DNA of 64,000 nucleotides. Origin: a candidate division KSB1 bacterium (GTDB taxonomy: Bacteria > Zhuqueibacterota > Zhuqueibacteria > Residuimicrobiales > Krinioviventaceae). The stretch is taken from positions 1 through 64,000 of the forward strand of contig JAXHMJ010000003.1 of NCBI GenBank assembly GCA_034521575.1, read 5' to 3'. Shown here in pieces: positions 1 to 64,000 of the stretch (the stretch's first letter is position 1; the number at the start of each line of letters is the position of its first letter). Position numbers and translations under genes: made by a program. Below the pieces are notes generated by a model. It was given only the letters and a program-made list of their open reading frames with translations. It searched no databases and was not told the DNA's origin.

Positions 1-351
1 TTGTCGTGGGCGTGAGAATCCCAGAGAGGACCTGACCACGGTCTTGAAAGAGGCAGGATGAAGAATAAAGACGCTGGATCGACGATCAGGCCAACGTTTA
101 TCGCCACGTTCAGTATTGATGATCGGCGACGCGCCGACGTTTCATCATCCAGTTCCATTTACCACTGGCAAGGGAAATGCGCCAGGGCTTCGTTCCATTC
201 TCCCGGACGCCGCCGACCAAGTCCAGCCCACCGTCACCTTGGTGGGCCAAGAAAAACACCAAACAGGTTCACCTTGATCACCACCACGTGGACGGCCAAG
301 AAGGATAACGCTCAAACGACCAGTTGATCATCATCGCCGCTTGATCCTCAT
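1..351. other. stretch without a recognisable gene
   Basis: No open frame here resembles a protein family that I recognise. The sequence directly precedes the broken GH92 gene and could contain the remains of its signal peptide or of an upstream gene. The longest open frame, positions 58-327, has an arginine, serine and proline rich low-complexity composition typical of a spurious frame. Confidence 0.4.
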
Positions 352-1789
352 GGACGATTACCTTGACGTCAGCAGAAAAACCCCTGACCCATATGTGATC
401 CCTTGATCGGGTCAGCAGGTCCCGGTCAGGTGTCACCGGCAGCCTCTGTCCCGTTCGGGCTGGTCCAGTGCGGTCCTGAAACTGAGTCTTTTGCAGGTGA
501 TGGCTATTGTGCGGATCATCCTGTTTTGGGATTCACCCACCTCAACAGCGACTCGCTTTTCAAGTGCAGATCGGATCAACCCGTTCACGAACGGTAATTC
601 CGTCTCACTGTCATCGTATCGGAATAACCACGGGCACAGCCCGGATATTATGGTGTCGAGTTATCGGATGCACACGTGCATGTGGATATCACTGCGACTC
701 GCCACACCGCCCTGCACCGCTATACGTTTCCGCAAGACCGTCCCGCCAACCTTCTGGTCGAAACGGTTCACACCCGGATGGAAAGCGCAAATCTGCAATT
801 CCCGGGCGAATTCAGGGTTGTTTCATCAAACAGCGCCCGGGGCACCACCAAGTTTCACCGGCAGCAGCGGCGATACAGGGACGGTGTATTATTATCTTGA
901 ATTGCATATAAAACCGCAGCATGTTGATATCGGGTTGACCTAAAAAATCAGCCTGCTGATTCCGGCCGCCGCATCAAACTGGCGCACCACTTTGCCTGGA
1001 TTTGGTTCGCTATAAAGAAACCATTGCTCTGCAAATTGGGTCTCCTTCAAGTATCCGCAAACAGGCAAAAGCCTGGACGGCAAAGACCTCGATACCCACG
1101 CGTTTGAATATCAAATGCTGCTCGGCGCATCGCTCTGGAATCAATGTCTGAACCGGATTGTGGTCAGTACGCCGCACTATGATAAAATCGTATTTTACAG
1201 CGCGCTTCACCGGGCCTTGCGCACACCGATGCCCGCATTCGAAGCATTTCCCGACGTTAAATTCTGTCTACAGTCATCCCCCATGCTGACCGCTTTATCT
1301 GAACTCGTTGCGCCCGGCCAAATTCCGGCTGGGATCATCGCAGAAATGCCTGTCGTTTCAAAACCTCTGTTCCTGCAGACAGATTCCCTGCTATTTTTAA
1401 CAACAGATTCTCTTTTGCATGCGCCTTATTCGTATCTTTTCAACGGAGACAGCGCCCGGACATTTCGTTATCTCTCCAATATCCGGAGCCGGTTTACACA
1501 TGAACGCGATGGATTACCGACAGCCGACCACGGCCGGGTCTCCGCCTGGCTGGTGTGGCAGATGCTGGGTCTGTATCCGCTTGATCCGGATCACTTTTTG
1601 ATTCAGCCGCCGGTGTTCAGGGATATCCGTATCCGGGTCGAGCCCGCGTTGTTCAGGATTCAAACAAAATTCGGCGATTCTCCATTACCTGTCATTCGCA
1701 AAGCTGTTCTGAATGATAAATTGATTCAGCCCCACATCCCGATCCGGAAGATCAAAACAGGCGGACGTTTAAGGTTGGTTTGTTTTTGA
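352..1789 (+). pseudogene. GH92 family alpha-mannosidase, degraded
   Basis: Pieces of a glycoside hydrolase family 92 enzyme (exo-alpha-mannosidase, normally secreted or periplasmic) appear in order across changing frames. The N-terminal block near 394-470 reads as IGSAGPGQVSPAASVPFG, matching the family's opening glycine-rich motif. A HRYTFP block follows near 710-735. Blocks near 1170-1230 and 1430-1620 match the C-terminal catalytic (alpha/alpha)6 domain, including DGLPTADHGRVSAWLVWQ and GLYPLDPD. The joined pieces cover about 1.4 kb, while the family usually needs about 2.2 kb, so internal sequence is lost as well as frame. Frames change at least four times. The family assignment rests on recognised motifs; loss of function is inferred. 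Confidence 0.75.
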
Positions 1790-1906
1790 GCAACATGTTA
1801 TCAGATTGTAGACAGTGTCATACTGTCTGCATGTTGTATCTCTATTTTTTAGGATGAATATAAATATGTGGCAAAAATATTAATTCTATTCATCCATCGA
1901 GAAATT

Positions 1907-2302
1907 TCAAATTCCCCAGTCTTTTAAATTGAGATCTTTTACTCTGCAGAATTCACGTGTATTGTTAGTAACCAATGTAATATGGTTAGATAGAGCAATA
2001 GCTGCTATTAACATGTCATTTGGACCTATAGGTTTCCCTTTGCTTTCCAAATGATATCTGATCATTTCATTATCTTCAGCCGCTCTATCATCAAAGGGCA
2101 GTGAAATAAAATGGTTTATAAAGTCATTACATTTCTCAAGGTTTTCTTTGGGCTTTGCACTTTTCCAGACACCATAAATCAGTTCTGCTTTTACGATTGA
2201 GATATTGAAAGTATCTGGGGCTGTGTTGACAACACCTATTTATACATTCGTACATGTTTGACCAAATTTTATGCATATATTGGTATCCAATAAATAGATC
2301 AT
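1907..2302 (-). pseudogene. VapC-like PIN-domain toxin with one in-frame stop
   Basis: Read on the minus strand this is 132 codons in one frame, beginning MIYLLDTNICIKFG and ending NLKDWGI. It matches VapC-type PIN ribonucleases, which cleave tRNA or rRNA. The expected acidic residues are present: Asp6 in LLDTN, Glu in KAELIYG and Asp in the block GPNDMLIAAIA, followed by VTNNTREFCRV. The only visible defect is a TAA at codon 21. The start overlaps the stop of the upstream antitoxin-like frame as ATGA, the usual arrangement in vapBC operons. It is either inactivated by a nonsense mutation or carries a single base error. Identity as a PIN toxin is fairly secure; activity is unknown. Confidence 0.7.
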
Positions 2303-2550
2303 TCAAATTCCTCGCGTAGATCGTATTCACCTTGATTGCCGCGTCGAATGGGAGCATCGGCTAAACAGCCATAGGTTTTAGTGCATAGCCTCCGCCACCG
2401 TAATTTTTGATCCTGCTAATACCAATTTTCCAGTTTTCGTTCCTGATTCCGGAGTTTCAAGAGTTTTAATTATTTTATATAAAAAATATTGAGATGCTTG
2501 TCATGTAACTTTAATTTGATTTCTGCTTTTATTTTCTTTTTGCTTATCAT
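2299..2550 (-). pseudogene. probable antitoxin remnant upstream of vapC-like gene
   Basis: The last ~20 codons before the toxin start read LADAPIRRGNQGEYDLREEF and end in TGA overlapping the toxin ATG, as antitoxin C-termini do in vapBC pairs. Further upstream, lysine-rich and basic segments appear in other frames: MISKKKIKAEIKLKLHD starting at 2550 and KLVLAGSKITVAEAMH. These suggest one small gene broken by two or more frameshifts. I cannot assign the DNA-binding fold (AbrB, RHH or Phd). The call rests mainly on position and on the toxin overlap. Confidence 0.4.
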
Positions 2551-2911
2551 TGTATAACCTTCCTCATTTAGTGACAATCACAATAATCATTCCATTTCTA
2601 ATAATCAAGGAAAAAAATAAATGAATAAAAAAACACCTTGGGTTTAAATGTGTTTGTTATTATTTTAGGGGCTGAAAATTAGAACATCGAGATCATATAT
2701 ATTGAAACGTTTAATGATAAAGATTAAACCGTACCGACCAACAACCGCAATTCGGCCGCAAAAAGGTCGATTGGGATGGAAAAAATCGGGATTTTGGCAA
2801 ATGCTGCCACTGCTTTGTATCATCATGATGTCCCCATACCCAACGATATAATTTCAAATAAGCCATGTACCGAATGAAACTGTTCACCACGTTTTTGAAA
2901 TCAGGAAACCG
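2551..2911. other. AT-rich intergenic region
   Basis: About 360 bases separate the antitoxin remnant from the helicase start on the other strand. I see no conserved coding frame, no tRNA and no clear terminator. The region around 2620-2720 is A/T rich and could hold divergent promoters. Confidence 0.5.
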
Positions 2912-5730
2912 ATGTCAACACCGTATCACGCCAAATATTTTGCCTATGAAATCTCCCGTCATCGCACTGGTGTACCGTTCAGCAGCTCACGCATTCTTTG
3001 TTTGATGCGTGTGTCGATTTAAATCCGCATCAGATTGAGGCGTCTTTATTCGCGATTGAATCGCCGTTATCCCAGGGCGCTATATTAGCGGATGAAGTCG
3101 GCTTGGGAAAAACCATCGAAGCGGGGCTGCTGCTGTGTCAGTATTGGGCGGAGCGCAAACGCAAATTGCTGATTATCTGTCCGGCGTCGCTGCTAAAAGC
3201 AATGGAGCAATGAACTGATTGAAAAGTTCCCGCATTTGAGAAAATCATTCCGATCAGCAGCAATTCAGCGCGCTGAAGAGGAGAACAAAGATCCCTTTGA
3301 TGAAAAGCAGGTCTATCTGATGTCCATTCATTTTGCCGCGCGCTATAGCATCCGGCTTCGCACGGTGGACTGGGATCTGGTGGTGATTGACGAAGCGCAC
3401 AAGCTGCGCAATGTATTCCGGAAAAAGAACAAAATGGCCCAGAGTATCAAATGGGCGCTGCAGCCATTCAAAAAGATACTGCTGACCGCTACGCCGATAC
3501 AGAATTCACTTTTAGAATTGTTCGGGCTGGCCATGCTGATCGATGAACATTATTTCGGGGATGTGGATTCTTTCCGCAGGCAATTCATTAATACAGCGGG
3601 CGGGATAGATGAACTGCGCCGGCGTATTACCGTTTTTTGTCACCGCACCCGGCGTGAACAGGTCACCGAGTATATTCGCTATACCCGGCGCCGGTCTATT
3701 ACAACCCCGTTTTATCCCACGGACGAAGAGCAGCGCCTGTATGACCGGATCACGGAATTCATTCACCGCAAAGACAGTTATTCCATCCCGTCCGAGCAGC
3801 GGCATCTGATGATCCTGGTGCTGCGAAAAATACTGGCGTCTTCCCGTATTGCCACCGCAGGCGAACGGCAAAAGACCATGCTGGGTTGTTTGCTCGACCC
3901 TGCGAGGCATTTTGGCTCCGAACGCGATCCTGCAGCGTTTATTCGTGAGGAAAGTCTGGACGACGATTTACTGGAAGCGTACGACGAGTTGCCGGAAGAA
4001 TCCGAAGAAGCTGGAAATCGATCCCGCTTTATTTGGATAAAGAGATCAAAGAACTGCAAAGCCTTATCCATCTGGCTGAAACGATTTCTGTGGATACCAA
4101 ATCCGAGTCTTGTTAAGGCGCTTGATATTGCCTTTCATGAACTCGAGCAAATGGGCGCTCGTCGCAAGGTGGTGGTTTTTACGGAATCGCGGCGTACACA
4201 GGAGCATCTGGCCGCATTGCTGCGCAGCAGGGGATTCCGGGATACAGTGGTCACCTTTAACGGCACCAACACCGATCCGGCATCGCAGCAGACCCAATTG
4301 GTATGGCTGGACAAAAACAGAGATACCGGCAAAAGCAGCGGCTCCAAAGCGGTTGATATGCGCTGGGCGTTGGCGGCACGATTTCCGCGAAAAAGGCGAA
4401 ATATTTATTGCCACTGAAGCTGCAGCAGAGGGAATTAATCTGCAGTTTGCATCGCTGCTCATCAATTACGATCTGCCCTGGAATCCTCAGCGCATCGAGC
4501 AGCGGATCGGCCGTTGCCACCGATACGGGCAGCAGTTTGATGTGGTGATTTCCTCAACAAAAATCAATGAAACCGACTGCCGGGTGTACGAGCTTTTGGA
4601 TGAAAAGCTGAATAGATCGAATGGCGCGTTCCGGAACTTCAGATGAACATCGGGACAGTGGAGGATCAATTTGACATTGAAGGCCAGGTGCTGAATATTT
4701 ACAATGCATGCCGCAGACAGATGAAAATAGAGACGCGTTTAACGGTCTGCGGCGAGAGATGGAACAGGTGATCGAAAACAAAATGCAGAGCACCAAACAA
4801 CTGCTGCTCAAGCATTTTGACCGCGATGTGCATTCCCGGCTGAAAGTGAATCTTGAGGAAACGTGTGAAGCATTCTGATCATGTGGGCAGAATGTTTTGC
4901 AATGACACGCTACCGAACTGTACGTCAGGCGGCCGATGATGATCGTCGTCTGTGTTTCAATTTGTCACGTTCTCCCTTGCCATCGGTTCACGAGGGCGCC
5001 TATCATCTGGTATCGAAATTGCATCCAGCTCATCCCGGTGAGTATCTGTATCGTCTGGCGCATCTGGCTGGCAGAATATGATCGCGCCGGGAAACACAAT
5101 TATGGAGTGGATATACGGTTCGATTACAGCAGCTTTAACGGCAAAATCACCCCCATCGGGCGTCTTTCCGGACAGTCCGGCTGGATGCTGATGACTGCTC
5201 TGACCATTGATTCGTTTGAACCCGAAGATTATCTGGTTGCGGCCTACGATACAAGGGTATGAAATCCGGACGATGACAACAATTTTTTCAACTCAGAGGC
5301 GCAGTGGGAAAATCCGTGCTCCCTGACGACAAAACCCTGAAAACATTGCAGGCGCTTGTAGAAAAAAACGTTGACGAGCGTGTGAAAAAATCAGCGGAAT
5401 TGAACCGCGAATTTTTTAAAAAAGAGTGCCAAAACTGCAGCATCAGTGGCGGTATGACCGGTGCTGGCTCTGAAAGGTACCGGGGAATTTGAAACCAGGT
5501 TCGCACGGTGTCCATGCAGGCGCGATTAACAGAGCAGCCGTCGGAGCAGCACAAGCTGCAGGTTCAGGTGCGACAGATGGAAAAACGCAAGCGGGAACTG
5601 CGGCAAAGGTTGTTCCAGAGCGAGGATGACATTGGTTGATGACAGCACGCTGATCGATAAACTGGATCAGCGCAAACGCCAGACATATAAAACCGAGGAA
5701 TTGTTTGTGCTTCGTTGGACGCTGATTTGA
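2912..5730 (+). pseudogene. SNF2-family DEAD/DEAH helicase, multiply frameshifted
   Basis: A helicase of about 930 residues is spread over several frames. The start at 2912 reads MSTPYHAKYFAYEIS. It is followed by the Walker A region ADEVGLGKTIEAG (about 3090), DEAH box VIDEAHKLRN (about 3387) and motif III LLTATPIQNSLLELFG. The C-terminal helicase motifs are ATEAAAEGINLQFA and QRIGRCHRYGQ near 4400-4530. C-terminal blocks (HFDRDVHSRLKVNLEET, FDYSSFNGKI, ELFVLRWTLI) complete it at a TGA at 5728-5730. This architecture matches RapA/SNF2-like helicases often found in defence or restriction neighbourhoods; no methyltransferase or nuclease partner is visible here. At least five frame changes make it a pseudogene unless the local sequence is poor. 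Confidence 0.8.
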
Positions 5731-6056
5731 AAATAGTACTTTTAAAAGTTTGTATTCATGTCAAAGTACGAAAATGTCAACGTGTCTAATAATGATACAG
5801 TATTGGTAATTATTTGTGAATATATTGCCTGTGTACAGATTCAAAACACAACAATTATTATGGTTTAAGAAAATTTTCTCTGTAATAACATAAAATATCA
5901 GTCTCTTACGCTGCATCGTCTAATAAAGCTGAAATTTTCAATACCTGTGACTTTTAAATCTATTCGGAGAAGTTTGGTATTACTATTGCAAATAATTTAT
6001 TGATTGATTATGTTACAGATTACAGGTGATGGTTCATTAAAAAAAGAGGTTGTACA
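5731..6056. other. AT-rich intergenic region
   Basis: There is no coding frame with family resemblance. The stretch is strongly A/T rich and precedes a secreted-protein gene, so it probably contains that gene's promoter, but I cannot single out a convincing -35/-10 pair. No terminator hairpin is evident after the helicase remnant. Confidence 0.45.
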
Positions 6057-8347
6057 ATGAGAAATGCTTACAAATTCGTGAGCTTTGTGCTTTTGTGTGT
6101 TGCCGTGGCATTGCCGGCAGCAGCAGATGAGGCGGAGTTAGAGATTAAAGAGGACGAATATGAGGTAACTGTGGGTGACACCGTCATCCTTGAAGCCGTC
6201 TACAAAGACAGCACCGGCGCTGAACAGGATAAAAATCCGGATTGGTCTGTAGAGCCTGCCGATCGGCGCTACATTCGGCGAGAGAAATTGAGCCCCCATT
6301 CGACCCGGAAAACGGATACTATTGCTGAACTTGACGCTCTTGCTGATACTGCCCATTTGGAGATTGAGAGCGATACTGATGACGATGACGACGAGGATGA
6401 CGGCAGAGAAAAAGGCGAGCTTACCGTTGTAATGATGATGTGGAAATGGCTGTGGGTGATTCTATCCAATTTTCCGCAATTTTCAGAGATACTTCCGGTG
6501 AAGAAACGGACACGACTGCAAACTGGATCGTCATTCCGGGTAAACTGGGCGTTTTTGGAGCGGACGGATGGTTTCATGCGCAACAACCCGGAAACGGTAA
6601 GATTCGTGCCCAGCTTGGTCGACTGAAAGATCAGGTTGATATTGAGATTAAAGCTGCCGGGGCGCGATGATCCTGAGTGACGGCAGGCCGCGTGTAGAAA
6701 TTCTTACGGAAAAGTAAAGCTGCAGACTGAAGAATCAGAACAGTTAAAAGCTGTTTATCTGGATCAAACCGGGGATACCGTGGACGTCGATTTGAAATGG
6801 CGGGTCGCACCGGGATTTGTCGGAAGTATTGATCAAACCGGTTTGTTTACCGCTAAATACCCGGGTGAAGGTAAAATTGTTGCAAGATACCGCAATCTGA
6901 CAGATGCTGCTGAGGTTGAGGTCGAAGGCGAATGGAGCCGCGGTAAAAGTGATGAAAACGAAGACAATCCGCATGTTGAAATTGTTACGGATCGCGTGGA
7001 ATTATCCCCGGGTGATTCCGTACAGCTTTATGCCGTTTTCGTCGATAGTTCCGGGACGGAAACTGATTCAGGATTGACCTGGCGGCCTATCCTCCTGAAC
7101 TGGGCGTGCTCAGCTGATAGCGCTTCCGGATTGTTCTACGCCAATGTGGAAGGAAATGGCTTTATCTATGCTGAATACCAGGGCTTTAGAGACCGAGTCA
7201 AGGTGAAAATCAAAGATGACGAGCCGGGTATCCGAAATGACAAACGCAAATCACCGGTGGTCATTACGCCGGATGATACCACTGTCACGGTCGGGGCTCA
7301 AGTGAGTTACTCGGTTCAGCTGCGTGTGGACAGCCTGCTTCAGGATACATCCGCAGTCTGGGGCAACTCCACGGGCAACAAAGTCGGAACCATCGACAGC
7401 AATGGCGCGTGTCGCGAACCATGACGCCCGGTGTGGCGATTATCAAAGCCATTGTCGGTGATTCAGTAGGAACCACAACAGATCGACGGTGGTCGATCCG
7501 GTTGCGGATCCGGACAGCGTGAACACGGTTAAAATTTCACGAGTACTTCCGGATGGACACGTTCTATCACCTGTAATGGTAAAGGAAGGGGATACCTATC
7601 AAATAGGCGGTTTGCCTTATCCGTTGAGCTTGTTCAACGGCGGACGGTTGCATTTTCCGTATGGCTCTTTAAAGAATGATATCACCCTACATATGCTGCT
7701 GCCCACGCTGGCAACGGAAGACAGTTCTGCCGGAGTCGTATTCAGCGACAGCAGTGTGAACGCAGTGCAGTTTGTTGTGAATGCAGGGCGACAGTGTAGT
7801 GGAACCGTTTTATTTTGAAAAACCGCTCAATATTATTCTTCCATACAAACAGGACCTGCTGAATGAACTGGGTATCCGTGCGGAAGAATTGGGTCTGTTT
7901 TTCTTTACCGGCACCGGGAGCTATACAGATGCAGGAATCCAAAATGTGGTTGTGGATACGGTGGCCAATCGTATTTACGCCCAGGTTGTTCATTTTAGCA
8001 CGCTGGTTGTGCGCAAACAACAGATGCAAACCGCTGCCCATGAATCTGTTATGAGCGGTCTGCCGCAACAGTATCGGCTTGAGCAGAATTATCCGAATCC
8101 ATTCAATCCATCGACCCGAATTCAGTTCAGTCTCAAACAATCTGCAGATGTAACCATACGGGTTTATGACATCCTGGGACGCGAAATCTCAACGCTTGTG
8201 AGTCGCAAATTCCAGGCTGGACAGTATACTGCAGAATGGAATGGCATGAACAATACGGGCAAAATGACCGCCAGTGGCGTTTATATATACACATTGTCCA
8301 TTGATGGCAAAACAGTAGCGGCGCGACGCATGCTCTTGTTAAAGTAA
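6057..8347 (+). pseudogene. secreted Ig-like repeat protein with C-terminal sorting domain, frameshifted
   Basis: The start at 6057 encodes a signal peptide (MRNAYKFVSFVLLCVAVALPAAA). Four BIG2-like bacterial Ig repeats follow, each with a V(T/E)VGD(T/S)V pattern, then an acidic linker (DTDDDDDEDD). After a region of unknown fold, the C-terminus (about 8070-8347) is a sorting domain: NYPNPFNPSTRIQFSL, VYDILGRE, ASGVYIYTLSIDG, MLLLK. Such domains direct export through type IX-like systems in FCB-related bacteria. Frames change near 6250, 6440, 6710, 7420 and 7790, so the gene as given cannot make one product. The role is probably cell-surface; substrate unknown. Confidence 0.75.
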
Positions 8348-8362
8348 TTCCATTTTCAGAAA

Positions 8363-8396
8363 GGCAGGGTCCCTAATGGGGGCTCTGCCTTTTTTA
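8363..8396 (+). terminator. intrinsic terminator after the Ig-like gene
   Basis: GGCAGGGTCCC and GGGGGCTCTGCC form a hairpin around a TAAT loop, with a run of six T directly after. It lies about 15 bases past the stop codon of the secreted-protein gene and ends its transcript. Confidence 0.75.
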
Positions 8397-8453
8397 CGAA
8401 TGATTTTGCGAGTTCTGATAATATGTGCAGGCGGAATGAGAGGTTGTGCCGTA

Positions 8454-8624
8454 TTATTTTTTCAATGTTAGGGGCTGATCGCAGCAGGTTAATCCATTTT
8501 CGCACTCGTTATGCCCGGTATCTTTGGAATACTCATGGGTACACTCTTTAATGACTTTGATCTCGAATCCGCACTGCGGGCATACATACACCTGTCCTAT
8601 TTTCATGTTTTGACGATTTGGCAT
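8454..8624 (-). CDS. 56-residue desulforedoxin/zinc-ribbon-like protein
   Basis: This small minus-strand gene starts with ATG at 8622-8624 behind GAGAGGAGG and encodes 56 residues. It carries a CPQC knuckle (residues 15-18, in VYVCPQCGFEIKV) and a later CC pair (residues 47-48, in LTCCDQPL). A Cys-X2-Cys plus Cys-Cys set is the iron ligand pattern of desulforedoxin, although further cysteines at 28 and 41 make a zinc ribbon possible. It lies downstream of rfbC, whose apparent last codons overlap it in another frame. A role in electron transfer or oxygen defence is inferred from the motif alone. Confidence 0.6.
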   Translation of the reverse strand: MPNRQNMKIGQVYVCPQCGFEIKVIKECTHEYSKDTGHNECENGLTCCDQPLTLKK

Positions 8625-9193
8625 GCTTTCCTCCTCTCTTTTTACTCAAGGTCTGCGTCTTACAGAACAGGGGATTATTTTTATCTTTTTCAGATAAAAT
8701 TAACGCATCATTGTCGATTGGCCAGGTGATATTGAGGTCGGGGTCATTCCAGACAATTCCGCGTTCCGCCTCCGGCGCATAAACAGACGTGCATTTGTAC
8801 GTAAATTCTGCAATATCCGACATGACGTAGAAAGCCATGCCGCGAATCCGGGCGGAACGATATAAGCCTCTTCGCATTATCTTGCGACAGTTCAACCCCC
8901 ACCCAGTGTCCCAGCGTTTCAGAATCCTGTCGAATATCAACCGCTACATCGTAAACTGACCCCTTGAACACCCGCACCAGTTTTCCCTGGGCGTGCGGTT
9001 CCAACTGATAATGCAGACCCCGCAATGTACCCTTGACGGAACAGCTGAAATTGTCCTGTACAAAATCAATTGCGATTCCGTTTTCAAAGAACAGAGGCTT
9101 TTTATAGATTTCCATGAAAAATCCACGTTGATCTCCGTGGATTTTGGGTTCTATCAGAATAACGTCCGGGATCGTTGTGGGGATAAACTGCAT
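8548..9193 (-). pseudogene. rfbC: dTDP-4-dehydrorhamnose 3,5-epimerase, frameshifted
   Basis: RfbC epimerises dTDP-4-keto-6-deoxyglucose on the way to dTDP-rhamnose for surface polysaccharide. The first ~110 codons read cleanly: EPKIHGDQRGFFMEIY, then the family block GTLRGLHYQ with its catalytic His, then GKLVRVFKGSVYDVAVDIR. Near 8870 the frame changes. The other frame continues with AEFTYKCTSVYAPEAERGI and WNDPDLNITWP, ending with the family's SEKDKNNP near 8660. The tail beyond that to the stop at 8548 is not family-like, suggesting a second slip. The ATG at 9191-9193 immediately follows the stop of the phosphorylase gene (TAAATG), so the two are co-transcribed. It is probably intact in the organism. 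Confidence 0.75.
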
Positions 9194-10500
9194 TTAAGCT
9201 CCTTGTAGGGTGTCCAATATAATTGAAAGCGGTTTGGGTTTTTTGCCGGTGATTGATACAGCGGAGCGTACGAGTTCAAAGCAGTCGTCTTGTTGCTTGT
9301 GTTTTGCATGTACCAGAGCGATTGTATCATTTTTATGAATGGTGTCTCCGTGTTTCACTGTAAATTGCACACCTACAATATGATCGATATTGTCTTCTAT
9401 TGAACGGCGTCCGCCGCCCAGCTTAACCACGGCCTGACCAATTTTTCGTCATCAATATCGCTTATGTAGCCGTCTTTTTCCGCTTTTATAGATTCGATGT
9501 GTTCCGCCTGGGGATAGGATGAGGGATGTTCAATCACGTCCAGAGCGCCGTTTTGTGCGTGTATCATTTGTTTGAATTTGTCCAAAGCTTTGCCGCTTTC
9601 TATGAGTTCTGTTAATAGTTCGTATCCCTGCTGAGAATCAGTCACGATACGCCCCATCAAGAGCATGTGCAGCGCCAGTTCACGGGTCACTTGCATAATA
9701 TCCTGCGGCCCTTCGCCTTTCAGACAGTCAATAACTTCGAGTATTTCCAGCCAATTCCCTGTCATATATCCCAGGGGTTGATCCATGCGTGTCAGGAGCG
9801 CTGTGGTTGCCAAATCGTTTTCTGCAGCGGTTTTGATAAGCAAATCTGCCAGTTTTTTTGCCTGCTTTGTATTCTTCATAAAGGCGCCGCGTCCGACTTT
9901 GATATCCAGAACCAGACCATCCAGATCTTCTGCCAGCTTTTTGCTCAGGATACTGGCTGTTATAAGAGGAATAGACTCGACCGTAGAAGTGGCGTCACGA
10001 AGTGCATACAGTTTGCGGTCTGCCGGTACGATCTTTGGGGTTTGTCCGATCATGGCCACACCGATTTCTTCGACCAAACGGTAAAACTCATCGATACTCA
10101 GATTCGTTTGCAAACCCGGAATGGATTCCAGTTTATCCAGCGTACCGCCGCTGTGTCCCAGACCACGTCCGGATATCATGGGGACCCGGATTCCGGCTGC
10201 AGCGGCCAGAGGCGCCAAAATTAATGAAATTTTATCCCCGACTCCGCCGGTGCTGTGTTTGTCAATTTTGGGTCCGGAAACTTTGCGAAAATCCATATGC
10301 CCGCCCGAGTGCAGCATCGCCCGGGTCAAGTCGCTTGTTTCCTGTGGATTCATGCCTTTCAAATAGACTGCAGTCAGCCACGCTGCTGCCTGATAATCAG
10401 GAATTTTGTTTTGGGCGTACTCTTGGATAAAGTATTCAATTTGTTCACTGCTGAGTGCCTTGCCGTTTTGTTTTTGTGTGATGATTTCCTGAATATCCAT
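9194..10500 (-). pseudogene. pyrimidine-nucleoside (thymidine) phosphorylase, one frameshift
   Basis: The enzyme splits thymidine or uridine with phosphate to base and (deoxy)ribose-1-phosphate in nucleoside salvage. The start is ATG 10498-10500 (MDIQEIITQKQNG). The N-terminal helical domain is followed by the glycine-rich phosphate-binding block DKHSTGGVGDKISLILAPL and the signature SGRGLGHSGGTLDKLESIPG. After residue ~350 the frame breaks at a run of five T on the plus strand (9442-9446). One more base in that run restores IGQAVVKLGGGR and the C-terminal domain. This homopolymer slip points to sequence error. It could be deoA or pdp; I do not separate them. It sits between a glycosyltransferase-like gene and rfbC, all on one strand. 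Confidence 0.85.
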
Positions 10501-10504
10501 AGTA

Positions 10505-11590
10505 TCACACTCCTTCCATAATTGTCTCTGCGATAAACGAGGCGCCGTCATCTTTTATACGAGGCCATCGATTCGGTTTGGAAAACAAAGTCTCGAGATG
10601 TGGATGCCAGTTCCCGGTTTTAAAATCTAAAGGCGGCAGTTCCCGGCTCACAGCATAATCCTCGAGTCCTTTTATTAGAGGCTGATCTTCAATGTTATCA
10701 TATCGGGGTACGTACAGCGTTGGAACTTTATTGATAATGACTTCGGATACCATGCTGTAGCCCGGTTTTGTGATCACTGCATCGCATGCGGATAATAAAT
10801 CGTAAAATTCAAACGAGTTTTGAATATTGATGATACCGCTGCCGGGGATGTCGCGATTCTGTGATAAATATGTAAAATGCTTTCCGGACTCCAATTGATC
10901 CCAGTCGATACCGAGCAGATCGGTCGTGCGCAATCCTAAAAAAACAAGTTTTGTGTCCGCAGAAATCTGTTTAAAGATCTGATCGCGAACGAATTCCGGC
11001 GCAAGGTTGGATCGACGCCCTACGAGCGGCGTATCGATGCTTTTGGAAAAGGCAGACAGGTCTCCATGAAATGGCAGACGATATAAAATGTCTGCTTTTG
11101 AATAAGACGCCCGGATATCGTTAACGACGAATTCATATTGCGGGAATTCGGCAAGCCATTGAGTATATATCCAGTCCCATGAGAAATTGCCGATAGCGGC
11201 AGAATTTATACCTGCACGCTGGGCCGCATCAAATGCAAACGGGGTAATATCCGAGAGTATCAGATTGATGTTTTGTGATTTAAGAAACTCTGTTTCTTTA
11301 TTTACAAGAACCGATTTCTGTTCCAGGAGTTCAGCGTATCTTGCCAAAGTTTGCTTTTTGTCTATATAAAAACTGTCCGATTGGATGCAGCCAAAATCGA
11401 GTTCATTCTTAATATAACAAAATCGTGCATCGGGTTTCGGCTTGAAGAGCCATTCCGGTGCAGTTGTTTTGATCGTGATTTGGGAAATGTCGGGATATTC
11501 GAGCAGAGCCTTTATGATTTCAAAGGCACGAATTGCATGACCGTAACCATGCCCTGTTATATAATAGACAATATTCACAAACAGCCTCAT
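10505..11590 (-). CDS. glycosyltransferase-like protein (L-arabinokinase N-terminal type)
   Basis: This 361-residue protein begins MRLFVNIVYYITGHGYGHAIR, the glycine/histidine-rich N-terminal loop of GT-B fold proteins. It resembles the N-terminal half of L-arabinokinase and MurG/GT28-like transferases. A second GT-B signature appears late: DLLSACDAVITKPGYSMVSE, then PTLYVPR. No kinase domain is fused. The fold suggests it handles a nucleotide sugar or sugar phosphate, but the substrate is unknown. The start codon directly abuts a hairpin (11591-11620), so no ordinary ribosome binding site precedes it. The downstream phosphorylase begins 5 bases after its stop, implying an operon. Confidence 0.65.
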   Translation of the reverse strand: MRLFVNIVYYITGHGYGHAIRAFEIIKALLEYPDISQITIKTTAPEWLFKPKPDARFCYIKNELDFGCIQSDSFYIDKKQTLARYAELLEQKSVLVNKETEFLKSQNINLILSDITPFAFDAAQRAGINSAAIGNFSWDWIYTQWLAEFPQYEFVVNDIRASYSKADILYRLPFHGDLSAFSKSIDTPLVGRRSNLAPEFVRDQIFKQISADTKLVFLGLRTTDLLGIDWDQLESGKHFTYLSQNRDIPGSGIINIQNSFEFYDLLSACDAVITKPGYSMVSEVIINKVPTLYVPRYDNIEDQPLIKGLEDYAVSRELPPLDFKTGNWHPHLETLFSKPNRWPRIKDDGASFIAETIMEGV

Positions 11591-11620
11591 AAAAGAGCCG
11601 GTGATGGATACCGGCTCTTT
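11591..11620 (-). terminator. hairpin terminating the OPT transporter gene
   Basis: AAAGAGCCGGT and ACCGGCTCTTT form a perfect 11-bp stem with a 7-base loop. On the minus strand the stem ends in CTCTTTT, a short U tract, 6 bases after the OPT stop codon. Its distal edge touches the ATG of the glycosyltransferase gene, so it may act as terminator, attenuator or start-site occluder. Confidence 0.6.
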
Positions 11621-11625
11621 ATCAT

Positions 11626-13629
11626 TTATGACACGGATTCAGATTTTGCTTTCTTTGAGTCATAATACATATAGAAACAAATGACCAGAAAAAAGATCAG
11701 ACCCAAAATTTCACCGGCATCGCTTTCGGCCCAATGGGTGGTAATAATGGGTTGAATCCAGCTGAGCTCATCAAACTTGACAAATTTTAAAAAGGCGGAT
11801 AAAACGCCCATAATCGCACCGCCAGCGATGAATCCGGATGCGATTAATGTACCGCGTTCCCGGCGTTTTGCAGAAAGTTTTTCATTTTTTGTGCTTTTAA
11901 TGACCAGATGTGAAATGATGCCGCCGGCAAGTATGGGGGTGTTGAGCTCAAGAGGTATATACATTCCCAGAGCAAACGCCAGCGGTGATATTCCAATCAT
12001 TTGCAGAATCAATGCGAATATCGCACCGACGATATACAACATCCAGGCGGGCTGATTTGACATCAATGGTTTGATCACAGCGGCCATGGCGTTGGCCTGC
12101 GGAGCAACCAGTGCGCCTTTGCCCACAAACCCGTACGTTTCGTTCAGCATCATGATAACCAGTCCCACAGATGCAGCAGCAACCAGGGTTCCTAAAAATT
12201 TGTAGCGTTCCTGATTGAGCGGGGTGGTGCCCAGCCAGTATCCGATTTTTAAATCGGTGATAAAACCTCCGGCCATGGACAATGCCGTACATACCACGCC
12301 GCCTATTACAAGTGCGGAAACCATCCCTGTGGGACCGGAGAGTCCGGCTTTGACCAAAATGACTGATGACAAAATCAGCGTCATCAGAGTCATCCCGGAT
12401 ACCGGGTTGGTGCCTACAATTGCAATGGCCCGGGCGGCGACGGTGGTGAATAAAAAGGATACGATCAGCACGATGAGTAGACCAACAACGGCATGCCAGA
12501 CCGTGTTGACGACACCGGCAAAAAAGAATACAAATATCAGAACAGCAAGTCCGGCAACCAGACCGCCGACCAGCCCCATCGGGATATCACGATCCGTGCG
12601 TACGGCGGATGCGCCTTCCACTTCTTTGACTTTGCCACCGACGATTTCAACCCATGCTAATTTGAGCGCACCGCCGATAATTTTTGATGATTTTAAAATT
12701 CCAAGTATTCCCGCGCAGGCAATACCGCCGATACCGATATGGCGGACATACGTCGCGAATATTTGTTCGGCGGACATATCCCTGATCATGCCGATAGCTG
12801 TCGAGCCGACGATGATATCAACGTGCTGGCCGAAATAAGAGATGATGGGGATAAATACAAACCAGGACACAAACGAGCCGGCTGCAATTATAGCGGCGTA
12901 TTTCAGGCCCACGATATAGCCCAATCCCATGACAGCAGCGCCGATATTTAACCGGAAAACAAGTTTGGCCTTATCCGCCACACCGGTGAGCAGCGGGATA
13001 GCGCGGCTGGTAAATACTTCTGACCACCAGTGAAAGGTACCGACGATAAAATCGTAAATCCCGCCGATGGCCATGGCTTTTAACAGGATTTTTGCCTGGT
13101 CTCCACCGGATTCCCCGGCAACCAGGACCTCAGTGGTGGCGGTGGCTTCCGGAAACGGAAATTTACCATGCATGTCCTGAACAAAATACTTGCGGAACGG
13201 GATCAGAAAAAGAATACCCAGAAAACCGCCGAACAGAGACGAGAGAAAAATTTGGTAAAATTTGGCATCCAGCTGCAGAATATAGATGGCAGGGATGGTA
13301 AAAATGGCGCCGGCGACCACAACACCGGAGGCAGCACCAATGGATTGAATGATGACATTCTCAGACAAGGTGTTTTTACGTTTGAAAAAAACAGACAAAC
13401 CGACGGCCAGAATCGCGATGGGAATCGCTGCTTCAAAGACCTGACCGATTTTCAATCCCAGATAAGCTGCTGCCATTGAAAAAATTGCTGAAAACAACAG
13501 TCCCCAGGTCAAGGACCAGGGAGTGATTTCCGGCAGAGGTTTATCAGCCGGAACAACCGGAATATACTCTTCTCCCTCTTTGAGCGGCCGGTATGCATTC
13601 TCCGGAAGAGAAGTTTTGGTGGGTTCCAT
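11626..13629 (-). CDS. OPT family oligopeptide/metal-chelate transporter
   Basis: This is a polytopic inner-membrane protein of about 667 residues and roughly 15-16 hydrophobic segments. It matches the oligopeptide transporter (OPT) superfamily, which moves small peptides or metal-siderophore complexes by proton coupling. Near the N-terminus it has ITPWSLTWGLLFSAIFSMAAAYLGLKIGQV, split here as the PW motif, then the AAYLGLKIG helix. The block FPFPEATATTEVL is strongly conserved in bacterial OPT members. I chose ATG 13627-13629 because AGGAG lies just upstream; a TTG five codons earlier is also in frame. The gene stands alone in its transcript, closed by the hairpin at 11591-11620. Confidence 0.85.
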   Translation of the reverse strand: MEPTKTSLPENAYRPLKEGEEYIPVVPADKPLPEITPWSLTWGLLFSAIFSMAAAYLGLKIGQVFEAAIPIAILAVGLSVFFKRKNTLSENVIIQSIGAASGVVVAGAIFTIPAIYILQLDAKFYQIFLSSLFGGFLGILFLIPFRKYFVQDMHGKFPFPEATATTEVLVAGESGGDQAKILLKAMAIGGIYDFIVGTFHWWSEVFTSRAIPLLTGVADKAKLVFRLNIGAAVMGLGYIVGLKYAAIIAAGSFVSWFVFIPIISYFGQHVDIIVGSTAIGMIRDMSAEQIFATYVRHIGIGGIACAGILGILKSSKIIGGALKLAWVEIVGGKVKEVEGASAVRTDRDIPMGLVGGLVAGLAVLIFVFFFAGVVNTVWHAVVGLLIVLIVSFLFTTVAARAIAIVGTNPVSGMTLMTLILSSVILVKAGLSGPTGMVSALVIGGVVCTALSMAGGFITDLKIGYWLGTTPLNQERYKFLGTLVAAASVGLVIMMLNETYGFVGKGALVAPQANAMAAVIKPLMSNQPAWMLYIVGAIFALILQMIGISPLAFALGMYIPLELNTPILAGGIISHLVIKSTKNEKLSAKRRERGTLIASGFIAGGAIMGVLSAFLKFVKFDELSWIQPIITTHWAESDAGEILGLIFFLVICFYMYYDSKKAKSESVS

Positions 13630-13702
13630 AGCATCTCCTGTCAATTATTGATTAAGATTCTGAAAAATATAGGGGATATGCTACAATTTTGCAAGCGGAA
13701 TC

Positions 13703-14188
13703 TTAAACATTCAGGTCAATAATTTGAACATTATTGTTTTGAGTGTTCCATACTGCCATCGTACTGCGGCCGTTGAGCCAGCCACCGATCTCCCCGGGAT
13801 TGATAATCAGGGGGTTCTTTTCGGTCTGGATATCGATTGCGTGTGTGTGGCCATAGACGATGAGATCATATTGTCCTGTTTTTATCAGATCTTCCAGGGA
13901 GTCCGGTTCATGCAGCATCGCAATTTTTTTGTCATCGAGCTGCAGGCTATGCGGAGGGGGGAAAATATTTCCCTTGAAGGTATTGGACAAGCCGGTGCGT
14001 TCGCCATCATTATTTCCGAACACAATTGTGTACGGCATCTCGAGTTTTTTCATGACCCGATAAACAAACGGCGCGATCAGGTCCCCGGCGTGCAGGACAT
14101 GTTCAATCTCATGTTTATTACACCATGTCACGGCTTTTTCGAGTTGCGGAAGATTATCGTGACTGTCAGCGAGAATGGCGACATACAT
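13703..14188 (-). CDS. YfcE/MJ0936-type metallophosphoesterase
   Basis: This 161-residue protein has the complete calcineurin-like metal site in order: LADSHDN (D-x-H), HAGDLI (GD), FGNNDGE (GNND), LHEPD in place of the usual GH, and YGHTH (GHTH). The family hydrolyses phosphodiesters and is widespread as cytosolic YfcE-like enzymes; the natural substrate is usually unknown. AGGAAAG lies upstream of ATG 14186-14188. The length is typical for the family (150-190). It is divergent from greA and followed at some distance by the OPT gene on the same strand. The substitution of His-Glu at the fourth motif is compatible with the family but worth noting. Confidence 0.8.
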   Translation of the reverse strand: MYVAILADSHDNLPQLEKAVTWCNKHEIEHVLHAGDLIAPFVYRVMKKLEMPYTIVFGNNDGERTGLSNTFKGNIFPPPHSLQLDDKKIAMLHEPDSLEDLIKTGQYDLIVYGHTHAIDIQTEKNPLIINPGEIGGWLNGRSTMAVWNTQNNNVQIIDLNV

Positions 14189-14492
14189 ATTGACTTTCCT
14201 TTTTTGATTTTATTATACGGATTTTCGGGCAGGAAATCAAGGACAGTGTACAATGTCAAGTACTAGTCATTCATCATTTTTTCTCTCTTTGCCCCAATTT
14301 GCTGCATAAGCGGCGAGGGGCCATCCGCATCGATCTGTCCGGGGTTCCGCAGCGAATATCCACGCTTCCATTTTAAAAATAAAGTTCGGCTGACAAAACG
14401 TGCAAATTTATCTGCTAAAATTCACATGAATACTGAAAACCCTGTAAAGGAGTCCGAAACGGACATTTACAGCTTGTATTTCTATAAAGGTC
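14189..14492. other. intergenic region between divergent genes
   Basis: About 300 bases lie between the phosphodiesterase and the greA promoter region. A minus-strand frame at 14258-14410 reads somewhat protein-like (LRNPGQIDADGPSPLMQQIG) but has no start codon and a stop just upstream, so it may be a gene remnant. TTTACAG/CTGTAAA-like inverted bits flank 14445-14475 (CTGTAAAGG, CATTTACAG). Confidence 0.4.
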
Positions 14493-14521
14493 TTGACTTT
14501 ATGGCGGTTTTTTATTAGTTT
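14493..14521 (+). promoter_or_regulatory. candidate sigma70 promoter for greA leader
   Basis: TTGACT at 14493-14498 and TAGTTT at 14516-14521 are 17 bases apart. Transcription would begin near 14528, inside or next to the palindrome TTGTATACAA, and would run at once into the terminator hairpin at 14530-14568 before greA. The -10 match is weak; an alternative -10 is TATACA at 14523, but its spacing of 24 is too long. Confidence 0.4.
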
Positions 14522-14529
14522 GTATACAA

Positions 14530-14568
14530 CGAACCGAATCGTCACCGGCGATTCGGTTCGTTTTTTTT
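14530..14568 (+). terminator. strong intrinsic terminator in the greA leader
   Basis: CGAACCGAATCG (14530-14541) and CGATTCGGTTCG (14549-14560) form a perfect 12-bp stem with a 7-base loop, followed by eight T. No plus-strand gene ends upstream of it, and greA starts 57 bases later. It therefore looks like a leader terminator rather than the end of another gene. Confidence 0.75.
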
Positions 14569-14624
14569 GATCACAATCTCAAACAGATGAATCGTACCAT
14601 TCTCAAATAGAACGAGGTTTATTT

Positions 14625-15095
14625 ATGAAGGCAATGTATTTGTCAAAGGAACAGTTTGAAAAATTGAACAAGGAACTCAAGCAGCTGAAAAGTGTGGATC
14701 GGAAGCAGGTGATCAATGATATCGAAGAAGCTCGTGATCACGGTGATTTGAAAGAAAACGCCGAATATGCGGCCGCCAAAGAACGTCAGGCATTAATTGA
14801 GGCTAAAATCGCTCGTCTGGAAGATACATTGTCGCGCGCCCGGGTTATAACTCAGGAGATGCAGAAAAATCCGGTTGTTCGGATTGGAAGCCGGGTTAAG
14901 GTACTTGATACGCAGCATGAAGAAGAAATAGAATACGAACTGGTGCCTTCGGCTGAATTTATCACCAGTGAATTGGATGCCATTTCTATTGATTCTCCGG
15001 TCGGAAAAGCTCTGGTTGGAAAAAAAGTTAAAGATTCTGTAGAAATCCAGGTTCCTGCCGGAACCATCACTTATAAAGTCCTGGATATCAAATAA
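14625..15095 (+). CDS. greA: transcription elongation factor GreA
   Basis: GreA rescues backtracked RNA polymerase by stimulating transcript cleavage through the secondary channel. The protein has 156 residues, the usual length. The N-terminal coiled coil carries the conserved tip region ARDHGDLKENAEYAAAKERQ, whose acidic residues coordinate the catalytic Mg2+. The C-terminal FKBP-like domain ends with SPVGKALVGKKVKD and VPAGTITYKVLDI. The ATG at 14625 follows AACGAGG. The 5' region contains a promoter candidate and a strong terminator, which suggests leader-terminated short RNAs or autoregulation. An isochorismatase gene follows 18 bases after the stop. Confidence 0.95.
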   Translation: MKAMYLSKEQFEKLNKELKQLKSVDRKQVINDIEEARDHGDLKENAEYAAAKERQALIEAKIARLEDTLSRARVITQEMQKNPVVRIGSRVKVLDTQHEEEIEYELVPSAEFITSELDAISIDSPVGKALVGKKVKDSVEIQVPAGTITYKVLDIK

Positions 15096-15112
15096 CCTCG
15101 TATGGGGGTTTT

Positions 15113-15670
15113 ATGAATCGACATCCAAAATTACTTAACCCGGATTATTCGCTGCTCCTTGTCATTGATATACAGGAAAAGCTGTTTCGTGTCATGCCGG
15201 ATTCTGTGAAAATTGCCGATAGAGCAGAGCGGCTCCTTGAAGGCTGCAAGGTTTTGGGTATTCCATTGTGGTACACAGAACAATATCCAAAAGGTCTCGG
15301 GCCGACCATCGAGCAGCTTGCGGTTCATTGTCATGATGCCCCGCGATTCGAAAAAACCGGTTTTTCCATCTGTATGAATGCTGATCTGGTTCATGCATTA
15401 AAAACCAGTTCGTTCAGACAAATCGTTTTGGTTGGTATCGAAACGCATGTCTGTGTTTTGCAATCGGCTTTTGATTTAAAGCATAATGGATTTCAGGTCT
15501 GTGTGGTAAGAGATGCTGTTGGTTCACGTTTCGACATTGATCACTCTACCGCGTTGCAGAGAATGCAGCAGGAAAAGATTACGGTGACCACCAGTGAATC
15601 AGTTCTTTTCGAATGGCTGGTAAAAGCGGGTACGGAAAAATTTAAAAAATTATCCGCTCTGATCAAATAG
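15113..15670 (+). CDS. isochorismatase/nicotinamidase family cysteine hydrolase
   Basis: This 185-residue cytosolic hydrolase has the family's catalytic triad: Asp in LLVIDIQEKLF (about residue 20), Lys in the TEQYPKGLGPT region, and Cys in GIETHVCVLQSAFDL (about residue 119). The cis-peptide-like ETHVC motif is also typical. The family acts on isochorismate, nicotinamide or related amides; this member is closest in layout to the YcaC/hydrolase-of-unknown-substrate branch. It follows greA after 18 bases and is likely co-transcribed, with no evident functional link. Confidence 0.8.
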   Translation: MNRHPKLLNPDYSLLLVIDIQEKLFRVMPDSVKIADRAERLLEGCKVLGIPLWYTEQYPKGLGPTIEQLAVHCHDAPRFEKTGFSICMNADLVHALKTSSFRQIVLVGIETHVCVLQSAFDLKHNGFQVCVVRDAVGSRFDIDHSTALQRMQQEKITVTTSESVLFEWLVKAGTEKFKKLSALIK

Positions 15671-15737
15671 TTGAATCTTTCTCCTGACGAACCCATCCTA
15701 TTTAACGAATGAAAAAAAGAAAGAGTTGGAGGAAATT

Positions 15738-16652
15738 ATGAAAAAAGTGATTATCATTGGCTCCGGTCCGGCCGGACTCACGGCGGCAATCTATGCTGCC
15801 CGCGCCAATATGGAGCCCCTCGTCATATCCGGGACGGATCGGGGCGGACAGGTTACGTTAACTGATGATTTGGAAAACTATCCGGGTTTTCCGGAAGGGA
15901 TTGGCGGAATGGAGATGTATCAGAAATTCGAAGAGCAGGCACAAAAATTCGGTGCAACTGTACTGTACGAAGATGTAACCAGGGTTGATCTCAAGGGTGA
16001 TATTAAAAGAGTAGAAACAGCCAACGAAAAATATGAAACCCAAACGGTGATCATTGCCACAGGATCGGACCCGCGAAAACTGGATGTTCCCGGGGAGAAA
16101 GAATTGACGGGAAAGGGCGTGTCCTATTGCGCAACGTGTGATGGTTTCTTTTTTAAAGACAAGCACGTAGCAGTCATTGGGGGGGGAGATAGCGCCCTGG
16201 ATGAGGGATTGTTTCTTACTCGCTTTGCCGACAAGGTGACCATCATACACCGCCGTGATCAGCTGCGCGCTGATCCGATACTGCAGGAACGTGCTTTCAA
16301 GAATGAAAAAGTGGATTTTATTTGGGATACCGTGGTTGAGGAAATTGTCGGAGATCAGGGAGTTTCACATTTAAAACTGCGAAACAAGAAAACGGACGAG
16401 TTGACTGATTTTGACGTGGACGGTGTTTTTATTTTTATCGGTCATATTCCCAATACGGATTTGTTTGAGGGGCAGGTTGATTTGAACGAATCCGGAACCG
16501 TCAAAACCAATGAACGAACCCATACCAACATACGGGGTGTTTTTGCCTGTGGTGATGTGCAGGATGATATCTATCGTCAGGCCATAACAGCTGCGGGAAG
16601 CGGGTGCAAATCGGCTATGGAGGCTGAAAAGATGGTGGCTGAAAGCGAATAG
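15738..16652 (+). CDS. trxB: thioredoxin-disulfide reductase
   Basis: TrxB transfers electrons from NADPH through FAD to thioredoxin. The protein has 304 residues. It shows the FAD-binding IIGSGPAGLTAAIYAAR, the redox pair CATC in SYCATCDGFFF, the NADPH-binding GGGDSALDEG, and the FAD-binding GVFACGDVQDD. The ATG at 15738 is preceded by GGAGGAAATT; an in-frame TTG four codons earlier is less likely. It lies upstream of sat and cysC, which are about 230 bases further on. Confidence 0.95.
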   Translation: MKKVIIIGSGPAGLTAAIYAARANMEPLVISGTDRGGQVTLTDDLENYPGFPEGIGGMEMYQKFEEQAQKFGATVLYEDVTRVDLKGDIKRVETANEKYETQTVIIATGSDPRKLDVPGEKELTGKGVSYCATCDGFFFKDKHVAVIGGGDSALDEGLFLTRFADKVTIIHRRDQLRADPILQERAFKNEKVDFIWDTVVEEIVGDQGVSHLKLRNKKTDELTDFDVDGVFIFIGHIPNTDLFEGQVDLNESGTVKTNERTHTNIRGVFACGDVQDDIYRQAITAAGSGCKSAMEAEKMVAESE

Positions 16653-16665
16653 ACGGCTTTTGTAC

Positions 16666-16695
16666 AGGCGCCAACAATGCTGTTGTTTGGCGCCT
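16666..16695 (+). terminator. hairpin after trxB
   Basis: CAGGCGCCAA and TTGGCGCCTG pair as a 10-bp stem. The downstream sequence is only moderately T-rich (ATTTCTATCTCTCCTTTTT), so it may be a weak or factor-assisted terminator, or a 3' stabiliser. Confidence 0.45.
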
Positions 16696-16879
16696 GATTT
16701 CTATCTCTCCTTTTTATGAAAAGATGATTATTGTTATTTTGCAAAAAAATACCGATATTTATAGTCTGTATTTCAAGAGTATCGGGAATGACACAATCTT
16801 TATTGAAATTATGTGACGATTGAATATTTGTTGTTTTTACTTTGAAATAAATATCATAATTGACAAAAAGGAGATGGAT

Positions 16880-18047
16880 ATGAGTCTAGTAGCTCCTCAT
16901 GGTGGCGCTCTGAAACCGTTGTTGTTGACCGGTGATGAGCTTGCCGCGGAAAAGAAACAGGCGGAATCGCTTCCGGTTGTACGCATGACATCGAGAGAAA
17001 CCTCGGATCTTATTATGCTGGCAGTCGGTGCATTCAGTCCACTGAATGGATTTATGCGTGAAAAGGATTATAAAGGTGTGGTTCGGGACATGCATTTGGC
17101 TGACGGAACAGTGTGGCCCATACCGATTACTCTATCCGTGTCGAAAGAGCAGGCAGACACCATCAGCGAAGGAGATAAAGTTGCTCTTTTAGATGGTGAA
17201 AGCGATGAGTTGATGGGAACATTGCAGGTTGAAGAAAAGTATGGCTATGACAAGAAGGAAGAAGCCAGACAGGTTTTCCGGACTGAAGATGAACGGCATC
17301 CTGGTGTGGCCAAGGTATATGCTCAGCATGAGATATTGCTGGGTGGGACGGTCAAGGCTTTGTCCGAAGGCATGTATCCGCAGGCCTACGGTGAATACTA
17401 TGCACGTCCGGCTGAAACCCGTGCGGCGTTTGAAGAACAGGGTTGGTCAACTGTGGCCGGATTCCAGACTCGCAATCCGCTGCACCGTTCACACGAGTAT
17501 TGCACCAAAATTGCACTGGAAGTCAGTGACGGTCTGCTGATTCATCCGTTCGGTCGGGAAGCTTAAACCCGGAGATATTCCGGCTGAAACGCGTATGAAG
17601 TGTTACAATGTGCTTTTGGAAAATTACTACCCGACAGACCGGGTAATTCTTCGCGTTTACCCTATGGAAATGCGTTATGGAGGCCCACGGGAAGCGGTGC
17701 TGCATGCTGTATTCCGTCAGAATTACGGATGCAGCCATCTTGTGATCGGTCGTGATCATGCCGGAGTTGGAAATTACTATGGGCCGTTCGATGCCCAGTC
17801 TATTTTTGATGAATTCAGCAAAGATGAGCTCAAGATCAAACCACTGAAAATCGACTGGACCTTTTGGTGTCACAAATGTGATGGTATGGCCTCTATGAAG
17901 ACCTGTCCCCATGGGAAAGATGACCGTGTGTTAATCAGCGGAACCGCATTGCGTGAAATGCTGGCGAACGGAGAGCGTCCTCCGAAAGAATTCAGCCGGC
18001 CCGAGGTAGTGGATATATTGATGGACTATTATCAATCATTGAAATAG
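16880..18047 (+). pseudogene. sat: sulfate adenylyltransferase (ATP sulfurylase), one frameshift
   Basis: Sat makes adenosine 5'-phosphosulfate from sulfate and ATP. The start at 16880 follows AAGGAGATGG. The first frame runs through the catalytic QTRNPLHRSHE and stops after [12 protein letters not shown]. The second continues [19 protein letters not shown], then [18 protein letters not shown] and the zinc-type [15 protein letters not shown], ending in YYQSLK. Deleting the single C in CCGTTCGGTC near 17552 restores [11 protein letters not shown] exactly, giving a full ~389-residue enzyme. I therefore read this as a sequence error in an intact gene. cysC follows after 15 bases, forming a sulfate-activation operon. 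Confidence 0.9.
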
Positions 18048-18062
18048 CAGGAGAGTTCATTT

Positions 18063-18677
18063 ATGACTGAACAAAAAGCAACCAATATTACCTGGCATCA
18101 AGCGGATATTTATAAAGCAGACCGGGAAAAATTAATAAAGCAAAAAGGTGTTGTGATCTGGTTTACCGGTCTCTCCGGGTCTGGAAAATCAACCCTTGCA
18201 CATGCCGTCGAGAAAAAATTATACTCGAACGGGAATCTGACCTATGTTCTTGATGGTGATAATATTCGTCATGGTCTCAACAAGAATTTAGGATTCAGCC
18301 CGGAAGACCGTGAAGAAAATATACGCCGGATTGGGGAAGTGGCTTCTTTGTTTGCGGACAGCGGTCTGATCACCATGACAGCATTTATTTCCCCTTACCG
18401 GAAAGACAGAGACAAAGCGCGCGAGTTGCGTCCTGATGGCGAGTTTATAGAAGTATTTGTCAAGGTACCGCTTGATGTGGCTGAGGAGCGTGATCCCAAA
18501 GGACTTTATAAAAAAGCCAGGTCCGGAGAGATCAAAGAATTTACCGGTATCTCTGCGCCGTATGAAGAACCGGAAAGTCCCGAGATCGAAATTGACACAT
18601 CCAAACTGGATTTGGAACAAAGCGCTGATAAAGTCGTTAATTACTTGCTCGATAAGGGCATTGTAAAGATTGCTTAA
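18063..18677 (+). CDS. cysC: adenylylsulfate kinase
   Basis: CysC phosphorylates adenylylsulfate to PAPS. The 204-residue protein carries the P-loop GLSGSGKST (about residues 38-46) and [26 protein letters not shown], split here as the DGDN and GLGF-type APS-binding motifs. [12 protein letters not shown] follows. AGGAGAG precedes ATG 18063. It directly follows sat. No PAPS reductase or sulfotransferase is seen in the window, so whether PAPS feeds assimilation or sulfation is open. Confidence 0.93.
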
Positions 18678-18706
18678 AAATAATTCAACGATTTTATAAA
18701 AATCTC

Positions 18707-18734
18707 TTGCAAAAGAGCGAAAAAAGTGTATCTT
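18707..18734 (+). promoter_or_regulatory. rRNA operon promoter P1 candidate
   Basis: TTGCAA at 18707 and TATCTT at 18729 are separated by 16 bases. The element lies about 300 bases before 16S rRNA and resembles the second promoter at 18834, sharing the GTATCTT and GTATATCTTAT-type -10 regions. Confidence 0.5.
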
Positions 18735-18833
18735 TATGAGCCCGGTACAGGAACGGGAGTAGCTGACCGGGTGATTGTGAAGCGGATTAGATTCAGGAAG
18801 AGGCGAAAAAGTTCAAAAGGATGAACAAAACGC

Positions 18834-18862
18834 TTGACAATTGGAAAAAAAATGTATATCTT
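18834..18862 (+). promoter_or_regulatory. rRNA operon promoter P2
   Basis: A perfect TTGACA (18834-18839) is followed after 17 bases by TATCTT (18857-18862), and an A tract fills the spacer. It lies about 155 bases upstream of the mature 16S start, as expected for an rRNA promoter. Confidence 0.65.
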
Positions 18863-18948
18863 ATAAGGCTTTGCTAATAAGGAAGAAACGGGACGAGGAA
18901 TACGGGATACAGCGGGACAGCAAAGTGAGTAATAGATTTGAGTAGTAA

Positions 18949-18958
18949 TGTTCTTTGA
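18949..18958 (+). promoter_or_regulatory. boxA antitermination element before 16S
   Basis: TGTTCTTTGA matches the boxA sequence recognised by NusB/S10 in rRNA leaders. The same ten bases recur before 23S at 21236-21245, which supports the call. Confidence 0.6.
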
Positions 18959-19016
18959 AAAGTGAGCGTGCGGACCCAAGCACAAATTGAGTTTGGAGCA
19001 CAGGAATTGAATCAAT

Positions 19017-20593
<1,577 letters not shown>

Positions 20594-20758
20594 CCCAAAC
20601 CTTTTTGACTTGACCGTACGTTCACTTGTTTTTAATTAAACCGCTGGTTGAACCAGGGTTTGCAAGGTCCAATGGACCAGGAGTGCCGCTGGTTGAACTT
20701 GGGTTGTTTGAAAGTTATGACCTTTTAATCATTCGTGATAAAAGGTTTTGAGTTTCTC

Positions 20759-21141
20759 GGGCCTATAGCTCAGCTGGTTAGAGCGTCCCGAGTAGTCGGG
20801 AAGATCACTGGTTGGTTTATAGGTTCAATTAAAAAGGGCCTATAGCTCAGCTGGTTAGAGCGTCCCGAGTAGTCGGGAAGATCACTGGTTGGTTTATAGG
20901 TTCAATTAAAAAGGGCCTATAGCTCAGCTGGTTAGAGCGCCCCGAGTAGTCGGGAAGATCACTGGTTGGTTTATAGGTTCAATTAAAAAGGGCCTATAGC
21001 TCAGCTGGTTAGAGCGCCGAGTAGTCGGGAAGATCACTGGTTGGTTTATAGGTTCAATTAAAAAGGGCCTATAGCTCAGCTGGTTAGAGCGCCCCGAGTA
21101 GTCGGGAAGATCACTGGTTGGTTTATAGGTTCAATTACAAA
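20759..21141 (+). repeat. five tandem tRNA-Ile-like units in the rRNA spacer
   Basis: Five units start at 20759, 20836, 20913, 20990 and 21065, with lengths 77, 77, 77, 75 and 77. Each begins with the same 27 bases as the downstream tRNA-Ile (acceptor strand and D arm), except that the real gene lacks one A. The anticodon arm is replaced by TCCCGA-GTAG-TCGGGA, a perfect 6-bp hairpin in units 1 and 2. The unit then has GATCACTGGTT, an extra block ending TATAGGTTC, then CAATT. GGGCCTATA pairs with TATAGGTTC over 9 bases (two G-U), so each unit can close like an acceptor stem. Units differ only by T/C before the hairpin, a CC deletion in unit 4, and AAAAA versus ACAAA at the end of unit 5. Confidence 0.9.
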
Positions 21142-21214
<73 letters not shown>

Positions 21215-21235
21215 CACAGCTGACAAGCGTCAGTT

Positions 21236-21245
21236 TGTTCTTTGA
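21236..21245 (+). promoter_or_regulatory. boxA element before 23S
   Basis: TGTTCTTTGA repeats the ten bases of the 16S leader boxA and lies just upstream of 23S, the usual site for a second antitermination element in the spacer. Confidence 0.6.
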
Positions 21246-21298
21246 CAATATGATAGTAGAGAGCCAAATATAATCTGCTGCGGGTAGTAGATATTTGG

Positions 21299-24262
<2,964 letters not shown>

Positions 24263-24322
24263 TTATTTATCGCTGCAGCAGATTATATTTGTGCTTTCAA
24301 CTATCATATTGTAATGAAAAAA

Positions 24323-24441
24323 TCCAGGTGGTCAGAGCGGAAAGGCACCACCCGATCCCATTCCGAACTCGGAAGTTAAGCTTTCCAGCGCCGATGGTAC
24401 TGTCTTGGAGACGAGACGGGAGAGTAGGTCGCTGCCTGGTT
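24323..24441 (+). rRNA. rrf: 5S ribosomal RNA
   Basis: The ends TCCAGG and CCTGGT pair as helix I. The loop CCCGATCCCATTCCGAACTC is characteristic of 5S rRNA, and GGGAGAGTAGGTCGCTGCC closes the 3' part. Length is about 119 bases. Confidence 0.95.
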
Positions 24442-24451
24442 TTAAATATCA

Positions 24452-24487
24452 AGCCTTCTGGCCTTTGCCGGAAGGCTTTTTTTGTTT
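24452..24487 (+). terminator. rRNA operon terminator
   Basis: AGCCTTCTGGC and GCCGGAAGGCT form an 11-bp stem with a CTTT loop, followed by seven or more T. It lies 10 bases after 5S rRNA. Confidence 0.85.
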
Positions 24488-24558
24488 GTATTCGAATCCT
24501 TTTTCTGTTATTTACGTATATTCCATTAATTATTCAGACAATAATTTGCTGATTTTAC

Positions 24559-27144
24559 ATGCACTATGTACGTTTAATAATCTTTTTATTTTTCGTCTTT
24601 GTTGCCTACACCTGTGTTGAAGCTGAGCAGGTGATCCAACAATTTAAAGCTGATGAATTTCAAGTGACCAATGATTCTGCTTTAAAAGCAGATTCTACCG
24701 GGTCTCCAACCATTGGCCTGGCACTCAGCGGTGGCGGAATTCGGGGAGTCGCGCAAATCGGTGTTCTCGATGTGTTTGATGAATATAATATCAAAGTGGA
24801 TATGATCGTCGGGACCAGTATCGGCGCTGCTGTAGGGGCTCTCTACTGTTCGGGATATACGCCGAAGGAAATTATGCAGCTTGTGCATTCTGTGGATTGG
24901 AGCCGTGTGTTTCAGGACAAACCCGAGCGCAGCTCGCTTTTTCTCGGTGAAAAAAACGAAAAAGATCGCGCCTTGCTCAGTATACCCATGAAACACTTTA
25001 AACCGATCGTTCCTGAAGCGTTTTCAGCCGGTCAACAAATTACCAAGATTCTCACAGATTTTCTACTCAACGCTCCGTATCATGAGTATGATTTCAGAAA
25101 ACTGAAACCTCCTCTTGCCATTCTGGCAACCGATATGCTCAATGGCCGGGAAGTACTCATTCAGGAGGGCGATCTGGTGCAAACTGTGCGCTCTTCCATC
25201 GCCATTCCATTGCTCTTTTCTCCAGTTAAAAGAGACAGCACTATCCTGATTGACGGCGGTATTTCGTGCAATATACCTGTTGTGCAAACCAGAAAGTCCG
25301 GCGCTGATATTGTCATTGCCGTCAACTCTACATCTCCGCTTCGTCCCCGTGATAAAATAAATGCCCCCTGGGAAATTGCTGATCAAGTCACAACAATTAT
25401 GCAAAAATCTTTGAACAAAGAGCAATTGAAAAAAGCGGATCATGTGATCGATTTCAGTGATCTTGAATTTATATCCACTCAATACAATGCACTCGATTCT
25501 CTCTACCTGATTGGACGTAAACGCGCTCTCAAAATGATTGATTCTCTTCTGCATGCCGGGCCTAAATTAGAGTTTTCCAAAGTTGAAACCAACGGGATAA
25601 AATCCATACCCGCACTTCAAAGTCCATTGGCCGTGGATTCTCTTTATTCTGTTCTGAGTGCATTAAATAAGGAAAATAACGCACAAAAAATAGATGCGCA
25701 ACTATTGATTTGTAAACAGGACACGGTACTGAACTTTAAAATACGAGAGTCTACTTTGTTGTCCCGGGTGATTTTCCTGGATAATCATGTGATTAGTGAC
25801 TCTGTTTTACTGGAGCCTTTTCAGCCCTTGCTGCGACAACCTGTTTATTCTGAACAACTTGACAAGGCATTGGATGATGTCCTGCGCATTTACAGAATGC
25901 AGGGCTATTCTTTGGCACGTATTGATTCTGTCGAACTTAATCCGCAAACCGGATTTGCAGAGATTACCGTTAGCGAAGGACGGATAGGGGATATACGCTA
26001 TATCGGTAATTTGACGACCCGAAATTATATTCTATCCCGGGAATTTCTGTTAAACTCTGGTGATATCTTTCAAAAACCCAGAGCCGAAGCCGGTATCGAT
26101 AATATATATGCAACCAATTTGTTTCATTCCGTCCTGCTGGGTTGGAAGCAAAATCAGGACCTGTATGATCTAAAAATATATACACATGAATCTCAGCCTC
26201 AAAATCTGCGCCTGGGATTGCGATATGGGTCTGAACGATATACCAAAGCATTTGTAGAGTTTTCTGATGAAAACGTAGGCGGCCTGGGAAATGATGCGGT
26301 TTTTCATTTGCAGTATGGTATGATTGATTTTAATACCTCGTTTCAATTCCGTGCAGACCGTATTTTTAAGACCTATTTGACCGCTCAATTGGATATGCAT
26401 TATGACCGGTCTGAGCATAAGTCCTACCGAATGCTCAAACAAGTGGGAAAATATCAACGCGAGTCCGCCGGTATTGTGCTGCAAATGGGACAGCAGATAG
26501 CCCGATTCGGAACCATTTCCGGATATTTGCGGTTTGAAGAAATTGATCTGGACAGTTTACGCGGCAGCGGCTATGACCGCGGCAATATGACAATTAATAC
26601 CATTGGCTTTAAAACCACGATTGATACCCGCGATCAACTTCCGTTTCCCCGGTCAGGTACCTATCATATCTTTTCATATGAAGCCTCCTCAGGATTTATG
26701 CTGGGTGCTGACAAATCGTATAACAAGGTCGAAAATCAATTATCAGGTTATCGGACATTCTTTAAACGGCATACATTCAATCCTCTGCTGCATTGGGGGA
26801 TCAGTGATCGCACCACCCCTTATTCTGAACAATTCAGAATCGGTGGCTATGATTCTTTTTACGGACTGCATCAGGGACAGATGTGGGGACGATATTTGTT
26901 CAAAGCCAGTATGGGATATCGCTGCCGCTTCCTAAAATTGGCTATGTTTCCGTTTTATGTCTCGTTGCGTTATGACTTGGGCGGCTCCTGGGATGAACTT
27001 GAAGAAATAACTTCCCAGGACTTTATATTCGGGTATGGCGCCAGTGTGGATATTGAAACCCCGGTAGGGCCTTTTTCGCTGGCCTATGGGCGAACCAACA
27101 AACAACAAGAAACCTTTTATCTGAACCTGGGATTTCATTTTTAA
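24559..27144 (+). CDS. patatin-like phospholipase fused to an outer-membrane beta-barrel
   Basis: The 861-residue protein starts with a signal peptide (MHYVRLIIFLFFVFVAYTC). A patatin domain follows with GLALSGGGIRGVAQIG (oxyanion hole), GTSIG with the nucleophile Ser, and the catalytic Asp in DGGISCNIP. Residues about 400-520 look like a POTRA segment (YRMQGYSLARIDSVEL). The rest is an Omp85/BamA-type barrel rich in alternating aromatic strands and ends in the terminal aromatic residue of YLNLGFHF, typical of barrels. This architecture matches PlpD-like type Vd autotransporters and RssA-type barrel proteins. It is probably exposed at the outer membrane and acts on phospholipid. No clear ribosome site precedes the ATG. 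Confidence 0.85.
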   Translation: MHYVRLIIFLFFVFVAYTCVEAEQVIQQFKADEFQVTNDSALKADSTGSPTIGLALSGGGIRGVAQIGVLDVFDEYNIKVDMIVGTSIGAAVGALYCSGYTPKEIMQLVHSVDWSRVFQDKPERSSLFLGEKNEKDRALLSIPMKHFKPIVPEAFSAGQQITKILTDFLLNAPYHEYDFRKLKPPLAILATDMLNGREVLIQEGDLVQTVRSSIAIPLLFSPVKRDSTILIDGGISCNIPVVQTRKSGADIVIAVNSTSPLRPRDKINAPWEIADQVTTIMQKSLNKEQLKKADHVIDFSDLEFISTQYNALDSLYLIGRKRALKMIDSLLHAGPKLEFSKVETNGIKSIPALQSPLAVDSLYSVLSALNKENNAQKIDAQLLICKQDTVLNFKIRESTLLSRVIFLDNHVISDSVLLEPFQPLLRQPVYSEQLDKALDDVLRIYRMQGYSLARIDSVELNPQTGFAEITVSEGRIGDIRYIGNLTTRNYILSREFLLNSGDIFQKPRAEAGIDNIYATNLFHSVLLGWKQNQDLYDLKIYTHESQPQNLRLGLRYGSERYTKAFVEFSDENVGGLGNDAVFHLQYGMIDFNTSFQFRADRIFKTYLTAQLDMHYDRSEHKSYRMLKQVGKYQRESAGIVLQMGQQIARFGTISGYLRFEEIDLDSLRGSGYDRGNMTINTIGFKTTIDTRDQLPFPRSGTYHIFSYEASSGFMLGADKSYNKVENQLSGYRTFFKRHTFNPLLHWGISDRTTPYSEQFRIGGYDSFYGLHQGQMWGRYLFKASMGYRCRFLKLAMFPFYVSLRYDLGGSWDELEEITSQDFIFGYGASVDIETPVGPFSLAYGRTNKQQETFYLNLGFHF

Positions 27145-27245
27145 TGAATTCCGACTGGTCTGAGGAAATAATACCTGTCGGGAATTATGTTGGTAAACCA
27201 GGGAGAAATTACGATGATTGCGCAGCAACAAGAACAGGAGGAGAT

Positions 27246-27644
27246 TTGAAACATCATTCACTGTCTCAATGGGAAAAAAAACTCTATAATCTCATAATCA
27301 ATGTGGATCACTATCTTGAAGAAAAGTATGGTAATGATTTTAGACGTCATCCGGCCCGTCCGCCACATGGTCAAACCTCGAGCGTGTCTCACGATGGCGT
27401 GTTCAGCGTTACATCTAATTTTAGTCTTGGACTGGGGTCGCAGCATGGAAGAGGATATGCGATTGATATCAAAATTGTAACTTTGGAGACCGTAGATCAG
27501 GAAACCCGGGAAGCGATTGAAAAAGATGCGATGGAAAAAATACGCGAGCTGTTGCCGGATTATTTCCCGAACCGCGAACTCAATCTGCAGCGGGACGGCA
27601 ATGTGATTAAACTTTACGGAGACCTGAGTTTGGGAAATATCTGA
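27246..27644 (+). CDS. conserved-looking protein of unknown function
   Basis: I do not recognise the family. I place the start at TTG 27246 because GGAGGAG lies directly upstream; this gives 132 residues beginning MKHHSLSQWEKKLYNLIINVDHYLEEKYG. The sequence is soluble and highly charged, with no signal peptide. A block FSVTSNFSLGLGSQHGRGYAIDIKIVTLE and the C-terminal NRELNLQRDGNVIKLYGDLSLG look like a small alpha/beta domain. It sits about 100 bases after the patatin gene and before gatC on the same strand. Confidence 0.55.
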   Translation: MKHHSLSQWEKKLYNLIINVDHYLEEKYGNDFRRHPARPPHGQTSSVSHDGVFSVTSNFSLGLGSQHGRGYAIDIKIVTLETVDQETREAIEKDAMEKIRELLPDYFPNRELNLQRDGNVIKLYGDLSLGNI

Positions 27645-27760
27645 GAAGGTGTGGAAAATTTAGGGGAAGCAGAACTCAACAAAAATTATGCCAAATTAAG
27701 TACTTTTAACTTGACTCTTGTTTGCTGAACTTTTATATTATTTTTTAAACAGGAGATCAT

Positions 27761-28047
27761 ATGTCAGTTTCAATCAAAGATGTAGAGTACATAGCTGGTT
27801 TGGCAAAATTGTCATTCACAGAACAGGAAAAGAAAAAATTTGTTCATCAGTTTAATCAGATTTTGTCGTTTATCGAAAAACTAAATGAACTTGATACAAA
27901 AGGTGTTGCGCCGACATATAATCCTTTGAATCTGACCAATGTCATGCGCGAGGATGAATGCCGGCCCGGCTTGTCTCAGGAAGAGGCATTGAAAAATGCG
28001 CCGCGTCAAAAGCATGGTTATTTCAGTGTTCCCAAGGTTATCGGCTG

Positions 28048-28048
<1 letters not shown>
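27761..28048 (+). CDS. gatC: aspartyl/glutamyl-tRNA amidotransferase subunit C
   Basis: GatC stabilises the GatCAB complex, which converts Glu-tRNA(Gln) or Asp-tRNA(Asn) to the amide form. The 95-residue protein shows VEYIAGLAKLSFTEQEKKKF at the start and the typical LREDECRPGLSQEEALKNAPR-like block, here VMREDECRPG and QEEALKNAP. It ends in YFSVPKVIG. The start follows AACAGGAGATCAT. gatA and gatB are not adjacent. It opens a tight gene chain with kdsB, overlapping as TGATG. Confidence 0.92.
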
Positions 28049-31255
<3,207 letters not shown>

Positions 31256-31263
<8 letters not shown>

Positions 31264-32257
31264 AGCAATGCAAAATGTTCAGACCAATGCAGACAGCATC
31301 CTGCAAAGCGCAAAAACGGTTTTTGATATAGAGAGCCGGTCCATTGCACTCCTGACTGAACGAATCGGTGATGAATTTGTAGAGTCTGTGAACACAATGT
31401 TGGCTTGCAGCGGCCGGGTAATTGTTACGGGTATCGGCAAATCCGGATTGATCGGGAAAAAAGTCGCTGCCACTCTGTCCAGTACCGGAACCCCCGCTTT
31501 TTTTCTGCATCCGGCGGATGCCAGTCATGGAGACCTCGGGATGGTTACGCAAACTGATGTTGTGCTTTGTCTGTCCAAAAGCGGCAATACCGATGAAATC
31601 AGCGCTATTGTTCCTGTTTTGAAAAAGCTGGGTGTGGTGATCATAACCATGACCGGCAATCTCCGATCCGCGCTGGCGGAACGCAGTGATATTGTGCTGG
31701 ATGTCGGTGTTGAAAATGAAGCCTGTCCCAATGACCTGGCTCCCACAGCCAGTACATCGGCCATGCTGGCCATGGGCGATGCGCTGGCCGTGGCTCTGGT
31801 GAAACAACGCAATTTCAACCGCGAAGATTTTGCATTCCTGCATCCCGGCGGATCGGTCGGTAAACAGTTTATAAAAATTGATGAAATCATGTTTACCAAC
31901 GATTTTATTCCGGTGGTTCATGATGATGCCGACTTGCGGCAGGTGGTGTTGGAAATGTCAACCAAGCGGTTTGGCGGTACCTGTGTGGTGGATAAAAACG
32001 GAGTCTGTGTCGGGATTATTACCGACGGTGACCTGAGGCGTTTGTGGGTGCGTGATATGGACATTAAGCAAAGTCGGGCGCGTGATATTATGCATCCATC
32101 ACCCAAAACCGTATCTGTGGGCACTTTGGCCCGTACAGCGTTTGAAATAATGAGTCAGCACAATATTATGCAGATTATTGTGGTTAATGCTCAAAACAGG
32201 CCCGTGGGCATGGTGCATTTGCATGATCTTTTAGAATCCGGCATTGGAAAGTTATGA
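31256..32257 (+). CDS. kdsD: arabinose-5-phosphate isomerase (SIS plus CBS domains)
   Basis: KdsD makes D-arabinose-5-phosphate from ribulose-5-phosphate, the first step to Kdo. The N-terminal SIS domain shows VTGIGKSGLIGKKVAATLSS, HGDLGMVTQTDVVLCLSKSG and NDLAPTASTSAMLAMGDA. Two CBS domains follow (about residues 205-330), with GIITDGDLRRLWVRD. The frame opens with TTG 31256; ATG 31268 is an alternative. It overlaps kdsA and its stop overlaps lptC (ATGA). The Kdo-8-phosphate phosphatase gene kdsC, commonly next in such operons, is not here. Confidence 0.95.
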
Positions 32258-32886
32258 TGTACTGTTATAAACAATATATGTTTTTGATCGCCGGTCTTTT
32301 TTTAATCAGCTTTTCCGGCTGTTCACGCGACGAATCATCCGGGATCGGCAGCGCGAGACAAAAAAAAGTTCCGGACCAGGAAATGTGGAATTTTCGAGTC
32401 AAGGCCACCAATCAGGGTCAACTGAATGCCATCATCCAGGCCGGCTATATGCAGCGGTATGCGGATCAGGCGCTGGCTATGTTCAAAGACGGTGTAGAGA
32501 TCGATTTTTATCAAAAAGGCGAACATACATCCCGGCTGACGTCGGACAGCGGCAGATTTCATGAATCCAACATGAACGTCAGGGCGCTTGGTCATGTGGA
32601 GGTGCATTCGGACAGCGGTATTTCGCTGTATACGCAGGAACTGGTTTACGATCAGCAAGCGGACCGCATTTATTCGAATGTTGATGTCAAAGTAACAACC
32701 CTGGACGGTGACACACTGTCAGGAAAAGGATTTGAATCCGATGCGCAATTGAGCCGCTGGCAGATTATCAACCCCCATGACGGTGTTTATCACAAGCCTA
32801 TGGATTTGAGCATTCAGCGTGAAAAGAGTCCGGATGAGGATTCAACGAAAATAGATACAGTTACAGAGCCGGGGTTGATGCAATGA
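32254..32886 (+). CDS. lptC: LPS export protein LptC
   Basis: LptC is the bitopic inner-membrane link between the LptB2FG transporter and periplasmic LptA. This 210-residue protein has an N-terminal hydrophobic segment ending in SFSGC, a possible lipobox. A beta-jellyroll follows with DGVEIDFYQKGEHTSRLTSDSGRF and YSNVDVKVTTLDGDTLSGKGFESD, the typical LptC end block. It is coupled by ATGA overlaps to kdsD and lptA. The lipobox is unusual compared with the plain transmembrane anchor of proteobacterial LptC but is seen in FCB members. Confidence 0.85.
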   Translation: MMYCYKQYMFLIAGLFLISFSGCSRDESSGIGSARQKKVPDQEMWNFRVKATNQGQLNAIIQAGYMQRYADQALAMFKDGVEIDFYQKGEHTSRLTSDSGRFHESNMNVRALGHVEVHSDSGISLYTQELVYDQQADRIYSNVDVKVTTLDGDTLSGKGFESDAQLSRWQIINPHDGVYHKPMDLSIQREKSPDEDSTKIDTVTEPGLMQ

Positions 32887-34040
32887 CTGCAAATCGATGG
32901 TTCATTGTAACATTGAGTTTGATTGTTCTTTGTCAAGAGCTATGGGCACAGACGCCTGATAACCGGCTATCGCTGGTGCATGCGGATATGGCCCGAGGCC
33001 GCCCGGATGTGAATGAGACGGTGCGCGAGCTGGTCGGTAATGTAAAGTTTCGTCAGGGCGATGCTGTGTTGACCTGCGAGCGCGCGATTCAGTTTGTTGA
33101 ATCCGGTAAATCGGTGCTGCAGGGCAATGTTTTTTACAAGGACTCGGTCAAACAGCTGACCGGCAGACGACTGACATTCTATCGTCCGCGCGATCTGTTT
33201 GTCCTGGACGGCAACGCGCGATTAGCGGAAGTTTCCAAGATTTTGACGGCGAAATCCATTTCTTATGACCGATCGAGTGACAGAGCCGAGGCCCGGATGA
33301 AAGTGCTATTGGCGGATACAGCGAATGATCTGCACATTCGCTGCGAGGCTGCTGTATATGAGCAGCCTCGCGGGTATGCGCTGTGTACAGGAAATCCGGT
33401 TTTTTCACAGGCGGATACGAGCAATGCGGATACGCTGTACATCCACGGCACCCGGTTTGAAATGTTCCATAACGGTGATACACTATTGATTACAGGCGAT
33501 GTTCGCATGCAGCGCGGCACTATGACGGCACGCTGCGATACGCTTGAGTATTTTACAGAGTCCGAACGGGTTACCCTGCGTCCGGTCCCCCGCGTTTGGC
33601 AGGATAAAGATTATTTAACCGGTGAAACCATTTTACTGCAGTTGCAGGATTCTGAACTCATATCTGCCGATATTCTGAACAATGCGGTTGCTGTGACGGC
33701 AGTGGACTCGGCCATTCAAACCCGCGTACCCTATGATCTGCTCACCGGAGGTGATATGAAAGTATATATTACAGATGAAGCGATCGATTCGATCATTGTC
33801 AGACGCCAGGCAACCAGCTATTATCATGTGATTGATGAAGGACGTGAAAACGGTGTGAACAAGGCGCTCGGCGATCTGTTAAAGATTAAATTTTCCGGAA
33901 ATGAACTGAGCAAGGTACATTTGTTCAGCGATCCCGGAGTTTCGAACGGAGAGTTTCATCCGAAGCAAACCCAGGGTCGTCTGGAAGATGAGATGCTGGA
34001 AAAGCTGAATCAGTACAGGGTTTTGGAAGAGACACCATGA
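32883..34040 (+). CDS. lptA: OstA/LptA-like periplasmic LPS transport protein
   Basis: The 385-residue protein has a signal peptide (MTANRWFIVTLSLIVLCQELWAQ) and an OstA jellyroll domain. Recognisable blocks are LVGNVKFRQGDAVLTCERA, VLQGNVFYKDSVKQLTGRRL and AKSISYDRSSDRAEA, recurring further on as ITGDVRMQRGTMTARCDTLEY. It would carry LPS across the periplasm between LptC and LptD. It is about twice the length of E. coli LptA, as in Bacteroidota OstA-like proteins. Both ends overlap neighbours (lptC, lptB) by four bases. Confidence 0.85.
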   Translation: MTANRWFIVTLSLIVLCQELWAQTPDNRLSLVHADMARGRPDVNETVRELVGNVKFRQGDAVLTCERAIQFVESGKSVLQGNVFYKDSVKQLTGRRLTFYRPRDLFVLDGNARLAEVSKILTAKSISYDRSSDRAEARMKVLLADTANDLHIRCEAAVYEQPRGYALCTGNPVFSQADTSNADTLYIHGTRFEMFHNGDTLLITGDVRMQRGTMTARCDTLEYFTESERVTLRPVPRVWQDKDYLTGETILLQLQDSELISADILNNAVAVTAVDSAIQTRVPYDLLTGGDMKVYITDEAIDSIIVRRQATSYYHVIDEGRENGVNKALGDLLKIKFSGNELSKVHLFSDPGVSNGEFHPKQTQGRLEDEMLEKLNQYRVLEETP

Positions 34041-34786
34041 TAAAACATGACAGCAAAACTGATGTCCTGGAAAGCAGGCATCTGGTTAAAATATACGGCA
34101 AACGACGGGTTGTCAATGATGTGAGCATCAATATTCGCCGTGGAGAGACCGTCGGGCTGTTGGGCCCCAATGGCGCCGGCAAGACCACGACGTTTTATAT
34201 GATTGTGGGCATGATTCGGCCCAATCAGGGCCACATTTATTTCAGCGGCGAGGATATCACCAAACTGCCGATGTACAAACGCGCCCGCAAAGGTATTTCG
34301 TATTTGGCTCAGGAAGCTTCAGTTTTTCGGAAATTATCTGTAGAGGATAATTTGTTTGCTATATTAGAGACATTGCCGTTAAACCGACAGCAGCGGCGGG
34401 AAAAAGCAGATTCCCTGATGCAGGATTTGAATATTACACATCTGGCCAAAAACAAAGCCTCAACCCTGTCCGGCGGCGAAAGGAGACGTGTTGAAATCTG
34501 CCGCGCGCTTGCAACGGATCCAAAATTTATTTTACTGGACGAGCCATTTGCCGGAGTGGATCCCATTGCCGTCGAAGATATTCAGAATATTGTATCCGGT
34601 CTGCAGCAACGCGGCATTGGCGTTTTGATCACAGATCACAATGTTCATGAAACGCTTTCCATAACCGATCGCGCGTATTTGCTGTTTGAGGGCAATATCC
34701 TGAAAACCGGTGATGCCGATTATCTTGCGAATGATCCTGATGCGCGTAAACTATATCTCGGTAATAATTTCAAACTGAACCGTTAA
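34037..34786 (+). CDS. lptB: LPS export ABC transporter ATP-binding protein
   Basis: LptB powers LPS extraction from the inner membrane. The 249-residue ATPase has Walker A GPNGAGKTT, the Q-loop region YLAQEASVFRKLSVEDN, signature LSGGERRRVEICRALA, Walker B FILLDEPFAGVDP and the switch His in LITDHNVHE. All are characteristic of LptB specifically. It overlaps lptA by ATGA and precedes rpoN by about 40 bases, a conserved neighbour pair. Confidence 0.95.
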   Translation: MIKHDSKTDVLESRHLVKIYGKRRVVNDVSINIRRGETVGLLGPNGAGKTTTFYMIVGMIRPNQGHIYFSGEDITKLPMYKRARKGISYLAQEASVFRKLSVEDNLFAILETLPLNRQQRREKADSLMQDLNITHLAKNKASTLSGGERRRVEICRALATDPKFILLDEPFAGVDPIAVEDIQNIVSGLQQRGIGVLITDHNVHETLSITDRAYLLFEGNILKTGDADYLANDPDARKLYLGNNFKLNR

Positions 34787-34799
34787 GGAGAGGATATCT

Positions 34800-34826
34800 A
34801 TGAAGTATCAAGGAGAAGGCACCTGA
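34800..34826 (+). CDS. 8-codon leader ORF coupled to rpoN
   Basis: ATG 34800 follows AAGGAGAGG at good spacing and encodes MKYQGEGT before TGA, whose last A is the A of the rpoN ATG (TGATG). The rpoN ribosome site AAGGAG lies inside it. This could be a translational coupling leader or a false start. There is no family evidence for a peptide this short. Confidence 0.35.
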   Translation: MKYQGEGT

Positions 34827-36229
34827 TGGTACGGTTAGGACAACAGATCAGTTTACAGATGAAACAATCACCTCAACAGGTGCTATTGTCTTCATTGTTG
34901 CAGCTACCCATTATGAGTTTGGAGCAACGTCTGCAGACCGAGTTGGAAATTAATCCCTTGCTGGAAATTGAACAAGAGTACGAATTGGAACAGCAGGAGG
35001 AAGAGTCGGCTCTTGAAGACGAGGCGGAAGAGGATAATGGCCTGGAACAGGATAATGATGAAATTGACTGGGATGAGATCCTGAATGATGAAGACAATTA
35101 CGAATATAAACCGCCGCGTGAAAAAAAGGAAGATGATAATGAACGCGTTGAGGTCTATCAGCAAACGTTGACCGACCATTTGATCGATCAATTGAAAATG
35201 TCCGATCTGACACCGGAACAGGTTATCATCGGTGAATATATTATCTGGAACATCGATACGGCCGGATATCTGCGCGTATCCATCGAGAATATTGCGGAAA
35301 ATCTGGAAAAAGATTCGGAGGCCATTGAACAGGTCCTTAGTGTCATTCAACAGTTTGATCCTCCCGGTATTGGCGCCAGAAATTTGCAGGAATGTCTGTT
35401 GATCCAGCTGCATCAGCAGGATCCGGTTCATGCTAAAGCAATCGAAATGATCCGGGATCAGTTTGATGATTTTAAAAACAAACGCTATGAGAAATTGTCT
35501 AAAAATATGGATACCAGTCTGGAACGTGTCAAGGACACAATTGATCATATCATCAAGCTCAATCCAAAACCGGGTGAAGGATATATTTCCCTGGAAAACA
35601 ATTATATTGTTCCCGATGTTGAAGTTCGCAAGGAAGAAGGCGAGTTCCGCATCTATCTGAACGATTATAATATTCCACATTTGCAGATTAATCAGCAGTA
35701 TAAAAAGATGATGCTGGACAAGAAAAAGACCTCCAAGGAAACAAGGGATTTTATACGCCAGCGTCTGGAATCCGCACGCTGGCTGATCAATTCGATCCAT
35801 CAGCGCCGTGCCACGATCATGCGCACGGTTGAAGCCATCATTACCCGGCAATATGATTTTTTTGAAAAAGGCCCCAATTATCTCAAGCCGATGATTCTAA
35901 AGGATATTGCCGATGATATCAATATGGATATTTCCACCATCAGCCGTGTGACCAATGGAAAATATATCCAGACTGAATATGGTATTTTTGAATTAAAATA
36001 TTTCTTTAGTGAAAAATACCGTACGGATGACGGTGAGGATGTTTCCAATAAAAAGATTAAAATGCTCATCAAGGATTTGATTGACACGGAACCGGCTGGG
36101 AAGCCTTATAATGATCAAAAGATATCTGATATGTTAAAAGAACAGGGATTTCCGGTTGCCCGACGCACGGTGGCAAAATACCGAGAACAAATGAACATAC
36201 CTGTCGCCCGTATGCGGCGCAGCATATAA
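34826..36229 (+). CDS. rpoN: RNA polymerase sigma-54 factor
   Basis: RpoN recognises -24/-12 promoters and needs AAA+ activators. The 467-residue protein has the glutamine/leucine-rich region I (MVRLGQQISLQMKQSPQQ), an acidic linker (about residues 50-100), the core-binding region with QFDPPGIGARNLQECL, the HTH region around ADDINMDISTISRVTNGKYIQT (split motif), and the RpoN box ARRTVAKYREQ near the C-terminus. It is followed 8 bases later by hslV. No sigma-54 activator gene is in the window. Confidence 0.97.
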   Translation: MVRLGQQISLQMKQSPQQVLLSSLLQLPIMSLEQRLQTELEINPLLEIEQEYELEQQEEESALEDEAEEDNGLEQDNDEIDWDEILNDEDNYEYKPPREKKEDDNERVEVYQQTLTDHLIDQLKMSDLTPEQVIIGEYIIWNIDTAGYLRVSIENIAENLEKDSEAIEQVLSVIQQFDPPGIGARNLQECLLIQLHQQDPVHAKAIEMIRDQFDDFKNKRYEKLSKNMDTSLERVKDTIDHIIKLNPKPGEGYISLENNYIVPDVEVRKEEGEFRIYLNDYNIPHLQINQQYKKMMLDKKKTSKETRDFIRQRLESARWLINSIHQRRATIMRTVEAIITRQYDFFEKGPNYLKPMILKDIADDINMDISTISRVTNGKYIQTEYGIFELKYFFSEKYRTDDGEDVSNKKIKMLIKDLIDTEPAGKPYNDQKISDMLKEQGFPVARRTVAKYREQMNIPVARMRRSI

Positions 36230-36237
36230 GGGGATTT

Positions 36238-36777
36238 ATGAATCCAGCAAACTTACATGGCACCACAGTTCTGGGCCTCTTTCACAAGGGGACCGCTGTG
36301 ATGGCCGGTGACGGTCAAGTTACCTATGGCGATATCGTGCTTAAAGCCGGCGCCCGCAAGGTGCGGAAAATTTTCAATGACAGTGTTTTGGCCGGATTTG
36401 CCGGGACGCTTGCCGATGCGGTCACGCTGTTTGAACGCTTTGAAAACCGTTTGGGTGATGCCGGCGGACATCTGGGACGCGCTGCTGTTGAACTCGCCAA
36501 GGAATGGCGCACCGACCGCTATCTGCGGCGCCTGGATGCTGATCTGGCGGTCATGGATAAAAAAACACTGTTGATCGTTTCGGGCAACGGTGACGTGGTT
36601 GAACCGGATGATCAAATCGTCACCATCGGCTCCGGCGGTTCGTTTGCGCGTATCGCCGCCAAAGCGCTCATGACCCATTCTTCGCTAAACGCCGAGCAAA
36701 TCGCCAAAGAGGCTATGAAACTGACGGCAGAGATGTGTATTTATACCAATGACCGTATTCACTTAGAAACCCTTTAG
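36238..36777 (+). CDS. hslV: ATP-dependent protease subunit HslV
   Basis: HslV is the proteasome-like peptidase of the HslUV protease. The 179-residue protein begins MNPANLHGTTVLG; cleavage before the first Thr of TTVLG would expose the catalytic N-terminal threonine. ALGDGQVT-type and GFAGTLADAVTLFERFE blocks are present, as is GSGGSFARIAAKAL. The GGGGATTT site precedes ATG 36238. hslU follows 17 bases downstream, so the two subunits are made together. Confidence 0.95.
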   Translation: MNPANLHGTTVLGLFHKGTAVMAGDGQVTYGDIVLKAGARKVRKIFNDSVLAGFAGTLADAVTLFERFENRLGDAGGHLGRAAVELAKEWRTDRYLRRLDADLAVMDKKTLLIVSGNGDVVEPDDQIVTIGSGGSFARIAAKALMTHSSLNAEQIAKEAMKLTAEMCIYTNDRIHLETL

Positions 36778-36794
36778 ACTTTTCGCGAGAGCCT

Positions 36795-38129
36795 ATGAAT
36801 CTGACACCACGGCAAATTGTTTCCGAGCTGGATAAATATATTATCGGACAGGATGATGCAAAAAAAGCGGTCGCCATTGCCCTGCGCAACCGCTGGCGTC
36901 GTCAGCAGGTTTCTGATGATATGCGCGCGGAAATACTTCCCAATAATATTATTCTGATCGGTGCAACCGGTGTGGGCAAAACAGAAATATCCCGGCGTCT
37001 GGCCGGACTTGATAATGCTCCGTTTATCAAAGTAGAAGCCTCCAAATTTACCGAAGTGGGATATGTCGGACGCGATGTGGAATCCATTGTTCGCGATCTG
37101 GTTGATCACTCGGTGAATTATATGCGTTCCGAGCATGTGAGCGCTGTGGAACAGCCCGCTCTGGAAGCGGCGCTGGAAAATCTGCTCACCCTCTTGTGTG
37201 CCCAGCAGCTCGAGACCCCGGACGACTCTAAAGTTGATAAACGTCAGCTGCATGATCTGCGGCAGGAATTGCGGCCGCAACTCGAAGACTGCGAACTGGA
37301 TGATCTCATGGTAGAGCTGGATGTGGATGCCGAACCGTCGGGCATGATGCAGATCATTTCCCCCATCGGAATGGAAGAAATGGGCCTGAATATCCAGGAT
37401 TTATTATCCCCGTTTATGGGAACACGCCGAAAAAAACGCCGTGTCAAGGTGGGTGAAGCGATGGTGATCCTGCAGCAGCAGGAAACCGAGAAACTGATCG
37501 ACATGGAGCAGATCATTCAGGAGGCCATCGAACGCGTTGAGGAAAGCGGAATTGTGTTCCTTGACGAGATCGATAAAATCGCCGGTTCGAACGATAGCGA
37601 TAATCCGGATGTATCCCGCGAAGGTGTGCAGCGGGATCTGCTGCCGGTGATCGAAGGTACCAATGTCATTACCAAATACGGTATGGTGCAAACCGATCAT
37701 ATTTTGTTCATTGCATCCGGCGCCTTTCACATGTCAAAACCTTCGGATTTGATTCCGGAACTTCAGGGCCGGTTCCCCATCCGGGTGGAAATGGATGATT
37801 TGACCAAAGAAGATTTTGAACGTATTTTGACCGAGCCGCGCAATGCCCTGATCAAACAATACAAATCGTTGCTAAAGTCAGAAGGCGTATCGCTTTCTTT
37901 CACCCGTGGCGCCATTTCGGAAATCGCCGAGTTTGCCACCCAGGTAAATGCCCGCAGCGAAAATATCGGCGCCCGCAGACTGCATACCATGATGAGCAAT
38001 CTGTTGGAAGATTTTCTATTCGAATTACCGGACACCGAGATGGAAAAAATAAAGATCACCCAAAAAACGGTCAAAGAACAACTTAAAGCTCTGGTCCAGG
38101 ATGAAGACCTGAGTCAGTATATTTTGTAA
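36795..38129 (+). CDS. hslU: ATP-dependent protease ATPase subunit HslU
   Basis: HslU is the ClpX-type AAA+ unfoldase that feeds HslV. The 444-residue protein starts MNLTPRQIVSELDKYIIGQDDAKKA, with Walker A GATGVGKTE and the pore-loop GYVGRDVESIVRDL. It also has Walker B GIVFLDEIDKIA, sensor regions, and the C-terminal block SENIGARRLHTMM. The intermediate I-domain lies between residues about 110 and 240 and is acidic. The HslV-docking C-terminus ends SQYIL. Confidence 0.97.
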   Translation: MNLTPRQIVSELDKYIIGQDDAKKAVAIALRNRWRRQQVSDDMRAEILPNNIILIGATGVGKTEISRRLAGLDNAPFIKVEASKFTEVGYVGRDVESIVRDLVDHSVNYMRSEHVSAVEQPALEAALENLLTLLCAQQLETPDDSKVDKRQLHDLRQELRPQLEDCELDDLMVELDVDAEPSGMMQIISPIGMEEMGLNIQDLLSPFMGTRRKKRRVKVGEAMVILQQQETEKLIDMEQIIQEAIERVEESGIVFLDEIDKIAGSNDSDNPDVSREGVQRDLLPVIEGTNVITKYGMVQTDHILFIASGAFHMSKPSDLIPELQGRFPIRVEMDDLTKEDFERILTEPRNALIKQYKSLLKSEGVSLSFTRGAISEIAEFATQVNARSENIGARRLHTMMSNLLEDFLFELPDTEMEKIKITQKTVKEQLKALVQDEDLSQYIL

Positions 38130-38141
38130 TGGAGGCGTACT

Positions 38142-39056
38142 ATGAAACGAGATTTTCTGCAAATTACGGATTTTACCCGGGATGAAATCCTGGATATACT
38201 GGATACATGCGCAGAGCTTAAACGCAAAACCAAATCCGGGACAGAGCATCATTTACTCAAGGGGCAGACCCTGGCTATGCTGTTCCAGAAACCGTCGACC
38301 CGGACCCGTATTTCATTCGAAGTGGGTATGTATCAATTGGGCGGTCATGCTCTGTATTTGAGTCCGAATGAAGTCGGGCTGGGCAAACGGGAATCCGTGG
38401 CCGATGTGGCGCGGGTGATTTCGCGGTTTTGCAACGGCATTATGGCCCGGGTATTCGGGCATGATATTGTCAGGGAACTGGCCCAACACGCGGAGGTGCC
38501 GGTGATCTGCGGACTGTCCGATCTGACGCATCCCTGTCAGGTGCTGGGTGATCTTTTCACCATTCAGGAACACAAGGGCAAAGTAGAGAATTTGTGCATT
38601 GCCTATGTGGGCGACGGCAATAATGTGGCGCATTCCTGGATCAATCTGGCTTCGCGGTTAAACATTGTCCTGCGCATCGGCTGTCCCGAAGGCTATGAGC
38701 CGGATGCCGAGCTGCTGACGCGGGCGCGTGCTGAAACACATTGCGATATTCTTATTTATCATGATCCGGTGCAGGCCGTCAAAGATGCGGATGTGGTGTA
38801 TACAGACGTGTGGGCCAGCATGGGACAGGAGGAAGAAGCGGCTCAGCGTAAAAAGATCTTTCAGCCGTTTCAGGTGAACGATGAGCTGTTGTCACATGCC
38901 AAATCCGACGTCATTGTTGAACATTGTCTGCCGGCGCACCGCGGGGATGAAATTACCGATTCGGTGATGGATGGTAAACATGCTGTGGTGTTTGACGAAG
39001 CGGAAAACCGGCTGCATATCCAGAAAGCGATTCTGGTTAAATTGATGGCAAAGTAA
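38142..39056 (+). CDS. argF: ornithine carbamoyltransferase
   Basis: The enzyme makes citrulline from ornithine and carbamoyl phosphate in arginine synthesis. The 304-residue protein has the carbamoyl-phosphate motif KPSTRTRISFE, HPCQVLGDLFTI, YVGDGNNVAHSW, DVWASMGQEEE and the ornithine-binding HCLPAHRGDEI. GGAGG precedes ATG 38142. It follows hslU after 12 bases, so it may be the last gene of the long operon; no other arg genes are nearby. Confidence 0.95.
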   Translation: MKRDFLQITDFTRDEILDILDTCAELKRKTKSGTEHHLLKGQTLAMLFQKPSTRTRISFEVGMYQLGGHALYLSPNEVGLGKRESVADVARVISRFCNGIMARVFGHDIVRELAQHAEVPVICGLSDLTHPCQVLGDLFTIQEHKGKVENLCIAYVGDGNNVAHSWINLASRLNIVLRIGCPEGYEPDAELLTRARAETHCDILIYHDPVQAVKDADVVYTDVWASMGQEEEAAQRKKIFQPFQVNDELLSHAKSDVIVEHCLPAHRGDEITDSVMDGKHAVVFDEAENRLHIQKAILVKLMAK

Positions 39057-39395
39057 TCGGCTTTAATGCACGTTGAACAGCTTGCCGGAACAGTCCAGAG
39101 AGTAAACCCTTCCGGGTTGAACCGAATGTTTGCAATAATCCTGAGCAGGGGGATTATGTCGCAGCATAACCTGTGTTTTAAAAACTGATTTCATGTGATA
39201 CGGGAATGAATCTGTTTTTTTAAATGTATAATAAAGTACAGGTCAAACCGAACATTGTTTTACTGCCTCCACATTCCAAATGAATGATTTTTTACGACCT
39301 CGCTTAAATCATCTGTTTCCCTACTGATCCTTTGACCTTTTGTGAGTATTCAATATGATTGGTTATCAAAAAACTGGATTTTTACAGGGAGGTGA
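39057..39395. other. intergenic region after argF
   Basis: About 340 bases contain no recognisable coding frame. An AACCCTTCCGGGTTGAAC inverted repeat at 39105-39122 might be a weak hairpin, but no T run follows. The last bases hold AGGGAGGTGA, the ribosome site for the next gene. Confidence 0.45.
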
Positions 39396-40143
39396 ATGAT
39401 GTATCGTCTGTTTTTTTATCTTGTTTTGCCTGATTTTGATCGGGGAGAATCATATCTACGCACGCATTGAAACCAAGCGAGTGCCCGATGATTTGGATGC
39501 TTACTCCGGATTTGGAGTTGCGGGGGCGATTTATACAGATTATCCCATAATTGGCGCTGATGATGAGAATGGCAATGATGCCGGTTCTGCTTGTACTTAC
39601 CCTCTTGCCCCCCGGTTGCCTGTCGGTTTATCAGCCGTCCTGTCTGAGCAGGCTGTTGTGCTTGAATGGTTAGAATCCGCCGAGTCGGATTTGTCGCATT
39701 ACCATGTCTATTAGTTGTATGATTTGGCTGCCGGTCCTCAGTATACCGATTTGAATGTGATGCCGGATCAGACCTACACCTACAGCGTCACTGCCGTGGA
39801 TGGCCATGAAAATGAGAGCCGTTACAGCGAAACGGTTATATCAGGCGTTACCCGGGTCCTGGATTCACCCGCACGACCTGTCGCGTATCAACTCAAAGCC
39901 AATTTCCCGAATCCGTTCAATCTGTATACACGAATCGAGTATGATTTGCCGGAATCCGCCGAGGTCTGTATCTCGATATATGATATCAATGGAAAATTTG
40001 TCAGCCATCTCATTCAAACACGTCAAAATGCAGGATCATACAAAATAATTTGGCAGCCTGAGAACCTGTCGTCAGGCACCTATCTGATCCGTATGCAGGC
40101 GGATGGATTTACCTCAGTGCATAAATGTTTGTTTCTCAAGTAA
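39396..40143 (+). pseudogene. secreted FG-GAP/FN3 fragment with C-terminal sorting domain
   Basis: ATG 39396 behind AGGGAGGTGA starts a signal peptide that shifts frame at a run of seven T. Removing one T joins MMYRLFFI to LFCLILIGENHIYA. The mature part begins with a piece of an FG-GAP (integrin-like) repeat, FGVAGAIYTDYPIIGADDENGNDAGSA. It then passes into a fibronectin-III-like piece with an in-frame TAG at 39712-39714, and ends with the sorting domain NFPNPFNLYTRIEYDLPES and CLFLK. The join of one repeat fragment to FN3 suggests a larger gene collapsed by deletion. It is upstream of a secreted hydrolase with the same C-terminal domain. Confidence 0.7.
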
Positions 40144-40162
40144 AATAATTACGAGTTCTATC

Positions 40163-42442
40163 ATGTTGAAAAAACAGGTTGTATTGTTTTTATTGTTAAC
40201 AGGTACTGTGTCTCTTGCCCATTCCGGTGTTTCCACCTTTGCATTCAACATAAACGGGCACAAACATAACATGCCTGAAGATCTTGTTCAACGTGCTGTG
40301 CAGGAATGGTATGAAGCGTCATTTGACAGCGCAGCATTGATCGCACATATGGACAGTCTGGTTTCCAAATTTGACCTGAGATATGGCCTGGATGTTCTTG
40401 AAATACGGCTGCCGGACAGTCTGATGCTCCTGTATTTGGTCGACAGTTCTGGTACAGATATGTTTTCAGGCCGAATCATTCTGGATGCGGTGAAGCTGTA
40501 CATGGTCGGATTCGGCTGTGACCTGTATGCAGACGTATCTTGTACTGGGTTGCAGTTCAGCGGTAACAGTTCTTTCAATCAGGGCGATTATCAACTGCAT
40601 TTGAATCCTCTGCGGGTACTGGAACCTGAGGTGGTGGTGTATGACAGCGGCTGCGGATTGGGCGAGTTGTCGCTGATGGTTTTGCAGGAACTGTTCAAAG
40701 AAGCTATTATGGAATATCTTGAAGAATTTTCCTCTCAAGTTGTGTCGTTTTTATCCCGGGATTTGCTTGCCCGTCTCAACCCCATCCAGTCTCTGGGAAT
40801 TCATAACCCCGAATTGCTGGCTGCGGCTGTGCGAGGTTTTCCCATGCACATGAGGCTGTATACACAATACGACAACGATCAGGATACCGTGCAGCTGGTA
40901 CAGCATTTTGATATTCTGACGGGCACAGTTGAAAATCCGCAGGCCTTTGTGGGTATTGAACCGGATCTGGTCACAGAGCCATTGCTGCGGCATGGAGGTT
41001 TTGCTTGTAATTACTGGACTTTGCAGCATGCATTTGCATGGCATACAAACTGGGATGAAGCGCAGCGGGTTAATGCCGTGTTCAATGTAATGCAGGAATA
41101 CGGCATTACAGGATATCGAGTGGAAGCACGCTGGCGTGATCTGCAGAAATACTTTCTACACGGTCCGGACCTGAACCCGGATGACCTGACGCCTGCCATG
41201 ATTAATGCTTGCCTCGCGGATACGGCAATTTGGAACAGCGATGAATTTGACCGTCTGCAGAGGATTCTGGACAAAGGCAATTCATCCGAACTGGTGCCGC
41301 TTATGATCCTGGGAACCGGGCATGAGGATGCACTGCCTCTCCTGAATGACGGCCGTGTTGTTGCTCCTGCGACGGAAACCTGGATGGCTTTGGGTTTTAG
41401 CGGTGTGAATGCAGACGAATATCTGTACAATCTGAAACTGCTTGCGCATGCAGTAGTTCGCCGGTATGCAAATAAAGTGGACGTCTGGCAGCTGGAAAAT
41501 GAACTCAATGCGGCGGGCTGGGCAGCTGCCGATTCAATGTGGTGGCGCAAAGGCGATTTGTGGCTGGATGCGGGTTTTAGAGACCGGGTGTGGTCGACTC
41601 TGGTGAGTGCAGTGCGGGCAGAGGATGCAACAGCCCGTATTGCCCATGATTTTCACATACTCGACATCATGCCGGCATTGCATGCCTGGCTGGATGATCT
41701 GGACATTGTGGGCGTGAATTTTTATCCCAACGCCATGACAGCCTTGCCGGTGCTCGGATTTGGTGTCGGCGACTATGTCTGGGCGGTACGGCGGGCACTA
41801 ACAGGACTGGGACGTCCGGATCTGCCGGTGTGGGTGATTGAAACCGGCTATCCGGGAAAAGAGAGTACAGATCCGCCGGACAGTCTGACGCTGACAGAGG
41901 ACAGCGGATTTTTTAGTGAATCCCGACAGGCTGCTTATATCCGTGACGCGCTGCAATCGGCGGCTGAAAACGGCGCGCGCGGTTTTTTTTATTACACGCT
42001 GACCACAGTAGAGAATGATGATGAAAACGCGCCGGCTCTGGACCGGCATTTGCGCTATTGCGGATTGGTTCGCAGAGATTCGGACGCTGCCAAACCGGGC
42101 TTGCCGGTGTTTGCGCAGACGCTTCATCAACTGCGCAGTTCGGTATATGAAAATCGGCCGCAAACACCGGAACAGGAACTTTTGATTGCGCCAAATCCTT
42201 TTAACAGGCGTACGTTTATTCGGTTCATCCTAAAAAAACCGCAACACATTCGTGTTTGCATGTTTAATATAAAGGGACGGCTGGTGGCGCGAATCCTGGA
42301 TTGTCAAAAGAGACGGGGTTGTCATCATATTGCATGGACAGCAGTCGATGATAATGGCCGTGCGCTGCCAAGCGGCATTTACTTTTGTAGTGTCAGCGGT
42401 CGGCATTATGCCCAAACCGCCAAACTGATTGTTTTAAAATGA
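40163..42442 (+). CDS. secreted clan GH-A-like glycoside hydrolase with sorting domain
   Basis: The 759-residue protein has a signal peptide (MLKKQVVLFLLLTGTVSLAHS) and an N-terminal region of about 270 residues that I do not recognise. A TIM-barrel-like domain follows. Around residue 460 is WQLENELNA, the Asn-Glu pair that marks the acid/base of clan GH-A enzymes. About 115 residues later VWVIETGYPG places the likely nucleophile Glu. The tail (PNPFNRRTFIRFILKK, FNIKGRLVARIL, LPSGIYFCSV, KLIVLK) is a C-terminal sorting domain. It probably hydrolyses an extracellular glycan; the GH family (GH5, GH39, GH53-like or new) cannot be settled by eye. I chose ATG 40163 over an upstream in-frame ATG because it starts the signal peptide. 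Confidence 0.7.
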   Translation: MLKKQVVLFLLLTGTVSLAHSGVSTFAFNINGHKHNMPEDLVQRAVQEWYEASFDSAALIAHMDSLVSKFDLRYGLDVLEIRLPDSLMLLYLVDSSGTDMFSGRIILDAVKLYMVGFGCDLYADVSCTGLQFSGNSSFNQGDYQLHLNPLRVLEPEVVVYDSGCGLGELSLMVLQELFKEAIMEYLEEFSSQVVSFLSRDLLARLNPIQSLGIHNPELLAAAVRGFPMHMRLYTQYDNDQDTVQLVQHFDILTGTVENPQAFVGIEPDLVTEPLLRHGGFACNYWTLQHAFAWHTNWDEAQRVNAVFNVMQEYGITGYRVEARWRDLQKYFLHGPDLNPDDLTPAMINACLADTAIWNSDEFDRLQRILDKGNSSELVPLMILGTGHEDALPLLNDGRVVAPATETWMALGFSGVNADEYLYNLKLLAHAVVRRYANKVDVWQLENELNAAGWAAADSMWWRKGDLWLDAGFRDRVWSTLVSAVRAEDATARIAHDFHILDIMPALHAWLDDLDIVGVNFYPNAMTALPVLGFGVGDYVWAVRRALTGLGRPDLPVWVIETGYPGKESTDPPDSLTLTEDSGFFSESRQAAYIRDALQSAAENGARGFFYYTLTTVENDDENAPALDRHLRYCGLVRRDSDAAKPGLPVFAQTLHQLRSSVYENRPQTPEQELLIAPNPFNRRTFIRFILKKPQHIRVCMFNIKGRLVARILDCQKRRGCHHIAWTAVDDNGRALPSGIYFCSVSGRHYAQTAKLIVLK

Positions 42443-42847
42443 CCGGCGTTGCAAAGGGGTTATAAAATATGATTTGTTTGAGACCAATACACACCGGCAA
42501 CGGCGGAGCTGCGTGGGTAAGAACCGGCAACTCGATGCTGGTGAAATATTTATTTTAAAGAGATTGTTAATTAAGATAGACCTATATCATCAGTAAAGCA
42601 TACTCTGACCCCCCGTTTCCTTTACGAATTTTTCTTTCCTGTCATTTGATGATATGATTCCGACCCCGAACCGGCAGTTCTGTTTCTAATTTCCGATCCT
42701 GTTAACATCAAAAAGATGTTGTTTTTCCGCGTGGCGCAGAATCTGTGTATTTCTGAGCGCAATTGCATTTCAGATAATACCGGCTGTGGCAGCGTAACGG
42801 TATGTAACAGACCGTTGTTCGGTTCATTTTATGTGGAGGTAAAAATC
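42443..42847. other. intergenic region with a possible C-terminal gene remnant
   Basis: Around 42510-42558 one frame reads RTGNSMLVKYLF then TAA, which resembles the last residues of sorting-domain proteins in this window (TGKMMLVK). It may be the tail of a deleted gene. The rest, up to the GTGGAGGT ribosome site of the next gene, holds nothing that I recognise. Confidence 0.35.
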
Positions 42848-45010
42848 ATGTCACAAAAAACATTGTTTTGGGGATTTGTGCTTCTCGTGATTTTGCTGGT
42901 TGTGGCGATTGTTTTCAGTCAAATACCGCCGCAAATCCATTATCAGGGGATGCTGCATGACAGCGCGGGGGAACCGGTGAATGATCGGTTGTCCGTAACG
43001 TTTTATCTGTATGCCGGTGTGACCGGTGGTGCCGCTCTCTGGCAGGAATCGTATGATACCCTGCAGGTTACAAACGGTCATTTCAGTGTGCTCCTGGGGG
43101 CGGTGAATCCGATCCCGGGCTCGATATTCGACGGTGCTTCTCTTTATCTGACCCTCAAGGTAGCCGGAGATCAAGAAATGCAGCCGCGTCAGCCGCTGGT
43201 CAGTGTGGGGTATGCGTTCAAGGCGCTGAACAGCGACAGTCTGGCCGGAAACAGTGCAGCGGATTTTGTAGAGAAAGGCGAGGAAAACAGCGTCAATACA
43301 CTCATGCTGTCGGATGATGCCGTGACCGCAGACAAGATTGGTCCGGACATTGTCAGCAGTATTGATGGTGTATCCCATGACGGCGGGAATGTGGATTTGG
43401 TGGCGGGCAGCAATGTGAACATTGTCCCGGATGATGCTGCCAACACGATCACCATATCCGCGTCCGGCGGACAGGGCGGCGGCGATATTACCGCTGTGAC
43501 GGCGGGAGCCGGATTGAACGGCGGCGGCGATGCCGGTGATGTGCAGCTGAATGTGAACGTGCCCCTGCATCTGTCTTCGGATCAGGATACCGTCATCCTC
43601 GGCAGCTGCGGCAGCGGTTTTGGTTATCTGGGCAGTCTGCTCTATGGTGTATACGGAGAGACCATCGGTGACCTGGATACCTGGGGCGTGCTGGGAAAAA
43701 ACGCTGTGGACGGGAACTGGGGTGGACTTGGCGGCGATGATGTCGGTATCAGGGGATACAGTCCCCACGGCCGCGGAATCTACGGTTCGAGTGATTCCAA
43801 TACCGGGGTGTATGGAAAAAACACGGTTAACGGATTTTACGGTTATCTGGGCGGTTCCGAGTATGCTGTTTATGGTGAGAATGCAGGTAAAAACACCTAT
43901 GCTTATCTCGGCGGCGACAGTGTCAGTGTATACGGCTCAGCCGGTAGTCCGATGAGCAGTCCGCATTATGCAGTCCTTGGAGAGAAAGGCAGCTGCTGGG
44001 GTGCGCTGGCAAGCAGTTATCATATGGATGAAGAATACGGTGTGGTGGGATTCAGCCAGATGGACCATGGTGTCTACGGGATCGGAGGATTAGAGAGTGC
44101 CGGAGTCTTTGGCCAAAATAGCGGCCACTATGGGTATTTAGGCGGTGATTATGGCGTTTATGGCGAGGCTGGTGTAGAAAATATGCCGGGGCATGGAAAG
44201 TTTGGATTTTTAGGCGGGAATACGGCTGCGGTATACGGCGAGAATCCGAATAATGGAAATTACGCATTTCTGGCAGGAGATACCAGTGCGGTGTTTGGCT
44301 ATACCGAATGGTCAAATTTTGCTGTATTCGGTGAAAATCCGCGGCTGCATTGCTGGGGCGCGCTGGCCGGTACGCATCCGGGCTATTCAGCTCAGCCTGA
44401 TAACGGCGTGTTTGGCTACAGTTTTGAGGGTGTCGGCGTGTGGGGTGAGAGCGAGACGGATATCGGCGTGTACGGCGACGGCGAGGTCGGTGTCAAAGCA
44501 CAGGGTTCTTACCGGGCCGGGTGGTTTGTCGGAGATGTGGATATCAGCGGCGCCTTGTCCAAGGGCGGCGGCGCGTTCAAAATCGACCATCCCCTGGATC
44601 CTGAGAACAAGTATCTGCAGCATTCCTTTGTCGAATCCCCGGATATGATGAACGTCTACAACGGCAATGTCGAGCTGGACGCCGGCGGTCGGGCTGTGGT
44701 TGAACTGCCGGACTGGTTCGAGGTCTTGAATCGCGATTTCCGCTATCAATTGACGGCCATCGGTGAACCGGGCCCGAACCTGCATATTTCTGAGGAGGTG
44801 CAGGACAACCGTTTTGTCATTGCCGGCGGAACCCCCGGTATGACCGTGTCCTGGCAGATCACCGGTATACGACAGGACCCCTGGGCGAAACAGCACCGAA
44901 TCCAGGTGGAAGTTAACAAACAGGGAGAAGAAAGCGGCCGGTATCTGTATCCCGAGGAAAACAGTGTGTCAGAGACGCAGGGTATTCATTATCAGATGAA
45001 TCAGAAATAA
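42848..45010 (+). CDS. secreted tail-fibre-like repeat protein
   Basis: I chose ATG 42848 because GTGGAGGT lies upstream and the frame opens with a signal/anchor helix (LFWGFVLLVILLVVAIVFSQ). The mature start IPPQIHYQGMLHDSAGEPVND is typical of a family of large secreted proteins in environmental bacteria. Residues about 200-250 (SSIDGVSHDGGNVDLVAGSN, TAGAGLNGGGDAG) resemble phage tail-fibre segments. From about 270 to 590 there are some 15 irregular repeats built on GVYGEN, YGYLGG and AVFG, separated by 15-25 residues. A beta-structured end domain (AGGRAVVELPDWFEVLN) closes it. There is no YPNPFNP domain. It is probably a fibrous surface or extracellular protein. Confidence 0.7.
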   Translation: MSQKTLFWGFVLLVILLVVAIVFSQIPPQIHYQGMLHDSAGEPVNDRLSVTFYLYAGVTGGAALWQESYDTLQVTNGHFSVLLGAVNPIPGSIFDGASLYLTLKVAGDQEMQPRQPLVSVGYAFKALNSDSLAGNSAADFVEKGEENSVNTLMLSDDAVTADKIGPDIVSSIDGVSHDGGNVDLVAGSNVNIVPDDAANTITISASGGQGGGDITAVTAGAGLNGGGDAGDVQLNVNVPLHLSSDQDTVILGSCGSGFGYLGSLLYGVYGETIGDLDTWGVLGKNAVDGNWGGLGGDDVGIRGYSPHGRGIYGSSDSNTGVYGKNTVNGFYGYLGGSEYAVYGENAGKNTYAYLGGDSVSVYGSAGSPMSSPHYAVLGEKGSCWGALASSYHMDEEYGVVGFSQMDHGVYGIGGLESAGVFGQNSGHYGYLGGDYGVYGEAGVENMPGHGKFGFLGGNTAAVYGENPNNGNYAFLAGDTSAVFGYTEWSNFAVFGENPRLHCWGALAGTHPGYSAQPDNGVFGYSFEGVGVWGESETDIGVYGDGEVGVKAQGSYRAGWFVGDVDISGALSKGGGAFKIDHPLDPENKYLQHSFVESPDMMNVYNGNVELDAGGRAVVELPDWFEVLNRDFRYQLTAIGEPGPNLHISEEVQDNRFVIAGGTPGMTVSWQITGIRQDPWAKQHRIQVEVNKQGEESGRYLYPEENSVSETQGIHYQMNQK

Positions 45011-45033
45011 ACTATAATTATAAAGGAAAAGTC

Positions 45034-45615
45034 ATGAGCTATTCAGATAAAAGAACTTGTTTGTTTCTGCTGGTGTTCCTCCTGTGTGTTTCCGGTGGTC
45101 TGATGTCACAAACAAGCGATACCTATATGTTAAAACGGGCGGTGACAGATGCCGGTGGCGGTCGCATGGCGTCCGGACAGTTCGCGTCCTGGAGCTCTGC
45201 CGGTGAACCCGTTTCCGCAGGCATGCTGCTCAGCGAAAACTACCGCATAGAGGCCGGATTCTGGGCCGGTGTTGACCTGGTGACAGGCGTGGATGAGGAT
45301 CCGGCAGCGGAAGGTTCTTTGCCGATGCAGTTTTATGTTCGACAAAATTATCCCAATCCGTTCAATCCGGCAACCACCATAGAATACGCACTGCCGCACG
45401 GCGCACGAGTCAGTCTGATTGTTTACGCTATGACCGGACGCCGTATTAAAGTTCTCATCAGCAATAGACAAGACGCCGGCGTGCATCAAGTGGTGTGGGA
45501 CGGCACGGACCACTCGGGACGCCGTGTGGCGTCCGGTGTGTATGTTTACCGGCTGTTGTATAAAGATGCGCCGCAAAATCGTGTGCATACTGGCAAGATG
45601 ATGCTGGTGAAATAA
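45034..45615 (+). CDS. small secreted protein with C-terminal sorting domain
   Basis: The 193-residue protein has a signal peptide (residues 1-26), a short beta-rich middle (SWSSAGEPVSAG, NYRIEAGFWAG) and a full sorting domain with QNYPNPFNPATTIEYALP, YAMTGRRIKVLI, RRVASGVYVYRLLY and KMMLVK. The middle part resembles leader sequences of autotransported surface proteins in Calditrichota/KSB1-type genomes. It lies 24 bases after the tail-fibre-like gene and is probably co-transcribed, perhaps as its partner or anchor. Confidence 0.75.
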   Translation: MSYSDKRTCLFLLVFLLCVSGGLMSQTSDTYMLKRAVTDAGGGRMASGQFASWSSAGEPVSAGMLLSENYRIEAGFWAGVDLVTGVDEDPAAEGSLPMQFYVRQNYPNPFNPATTIEYALPHGARVSLIVYAMTGRRIKVLISNRQDAGVHQVVWDGTDHSGRRVASGVYVYRLLYKDAPQNRVHTGKMMLVK

Positions 45616-45619
45616 GAAC

Positions 45620-45647
45620 CGCCGGGCGGCGGGAGCGCCGCCCGGCG
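45620..45647 (+). terminator. perfect GC-rich hairpin after the sorting-domain gene
   Basis: CGCCGGGCGGCG and CGCCGCCCGGCG form a perfect 12-bp stem with a GGAG loop, 5 bases after the stop codon. No T run follows (TGTCAAGTC), so intrinsic termination is uncertain and it may instead protect the 3' end. Confidence 0.5.
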
Positions 45648-45842
45648 TGTCAAGTCAATAGTACGGATATTTGTCTCTCTGCCGGAACGATAAGGTGAAA
45701 ATGTTTTTTTGGGGGAATTACTTTGGATTTTCACGATAAAAATTTATATTTTATAAACCATTCATTGAATAGAAAAGCATATTCCAAATTGCCGCGTTCC
45801 GGATAAATCCGAGTCCGGGGGCTGCTGCAGAGGGAAATAACC

Positions 45843-46679
45843 GTGTCTGAACTCTATTGTCTTTACCATTCCGGATCCGGCAGTACGCGTATGATTACCG
45901 GTATTTTATGTGATCCGCTGGCTGATCATTTTCCGATTAAACACACATCCGTCAACCGGGTCCGCGATCATGCTGCGCTGGCTGCCTCGGATTTGCTCAT
46001 TCTGGCATTCCCGACCTATCACTGTCATCCATCGGATTCCATGCTGCGTTTTGTGCGAACATTGCCGGTTCGCGAGCAGCCGCAACGCGCTTTTATACTC
46101 ACCACCTGCGGCTGGTTTCGTGGCAACAGCATCAGGATTTTGGCCCGGGAACTGCGCAAAAAGAATGTTCTAACCGTCGGACATGCCACAATCCGTGGCC
46201 CCGCCAGCGACGGGGTGGTCATGTCGCCGATTGATTTTCGTATTCTATACCGGTACGGTAAAGATACCGCCGCAAGGCTGTTGCGCTCGCATTCCGAAAT
46301 TGACGCCATATTGCGCAAACAATCATGCGGAGAAAACGCACCGGCATTCAGCTGGTATGCGCCATTGAACGCGCCCAACAAATATCTCGGTATGCTGACC
46401 TCACATCTGCTGAAACAGCGCATCCATGTGCTGAAAGAACAGTGCATAAACTGCGGTCGCTGCGTGGCAGCCTGTGAACGCGGCTGTTTTTCATCGGCAG
46501 ATATGACGCCGGTATTCAGCCCGGGCAGCTGCGAGTTTTGTCTCAGGTGCGTGCACCAATGCCCGCAGAATGCCATTGTGTTTTCCAGGCGACAGGTGCA
46601 GCAGTCGCGTTTGACCCCGGAATTTTATGCGCAGGCGGAAACAAAAATCCGCACGCAATTAAACAAAGATGTTGCCTGA
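45843..46679 (+). CDS. flavodoxin-ferredoxin fusion (EFR1-like)
   Basis: The GTG start at 45843 gives 278 residues. The N-terminal half is flavodoxin-like: HSGSGSTRMITG matches the FMN phosphate loop and AFPTYHCHPS follows a second FMN loop. The C-terminal part carries two 4Fe-4S clusters, CINCGRCVAACERGC and CEFCLRCVHQCPQNAI. Such EFR1-type proteins move electrons between flavin and iron-sulfur centres in anaerobes. The partner is unknown. It stands upstream of an FMN split-barrel protein, 70 bases away. Confidence 0.8.
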   Translation: MSELYCLYHSGSGSTRMITGILCDPLADHFPIKHTSVNRVRDHAALAASDLLILAFPTYHCHPSDSMLRFVRTLPVREQPQRAFILTTCGWFRGNSIRILARELRKKNVLTVGHATIRGPASDGVVMSPIDFRILYRYGKDTAARLLRSHSEIDAILRKQSCGENAPAFSWYAPLNAPNKYLGMLTSHLLKQRIHVLKEQCINCGRCVAACERGCFSSADMTPVFSPGSCEFCLRCVHQCPQNAIVFSRRQVQQSRLTPEFYAQAETKIRTQLNKDVA

Positions 46680-46749
46680 TCCATCAGGATTGAAATTGAA
46701 TATTGTATTCAGAATAACTGTCATTGATTCTATTTGAACAGGAACCCCT

Positions 46750-47235
46750 ATGAGCCGTTATCACATGCAGAACCGCCGCGAACGCGAAATCACCTCTGAA
46801 CCGGAGATTAACCGTGTTTTGAAACAGGGCAAGTTTGTCACCATCGCCTTGTGCCGCGGTAACGAGCCGTATATTGTGACGATGAGTTACGGCTATGACG
46901 CGTCCCGGCGTGCCTTGTATTTTCATTGCGCCACAAAGGGACTCAAGCTCGAATTTATACATGACAATCCGCGCGTCTGCGCCACAATTATCGAGGATGG
47001 CGGTTATATTGTCGATGAATGCGCACACGCTTACCGATCGGTTGTGCTTTGGGGAGGGCTGTCCGTGGTCAAGGAACAGGGCGAGCGTGAGCACGGCATG
47101 CGGGTGCTCATCGAGCATCTGGAAAGCACAGCGTCCCAGATTGAGCGGCTGTTCGGCAATGTAGCCGGCTCATGGGAGCGTATGCAAGTGCTCAAACTGG
47201 AGATTGATGAGATGACCGGCAAAGCGGGGCGGTGA
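46750..47235 (+). CDS. FMN-binding split-barrel (pyridoxamine 5'-phosphate oxidase-like) protein
   Basis: This 161-residue protein resembles NimA/PNPOx-like flavoproteins. It shows EINRVLKQGKFVTIALCRGNEPYIVTMSYGYD, the usual opening strands, then LYFHCATKGLKLEFIHDNPRVCATI, the FMN-binding strand pair with H and K. A C-terminal helix includes IERLFGNVAGSWERMQVLKLEIDEMTGK. The reaction is unknown; relatives reduce nitro groups or bind F420, haem or flavin. It is convergent with the YyaL-like gene, with the two stops almost touching. Confidence 0.8.
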   Translation: MSRYHMQNRREREITSEPEINRVLKQGKFVTIALCRGNEPYIVTMSYGYDASRRALYFHCATKGLKLEFIHDNPRVCATIIEDGGYIVDECAHAYRSVVLWGGLSVVKEQGEREHGMRVLIEHLESTASQIERLFGNVAGSWERMQVLKLEIDEMTGKAGR

Positions 47236-49399
47236 TCAGCCATTCCTCAGCATCTCTAACATTTCCTCAATATTAGTGGTCGGGGACTGACAAGCGTGAT
47301 TTTGACACACATAGGCGGTTGCCTGGCCGTCGATGCCGGTCTGCTGTTGGGTGAATTCGGCCAAATAGCTGATATCCGGGTCGTCGGTGTCTGTCGGGCG
47401 CAGCAGCGTTACTGCATTGGGGATGTACTGCCGCTGCAGGGCGCGCAGTATGTCGCGGGTGTCATGAGCTTGAGGTGATCCTGCAATAAGCACTTCAAAT
47501 TGGGGATAAAGGGCCAACATCAGGGCGGACAAATAGTGCGTGTGACCCAGGGGAATGCGTTTGATCTGTTCCGCAAACGCCTGACCGATGCGCTGCGCTT
47601 CGATTTCCAGTCGGGACTCGCCGGTGATGCGCGCCAGGCGCAGCAGATTCATGGCGGCCACGGAATTGCCCGAGGGGATGGCGCCGTCATAGATTTCTTT
47701 CGGCCGTACCAGCAAGTCCGATTGATCGGATGCGGAAAAATAAAATCCGCCGGACTCGCTATCTGAAAACCGGTCCAGCATCTGACTGTTCAGTTCAACG
47801 GCCCATTTCAGATACTGCACATCGTACACCGCTTCGTAAAGTTCCAGCAGTCCCCAAACGGTAAACGCATAATCATTTAAATGTGCGGGCAGTCCGGCCT
47901 GACCCCGGCGCCATCGTTTCAGCAGCCGCCCGTGTTTGTCAACAAGATGTGTTTGAACAAACGCTGCGGCTTTTCGAGCGGCGTCGGCGTAGCGCGGATC
48001 GTCCAGCGCTGCTGCGCCTTTGGCCAGGGCGGCGATCATCAGACCGTTCCAGTCTGTGAGAATCTTGTCGTCTTTATACGGGTGCACCCGCTGTTCGCGC
48101 GCTTCAAACAAGGCCTGACGCGCACTCTGCCACCTAACTTCCAGTTCATCCGGGGTGAGATTGTGATGCCGTGCCCCCTCTTCTGCGGTTGAGGTGAAAT
48201 GTGGGATGCTGCGACCGGTTTTTTGGCGGCTGGCCTGGTCGACAAAATTACCGCCGCTTCTGATATTCAGAATGTCGTTGATAAGCTCGGCTTTGTCTTT
48301 ACCGAGAACCTGTTTGGTTTCTTCCGGTGTCCACAGATAGAACAACCCTTCTTCGCCCTGGCTGTCCGCGTCTTCGGCGGAGTAAAATCCACCCTCCGGA
48401 TGCGTCATGTCGCGTAGTACATACTCAAACACCTGGCGCGCGGTCTGTGCGTATTCCTCCTTCCCGGTTGCCTGGAACGTTTCGATGTTGGCCAGCGCCA
48501 TCAGCGCCTGATCGTAGAGCATTTTTTCAAAATGCGGCAGCAACCACTGGGCGTCCGTGGAATAGCGGTGAAAGCCGAATCCGATCTGATCATACACACC
48601 GCCGTGCCGCATACTCTGCAGGGTCTGTTCAACCATATGCAGCAGCCGGGCATCTCCCGTATGATGCCAGCGGCGCAACAAAAACAGCAGATTGTGCGGT
48701 GATGGAAATTTGGGTGCGTTACCAAATCCGCCGTAGGTGCTGTCAAAGCGGCTAACCAGCTGCTTATAAGCCGTGTCAACCGTCGATTCATCAGGCGTGG
48801 TGTCGGTTGCACTCTGACTGTTTTTGTGCAGATGTTCCAATACCTGCTGTGCGCTTTCATGCACCTTATTGCGCTGATGTTTCCAAATGTCCGTAATTCC
48901 GGCGATCAGGCTCAGAAAGCCCGATGCGTCCGAACCGGTTTGTTTGGGGAAAATAGGTGCCGGCGTAAAACGGCTGTTTGTCCGGCGTCAGGATCACGGT
49001 CAGTGGCCAGCCGCCGCTGCCGGTCATAAGCTGACAGGAGGACATGTACACCTGATCCAGATCCGGGCGTTCCTCCCGGTCGACTTTGATGCAGATAAAC
49101 GCCTCGTTCAGCTGTTCCGCTGTCTCCGGGTCCTCAAAAGATTCATGCGCCATTACATGACACCAGTGGCAGGTGGAATAGCCGATGGACAGGAATACCG
49201 GCTTGTCCTCTGCTTTGGCGCGTTCAAACGCCTCGTCGCCCCACGGATACCAGTCCACAGGATTGTCTGCGTGCTGCAGCAAATAGGGACTCTGTTCAAA
49301 GATCAGCCGGTTGTAATGCTGCCCGCCGTCTTTCGGCAGCTGTTTGATTTCTTGTTGTGTGAGAGGCTGTGCCTCTGCTGTATATTGAGAATGTGCCAT
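47236..49399 (-). pseudogene. thioredoxin-domain YyaL/SPATA20-like protein, one frameshift
   Basis: The N-terminal DUF255 thioredoxin-like domain has [18 protein letters not shown] with the CHWC redox motif, [15 protein letters not shown] and [23 protein letters not shown]. The C-terminal part is an (alpha/alpha)6 barrel resembling N-acylglucosamine epimerases: FEKMLYDQALM, DADSQGEEGLFYLW, KILTDWNGLMIAALAKG and GAIPSGNSVAAMNLLRL. The frame shifts near 48880, between [12 protein letters not shown] and KVHESAQQVLEHL; joined, the length is about 720, normal for the family. ATG 49397-49399 is preferred, with GGTGAT upstream. The biochemical role is unsettled in the family. Confidence 0.85.
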
Positions 49400-49552
49400 A
49401 CTATCACCATTGGGTTGCAATACTGCTCTTTTTTTAAAAACAATCGGCTACCCGGGGACATTCCAAATTCTTTTCACCCATCAGACTGTTTTGCGAACAA
49501 AAGTCTTGAAATTTTGAAAAATAATGCTTAAAATAGTCGCTGTAATTGTTAC

Positions 49553-49911
<359 letters not shown>

Positions 49912-50540
49912 GTCGGCAAGTCAAAAATTCGGTTCCGTTTTGGAGTGAAATATCCACGAGTTTTCATGGACGGCATTCATCGCAAGCCCCGCGTATACAG
50001 AGCACGGATTCTGACGGTGAATTGTACCGCTGACTGCAGATTCTGCACGGCAACATCACGTCTACTGAACTCTATATGCCAACCTCGTCGTACAATTCCA
50101 AAATGCGATACAAACATAGGGGGCTTGAGCCCTCTTTCATCTTTGAGCCCACGGATTCATTCGTGGGCGGTTGGCCCTGGTGGCAATCCTGTGCCGTATC
50201 CGCACACAATAATTAAACCTCTCCGAGGTTCCGCTATTGATTCTCACGGACACCTCTGCCCCTCGCATTTATAGCACAGTACATATCTGATTTTACAGGT
50301 TTTGCGATATTGCTGCAAGCTAAAACGCCTGAAATAAGCTTTTCAATAATACGATTTCAGCACACAGCGGCAGATGTTTATCGGGGAACGACAGTTTATA
50401 CCTTTGCATTTTTTATCCCCTGTCCGGGTGTTTACCTTATTTTTATCTTTGCAAGCTTAGGTGCTGCAAGACATCGCATCAACTACCTTATTACCTTATT
50501 TTTTATCATGTTATACGTTGTTAGCCGTTTACAAACGAGT
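49912..50540. other. gene-poor region after the tRNA-Arg array
   Basis: No frame shows clear family homology. One plus-strand frame (about 49964-50274) reads MDGIHRKPRVYRARILTV followed by CTADCRFC, superficially like a radical-SAM cysteine triad, but the rest does not look like such an enzyme. A palindromic segment GAGCCCACGGATTCATTCGTGGGCGG lies near 50145. The region may be the edge of a decayed insertion. Confidence 0.4.
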
Positions 50541-51017
50541 TTATTTGAAAAACGCGAACAACAACCCCATAATCGCCCCGATCTGCCCGATCCAAAAGAT
50601 GAACATCCAGCGGATCATATTACGTTCTACATGGGCGATATTGACATTGACTTTGCCAATCTCTTCTGTCATGCGCTCATTAACTTTGCCAATCTCTTCC
50701 GTCATGTGCTCATTGACTTTGGAACTTTCTATGGTGATACGTTCGTTGACCTTGCCGATTTCTACTGTGATCCGGTTATCCAGACGCTGTTCCGTTTGTG
50801 ATATCGCAAGCTTAAGCTCTCCTGTTTCCTTGGTAATCCGTTCATTGAATTTACCGATTTCTTTGGTCAAGCGATGCTCAAATTTGGCTTCAACAATCGT
50901 CAGCATCTCTTGTTTTTGCTCTTCTTTACTCACATTCATCAAATTAACAAGACTTTGAGAGCCTTCTTCTCCCAACTTTTCTCGCAACGGTTTTTCAATT
51001 ACAGCAACTTTTGCCAT
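50541..51017 (-). CDS. coiled-coil protein with C-terminal membrane anchor
   Basis: The 158-residue protein starts MAKVAVIEKPLREKLGEEGS with a GAGGGTAC-type ribosome site upstream on the minus strand. Residues about 50-130 form a long coiled coil built from an 11-residue motif, (T/M)xEIGKVNERM, repeated at least four times. The C-terminus is one hydrophobic helix (MIRWMFIFWIGQIGAIMGLLFAFF). It resembles the DUF1640/CCDC90-like and Bdr-like small coiled-coil membrane proteins of spirochaetes and environmental bacteria, whose role is unknown. Codon use is ordinary. It stands alone in a gene-poor stretch. Confidence 0.65.
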   Translation of the reverse strand: MAKVAVIEKPLREKLGEEGSQSLVNLMNVSKEEQKQEMLTIVEAKFEHRLTKEIGKFNERITKETGELKLAISQTEQRLDNRITVEIGKVNERITIESSKVNEHMTEEIGKVNERMTEEIGKVNVNIAHVERNMIRWMFIFWIGQIGAIMGLLFAFFK

Positions 51018-51802
51018 TGTACCCTCCTTTTCATGATAAACATAACATAATTTAATGATATTTCAGGTAAATACAAGAGAAAAATCAAAGATTAATGGGT
51101 TTGAAAGTCGAAATGTGATAAAACCAAAACTATACATCAACAGTGCGCATCAATTCGACTCCCTATCAATAGTTCCACGAAAACAATAGCCAAAATCAAT
51201 TTCAAGATAACTCAAAACCAGGCGTACAACAATGTAAAACAATTCAAGAAAAGGCGTGAGAAGGAAAAAACAAAATATTGCTCAGGAATTTTCCAAAATT
51301 GATATTGAAAAAATTCGAGAAAATATAAAAACAACAACATCAACATCTAAAAAGTATTTTATATCAAGAAAATCTCTAGCAATACTTCGCAAAAGTGACT
51401 TCTTATCCAAAGTCAATTTCTGCTTTCAAACAAAATATTTATCTGCTAAAACACAATAAATCCAACTAAATTTTGTTGCAATACACTATTTTAGTAAAAA
51501 ACGGTTCTGTAAAACCTTATTTCCATGGTGTTTAAGCTTAGTAGCCAGGAGACCCCATTGAATTCAAGCTTATTAGCTTATTAAACGGAAATGGGTATGC
51601 TGAAAAGGCCAACAGCTGGACAATTGGTACACCAGCGCAAGCCAAAGTTCGCCCCGGATATCTTCCCGCTCGGCCGAAATAAGGTGTTATTAATATTGTA
51701 AATGCAGCTACCAGGATGTCAAAGCAAAAATAAGCTTTCAAACTTGTGGTTTGGGAATTCGCAACGTGTTGAGATGATTTTGACGGTATCCTTTGCGGTG
51801 CT
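51018..51802. other. AT-rich region without convincing genes
   Basis: A short frame at 51256-51459 has lysine/serine-rich low-complexity composition and no homology that I can see. A frame at about 51551-51679 reads GDPIEFKLISLLNGNGYAEK and PARPK before a stop, somewhat protein-like but with stops just upstream, perhaps a gene tail. Nothing else is supported. Confidence 0.4.
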
Positions 51803-52097
51803 TGCAGGATGTGAAAAGAGAGGGGGTAGCGGAAGACAGGCAGCCGAGCGGCCGGCCTGCGTTTTTCAGCAGGACGGCAAACCGGCTAACAAGAATTTTC
51901 GGTGTGTGGGTTGATGGGCAAGCTGAGAGTATGCTTTTCAATAACTATTTAAATGCCGGCTTAGTGAGGCGGTGACCGCCCCGTGAGATACTGTAAACTT
52001 TTAAAAAAATATTCCTGCCGCTTTTACGACTATAGCAAATACCTCTCTCACGGGGTGGGCAGCCTGGCTGTAGCGAGGGGGATGCTTCCCCCTTTAA
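51803..52097 (-). repeat. dispersed repeat, copy C (inverted, shortened)
   Basis: On the minus strand this matches the repeats at 60.47 and 62.40 kb. The order is the GGGGGAAG block, CCCGTGAGA, the AAAAGCGG segment, a second CTCACGGGGCGG, CCGCCTCACTAAGCCGG, then GGCCGGCCGCTCGGCTGCC and CTTCCGCTACCCCCTCT. Relative to the other copies it has diverged and lacks the middle and distal parts, including the double hairpin. It lies just past the 3' end of rlmD. Confidence 0.75.
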
Positions 52098-52255
52098 ACG
52101 AGTGAATGCGTTTTGGCAATCATGTTGAAACGTTTGTTGCCGGGCATTGCCAAAACAACGTTTCGTCCCAATGGATTCCCAAATCAAAAGTTGGCAATTA
52201 GGTTTCCGGGTAAGGTATTCACGTGGTGGACAGGATTCCGCACAATTCCGTCCGT

Positions 52256-53674
52256 TTATTCCATTACCCGCTCCAGCCTCGACACACTTTCCACATGCGC
52301 GGTATGCGGAAACATGTCCACCGGCTGCACGGAGATGAGACGATAATCCTCGGCGCACAGGGTCTGCAGTTCGCGCGCCAGGGTGGCGGGATTACAGGAC
52401 ACATGTACAATGCGCTGCGGCCGGTAGCGCAGCACCGCCTCGACGGTTTTGGGGTGCATACCGCCGCGCGGCGGATCGAGAATAACCACATCCGGTTGAC
52501 CGTAGCGTTCCAGCACCGCGTCCGCGTCTTTGAGCGCGTGCATGAGATCGGTGCAGACGAATTCACAGTTGGAAATGTTGTTGAGCTGCGCGTTGGTCAC
52601 GGCATTGTCCACGGCCGCCTGCACGGACTCGAATCCGATGACCTGCCGGACATCGTCGCTGATGTAAAGGGCAATGGACCCGGCGCCGCAGTACAGATCA
52701 AACACCGTGTCGTCCGGTGTAAAATCAGCGGTCTCGCGAATAATGGCGTACAGCTGCCCGGCCTGCTTGCTGTTGGTCTGGAAAAACGAGTTGCTGGAGA
52801 TCTGGAAGCTCAATCCGCCCAGGTTTTCCGTGATCACGGATTCACCTTTGAGCAGATGCTCGGTTGTGCAATAGGCCACACTCGATTTGCTGGCGGTGAT
52901 GCCGTTAATCAGACTGGTGATTTGCGGCACGGCCTCGAGTTCGGTTTTCAAGGCGTCGGCAATCTCCGGTTCGTGACGCGATGTGATCACATTGACCATA
53001 ATATCGTCGGTGTTGTGGCTGGTGCGGATCACGCAAAAGCGCCAGAATCCCGTGTGCGTGCGCGTCGAATACGCAGGGAGGCCGCTGTCCAGCGCCACGG
53101 TGCGCACCCGAGCCAAAATGTCGCTGGTGACAGCGGGACACAGATGACACTCGTTGATGGTCACCACCTTGTCGAAAAACCCGCGCGCGTGCATGCCCAC
53201 GTACAGCGGTTCCTTTTTGATATCCGCGCCGGAATCAATTTCCTTCCGCGTCAGCCAGCGCTGATCCGAGAATGAGAATTCCATCTTGTTGCGGTAGCGG
53301 AATACATCCGGGGAGGGCAGCGTGTCATGACGCTCAAACTCGTGCAGACCGGCCACGCGCTCAATCAAATCAAACACCTGGCGGCCTTTTTCCCGGCACT
53401 GCACTTGATAATCCAGCTGCTGAAACGCGCAGCCGCCGCACACGCCGAAATGCTCGCACGGCGCTTGTACGGTGTGTTCGCTTTCTTTCAATACTTCCAG
53501 GAGTCGCGCTTCTGCATAGCTCTTGCGTCTTTTGACAATGCGGGCGCGCACGGTTTGTCCCGGTATGGCGTAGCGGATAAAGATGACAAAATCATCGGCA
53601 CGCGCCAGTCCCTGTCCGCCGTAGGCCAGGGAGTCTATTTTGAGAGTGATCTCGTTTCCTTTTTTCAGTGTCAT
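52256..53674 (-). CDS. rlmD: 23S rRNA (uracil-C5)-methyltransferase RlmD/RumA-like
   Basis: The 472-residue enzyme methylates uracil C5 in 23S rRNA (or possibly tRNA) using SAM. It has an N-terminal TRAM domain (EITLKIDSLAYGGQGLARADDFVIFI). Iron-sulfur cysteines follow in CEHFGVCGGCAFQQLDY, with the fourth later (ECHLCPA). The SAM-binding block is FDLYCGAGSIALYI, then DPPRGGMHPKT, and the catalytic Cys lies in IVHVSCNPATLAREL. The length and order fit RlmD/RumA-type enzymes; RlmC or TrmA-like specificity cannot be excluded. ATG is 53672-53674. It is transcribed away from the kdu genes. Confidence 0.9.
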   Translation of the reverse strand: MTLKKGNEITLKIDSLAYGGQGLARADDFVIFIRYAIPGQTVRARIVKRRKSYAEARLLEVLKESEHTVQAPCEHFGVCGGCAFQQLDYQVQCREKGRQVFDLIERVAGLHEFERHDTLPSPDVFRYRNKMEFSFSDQRWLTRKEIDSGADIKKEPLYVGMHARGFFDKVVTINECHLCPAVTSDILARVRTVALDSGLPAYSTRTHTGFWRFCVIRTSHNTDDIMVNVITSRHEPEIADALKTELEAVPQITSLINGITASKSSVAYCTTEHLLKGESVITENLGGLSFQISSNSFFQTNSKQAGQLYAIIRETADFTPDDTVFDLYCGAGSIALYISDDVRQVIGFESVQAAVDNAVTNAQLNNISNCEFVCTDLMHALKDADAVLERYGQPDVVILDPPRGGMHPKTVEAVLRYRPQRIVHVSCNPATLARELQTLCAEDYRLISVQPVDMFPHTAHVESVSRLERVME

Positions 53675-53802
53675 GGCATCTTTCAGGTTTTGTATCGGAT
53701 CGGTTTACCGAATTTTATACGATTCAATGATCAAACATTATGATTTGCTACAAGTCCTGAATTTAATGATTATAACAGTCGAATCAAAATAATTACGAGT
53801 TT

Positions 53803-53839
53803 TAATCCTGTCAATCCCGTGTATCCTGTGATCCTGTCC
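53803..53839. repeat. degenerate ATCCTGT microrepeat between rlmD and the IclR gene
   Basis: The stretch holds four near-copies of AATCCTGTC/GTATCCTGTG in 37 bases. Similar motifs on the opposite strand occur near 54718 (ACGGGATATATAGGATTTACCGG) and 58443 (GTCAGGATTCACGGG). They lie only between genes. The surrounding 53744-53956 otherwise holds just the presumed IclR promoter region. Confidence 0.5.
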
Positions 53840-53956
53840 AATAACCGACTGCAATGACCGCACAGGGGAAGAGGTGTTGTTTAGGCTTTGGGTAATTTAC
53901 CCTTGATTTTCTCATATATAAATCTTATATTCCATATATGAAACCTGGAAAAACCT

Positions 53957-54710
53957 ATGAATAAATATCTCATCCCCAATTTAAGCAACGCCTGTCAGGT
54001 AATCAAGGACCTGCTGCTGCACGGCGAGCAGGGACGCTCGTTTGTCAATCTGCAACAGGATCTGGATATCCCCAAGAGCACGTTGTTTCGTATACTAAAA
54101 ACCCTGGAACACGAAAACATGGTGCAGAAACGCGAGGGACTGCTTTATCCGGGGCCGGTTTTGCAGGGCAGCGCCTCCGGCGGCGGCAATGAACGGCTGC
54201 GCAAACTGGCGGTGCCGGTGCTGCAGGAGCTGGCGGACCGCACCGGAGAAACGGCGCATCTGGCGGTATTGAAAGGATTTCAAGCTTTGATCCTCGAAGT
54301 CTGCGACGGACCCAATCCGGTGCACGTGGCCTCACGTCCCGGCACACTCGCGTCCCTGGTCAATTCGGCCACCGGCAAAGTGCTGCTCACCTTTCATTTC
54401 GGTGAGCATGTGCAGGATGTGCTGGATCATATTTCCTTTGAAGCGCGCACACCCCATTCGATCACCAGATCTGGACGGACTGCGGCGCGAGATCGATTTT
54501 GTCCAGCGGCTCGGCTATGCCGTGGATAACGAAGAATATCATCCCGGCGTCCGCTGTCTGGCGGTGCCGGTGTTTGATGTGCATGGCAATGTTATCGCCG
54601 CCCTTGGCATTACAGCTCCGGCTTTATCGTTTAAACCGGGCATGGAGCGGGAGATCTATGATGACGTGCGTCGTGCTGCAGACAGACTGCAGAGCAAGCT
54701 GAATGATTAA
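53957..54710 (+). pseudogene. IclR-family transcriptional regulator, one frameshift
   Basis: The N-terminal winged helix shows NLQQDLDIPKSTLFRILKTLEHENMVQK, the family's helix-turn-helix. The effector domain follows: GETAHLAVLKGFQALILEVCDG and NSATGKVLLT, then EEYHPGVRCLAVPVFDVHGNVIAALGITAP. The frame shifts near 54467; removing one A in ATCACCAGATC restores ITDLDGLRREIDFVQRLGY. Joined length is about 250, normal for IclR. Standing directly upstream of kduI and kduD, it is likely the KdgR-type repressor of uronate catabolism; this is inferred from position. Confidence 0.8.
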
Positions 54711-54877
54711 AGACAATAGACGGGATATATAGGATTTACCGGATGAATGAAAAGCAGAAATATTGTTTAATAACCAGAAACAAGGTCCGGTTTTAAGAAC
54801 AACCGGCAGCATATAAACCAAATTTAAATAGTTTATAAAGTGAATTATAAAAAAGGTAAATAAAAAGGAGAGAAAAC

Positions 54878-55704
54878 ATGGAAACACGTTATATACCGGA
54901 TCCGGTTCGATTCAAGAAAATGGATACCCGGGAGCTGCGGGACAACCTGATTGTACGCAATCTGTTCCTGCCCGGTCAGGTCAAGCTGGTTTATACCGAT
55001 CTGGACCGCCGATTATCGGCGCGGCAACGCCCACGTCTTCGCCGTTAAAGCTGGCGGCGCCTGAAGAAATGCGCTCGGAATTTTTCTGCAAGCGCCGCGA
55101 GGTGGGGGTGTTGAATGTCGGTCATGCCGGACGTGTTGAGGTGGACGGCACGAGCTATGATCTGGATAACCTGGAATGCCTGTACATCGGCCGGGGTTCG
55201 AAAGATATCCAGTTCTCCAGTGCTGATCCGAAAAAACCGTCCGGTTTTTATCTGCTCAGCTATCCCGCGCACACCGATTACCCGGTGAAAAAGGCCGCTC
55301 AGGAGGATGCCGAAGTGGCCAATCTGGGCAGCAAAGAGGCCTGCAATGAACGCTCGTTGTTCAAATATATTCACCCGAATGGCATTCAGAGTTGTCAGTT
55401 GGTGATGGGCTATACGGTTGTGGCTCCGGGTTCGGTCTGGAACACCATGCCGCCGCATACCCATGAACGCCGCATGGAGGCGTATCTGTATTTCGGTCTG
55501 GAAGACGGCAAGGTCTTTCATTTTTGCGGGGCGCCGGATGAAACCCGGCATCTGGTGATATCCGATCGCCAGGTGGTGCTGTCGCCGAGTTGGTCCATTC
55601 ATTCGGGCGCCGGTACCCGTCATTACGCCTTTTGCTGGGGCATGGGCGGCGAAAATCAGGATTTCAGTGATATGGATGCCCTGACGCTAAATGATCTCAA
55701 ATAG
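54878..55704 (+). pseudogene. kduI: 5-dehydro-4-deoxy-D-glucuronate isomerase, one frameshift
   Basis: KduI isomerises the unsaturated uronate product 5-keto-4-deoxyuronate to DKII. The start METRYIPDPVRFKKMDTRELR at 54878 follows AAAAGGAGAG. After YTDLDR the frame slips (near 55007) and resumes as IIGAATPTSSPLKLAAPEEMRSEFF. The metal-binding cupin block is MPPHTHERRMEAYLYF, and the end is GMGGENQDFSDMD. One added base restores a ~275-residue enzyme. It is probably intact in the organism. It pairs with kduD downstream. Confidence 0.9.
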
Positions 55705-55713
55705 TTAAACTCT

Positions 55714-55749
55714 GAACCGGCGCCATGATCATAACGCCGGTTCATTTTT
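55714..55749 (+). terminator. hairpin between kduI and kduD
   Basis: GAACCGGCG and CGCCGGTTC form a 9-bp stem with a 12-base loop, followed by ATTTTTA. It may terminate part of the transcripts or lower kduD expression relative to kduI. Confidence 0.55.
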
Positions 55750-55770
55750 ACAAGATAAAAGGAAAACGAT

Positions 55771-56536
55771 ATGATAGTGGACCAATTCAAGCTTGACGGG
55801 AAAACAGCTTTGGTGACCGGCTGCAAGCGCGGACTCGGATACGGCATGGCCCAGGGTCTGGCCGAGGCCGGCGCTGATATCGTGGGCGTGAGCGCGACCC
55901 TGGACCCCGCAAGCAGTGAGATTCAGGAACAGGTGGAAAACACAGGCCGCCGGTTCAAAGGATATGCCTGTGATTTTTCCGAGCGCGAGGCGCTGTATGG
56001 GTTTATCGAACAGGTGAAAAAAGATATCGATCAGATCGATATTCTGGTGAATAACGCCGGTACGATTCTCCGCAATCCCGCCGCCGAACATTCAGATGAA
56101 TACTGGGACAAGGTGATCGAGGTCAACCTGAACGCCCAGTTTATCCTCAGCCGGGAATTCGGCAGGCACATGGTTGAGCGCGGCTATGGTAAAATTATTT
56201 TTACCGCATCTCTGCTCAGTTATCAGGGCGGGATTACCGTGCCCGGTTATGCGGCCAGCAAACACGGCATTGCCGGACTGACCAGGGCCCTGGCCAATGA
56301 ATGGGCCGGCAAAGGTGTGAATGTCAATGCCATCGCTCCGGGGTATATGGCCACGGACAATACCCAGGCCCTGCGCGACAATCCCGAGCGTTATAACGCC
56401 ATAACGGCGCGCATCCGGCACGACGCTGGGGCGTCCCGGTGATATGGCCGGCGCCGCGGTATTTCTGGCGTCCGCGGCTTCGGACTATGTTCACGGTACC
56501 GTGCTCACAGTTGACGGCGGCTGGATGGGACGTTAA
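55771..56536 (+). pseudogene. kduD: 2-dehydro-3-deoxy-D-gluconate 5-dehydrogenase, frameshifted near the end
   Basis: KduD reduces DKII to 2-keto-3-deoxygluconate. It is a classical short-chain dehydrogenase. The cofactor motif is TGCKRGLGYGMAQGL, the structural motif is LVNNAGTI, and the catalytic Ser lies in FTASLLSYQGG with Tyr-Lys in YAASKHGIAGL. After NAITARI the frame slips near 56425 and resumes as [23 protein letters not shown] and TVDGGWMGR, ending at 56536. Joined length is about 254, normal. It forms a pair with kduI and probably lies under the upstream IclR regulator. Confidence 0.9.
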
Positions 56537-56565
56537 ACCTCACTGCCCAATCGGAATTCTTTAAA

Positions 56566-56606
56566 AACGCAGATACACCGAATTTGACAGGGTATCTGCG
56601 TTTTTT
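56566..56606 (+). terminator. terminator after kduD
   Basis: AACGCAGATAC (56566-56576) pairs with GTATCTGCGTT (56592-56602) over 11 bases, and four more T follow. It ends the kdu transcript 30 bases after the stop. Confidence 0.75.
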
Positions 56607-56748
56607 CGTTCCAGTACGGAAACATTATTTAAATCGTCTTATTCGAATTATATCTGTGGGTGTCCCCTGGAAATTAATGTTGATTCCTCCGCCTAAAAAT
56701 GTGCAAATTATAGGTTGAAATTAAAAATCCTTTAAAAGGAGATGATCC

Positions 56749-57485
56749 ATGCTTGAATTGCAAAATGTCTCTTTGAAACGCGGAGACAGCACCATTATCA
56801 GAAAACATAGATCTTCGGGTGCATCCCAACGAAATACACAGTGTACTGGGCCGCAACGGCACCGGCAAGTCCACACTGGCTTATGTGATCATGGGACTGC
56901 CCGATTACAAACCGGATACCGGAAAAATCCTGTGGAAGGGAAAAGAAATCACCGGATTGTCCATCGCCGAACGCGCCAAGCTGGGTATTACCGTGGCCTG
57001 GCAGGAGCCGGCACGCTTTGGAAGGCATTTCGGTGCGTGATTATCTAAAGCTCGGCGTTTCAAACGGAAGCAAAGACAACCCCGAAACCTTGCTGGAACA
57101 GGTGGGCCTGGAATCGGAATTGTACCTGGACCGCTTTGTCGATGAAACCCTGAGCGGTGGCGAACGCAAACGCATTGAACTGGCCGCGGTCATGGCCATG
57201 ACACCCAGACTGGCGATTTTAGATGAACCCGATTCCGGTATTGATGCTTTGTCCATTGATTATATCAAAACCGTCATCCAGACCCTGGTGCGCCGCGGCG
57301 CGACGGTGCTGCTGATTACGCATCACGATGACGTCGCGTCCATCGCCGACCGGACTTCGGCGCTGTGCAGCGGCCGTATTCTGCGCACCGGCGATCCGGA
57401 AAAAGTCACCCGTATTTTCCGCAATCACTGTCAACCCTGCACCCATGTCAACGATCCGCGCGAGGAGGTGATACAGAATGTTTGA
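56749..57485 (+). pseudogene. sufC: Fe-S cluster assembly ATPase SufC, two frameshifts
   Basis: SufC drives Fe-S scaffold remodelling in the SUF complex. Pieces in three frames join into a normal ~245-residue ATPase: MLELQNVSLKRGDSTII, Walker A GRNGTGKST, the Q-loop VAWQEPARF, signature LSGGERKRIEL, Walker B LAILDEPDSGIDA and the switch LLITHHDD. Removing one A near 56797 restores TIIENIDLRV, and removing one G near 57023 restores PARFEGISVRDYL. Two clean single-base insertions in an essential gene indicate sequence error. ATG 56749 follows AAAGGAG. The end overlaps sufB by eight bases. Confidence 0.9.
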
Positions 57486-58428
57486 TTTTACCAGTGAATT
57501 TGAAGCCCTGGCCGAAGCCTACTCCGAAAGCGGCGGTGAAGTTCAGGATTTAAAAAACGATACCCACGGTCTCATACTGGTCAGCGGCAACGAAGTGCTT
57601 GGCACCAACGAGATCAAAGGGCTGCGTATGCAGTCCGAATCCATTCCGGATGGCATTCGCGCCAAAGTCACCGTAGAAAAAGACCATCATTTGCAGAATC
57701 CGGTGCACATGTGCTTTGGTGTGCTGCCGGAAAAAGGGGTGCAGAAAATCGAGGTCGAGTTTGACATCCAGGACAATGCCAGCGCCTCGTTTCTGGCGCA
57801 CTGTACGTTTCCCAAAGCGGTCAAAGTTCAGCATATCATGCACGGTGTGGCGCGCATCGGCAAAAAGGCGCATATGCAGTATCACGAAACCCATTACCAC
57901 GGCGCCGGCGGTGGGGTGGAGGTGCTGCCGGATATTAAAGTGTATGTGGACGAAGGCGGCCGCTATTCCACGACGTTTAAACTGGTCAAAGGCGCGGCCG
58001 GACGTGTGGATATCAAATATGATGCCTGGCTTAAAAAAGATGCAGTCGCGGAAATGTTTGCCAAAATTTACGGCAAAGGCTCGGATGATATCAAGATAAA
58101 AGAATCAATTTATCTGGACGGCGAAAACTCACGCGGACTGGCGGAGAGCCGTATTGTGGTTGCAGAAAAAGCCCGGGCTGAAGTGCTGGGCGAGATCGTC
58201 GGCACCGGCGAAAACTCGCGCGGACATGTGGACTGTACCGAGATTGTGCAGGGCAAAACCGCGATGGCTTCGGCTGTGCCGCGACTCAAGGTCGTGGACG
58301 AGACGTCGCATCTGACCCACGAAGCGGCGATCGGCAGTGTCGACAAAAAGCAAATCCAGACCCTGATGGCGCGCGGACTGGACGAACAGCAGGCCACAGA
58401 TATGATCGTCGGCGGACTCTTGAGATAA
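57478..58428 (+). CDS. SufB/SufD-family Fe-S scaffold protein (short form)
   Basis: The 316-residue protein matches the SufB/SufD beta-helix family: RAKVTVEKDHHLQNPVHMCFGV, HCTFPKAVKVQHIMHG, YHGAGGGVEVLPDIKVYVDEGGRY and VPRLKVVDETSHLTHEAAIGSVDKKQIQTLMARGLDEQQA, the last being the family's C-terminal block (split). It is shorter than proteobacterial SufB (~480) and resembles the minimal SufB-like partner of two-gene sufC-sufB operons in archaea and deep bacterial lineages. It overlaps sufC. No sufS, sufU or sufE is adjacent. Confidence 0.85.
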   Translation: MFDFTSEFEALAEAYSESGGEVQDLKNDTHGLILVSGNEVLGTNEIKGLRMQSESIPDGIRAKVTVEKDHHLQNPVHMCFGVLPEKGVQKIEVEFDIQDNASASFLAHCTFPKAVKVQHIMHGVARIGKKAHMQYHETHYHGAGGGVEVLPDIKVYVDEGGRYSTTFKLVKGAAGRVDIKYDAWLKKDAVAEMFAKIYGKGSDDIKIKESIYLDGENSRGLAESRIVVAEKARAEVLGEIVGTGENSRGHVDCTEIVQGKTAMASAVPRLKVVDETSHLTHEAAIGSVDKKQIQTLMARGLDEQQATDMIVGGLLR

Positions 58429-58557
58429 TATCGGTTCAGGGTTTGTCAGGATTCACGGGTTTTAGTTGGCTGCCTGACCGGAATAAGTTGTTGATCTTTT
58501 TCGTTTCATCTATCTTATGTAACTCGCAGTATTGAATACGGCAACAACGAGGTGGTT

Positions 58558-58927
58558 ATGAAAAAATCAGTGATCATGTGCACATGCCGATATACATCAC
58601 CGGAATTGAGCCGGATTGATTTCAATGAGGCTCAAGGACCGGCTGCACAAAGAATTTCCGGATGAAAAATTTTTACTGCATCCGGAATTGTGCGAAGAGA
58701 CCGGTGAGAATATGGTCAATGAGGTCAAGGGTGACGACGTTTTCTATATCACCCCGGCCTGCGGCGTTGAGAAACAGAGGCAGGAAATCCCGTCCACCTT
58801 TGAACATGGCGGCGTGTATCTGACCAAAGACAACTGGAATCCGGTTTCGCTGATTGGACTGAGCACGGAGGCGGCCTTTCAAATCATCAAAGACGCCATG
58901 CTGGAAAAAGCTGATTCTGATGATTAG
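58558..58927 (+). pseudogene. small HdrA-N-terminus-like protein, one frameshift
   Basis: ATG 58558 follows GAGGTGG and opens MKKSVIMCTCRYTSPELSRIDF. Near 58622-58632 the frame slips and continues RLKDRLHKEFPDEKFLLHPELCEETGENM, then DDVFYITPACGVEKQ. The order CTC, HPELCEETGE and xxAC matches the N-terminal region of heterodisulfide reductase HdrA-like proteins, which hold an iron-sulfur site in electron-bifurcating complexes. Here it would be a free-standing protein of about 120 residues with no flavin domain. It lies between sufB and an acetyltransferase-like gene. Function unknown; the resemblance is by motif only. Confidence 0.5.
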
Positions 58928-58974
58928 CAAATCCCGCCCTTGATTTATCATTTTTTGTTCCTTATCTTTTCATT

Positions 58975-59840
58975 ATGCAAAACATACAACCGGTTACTCT
59001 AAATCCGGGTGCGCATGCGCAAAGCGCCCGGAAATTCCTAAAATTTTACAATATTGACGAGCGTAAACGCGGTTTTAAAAGTCTGCGTGATATTCTCACA
59101 GCATTTTCCCGACTTCCGTATGAGAATCTGAGCAAAATCGTCAAACTGGAGCGCGATTACACGGCCCCGAACCGCATCCGCCTGCCGGAAGAAGTGATGC
59201 AAGGTCACGCCCGTCACCGGCTGGGCGGCACGTGCTTTTCCCTGACTTTTTTTCTCCAGTCTATTCTGGTGTATCTGGATTTCACCTGCTATCCGGTGAT
59301 CGCGCATATGAGCCGCATGCGCCATTCACACTGCGCTTTGATCATTGTGCGCGGAACCGAGCACTGGCTTGCCGATCCGGGGTATCTGTTGAATCAACCC
59401 ATGCGTCTGGATAAAGATTGCAGCCGCATGTACCGCACCCGCACACCGGTGTAGAGTTGCGGTTCTGTCAGGATGACGAGTATTATGAGGTGCATACGTT
59501 CAATCAGAATCAAATGAAATTCCGCTACCGCTTTCAGAATGTGCCGCAAAGTTCGGAGGAGTTTCTGGATCACTGGCTTGGGTCGTTCTACTGGCCGGGC
59601 ATGCGCGGTATGTGCCTGACCCGTGTCAATGACGAGGGCATGGTGTATGTGCACAATGATTACGTGCAGGTGCAGAACCTCAAAGGCAAACGCAAAGGAC
59701 ACGTCACGGATATCTATAAACTGGTAAAAGAGAATTTTCAGATCGCGCCCGACTGGGTTGAACGCGCTCAGCAAGCCATCCCGCGTATCATCCGACTGGG
59801 ACAAGAATACGGGTATTATTCAGATTCGGAGAAGGATTAA
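58975..59840 (+). pseudogene. arylamine N-acetyltransferase-like protein, one frameshift
   Basis: The NAT family uses a Cys-His-Asp triad to transfer acyl groups from CoA to amines. All three are present: Cys in HRLGGTCFSLTFFL, His in MRHSHCALIIV and Asp in HWLADPGYLLNQP. LRDILTAFSRLPYENLSKIV matches the family's N-terminal PFEN-like block. The frame slips near 59445-59455 and continues as HTGVELRFCQDDEYYEVH and FRYRFQNVPQSSEEFLDHW. Joined length is about 285. It is followed 3 bases later by a DUF4416 gene, suggesting a shared transcript. The substrate is unknown. Confidence 0.8.
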
Positions 59841-59843
59841 AAG

Positions 59844-60395
59844 ATGCAGCCGCAAAGCGTCACACCGGTGAAACTGATTTGCGGTGTTCTGTACAGTGAT
59901 GCGTCATTGTGCGAGCAGGCGCGTTCGCGCCTGGAATCGCTTTATGGTCGCGTAGATTACAAGAGCAAAGAGGTTGATTTTAATGTCACCGATTATTACG
60001 ATCCCGAAATGGGAACACCGATTGTGCGCCTGTTTTATTCGTTTCGGCAGCTGATCAGTCCCGGCGACCTCGCGCGTATCAAAATCGACTGCAACCGGAT
60101 CGAAGATGACCTGGCGCAGGACGGTCAACGCAAGGTCAATCTGGACCCCGGCTACCTGGATTACGACAAGTTTGTGCTCGCCTCTGCAAAGTACAACGGC
60201 CACAAAGTATACCTGGATCAGGGGATTTACGCCGACGTCACTCTGTTTTATCAAAAAGGCCGGTTCGATCCATCGCCGTACTGCTTTCCCGATTTCAAAG
60301 ACGGACGCTATGACGAGACCTTTCTACATATCCGCGCGCAGTACAAGGGGCAGCTGCGGAAATTGATGAGAAACGGGCGGGAAAAATCGGATTGA
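59844..60395 (+). CDS. DUF4416 family protein
   Basis: The 183-residue protein matches DUF4416: it opens with PVKLICGVLYSDASLCEQA, then FNVTDYYDPEMGTPIVRLFYSFRQLI, the conserved NLDPGYLDYDKFVLASAKYN and a YLDQGIYADVTLFYQKG block, ending with FPDFKDGRYDETFLHIR. The family is soluble, about 180 residues, common in anaerobic and deep-branching bacteria, and has no known function. It directly follows the acetyltransferase-like gene. Confidence 0.85.
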   Translation: MQPQSVTPVKLICGVLYSDASLCEQARSRLESLYGRVDYKSKEVDFNVTDYYDPEMGTPIVRLFYSFRQLISPGDLARIKIDCNRIEDDLAQDGQRKVNLDPGYLDYDKFVLASAKYNGHKVYLDQGIYADVTLFYQKGRFDPSPYCFPDFKDGRYDETFLHIRAQYKGQLRKLMRNGREKSD

Positions 60396-60473
60396 TTTTT
60401 TCTGTTTTTGGGAAAATTCAGCTCTGCATACATGTGGATAATAATCAAAGCATTGTTTTGTATGACCGGTCTT

Positions 60474-60930
60474 TAAGAGGGGGAGGTCTCCCCCTCGCTG
60501 CCCCGTGAGATAGGTGTTTAATGTAATAGTCGGGTAAAAGCGGTCGGGGTATTGTATTTATTTTTTTAACGAGGTTGCATGATCTCACAGGGCGGGGCAC
60601 CGCCTCACTAAACCGGCTTTGCAACAGCTGCCCTCTGCGGTCACACCGCAGATGATGTGATTTCCAATTCCCCTGTTCCCGCGCCCCGGTTTACCGGGCT
60701 GAACAACGCAGGCCGGCCGCTCGACTGCCTGTCTTCCGCTACCCCCTCTGTTTTCAGGACGTGCCGTGAGCCGCAGTCATGCGTTGGAATCTGTCCTTTG
60801 TCGTACTGCTCCCCGGCTGTGCGACAAATACAAAGGGCAGGGCTCGGCCTTTTGTCCCGCAGCTTTTGAGCCGTGCAGATCATGCAACGCGCAAAGCATA
60901 GACCCTTTCGGACCTGCCCATCCCCACCAT
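60474..60930 (+). repeat. dispersed long repeat, copy A
   Basis: About 455 bases nearly identical to copy B at 62403. It opens with AGAGGGGGAGG and CCCCGTGAGATAGGTGTTT, then GATCTCACAGGGCGGGGCACC, ATGATGTGATTTCCAATTCC, GCGCCCCGGTTTACCGGGC, and GCGACAAATACAAAGGGCAG, ending CATAGACCCTTTCGGACCTG. The open frames in it are shifted between copies by small indels, so it is not coding. A two-hairpin element follows directly at 60935. Copies A and B flank the ATPase gene as direct repeats. Confidence 0.85.
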
Positions 60931-60934
60931 TCTC

Positions 60935-60985
60935 GCTGCAAAATTTTATTTTGCAGCGCCATTGCCCGCGAAATTTTATTTTGCG
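60935..60985 (+). repeat. REP-like double hairpin, copy 1
   Basis: GCTGCAAAA-TTTTA-TTTTGCAGC is followed after 9 bases by CGCGAAA-TTTTA-TTTTGCG (one G-U pair). The spacing and layout match the elements at 62857 and 63581. The first stem differs from theirs by paired changes that keep the hairpin. It ends the long repeat copy A. Confidence 0.75.
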
Positions 60986-61234
60986 TCTGCCCTGTGTGTT
61001 GCGGACCTGCCGATGTGCTCCAGGTACTGAATTCTAAAGAGGAAAAAACCATATTTTTGTTCAGTGGAAAGACAATTTTGCAGCAGGCCAAAACGATATA
61101 AACAGACGTTGCTTTTTTTATGATGGACATGAATTTAGCATGATCGAAAAACACTTGATAGTTATCAAAATAATGTTTAATTTTGTCAATAAATTGACAG
61201 AATTATATTAAATATTGTCAAAAATAAATAAAAA

Positions 61235-62386
61235 ATGGATATTAATATGTATATACCTCGGAAGCAAATTGACAATATCCAGCGATTATTACAGCCGGGA
61301 AAAGTGCTGGTCATTTACGGGGCGCGGCGGGTGGGAAAGACGACTTTGCTCCGGAAATTTCTCGAAAACAGTCGATGGGATCAGAATAAATTGTTAATGG
61401 TCTATGGTGATGATATTGTTAGCCGGGAGTATCTGGAAAGCCAATCGATCCAAAAATTGCAGGATTTCGTAGGAAACCATTCGCTGTTGGTTATCGATGA
61501 GGCGCAGTATATAAAGAATGTTGGTTTGAATTTGAAGCTTTTGATTGATCATATCCCCGATCTTTGTATATTGGTGACCGGTTCTTCATCATTTGATCTG
61601 GCAAATGATATTGGTGAACCCTTGACCGGTAGAAAATATGTTCTTCGACTTTATCCTGTCGCACAGCTTGAATTGGCTCATAAGGAAAAAGTGCATGAGA
61701 CTCGAGCCAATTTAGAGACCAGATTGATCTATGGTTCATACCCGGAAGTTGTTATGATGCGGGATAATAAACTGCGTGAGCAATACCTGCAGGAATTGGT
61801 AAGAGATTATCTGTTCAAAGATATTCTCGAACTGGTAGGCATTCGGCACTCTAACAAACTGCTTCGTCTGTTGCAGCTGTTGGCATTTCAGATCGGTAAA
61901 GAAGTATCGTTGAATGAACTCGGAACTCATTTGGGCATGAGTAAAAATACAGTTGATAAATATCTTGATTTGCTGGAAAAGGTATTTGTCATTTATCGTC
62001 GAACAGGTTTTAGCCGCAATCCGAGAAAAGAAATTACAAAGAACCATCGATTTTATTTTTATGACACCGGTGTTAGAAATGCATGTATTCAGAATTTCAA
62101 TCCGATTCAATTGAGAAATGATAAAGGTATGCTTTGGGAAAATTACGTGCTGACAGAGCGTTTGAAACGTAACGACTATCTGAATCATCACGCCTCTTTT
62201 TATTTCTGGCGCACCTATGATCGCAACGAGATTGATCTTGTTGAAGAAGCGGGTGGAAAACTGAATGGCTATGAAATTAAATGGCAAAAAGGCAAGGGCA
62301 AGGCGCCGAAAAAGTGGCAAATGTTCTATCCGAATGCTGAATACTCGGTCGTTCATACGGAGAACTATATGAATTTTATTAGTTAA
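61235..62386 (+). CDS. AAA+ ATPase with DUF4143-type C-terminus
   Basis: The 383-residue protein has an N-terminal ATPase with Walker A YGARRVGKTTLL and Walker B LLVIDEAQYIKN, then sensor-like LCILVTGSSSFDL and TGRKYVLRLYPV. The C-terminal DUF4143 part has a winged-helix-like VSLNELGTHLGMSKNTVDKYLDLLEKVFVI, and a nuclease-like core with LWENYVLTERLKR and the YDRNEIDLVEE plus GYEIKWQKGK elements (D/E-x-K layout). Such proteins are widespread, mobile, and of unsettled function. It lies alone between two long direct repeats, suggesting recent insertion. The upstream region is AT-rich, unlike the GC-rich repeats. Confidence 0.85.
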   Translation: MDINMYIPRKQIDNIQRLLQPGKVLVIYGARRVGKTTLLRKFLENSRWDQNKLLMVYGDDIVSREYLESQSIQKLQDFVGNHSLLVIDEAQYIKNVGLNLKLLIDHIPDLCILVTGSSSFDLANDIGEPLTGRKYVLRLYPVAQLELAHKEKVHETRANLETRLIYGSYPEVVMMRDNKLREQYLQELVRDYLFKDILELVGIRHSNKLLRLLQLLAFQIGKEVSLNELGTHLGMSKNTVDKYLDLLEKVFVIYRRTGFSRNPRKEITKNHRFYFYDTGVRNACIQNFNPIQLRNDKGMLWENYVLTERLKRNDYLNHHASFYFWRTYDRNEIDLVEEAGGKLNGYEIKWQKGKGKAPKKWQMFYPNAEYSVVHTENYMNFIS

Positions 62387-62402
62387 TGTTTTATTTGAAT
62401 GT

Positions 62403-62850
62403 AAAGAGGGGGAGGTTTCCCCCTCGCTGCCCCGTGAGATAGGTGTTTGATGTAATAGTCGGGTAAAAGCGGTCGGGGTATTTTATTTATTTTTTTCAAC
62501 GAGGTTGCATGATCTCACAGGGCGGGGCACCACCTCGCTAAACCGGCTTTGCAACAGCTCCCCTCTGCGGTCACACAGCAGATGATGTGATTTCCAATTC
62601 CCCTGTTCCCGCGCCCCGGTTTACCGGGCTGAACAACGCAGCCTGGCCGCCTGTTTTCCGCTGCCCCCTCTGTTTTCAGGACGTGCCGTGAGCCGCGGTC
62701 ATGCGTTGGAATCCGTCCTTTGTCGTACTGCTCCCCGGCTGTGCGACAAATACAAAGGGCAGGGCTCGGCCTTTTGTCCCGCAGCTTTGGAGCCGTGCAG
62801 ATCATGCAACGCGCAAAGCATAGACCCTTTCGGACCTGCCGATACCCATC
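62403..62850 (+). repeat. dispersed long repeat, copy B
   Basis: Direct copy of the 60474-60930 sequence, differing by scattered substitutions and small indels; for example the CGACTGCC segment of copy A is missing within GGCCGCCTGTTTTCCG. It starts 17 bases after the ATPase stop. It ends in the double hairpin at 62857, which is followed by the tail of the transposase gene. Confidence 0.85.
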
Positions 62851-62856
62851 CTTCTC

Positions 62857-62907
62857 GTTGGAAAATTTCATTTTGGAACGGGATTGTATGCGAAACTATT
62901 GTTTCGC
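62857..62907 (+). repeat. REP-like double hairpin, copy 2
   Basis: GTTGGAAAA-TTTCA-TTTTGGAAC (two mismatches near the base) is followed by GCGAAAC-TATT-GTTTCGC, a perfect 7-bp stem. It lies about 40 bases beyond the 3' end of the transposase gene, in the same orientation as copies 1 and 3. Confidence 0.75.
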
Positions 62908-62948
62908 GTCTGTTGTACGTGCATTGGTCTGCCCATCCTTTGATGAAT

Positions 62949-63488
62949 TCAAAACCCCCAATCCCTCTCAACATAAATAATCGACTCGTCCTCTGTAAAA
63001 TAATTTCGCGCCGAACTGTACACCCAGTGCTCCGGCTGCTGCACATACCCCCGCTCGACTGGATTTCTGTGAATATATTCGATTTTCTGACGCATCATGT
63101 CCGGAGACTGCATATATTTCGGATGCATACCCTCCTGCCAGACCTGATACCGGCTTTCAGTTTTGTACGCCTTTTTGTAAAATTTTAGTTGATTCAAGAG
63201 CCAGGTCATCTGATCCAACTCGAGCTGTTTGATAATGGCTTTTGACGTAAACTTGCGGAACGACGCGACAACCGATCTCAAGTTTTCCGCTGCAGCAACG
63301 AGGTGCAGATGATTGTCCAGAATGACATAGGCATACAATTCCAGATTTTTATACTTCATGCAATAGTTCAGAGAATCAATGATAATTTCAAAATAGCGGC
63401 GTTTGGTAAACACCGGCAGCCATTCGACTATGGTGGATGTGAGAAAATAAATACCTTCATCCGTCAGGATTTTATAGCGATCCCGCAT
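62949..63488 (-). CDS. REP-associated tyrosine transposase (Y1/HUH type)
   Basis: The 179-residue protein has the HUH motif in LDNHLHLVAAAENL and the late catalytic Tyr region (IEYIHRNPVERGYVQQPEHWVYSSARNY, split). The N-terminus GIYFLTSTIVEWLPVFTK is typical of IS200-like Y1 transposases of the RAYT branch, which are single-copy genes that mobilise REP palindromes. ATG is 63486-63488 with GGGGACACC upstream. Double-hairpin elements flank it on both sides (62857 and 63581), the arrangement expected for a RAYT with its REP substrates. Confidence 0.85.
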   Translation of the reverse strand: MRDRYKILTDEGIYFLTSTIVEWLPVFTKRRYFEIIIDSLNYCMKYKNLELYAYVILDNHLHLVAAAENLRSVVASFRKFTSKAIIKQLELDQMTWLLNQLKFYKKAYKTESRYQVWQEGMHPKYMQSPDMMRQKIEYIHRNPVERGYVQQPEHWVYSSARNYFTEDESIIYVERDWGF

Positions 63489-63580
63489 GGGTGTCCCCTT
63501 TTGTTTTCTGATTCTATTATTTTTTATTATTGCAAAAGAATCTACAAACAGTCTCTCCGCACAATCTCACACTTTTACTC

Positions 63581-63630
63581 GTTCCAAAATTTCATTTTGG
63601 AACGGGCCTGTCCGCGAACCTGTGTTTCGC
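63581..63630 (+). repeat. REP-like double hairpin, copy 3
   Basis: GTTCCAAAA-TTTCA-TTTTGGAAC is a perfect 9-bp stem, followed by GCGAA-CCTGTGT-TTCGC. It lies upstream of the transposase start codon. The three copies share the CTC before the first stem and GTNTGTNNTGTG-like bases after the second. Confidence 0.75.
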
Positions 63631-63671
63631 GTTTGTCTTGTGCGCAGAGACTTTGTTAAAACTTGATAATT

Positions 63672-63995
63672 TTATGATATATTTGATTTTATAGAACCAT
63701 CTCTATGTTTCTTGATGTGTTTATTTTTAAACACTGCTTCATTTCTCATTTCGAACATCTGCCAATTCGCTTTATAGCGTCCTATATTTTTTGTTGGCTT
63801 TAACACTTCAGCGAGTCGTGGACCATTTTCTTCAGCCAAAGCCCGCTTCGCAGTCCATGTTGAGCCACAGCTTTTACATAACACCTCAATTTCCTCAATA
63901 GATCGTTTTAGTGTGAATTTTATATTTTTGCTATCACATACTGGACAGCAAAATCCGTAAAATTTAGCCAGAGATTTAATGTTTTCGGCTGTCAC
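63672..63995 (-). CDS. zinc-ribbon protein of unknown function, possibly partial
   Basis: The frame is 107 residues if GTG 63993-63995 is the start; it stays open toward the window edge, so the true start may lie outside. It has a four-cysteine zinc ribbon: CPVC in FCCPVCDSKNIKF and CKSC in VLCKSCGSTWTA. The rest is basic (KNKHIKKHRDGSIKSN at the end) with no recognised domain. It could bind nucleic acid. It is near the transposase, in an accessory region. Confidence 0.5.
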   Translation of the reverse strand: MTAENIKSLAKFYGFCCPVCDSKNIKFTLKRSIEEIEVLCKSCGSTWTAKRALAEENGPRLAEVLKPTKNIGRYKANWQMFEMRNEAVFKNKHIKKHRDGSIKSNIS

Positions 63996-64000
63996 TAGTT

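Follow-up and report, generated by a model that had tools for sequence, protein, structure and literature searches.

Why does a ribosomal RNA operon of a candidate division KSB1 bacterium carry, between its 16S and 23S genes, a row of sequences that begin as tRNA-Ile and end as something else? We analysed a window of 64,000 nucleotides, positions 1 to 64,000 of contig 3 (JAXHMJ010000003.1, 787 kb) in an assembly of 5 contigs and 5.26 Mb (GCA_034521575.1), in which five tandem tRNA-Ile-like units had been predicted ahead of the tRNA-Ile gene and several functions proposed for them. The results indicate that a tRNA-directed break-and-amplify process probably left the array as a remnant, and that its units are probably not working tRNA-like RNAs.

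The 16S rRNA gene (19019-20583, on the forward strand as are the window genes and tRNA fragments below; Rfam RF00177, 1571.8 bits) and the 23S rRNA gene (21297-24262; Rfam RF02541) enclose a spacer in which five head-to-tail units (20759-21141) lie directly 5' of an intact tRNA-Ile(GAT) gene (21142-21215). ARAGORN, Rfam and Tandem Repeats Finder (period 77, score 778, 97% matches) confirmed this predicted arrangement. Units 1 (20759-20835) and 2 (20836-20912) are 77 bp long and the same in sequence, with the palindrome TCCCGA-GTAG-TCGGGA matching exactly at 20786-20801 in unit 1 and lying at 20863-20878 in unit 2. The palindromes of unit 3 (20913-20989, 77 bp) and unit 5 (21065-21141, 77 bp, tail ACAAA) start with C instead of T (20940-20955 and 21092-21107, respectively), and in unit 4 (20990-21064, 75 bp) the 5' stem of the palindrome is short by two bases. 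Each unit runs from the 5' acceptor strand and D arm of tRNA-Ile through the palindrome, which stands in the place of the anticodon arm, to AGATCACTGGTT, which corresponds to the variable loop, the 5' T-stem strand and the start of the T-loop, and then into a foreign, A/T-rich tail that contains TATAGGTTC and terminates in AATTAAAAA. The predicted exchange of the anticodon arm for this hairpin held: with at most one mismatch, the pattern TCCCGANNNNTCGGGA matched six times in the window, four of them in the array, where 0.16 matches were expected. Besides the first palindrome base and the two-base loss in unit 4, the units vary at one further place, the last tail base (A or C), and with only these three variable places the array therefore contains no covariation.

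An acceptor-like closure of the units had also been proposed, and the stem is real: TATAGGTTC in the tail pairs with GGGCCTATA and closes the stem of each unit, and units 1 and 2 fold as a single long hairpin of -33.6 kcal/mol (z -5.5), with none of the shuffled sequences folding as well. Two other claims stood in part. The 5' acceptor strand and D arm show no differences among the five units, as stated; the intact tRNA-Ile lacks A14, while the D arm of the units is of the normal tRNA-Ile type, and therefore the units and the gene differ at that base. The missing A14 is either a sequencing error or a real defect in what own-genome search and a tRNA census identified as the genome's only close match to tRNA-Ile(GAT). 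Likewise, the anticodon loop is gone, and of the T arm, which had been described as absent, the 5' stem strand and the start of the loop remain in AGATCACTGGTT. No unit has the 7-nt anticodon loop, complete T arm and acceptor of a functional tRNA gene, the loop being GTAG and the 3' strands of the T arm and acceptor being replaced. ARAGORN and Rfam called only 21142-21215 (Rfam 70.3 bits) as a tRNA in this region, in agreement with the view that the units do not decode.

We defined a class of fragments, Psi5, by a 5' part that matches the adjacent tRNA exactly through the D arm, a palindrome at the anticodon arm, a match ending at or near the T-loop, an A/T-rich tail, and an intact parent tRNA downstream. 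The window units have all of these features, the D arm match excepting the base that is missing in the parent. Psi3 fragments are the mirror image: 3' fragments lying downstream, with the intact tRNA in the middle.

Four further fragment loci were found in the same genome, at tRNA-Pro, tRNA-Arg, tRNA-Asp and tRNA-fMet. The tRNA-Arg locus (49553-49899) is a mirror-image, 3' fragment array inside the window itself, in which the intact parent tRNA-Arg(TCT) (49553-49627) is followed by two Psi3 copies (49712-49763, 92% identity; 49848-49899, 90% identity) in a tandem repeat of period 136. The first copy spans tRNA positions 24-75 with a degenerate anticodon arm and is followed by its own terminator. 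tRNA-Pro(TGG), on contig 5 from position 427402 (locus L170, 1501-2330), has seven Psi3 fragments downstream with a period of 108, each carrying the palindrome TTCCGATGCATCGGAA where the anticodon arm would be and each with its own terminator. Of the four, the Asp and fMet loci have a GIY-YIG nuclease gene as well as tRNA fragments, and no such gene was seen beside tRNA-Arg or tRNA-Pro. Elsewhere in the window, 50645-50721 is a tandem repeat of 2.3 copies of 33 bp, and contig 2 has clusters of a TCCCGAxxxTCGGGA palindrome within REP-like repeats that are a few hundred bp long (L064, L077-L090).

Comparison with other rRNA spacers set this one apart within its genome and phylum. In the second rRNA operon, on contig 5, the spacer contains tRNA-Ala alone and lacks the array; the two operons divide the usual spacer tRNAs between them, Ile in one and Ala in the other, and show differences at about 30 places. 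A 16S-23S spacer was found in only one other genome of the order, and it is an ordinary Ile-Ala one. Searches of family, order and phylum relatives for the units found none, the matches being to generic tRNA 5' sequence only, and a tRNA 5' half joined to this palindrome with a short loop was absent from the other genomes among 82 of the phylum. Two scans of viral contigs for the units found nothing.

A pattern scan across genomes for pairs of tRNA-Ile-like 5' halves spaced by 61-91 bp identified ten loci. Six of them have the design seen in the window: five of these are in Bacteroidota, and the sixth is in a Phycisphaerae rRNA spacer, which has the same layout as the window's spacer and a GIY-YIG gene in addition. 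The array design is not unique to this genome. The remaining four loci (L044, L046, L050, L052), gammaproteobacterial and consisting of plain 5' halves with no palindrome, were set aside. A palindrome search in the genomes of the scan loci found further Psi5 arrays: 11 units upstream of tRNA-Arg(TCT) in a cultured Belliella isolate, six at tRNA-Pro(TGG) and three at tRNA-Ala(GGC), with Psi5 fragments also upstream of tRNA-Val, of tRNA-Ile2 (Belliella and Lunatimonas among the hosts) and, in two further Cyclobacteriaceae, of tRNA-Asn. Across several Bacteroidota, Psi5 fragments precede tRNA-Ile, Ile2/Met, Arg, Pro, Ala, Val and Asn genes. Every array takes its 5' part from the adjacent tRNA and carries, at the anticodon arm, a palindrome of about the same length as the arm; the palindrome differs by locus (TCCCGA..TCGGGA, TCCTGA..TCAGGA, TTCCGATTACAATCGGAA, TCCGCC..GGCGGA). 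In 13 of 15 families the match of the 5' fragment to its parent stops within or close to the T-loop or T-stem, as read from short local alignments. At the Belliella tRNA-Ile2 locus a palindrome occupies the T loop of the 3' fragments as well as the anticodon loop. The architecture recurs over many tRNA types in at least three phyla, and in whole or in part at the four other loci of this genome. Our searches of open-licence papers returned no description of a palindrome-bearing tRNA fragment class, which seems undescribed in that literature.

Several array loci have a short ORF directly 3' of the tRNA with a GIY-YIG-like N-terminus. In its full form the layout consists of 5' fragments, intact tRNA, terminator, GIY-YIG gene and then palindrome-bearing 3' fragments, and single loci can be without one or more of these parts. 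We counted a GIY-YIG gene as tRNA-linked when a PF01541 ORF lay at most 400 bp 3' of a tRNA on the same strand. This applied to 14 of 20 loci in array-bearing genomes, a biased set since these were picked for arrays, and to 4 of the 29 best-scoring loci in other genomes of the phylum, and all four of the latter carry partial tRNA copies. We estimate that adjacency to tRNAs would arise by chance in under 0.5% of cases. The tRNA-linked proteins belong to PF01541, and for the protein of the Asp locus the nearest PDB entry is the UPF0213 protein BH0048 (1zg2, E 2e-12); NCBIfam has no model for these GIY-YIG proteins, and PHROG endonuclease families gave no match for three of four. In the present genome a tRNA-linked cassette is found at the Asp and fMet loci and not at tRNA-Ile, where a PF01541 search of contig 3 gave no match near 21 kb. 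No 3' fragments of tRNA-Ile were found downstream in the 15 kb around the locus.

As neither a nuclease gene nor 3' fragments are present at tRNA-Ile, we read the array as the upstream, 5' fragment half of the recurrent architecture and as the tandem-amplified remnant of a tRNA-linked GIY-YIG break-and-amplify process, with a probability of roughly 50%. In this process a tRNA-linked GIY-YIG nuclease would cut the tRNA gene around the T-loop and the anticodon loop, a role that we infer for the UPF0213-like proteins of the array loci, and repair of the cut gene would duplicate pieces of it. A palindrome replacing the anticodon arm may block re-cutting and would at the same time end decoding by that copy. 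Uncut, non-decoding copies would accumulate and expand by recombination while selection would retain one intact tRNA, the innermost, and every pre-rRNA would contain the tRNA-Ile array as inert spacer RNA. Two suggestions of the original prediction, that the units are part of the rRNA transcript and that they may be an expanding tandem duplication, are upheld in this reading. The shared unit design of independent arrays, the frequency of tRNA-linked GIY-YIG genes, the breakpoints at the T-loop or T-stem, and the order of 5' fragments upstream and 3' fragments downstream with the GIY-YIG gene between support the model; the absence of a GIY-YIG gene near the tRNA-Ile array and at the Arg and Pro loci, the closeness of the proteins to UPF0213 and the mismatch between 5' and 3' fragment numbers count against it. 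Because of these unequal numbers, strictly nested insertion of a tRNA-GIY-YIG cassette, which fits part of the Val locus, fails elsewhere, and the model needs expansion as a further step.

A process of this kind has a counterpart in phage. SegB, a free-standing homing endonuclease of phages T4 and T6, is likewise a small GIY-YIG nuclease encoded beside tRNA genes; the SegB of phage T6 makes its cuts within such genes, with a preference for RAWTSGAAC, and its catalytic activity is required, along with recombination genes, for tandem amplification of a tRNA segment (PMC13096335). By our own reading, the preferred sequence would be the reverse complement of the T-loop. The differences are that SegB belongs to phage and not to a chromosome, that the segment it amplifies carries a full-length tRNA and segB, and that the system, as far as the available part of the paper describes it, has neither the palindrome-for-anticodon-arm swap nor arrays of 5' and 3' fragments (PMC13096335). 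In contrast to SegB, the tRNA-linked proteins of the array loci are UPF0213-like and putative nucleases. We tentatively propose, at somewhat less than even odds, that these loci represent a new class of selfish element on tRNA genes in at least three phyla, in which a GIY-YIG nuclease would break the gene, an intact tRNA would be supplied or preserved, and palindrome-immunised halves would pile up on both sides, even in rRNA operons. Few bacterial loci are as constrained as tRNA and rRNA genes, yet these repeatedly gather arrays of broken tRNA pieces that bear palindromes, with a tiny nuclease gene alongside. If the nuclease is the cause of the arrays, the SegB principle of a homing nuclease amplifying tRNA segments would extend to bacterial chromosomes, a role would be suggested for some UPF0213-like GIY-YIG proteins, and the duplication, breakage and replacement of tRNA genes would have a testable explanation.

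REP sequences and Rickettsia palindromic elements are short palindromes dispersed in genomes and found also within genes, and the palindromes of the arrays are like them in this respect. Mobile elements of this sort could have entered the loops of spare tRNA copies, in which case the arrays would be ordinary tandem duplications and the GIY-YIG gene a bystander. Dispersal is seen: TCCCGAN{3,8}TCGGGA has 41 sites in this genome, where a control has 2, and 60 in Belliella, the Asp-locus palindrome TCCCGATGCTCGGGA is found again on contig 2 in REP-like clusters, the Pro-array palindrome of genome G103 also sits between ribosomal protein genes, and palindromes occur in D and T loops too. However, about 50 dispersed palindromes in 5 Mb would rarely land in a 75-bp fragment, and most fragments have one, usually exactly at the anticodon-arm site and of about the arm's length. 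Unlike REP and Rickettsia elements, the array palindromes lie in the loops of tRNA fragments flanking an intact copy and mostly replace the anticodon arm. As such insertion would also leave the GIY-YIG genes unexplained, we consider this origin rather unlikely.

The break-and-amplify reading has also to be weighed against selection on the units as functional structured RNAs, such as tRNA-like decoys, processing spacers or leader elements. Stable tRNA-like RNAs, decoys and processing substrates had all been suggested originally. The units lie in a transcribed leader and can fold strongly, in the Val array (z -4.9) as well as in the window, and at an orthologous tRNA-Asn locus two related Cyclobacteriaceae species have both kept a unit, with identical bases at 46 of 50 tail positions versus 118 of 148 aligned leader positions (Fisher p 0.05). 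The slightly greater conservation of the tail is a hint of constraint. This same pair has two units in one species and one in the other, so that the refuting outcome named originally, random copy number with the pairing not preserved, is borne out only in part: copy number does vary and the palindrome is kept. Against selection, none of 26 pairs in the nine distinct units of the Arg array, the most informative one, changed on both sides, and six pairs depart only by breaking; compensatory change, for which covariance analysis had been suggested, is absent there, and the units of the window are too uniform to be informative. Moreover, the acceptor-like closure is not general (z -4.9 to +0.2 in 15 families), the mirror-image 3' arrays have different ends, and occurrence is sporadic, with the specific pattern in 5 of 196 Cyclobacteriaceae and in no other of the 82 phylum genomes. 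Fragment arrays flank other tRNA genes, often beside a GIY-YIG gene, and therefore look like selfish-element debris and not working RNAs. A functional role for the units is thus unlikely in our judgement, and tRNA-like fragments in rRNA spacers should not necessarily be taken for functional RNAs.

Slippage or unequal crossing-over, acting on a tRNA gene that had been duplicated in part and followed by drift, would need no special machinery. It would suit the near-identity of the units and the shift in copy number between related species. The 5'-upstream, 3'-downstream polarity is topologically expected from any tandem duplication, and because of this we dropped fragment polarity as evidence. 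But drift does not account for palindromes that occupy one and the same site in the fragments of many tRNAs in several phyla, and the swap of palindrome for arm has already been found in further unrelated tRNA genes, which makes this explanation distinctly improbable. Tandem tRNA units with non-functional copies are present in the tRNA-Pro/His clusters of Photobacterium phosphoreum; these are not known to have a conserved palindrome swap or to lie in an rRNA spacer. An assembly artefact, for which one could cite that the array is known from assembled contigs, that the tRNA-Ile gene lacks A14 and that the rRNA operons differ, is very hard to credit, because the array lies in a 787-kb contig of a five-contig assembly, its units have real differences, and arrays occur at other tRNAs in the genome and, with 11 units, in the Belliella isolate.

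The break-and-amplify remnant that we favour appears to differ, finally, from the scars of tyrosine-recombinase integration, which are partial tRNA copies beside an intact gene. Such scars resemble the four loci set aside from the scan, whereas the array units are just 77 bp long and palindrome-bearing, and no integrase was noticed near the array in the ORF listing. The four loci, gammaproteobacterial or related proteobacterial, are tRNA-Ile2 loci in which the upstream 5' half ends in the anticodon loop. Three of them sit downstream of rpoD-like genes, and several look like integrative-element sites. At a further tRNA-Ile2 locus (L074, 1890-6015), which has an upstream fragment, a copy of tRNA positions 31-76 and palindrome-bearing 3' fragments lie about 3.7 kb downstream, and an element with an integrase-like ORF lies between the tRNA and these downstream fragments.
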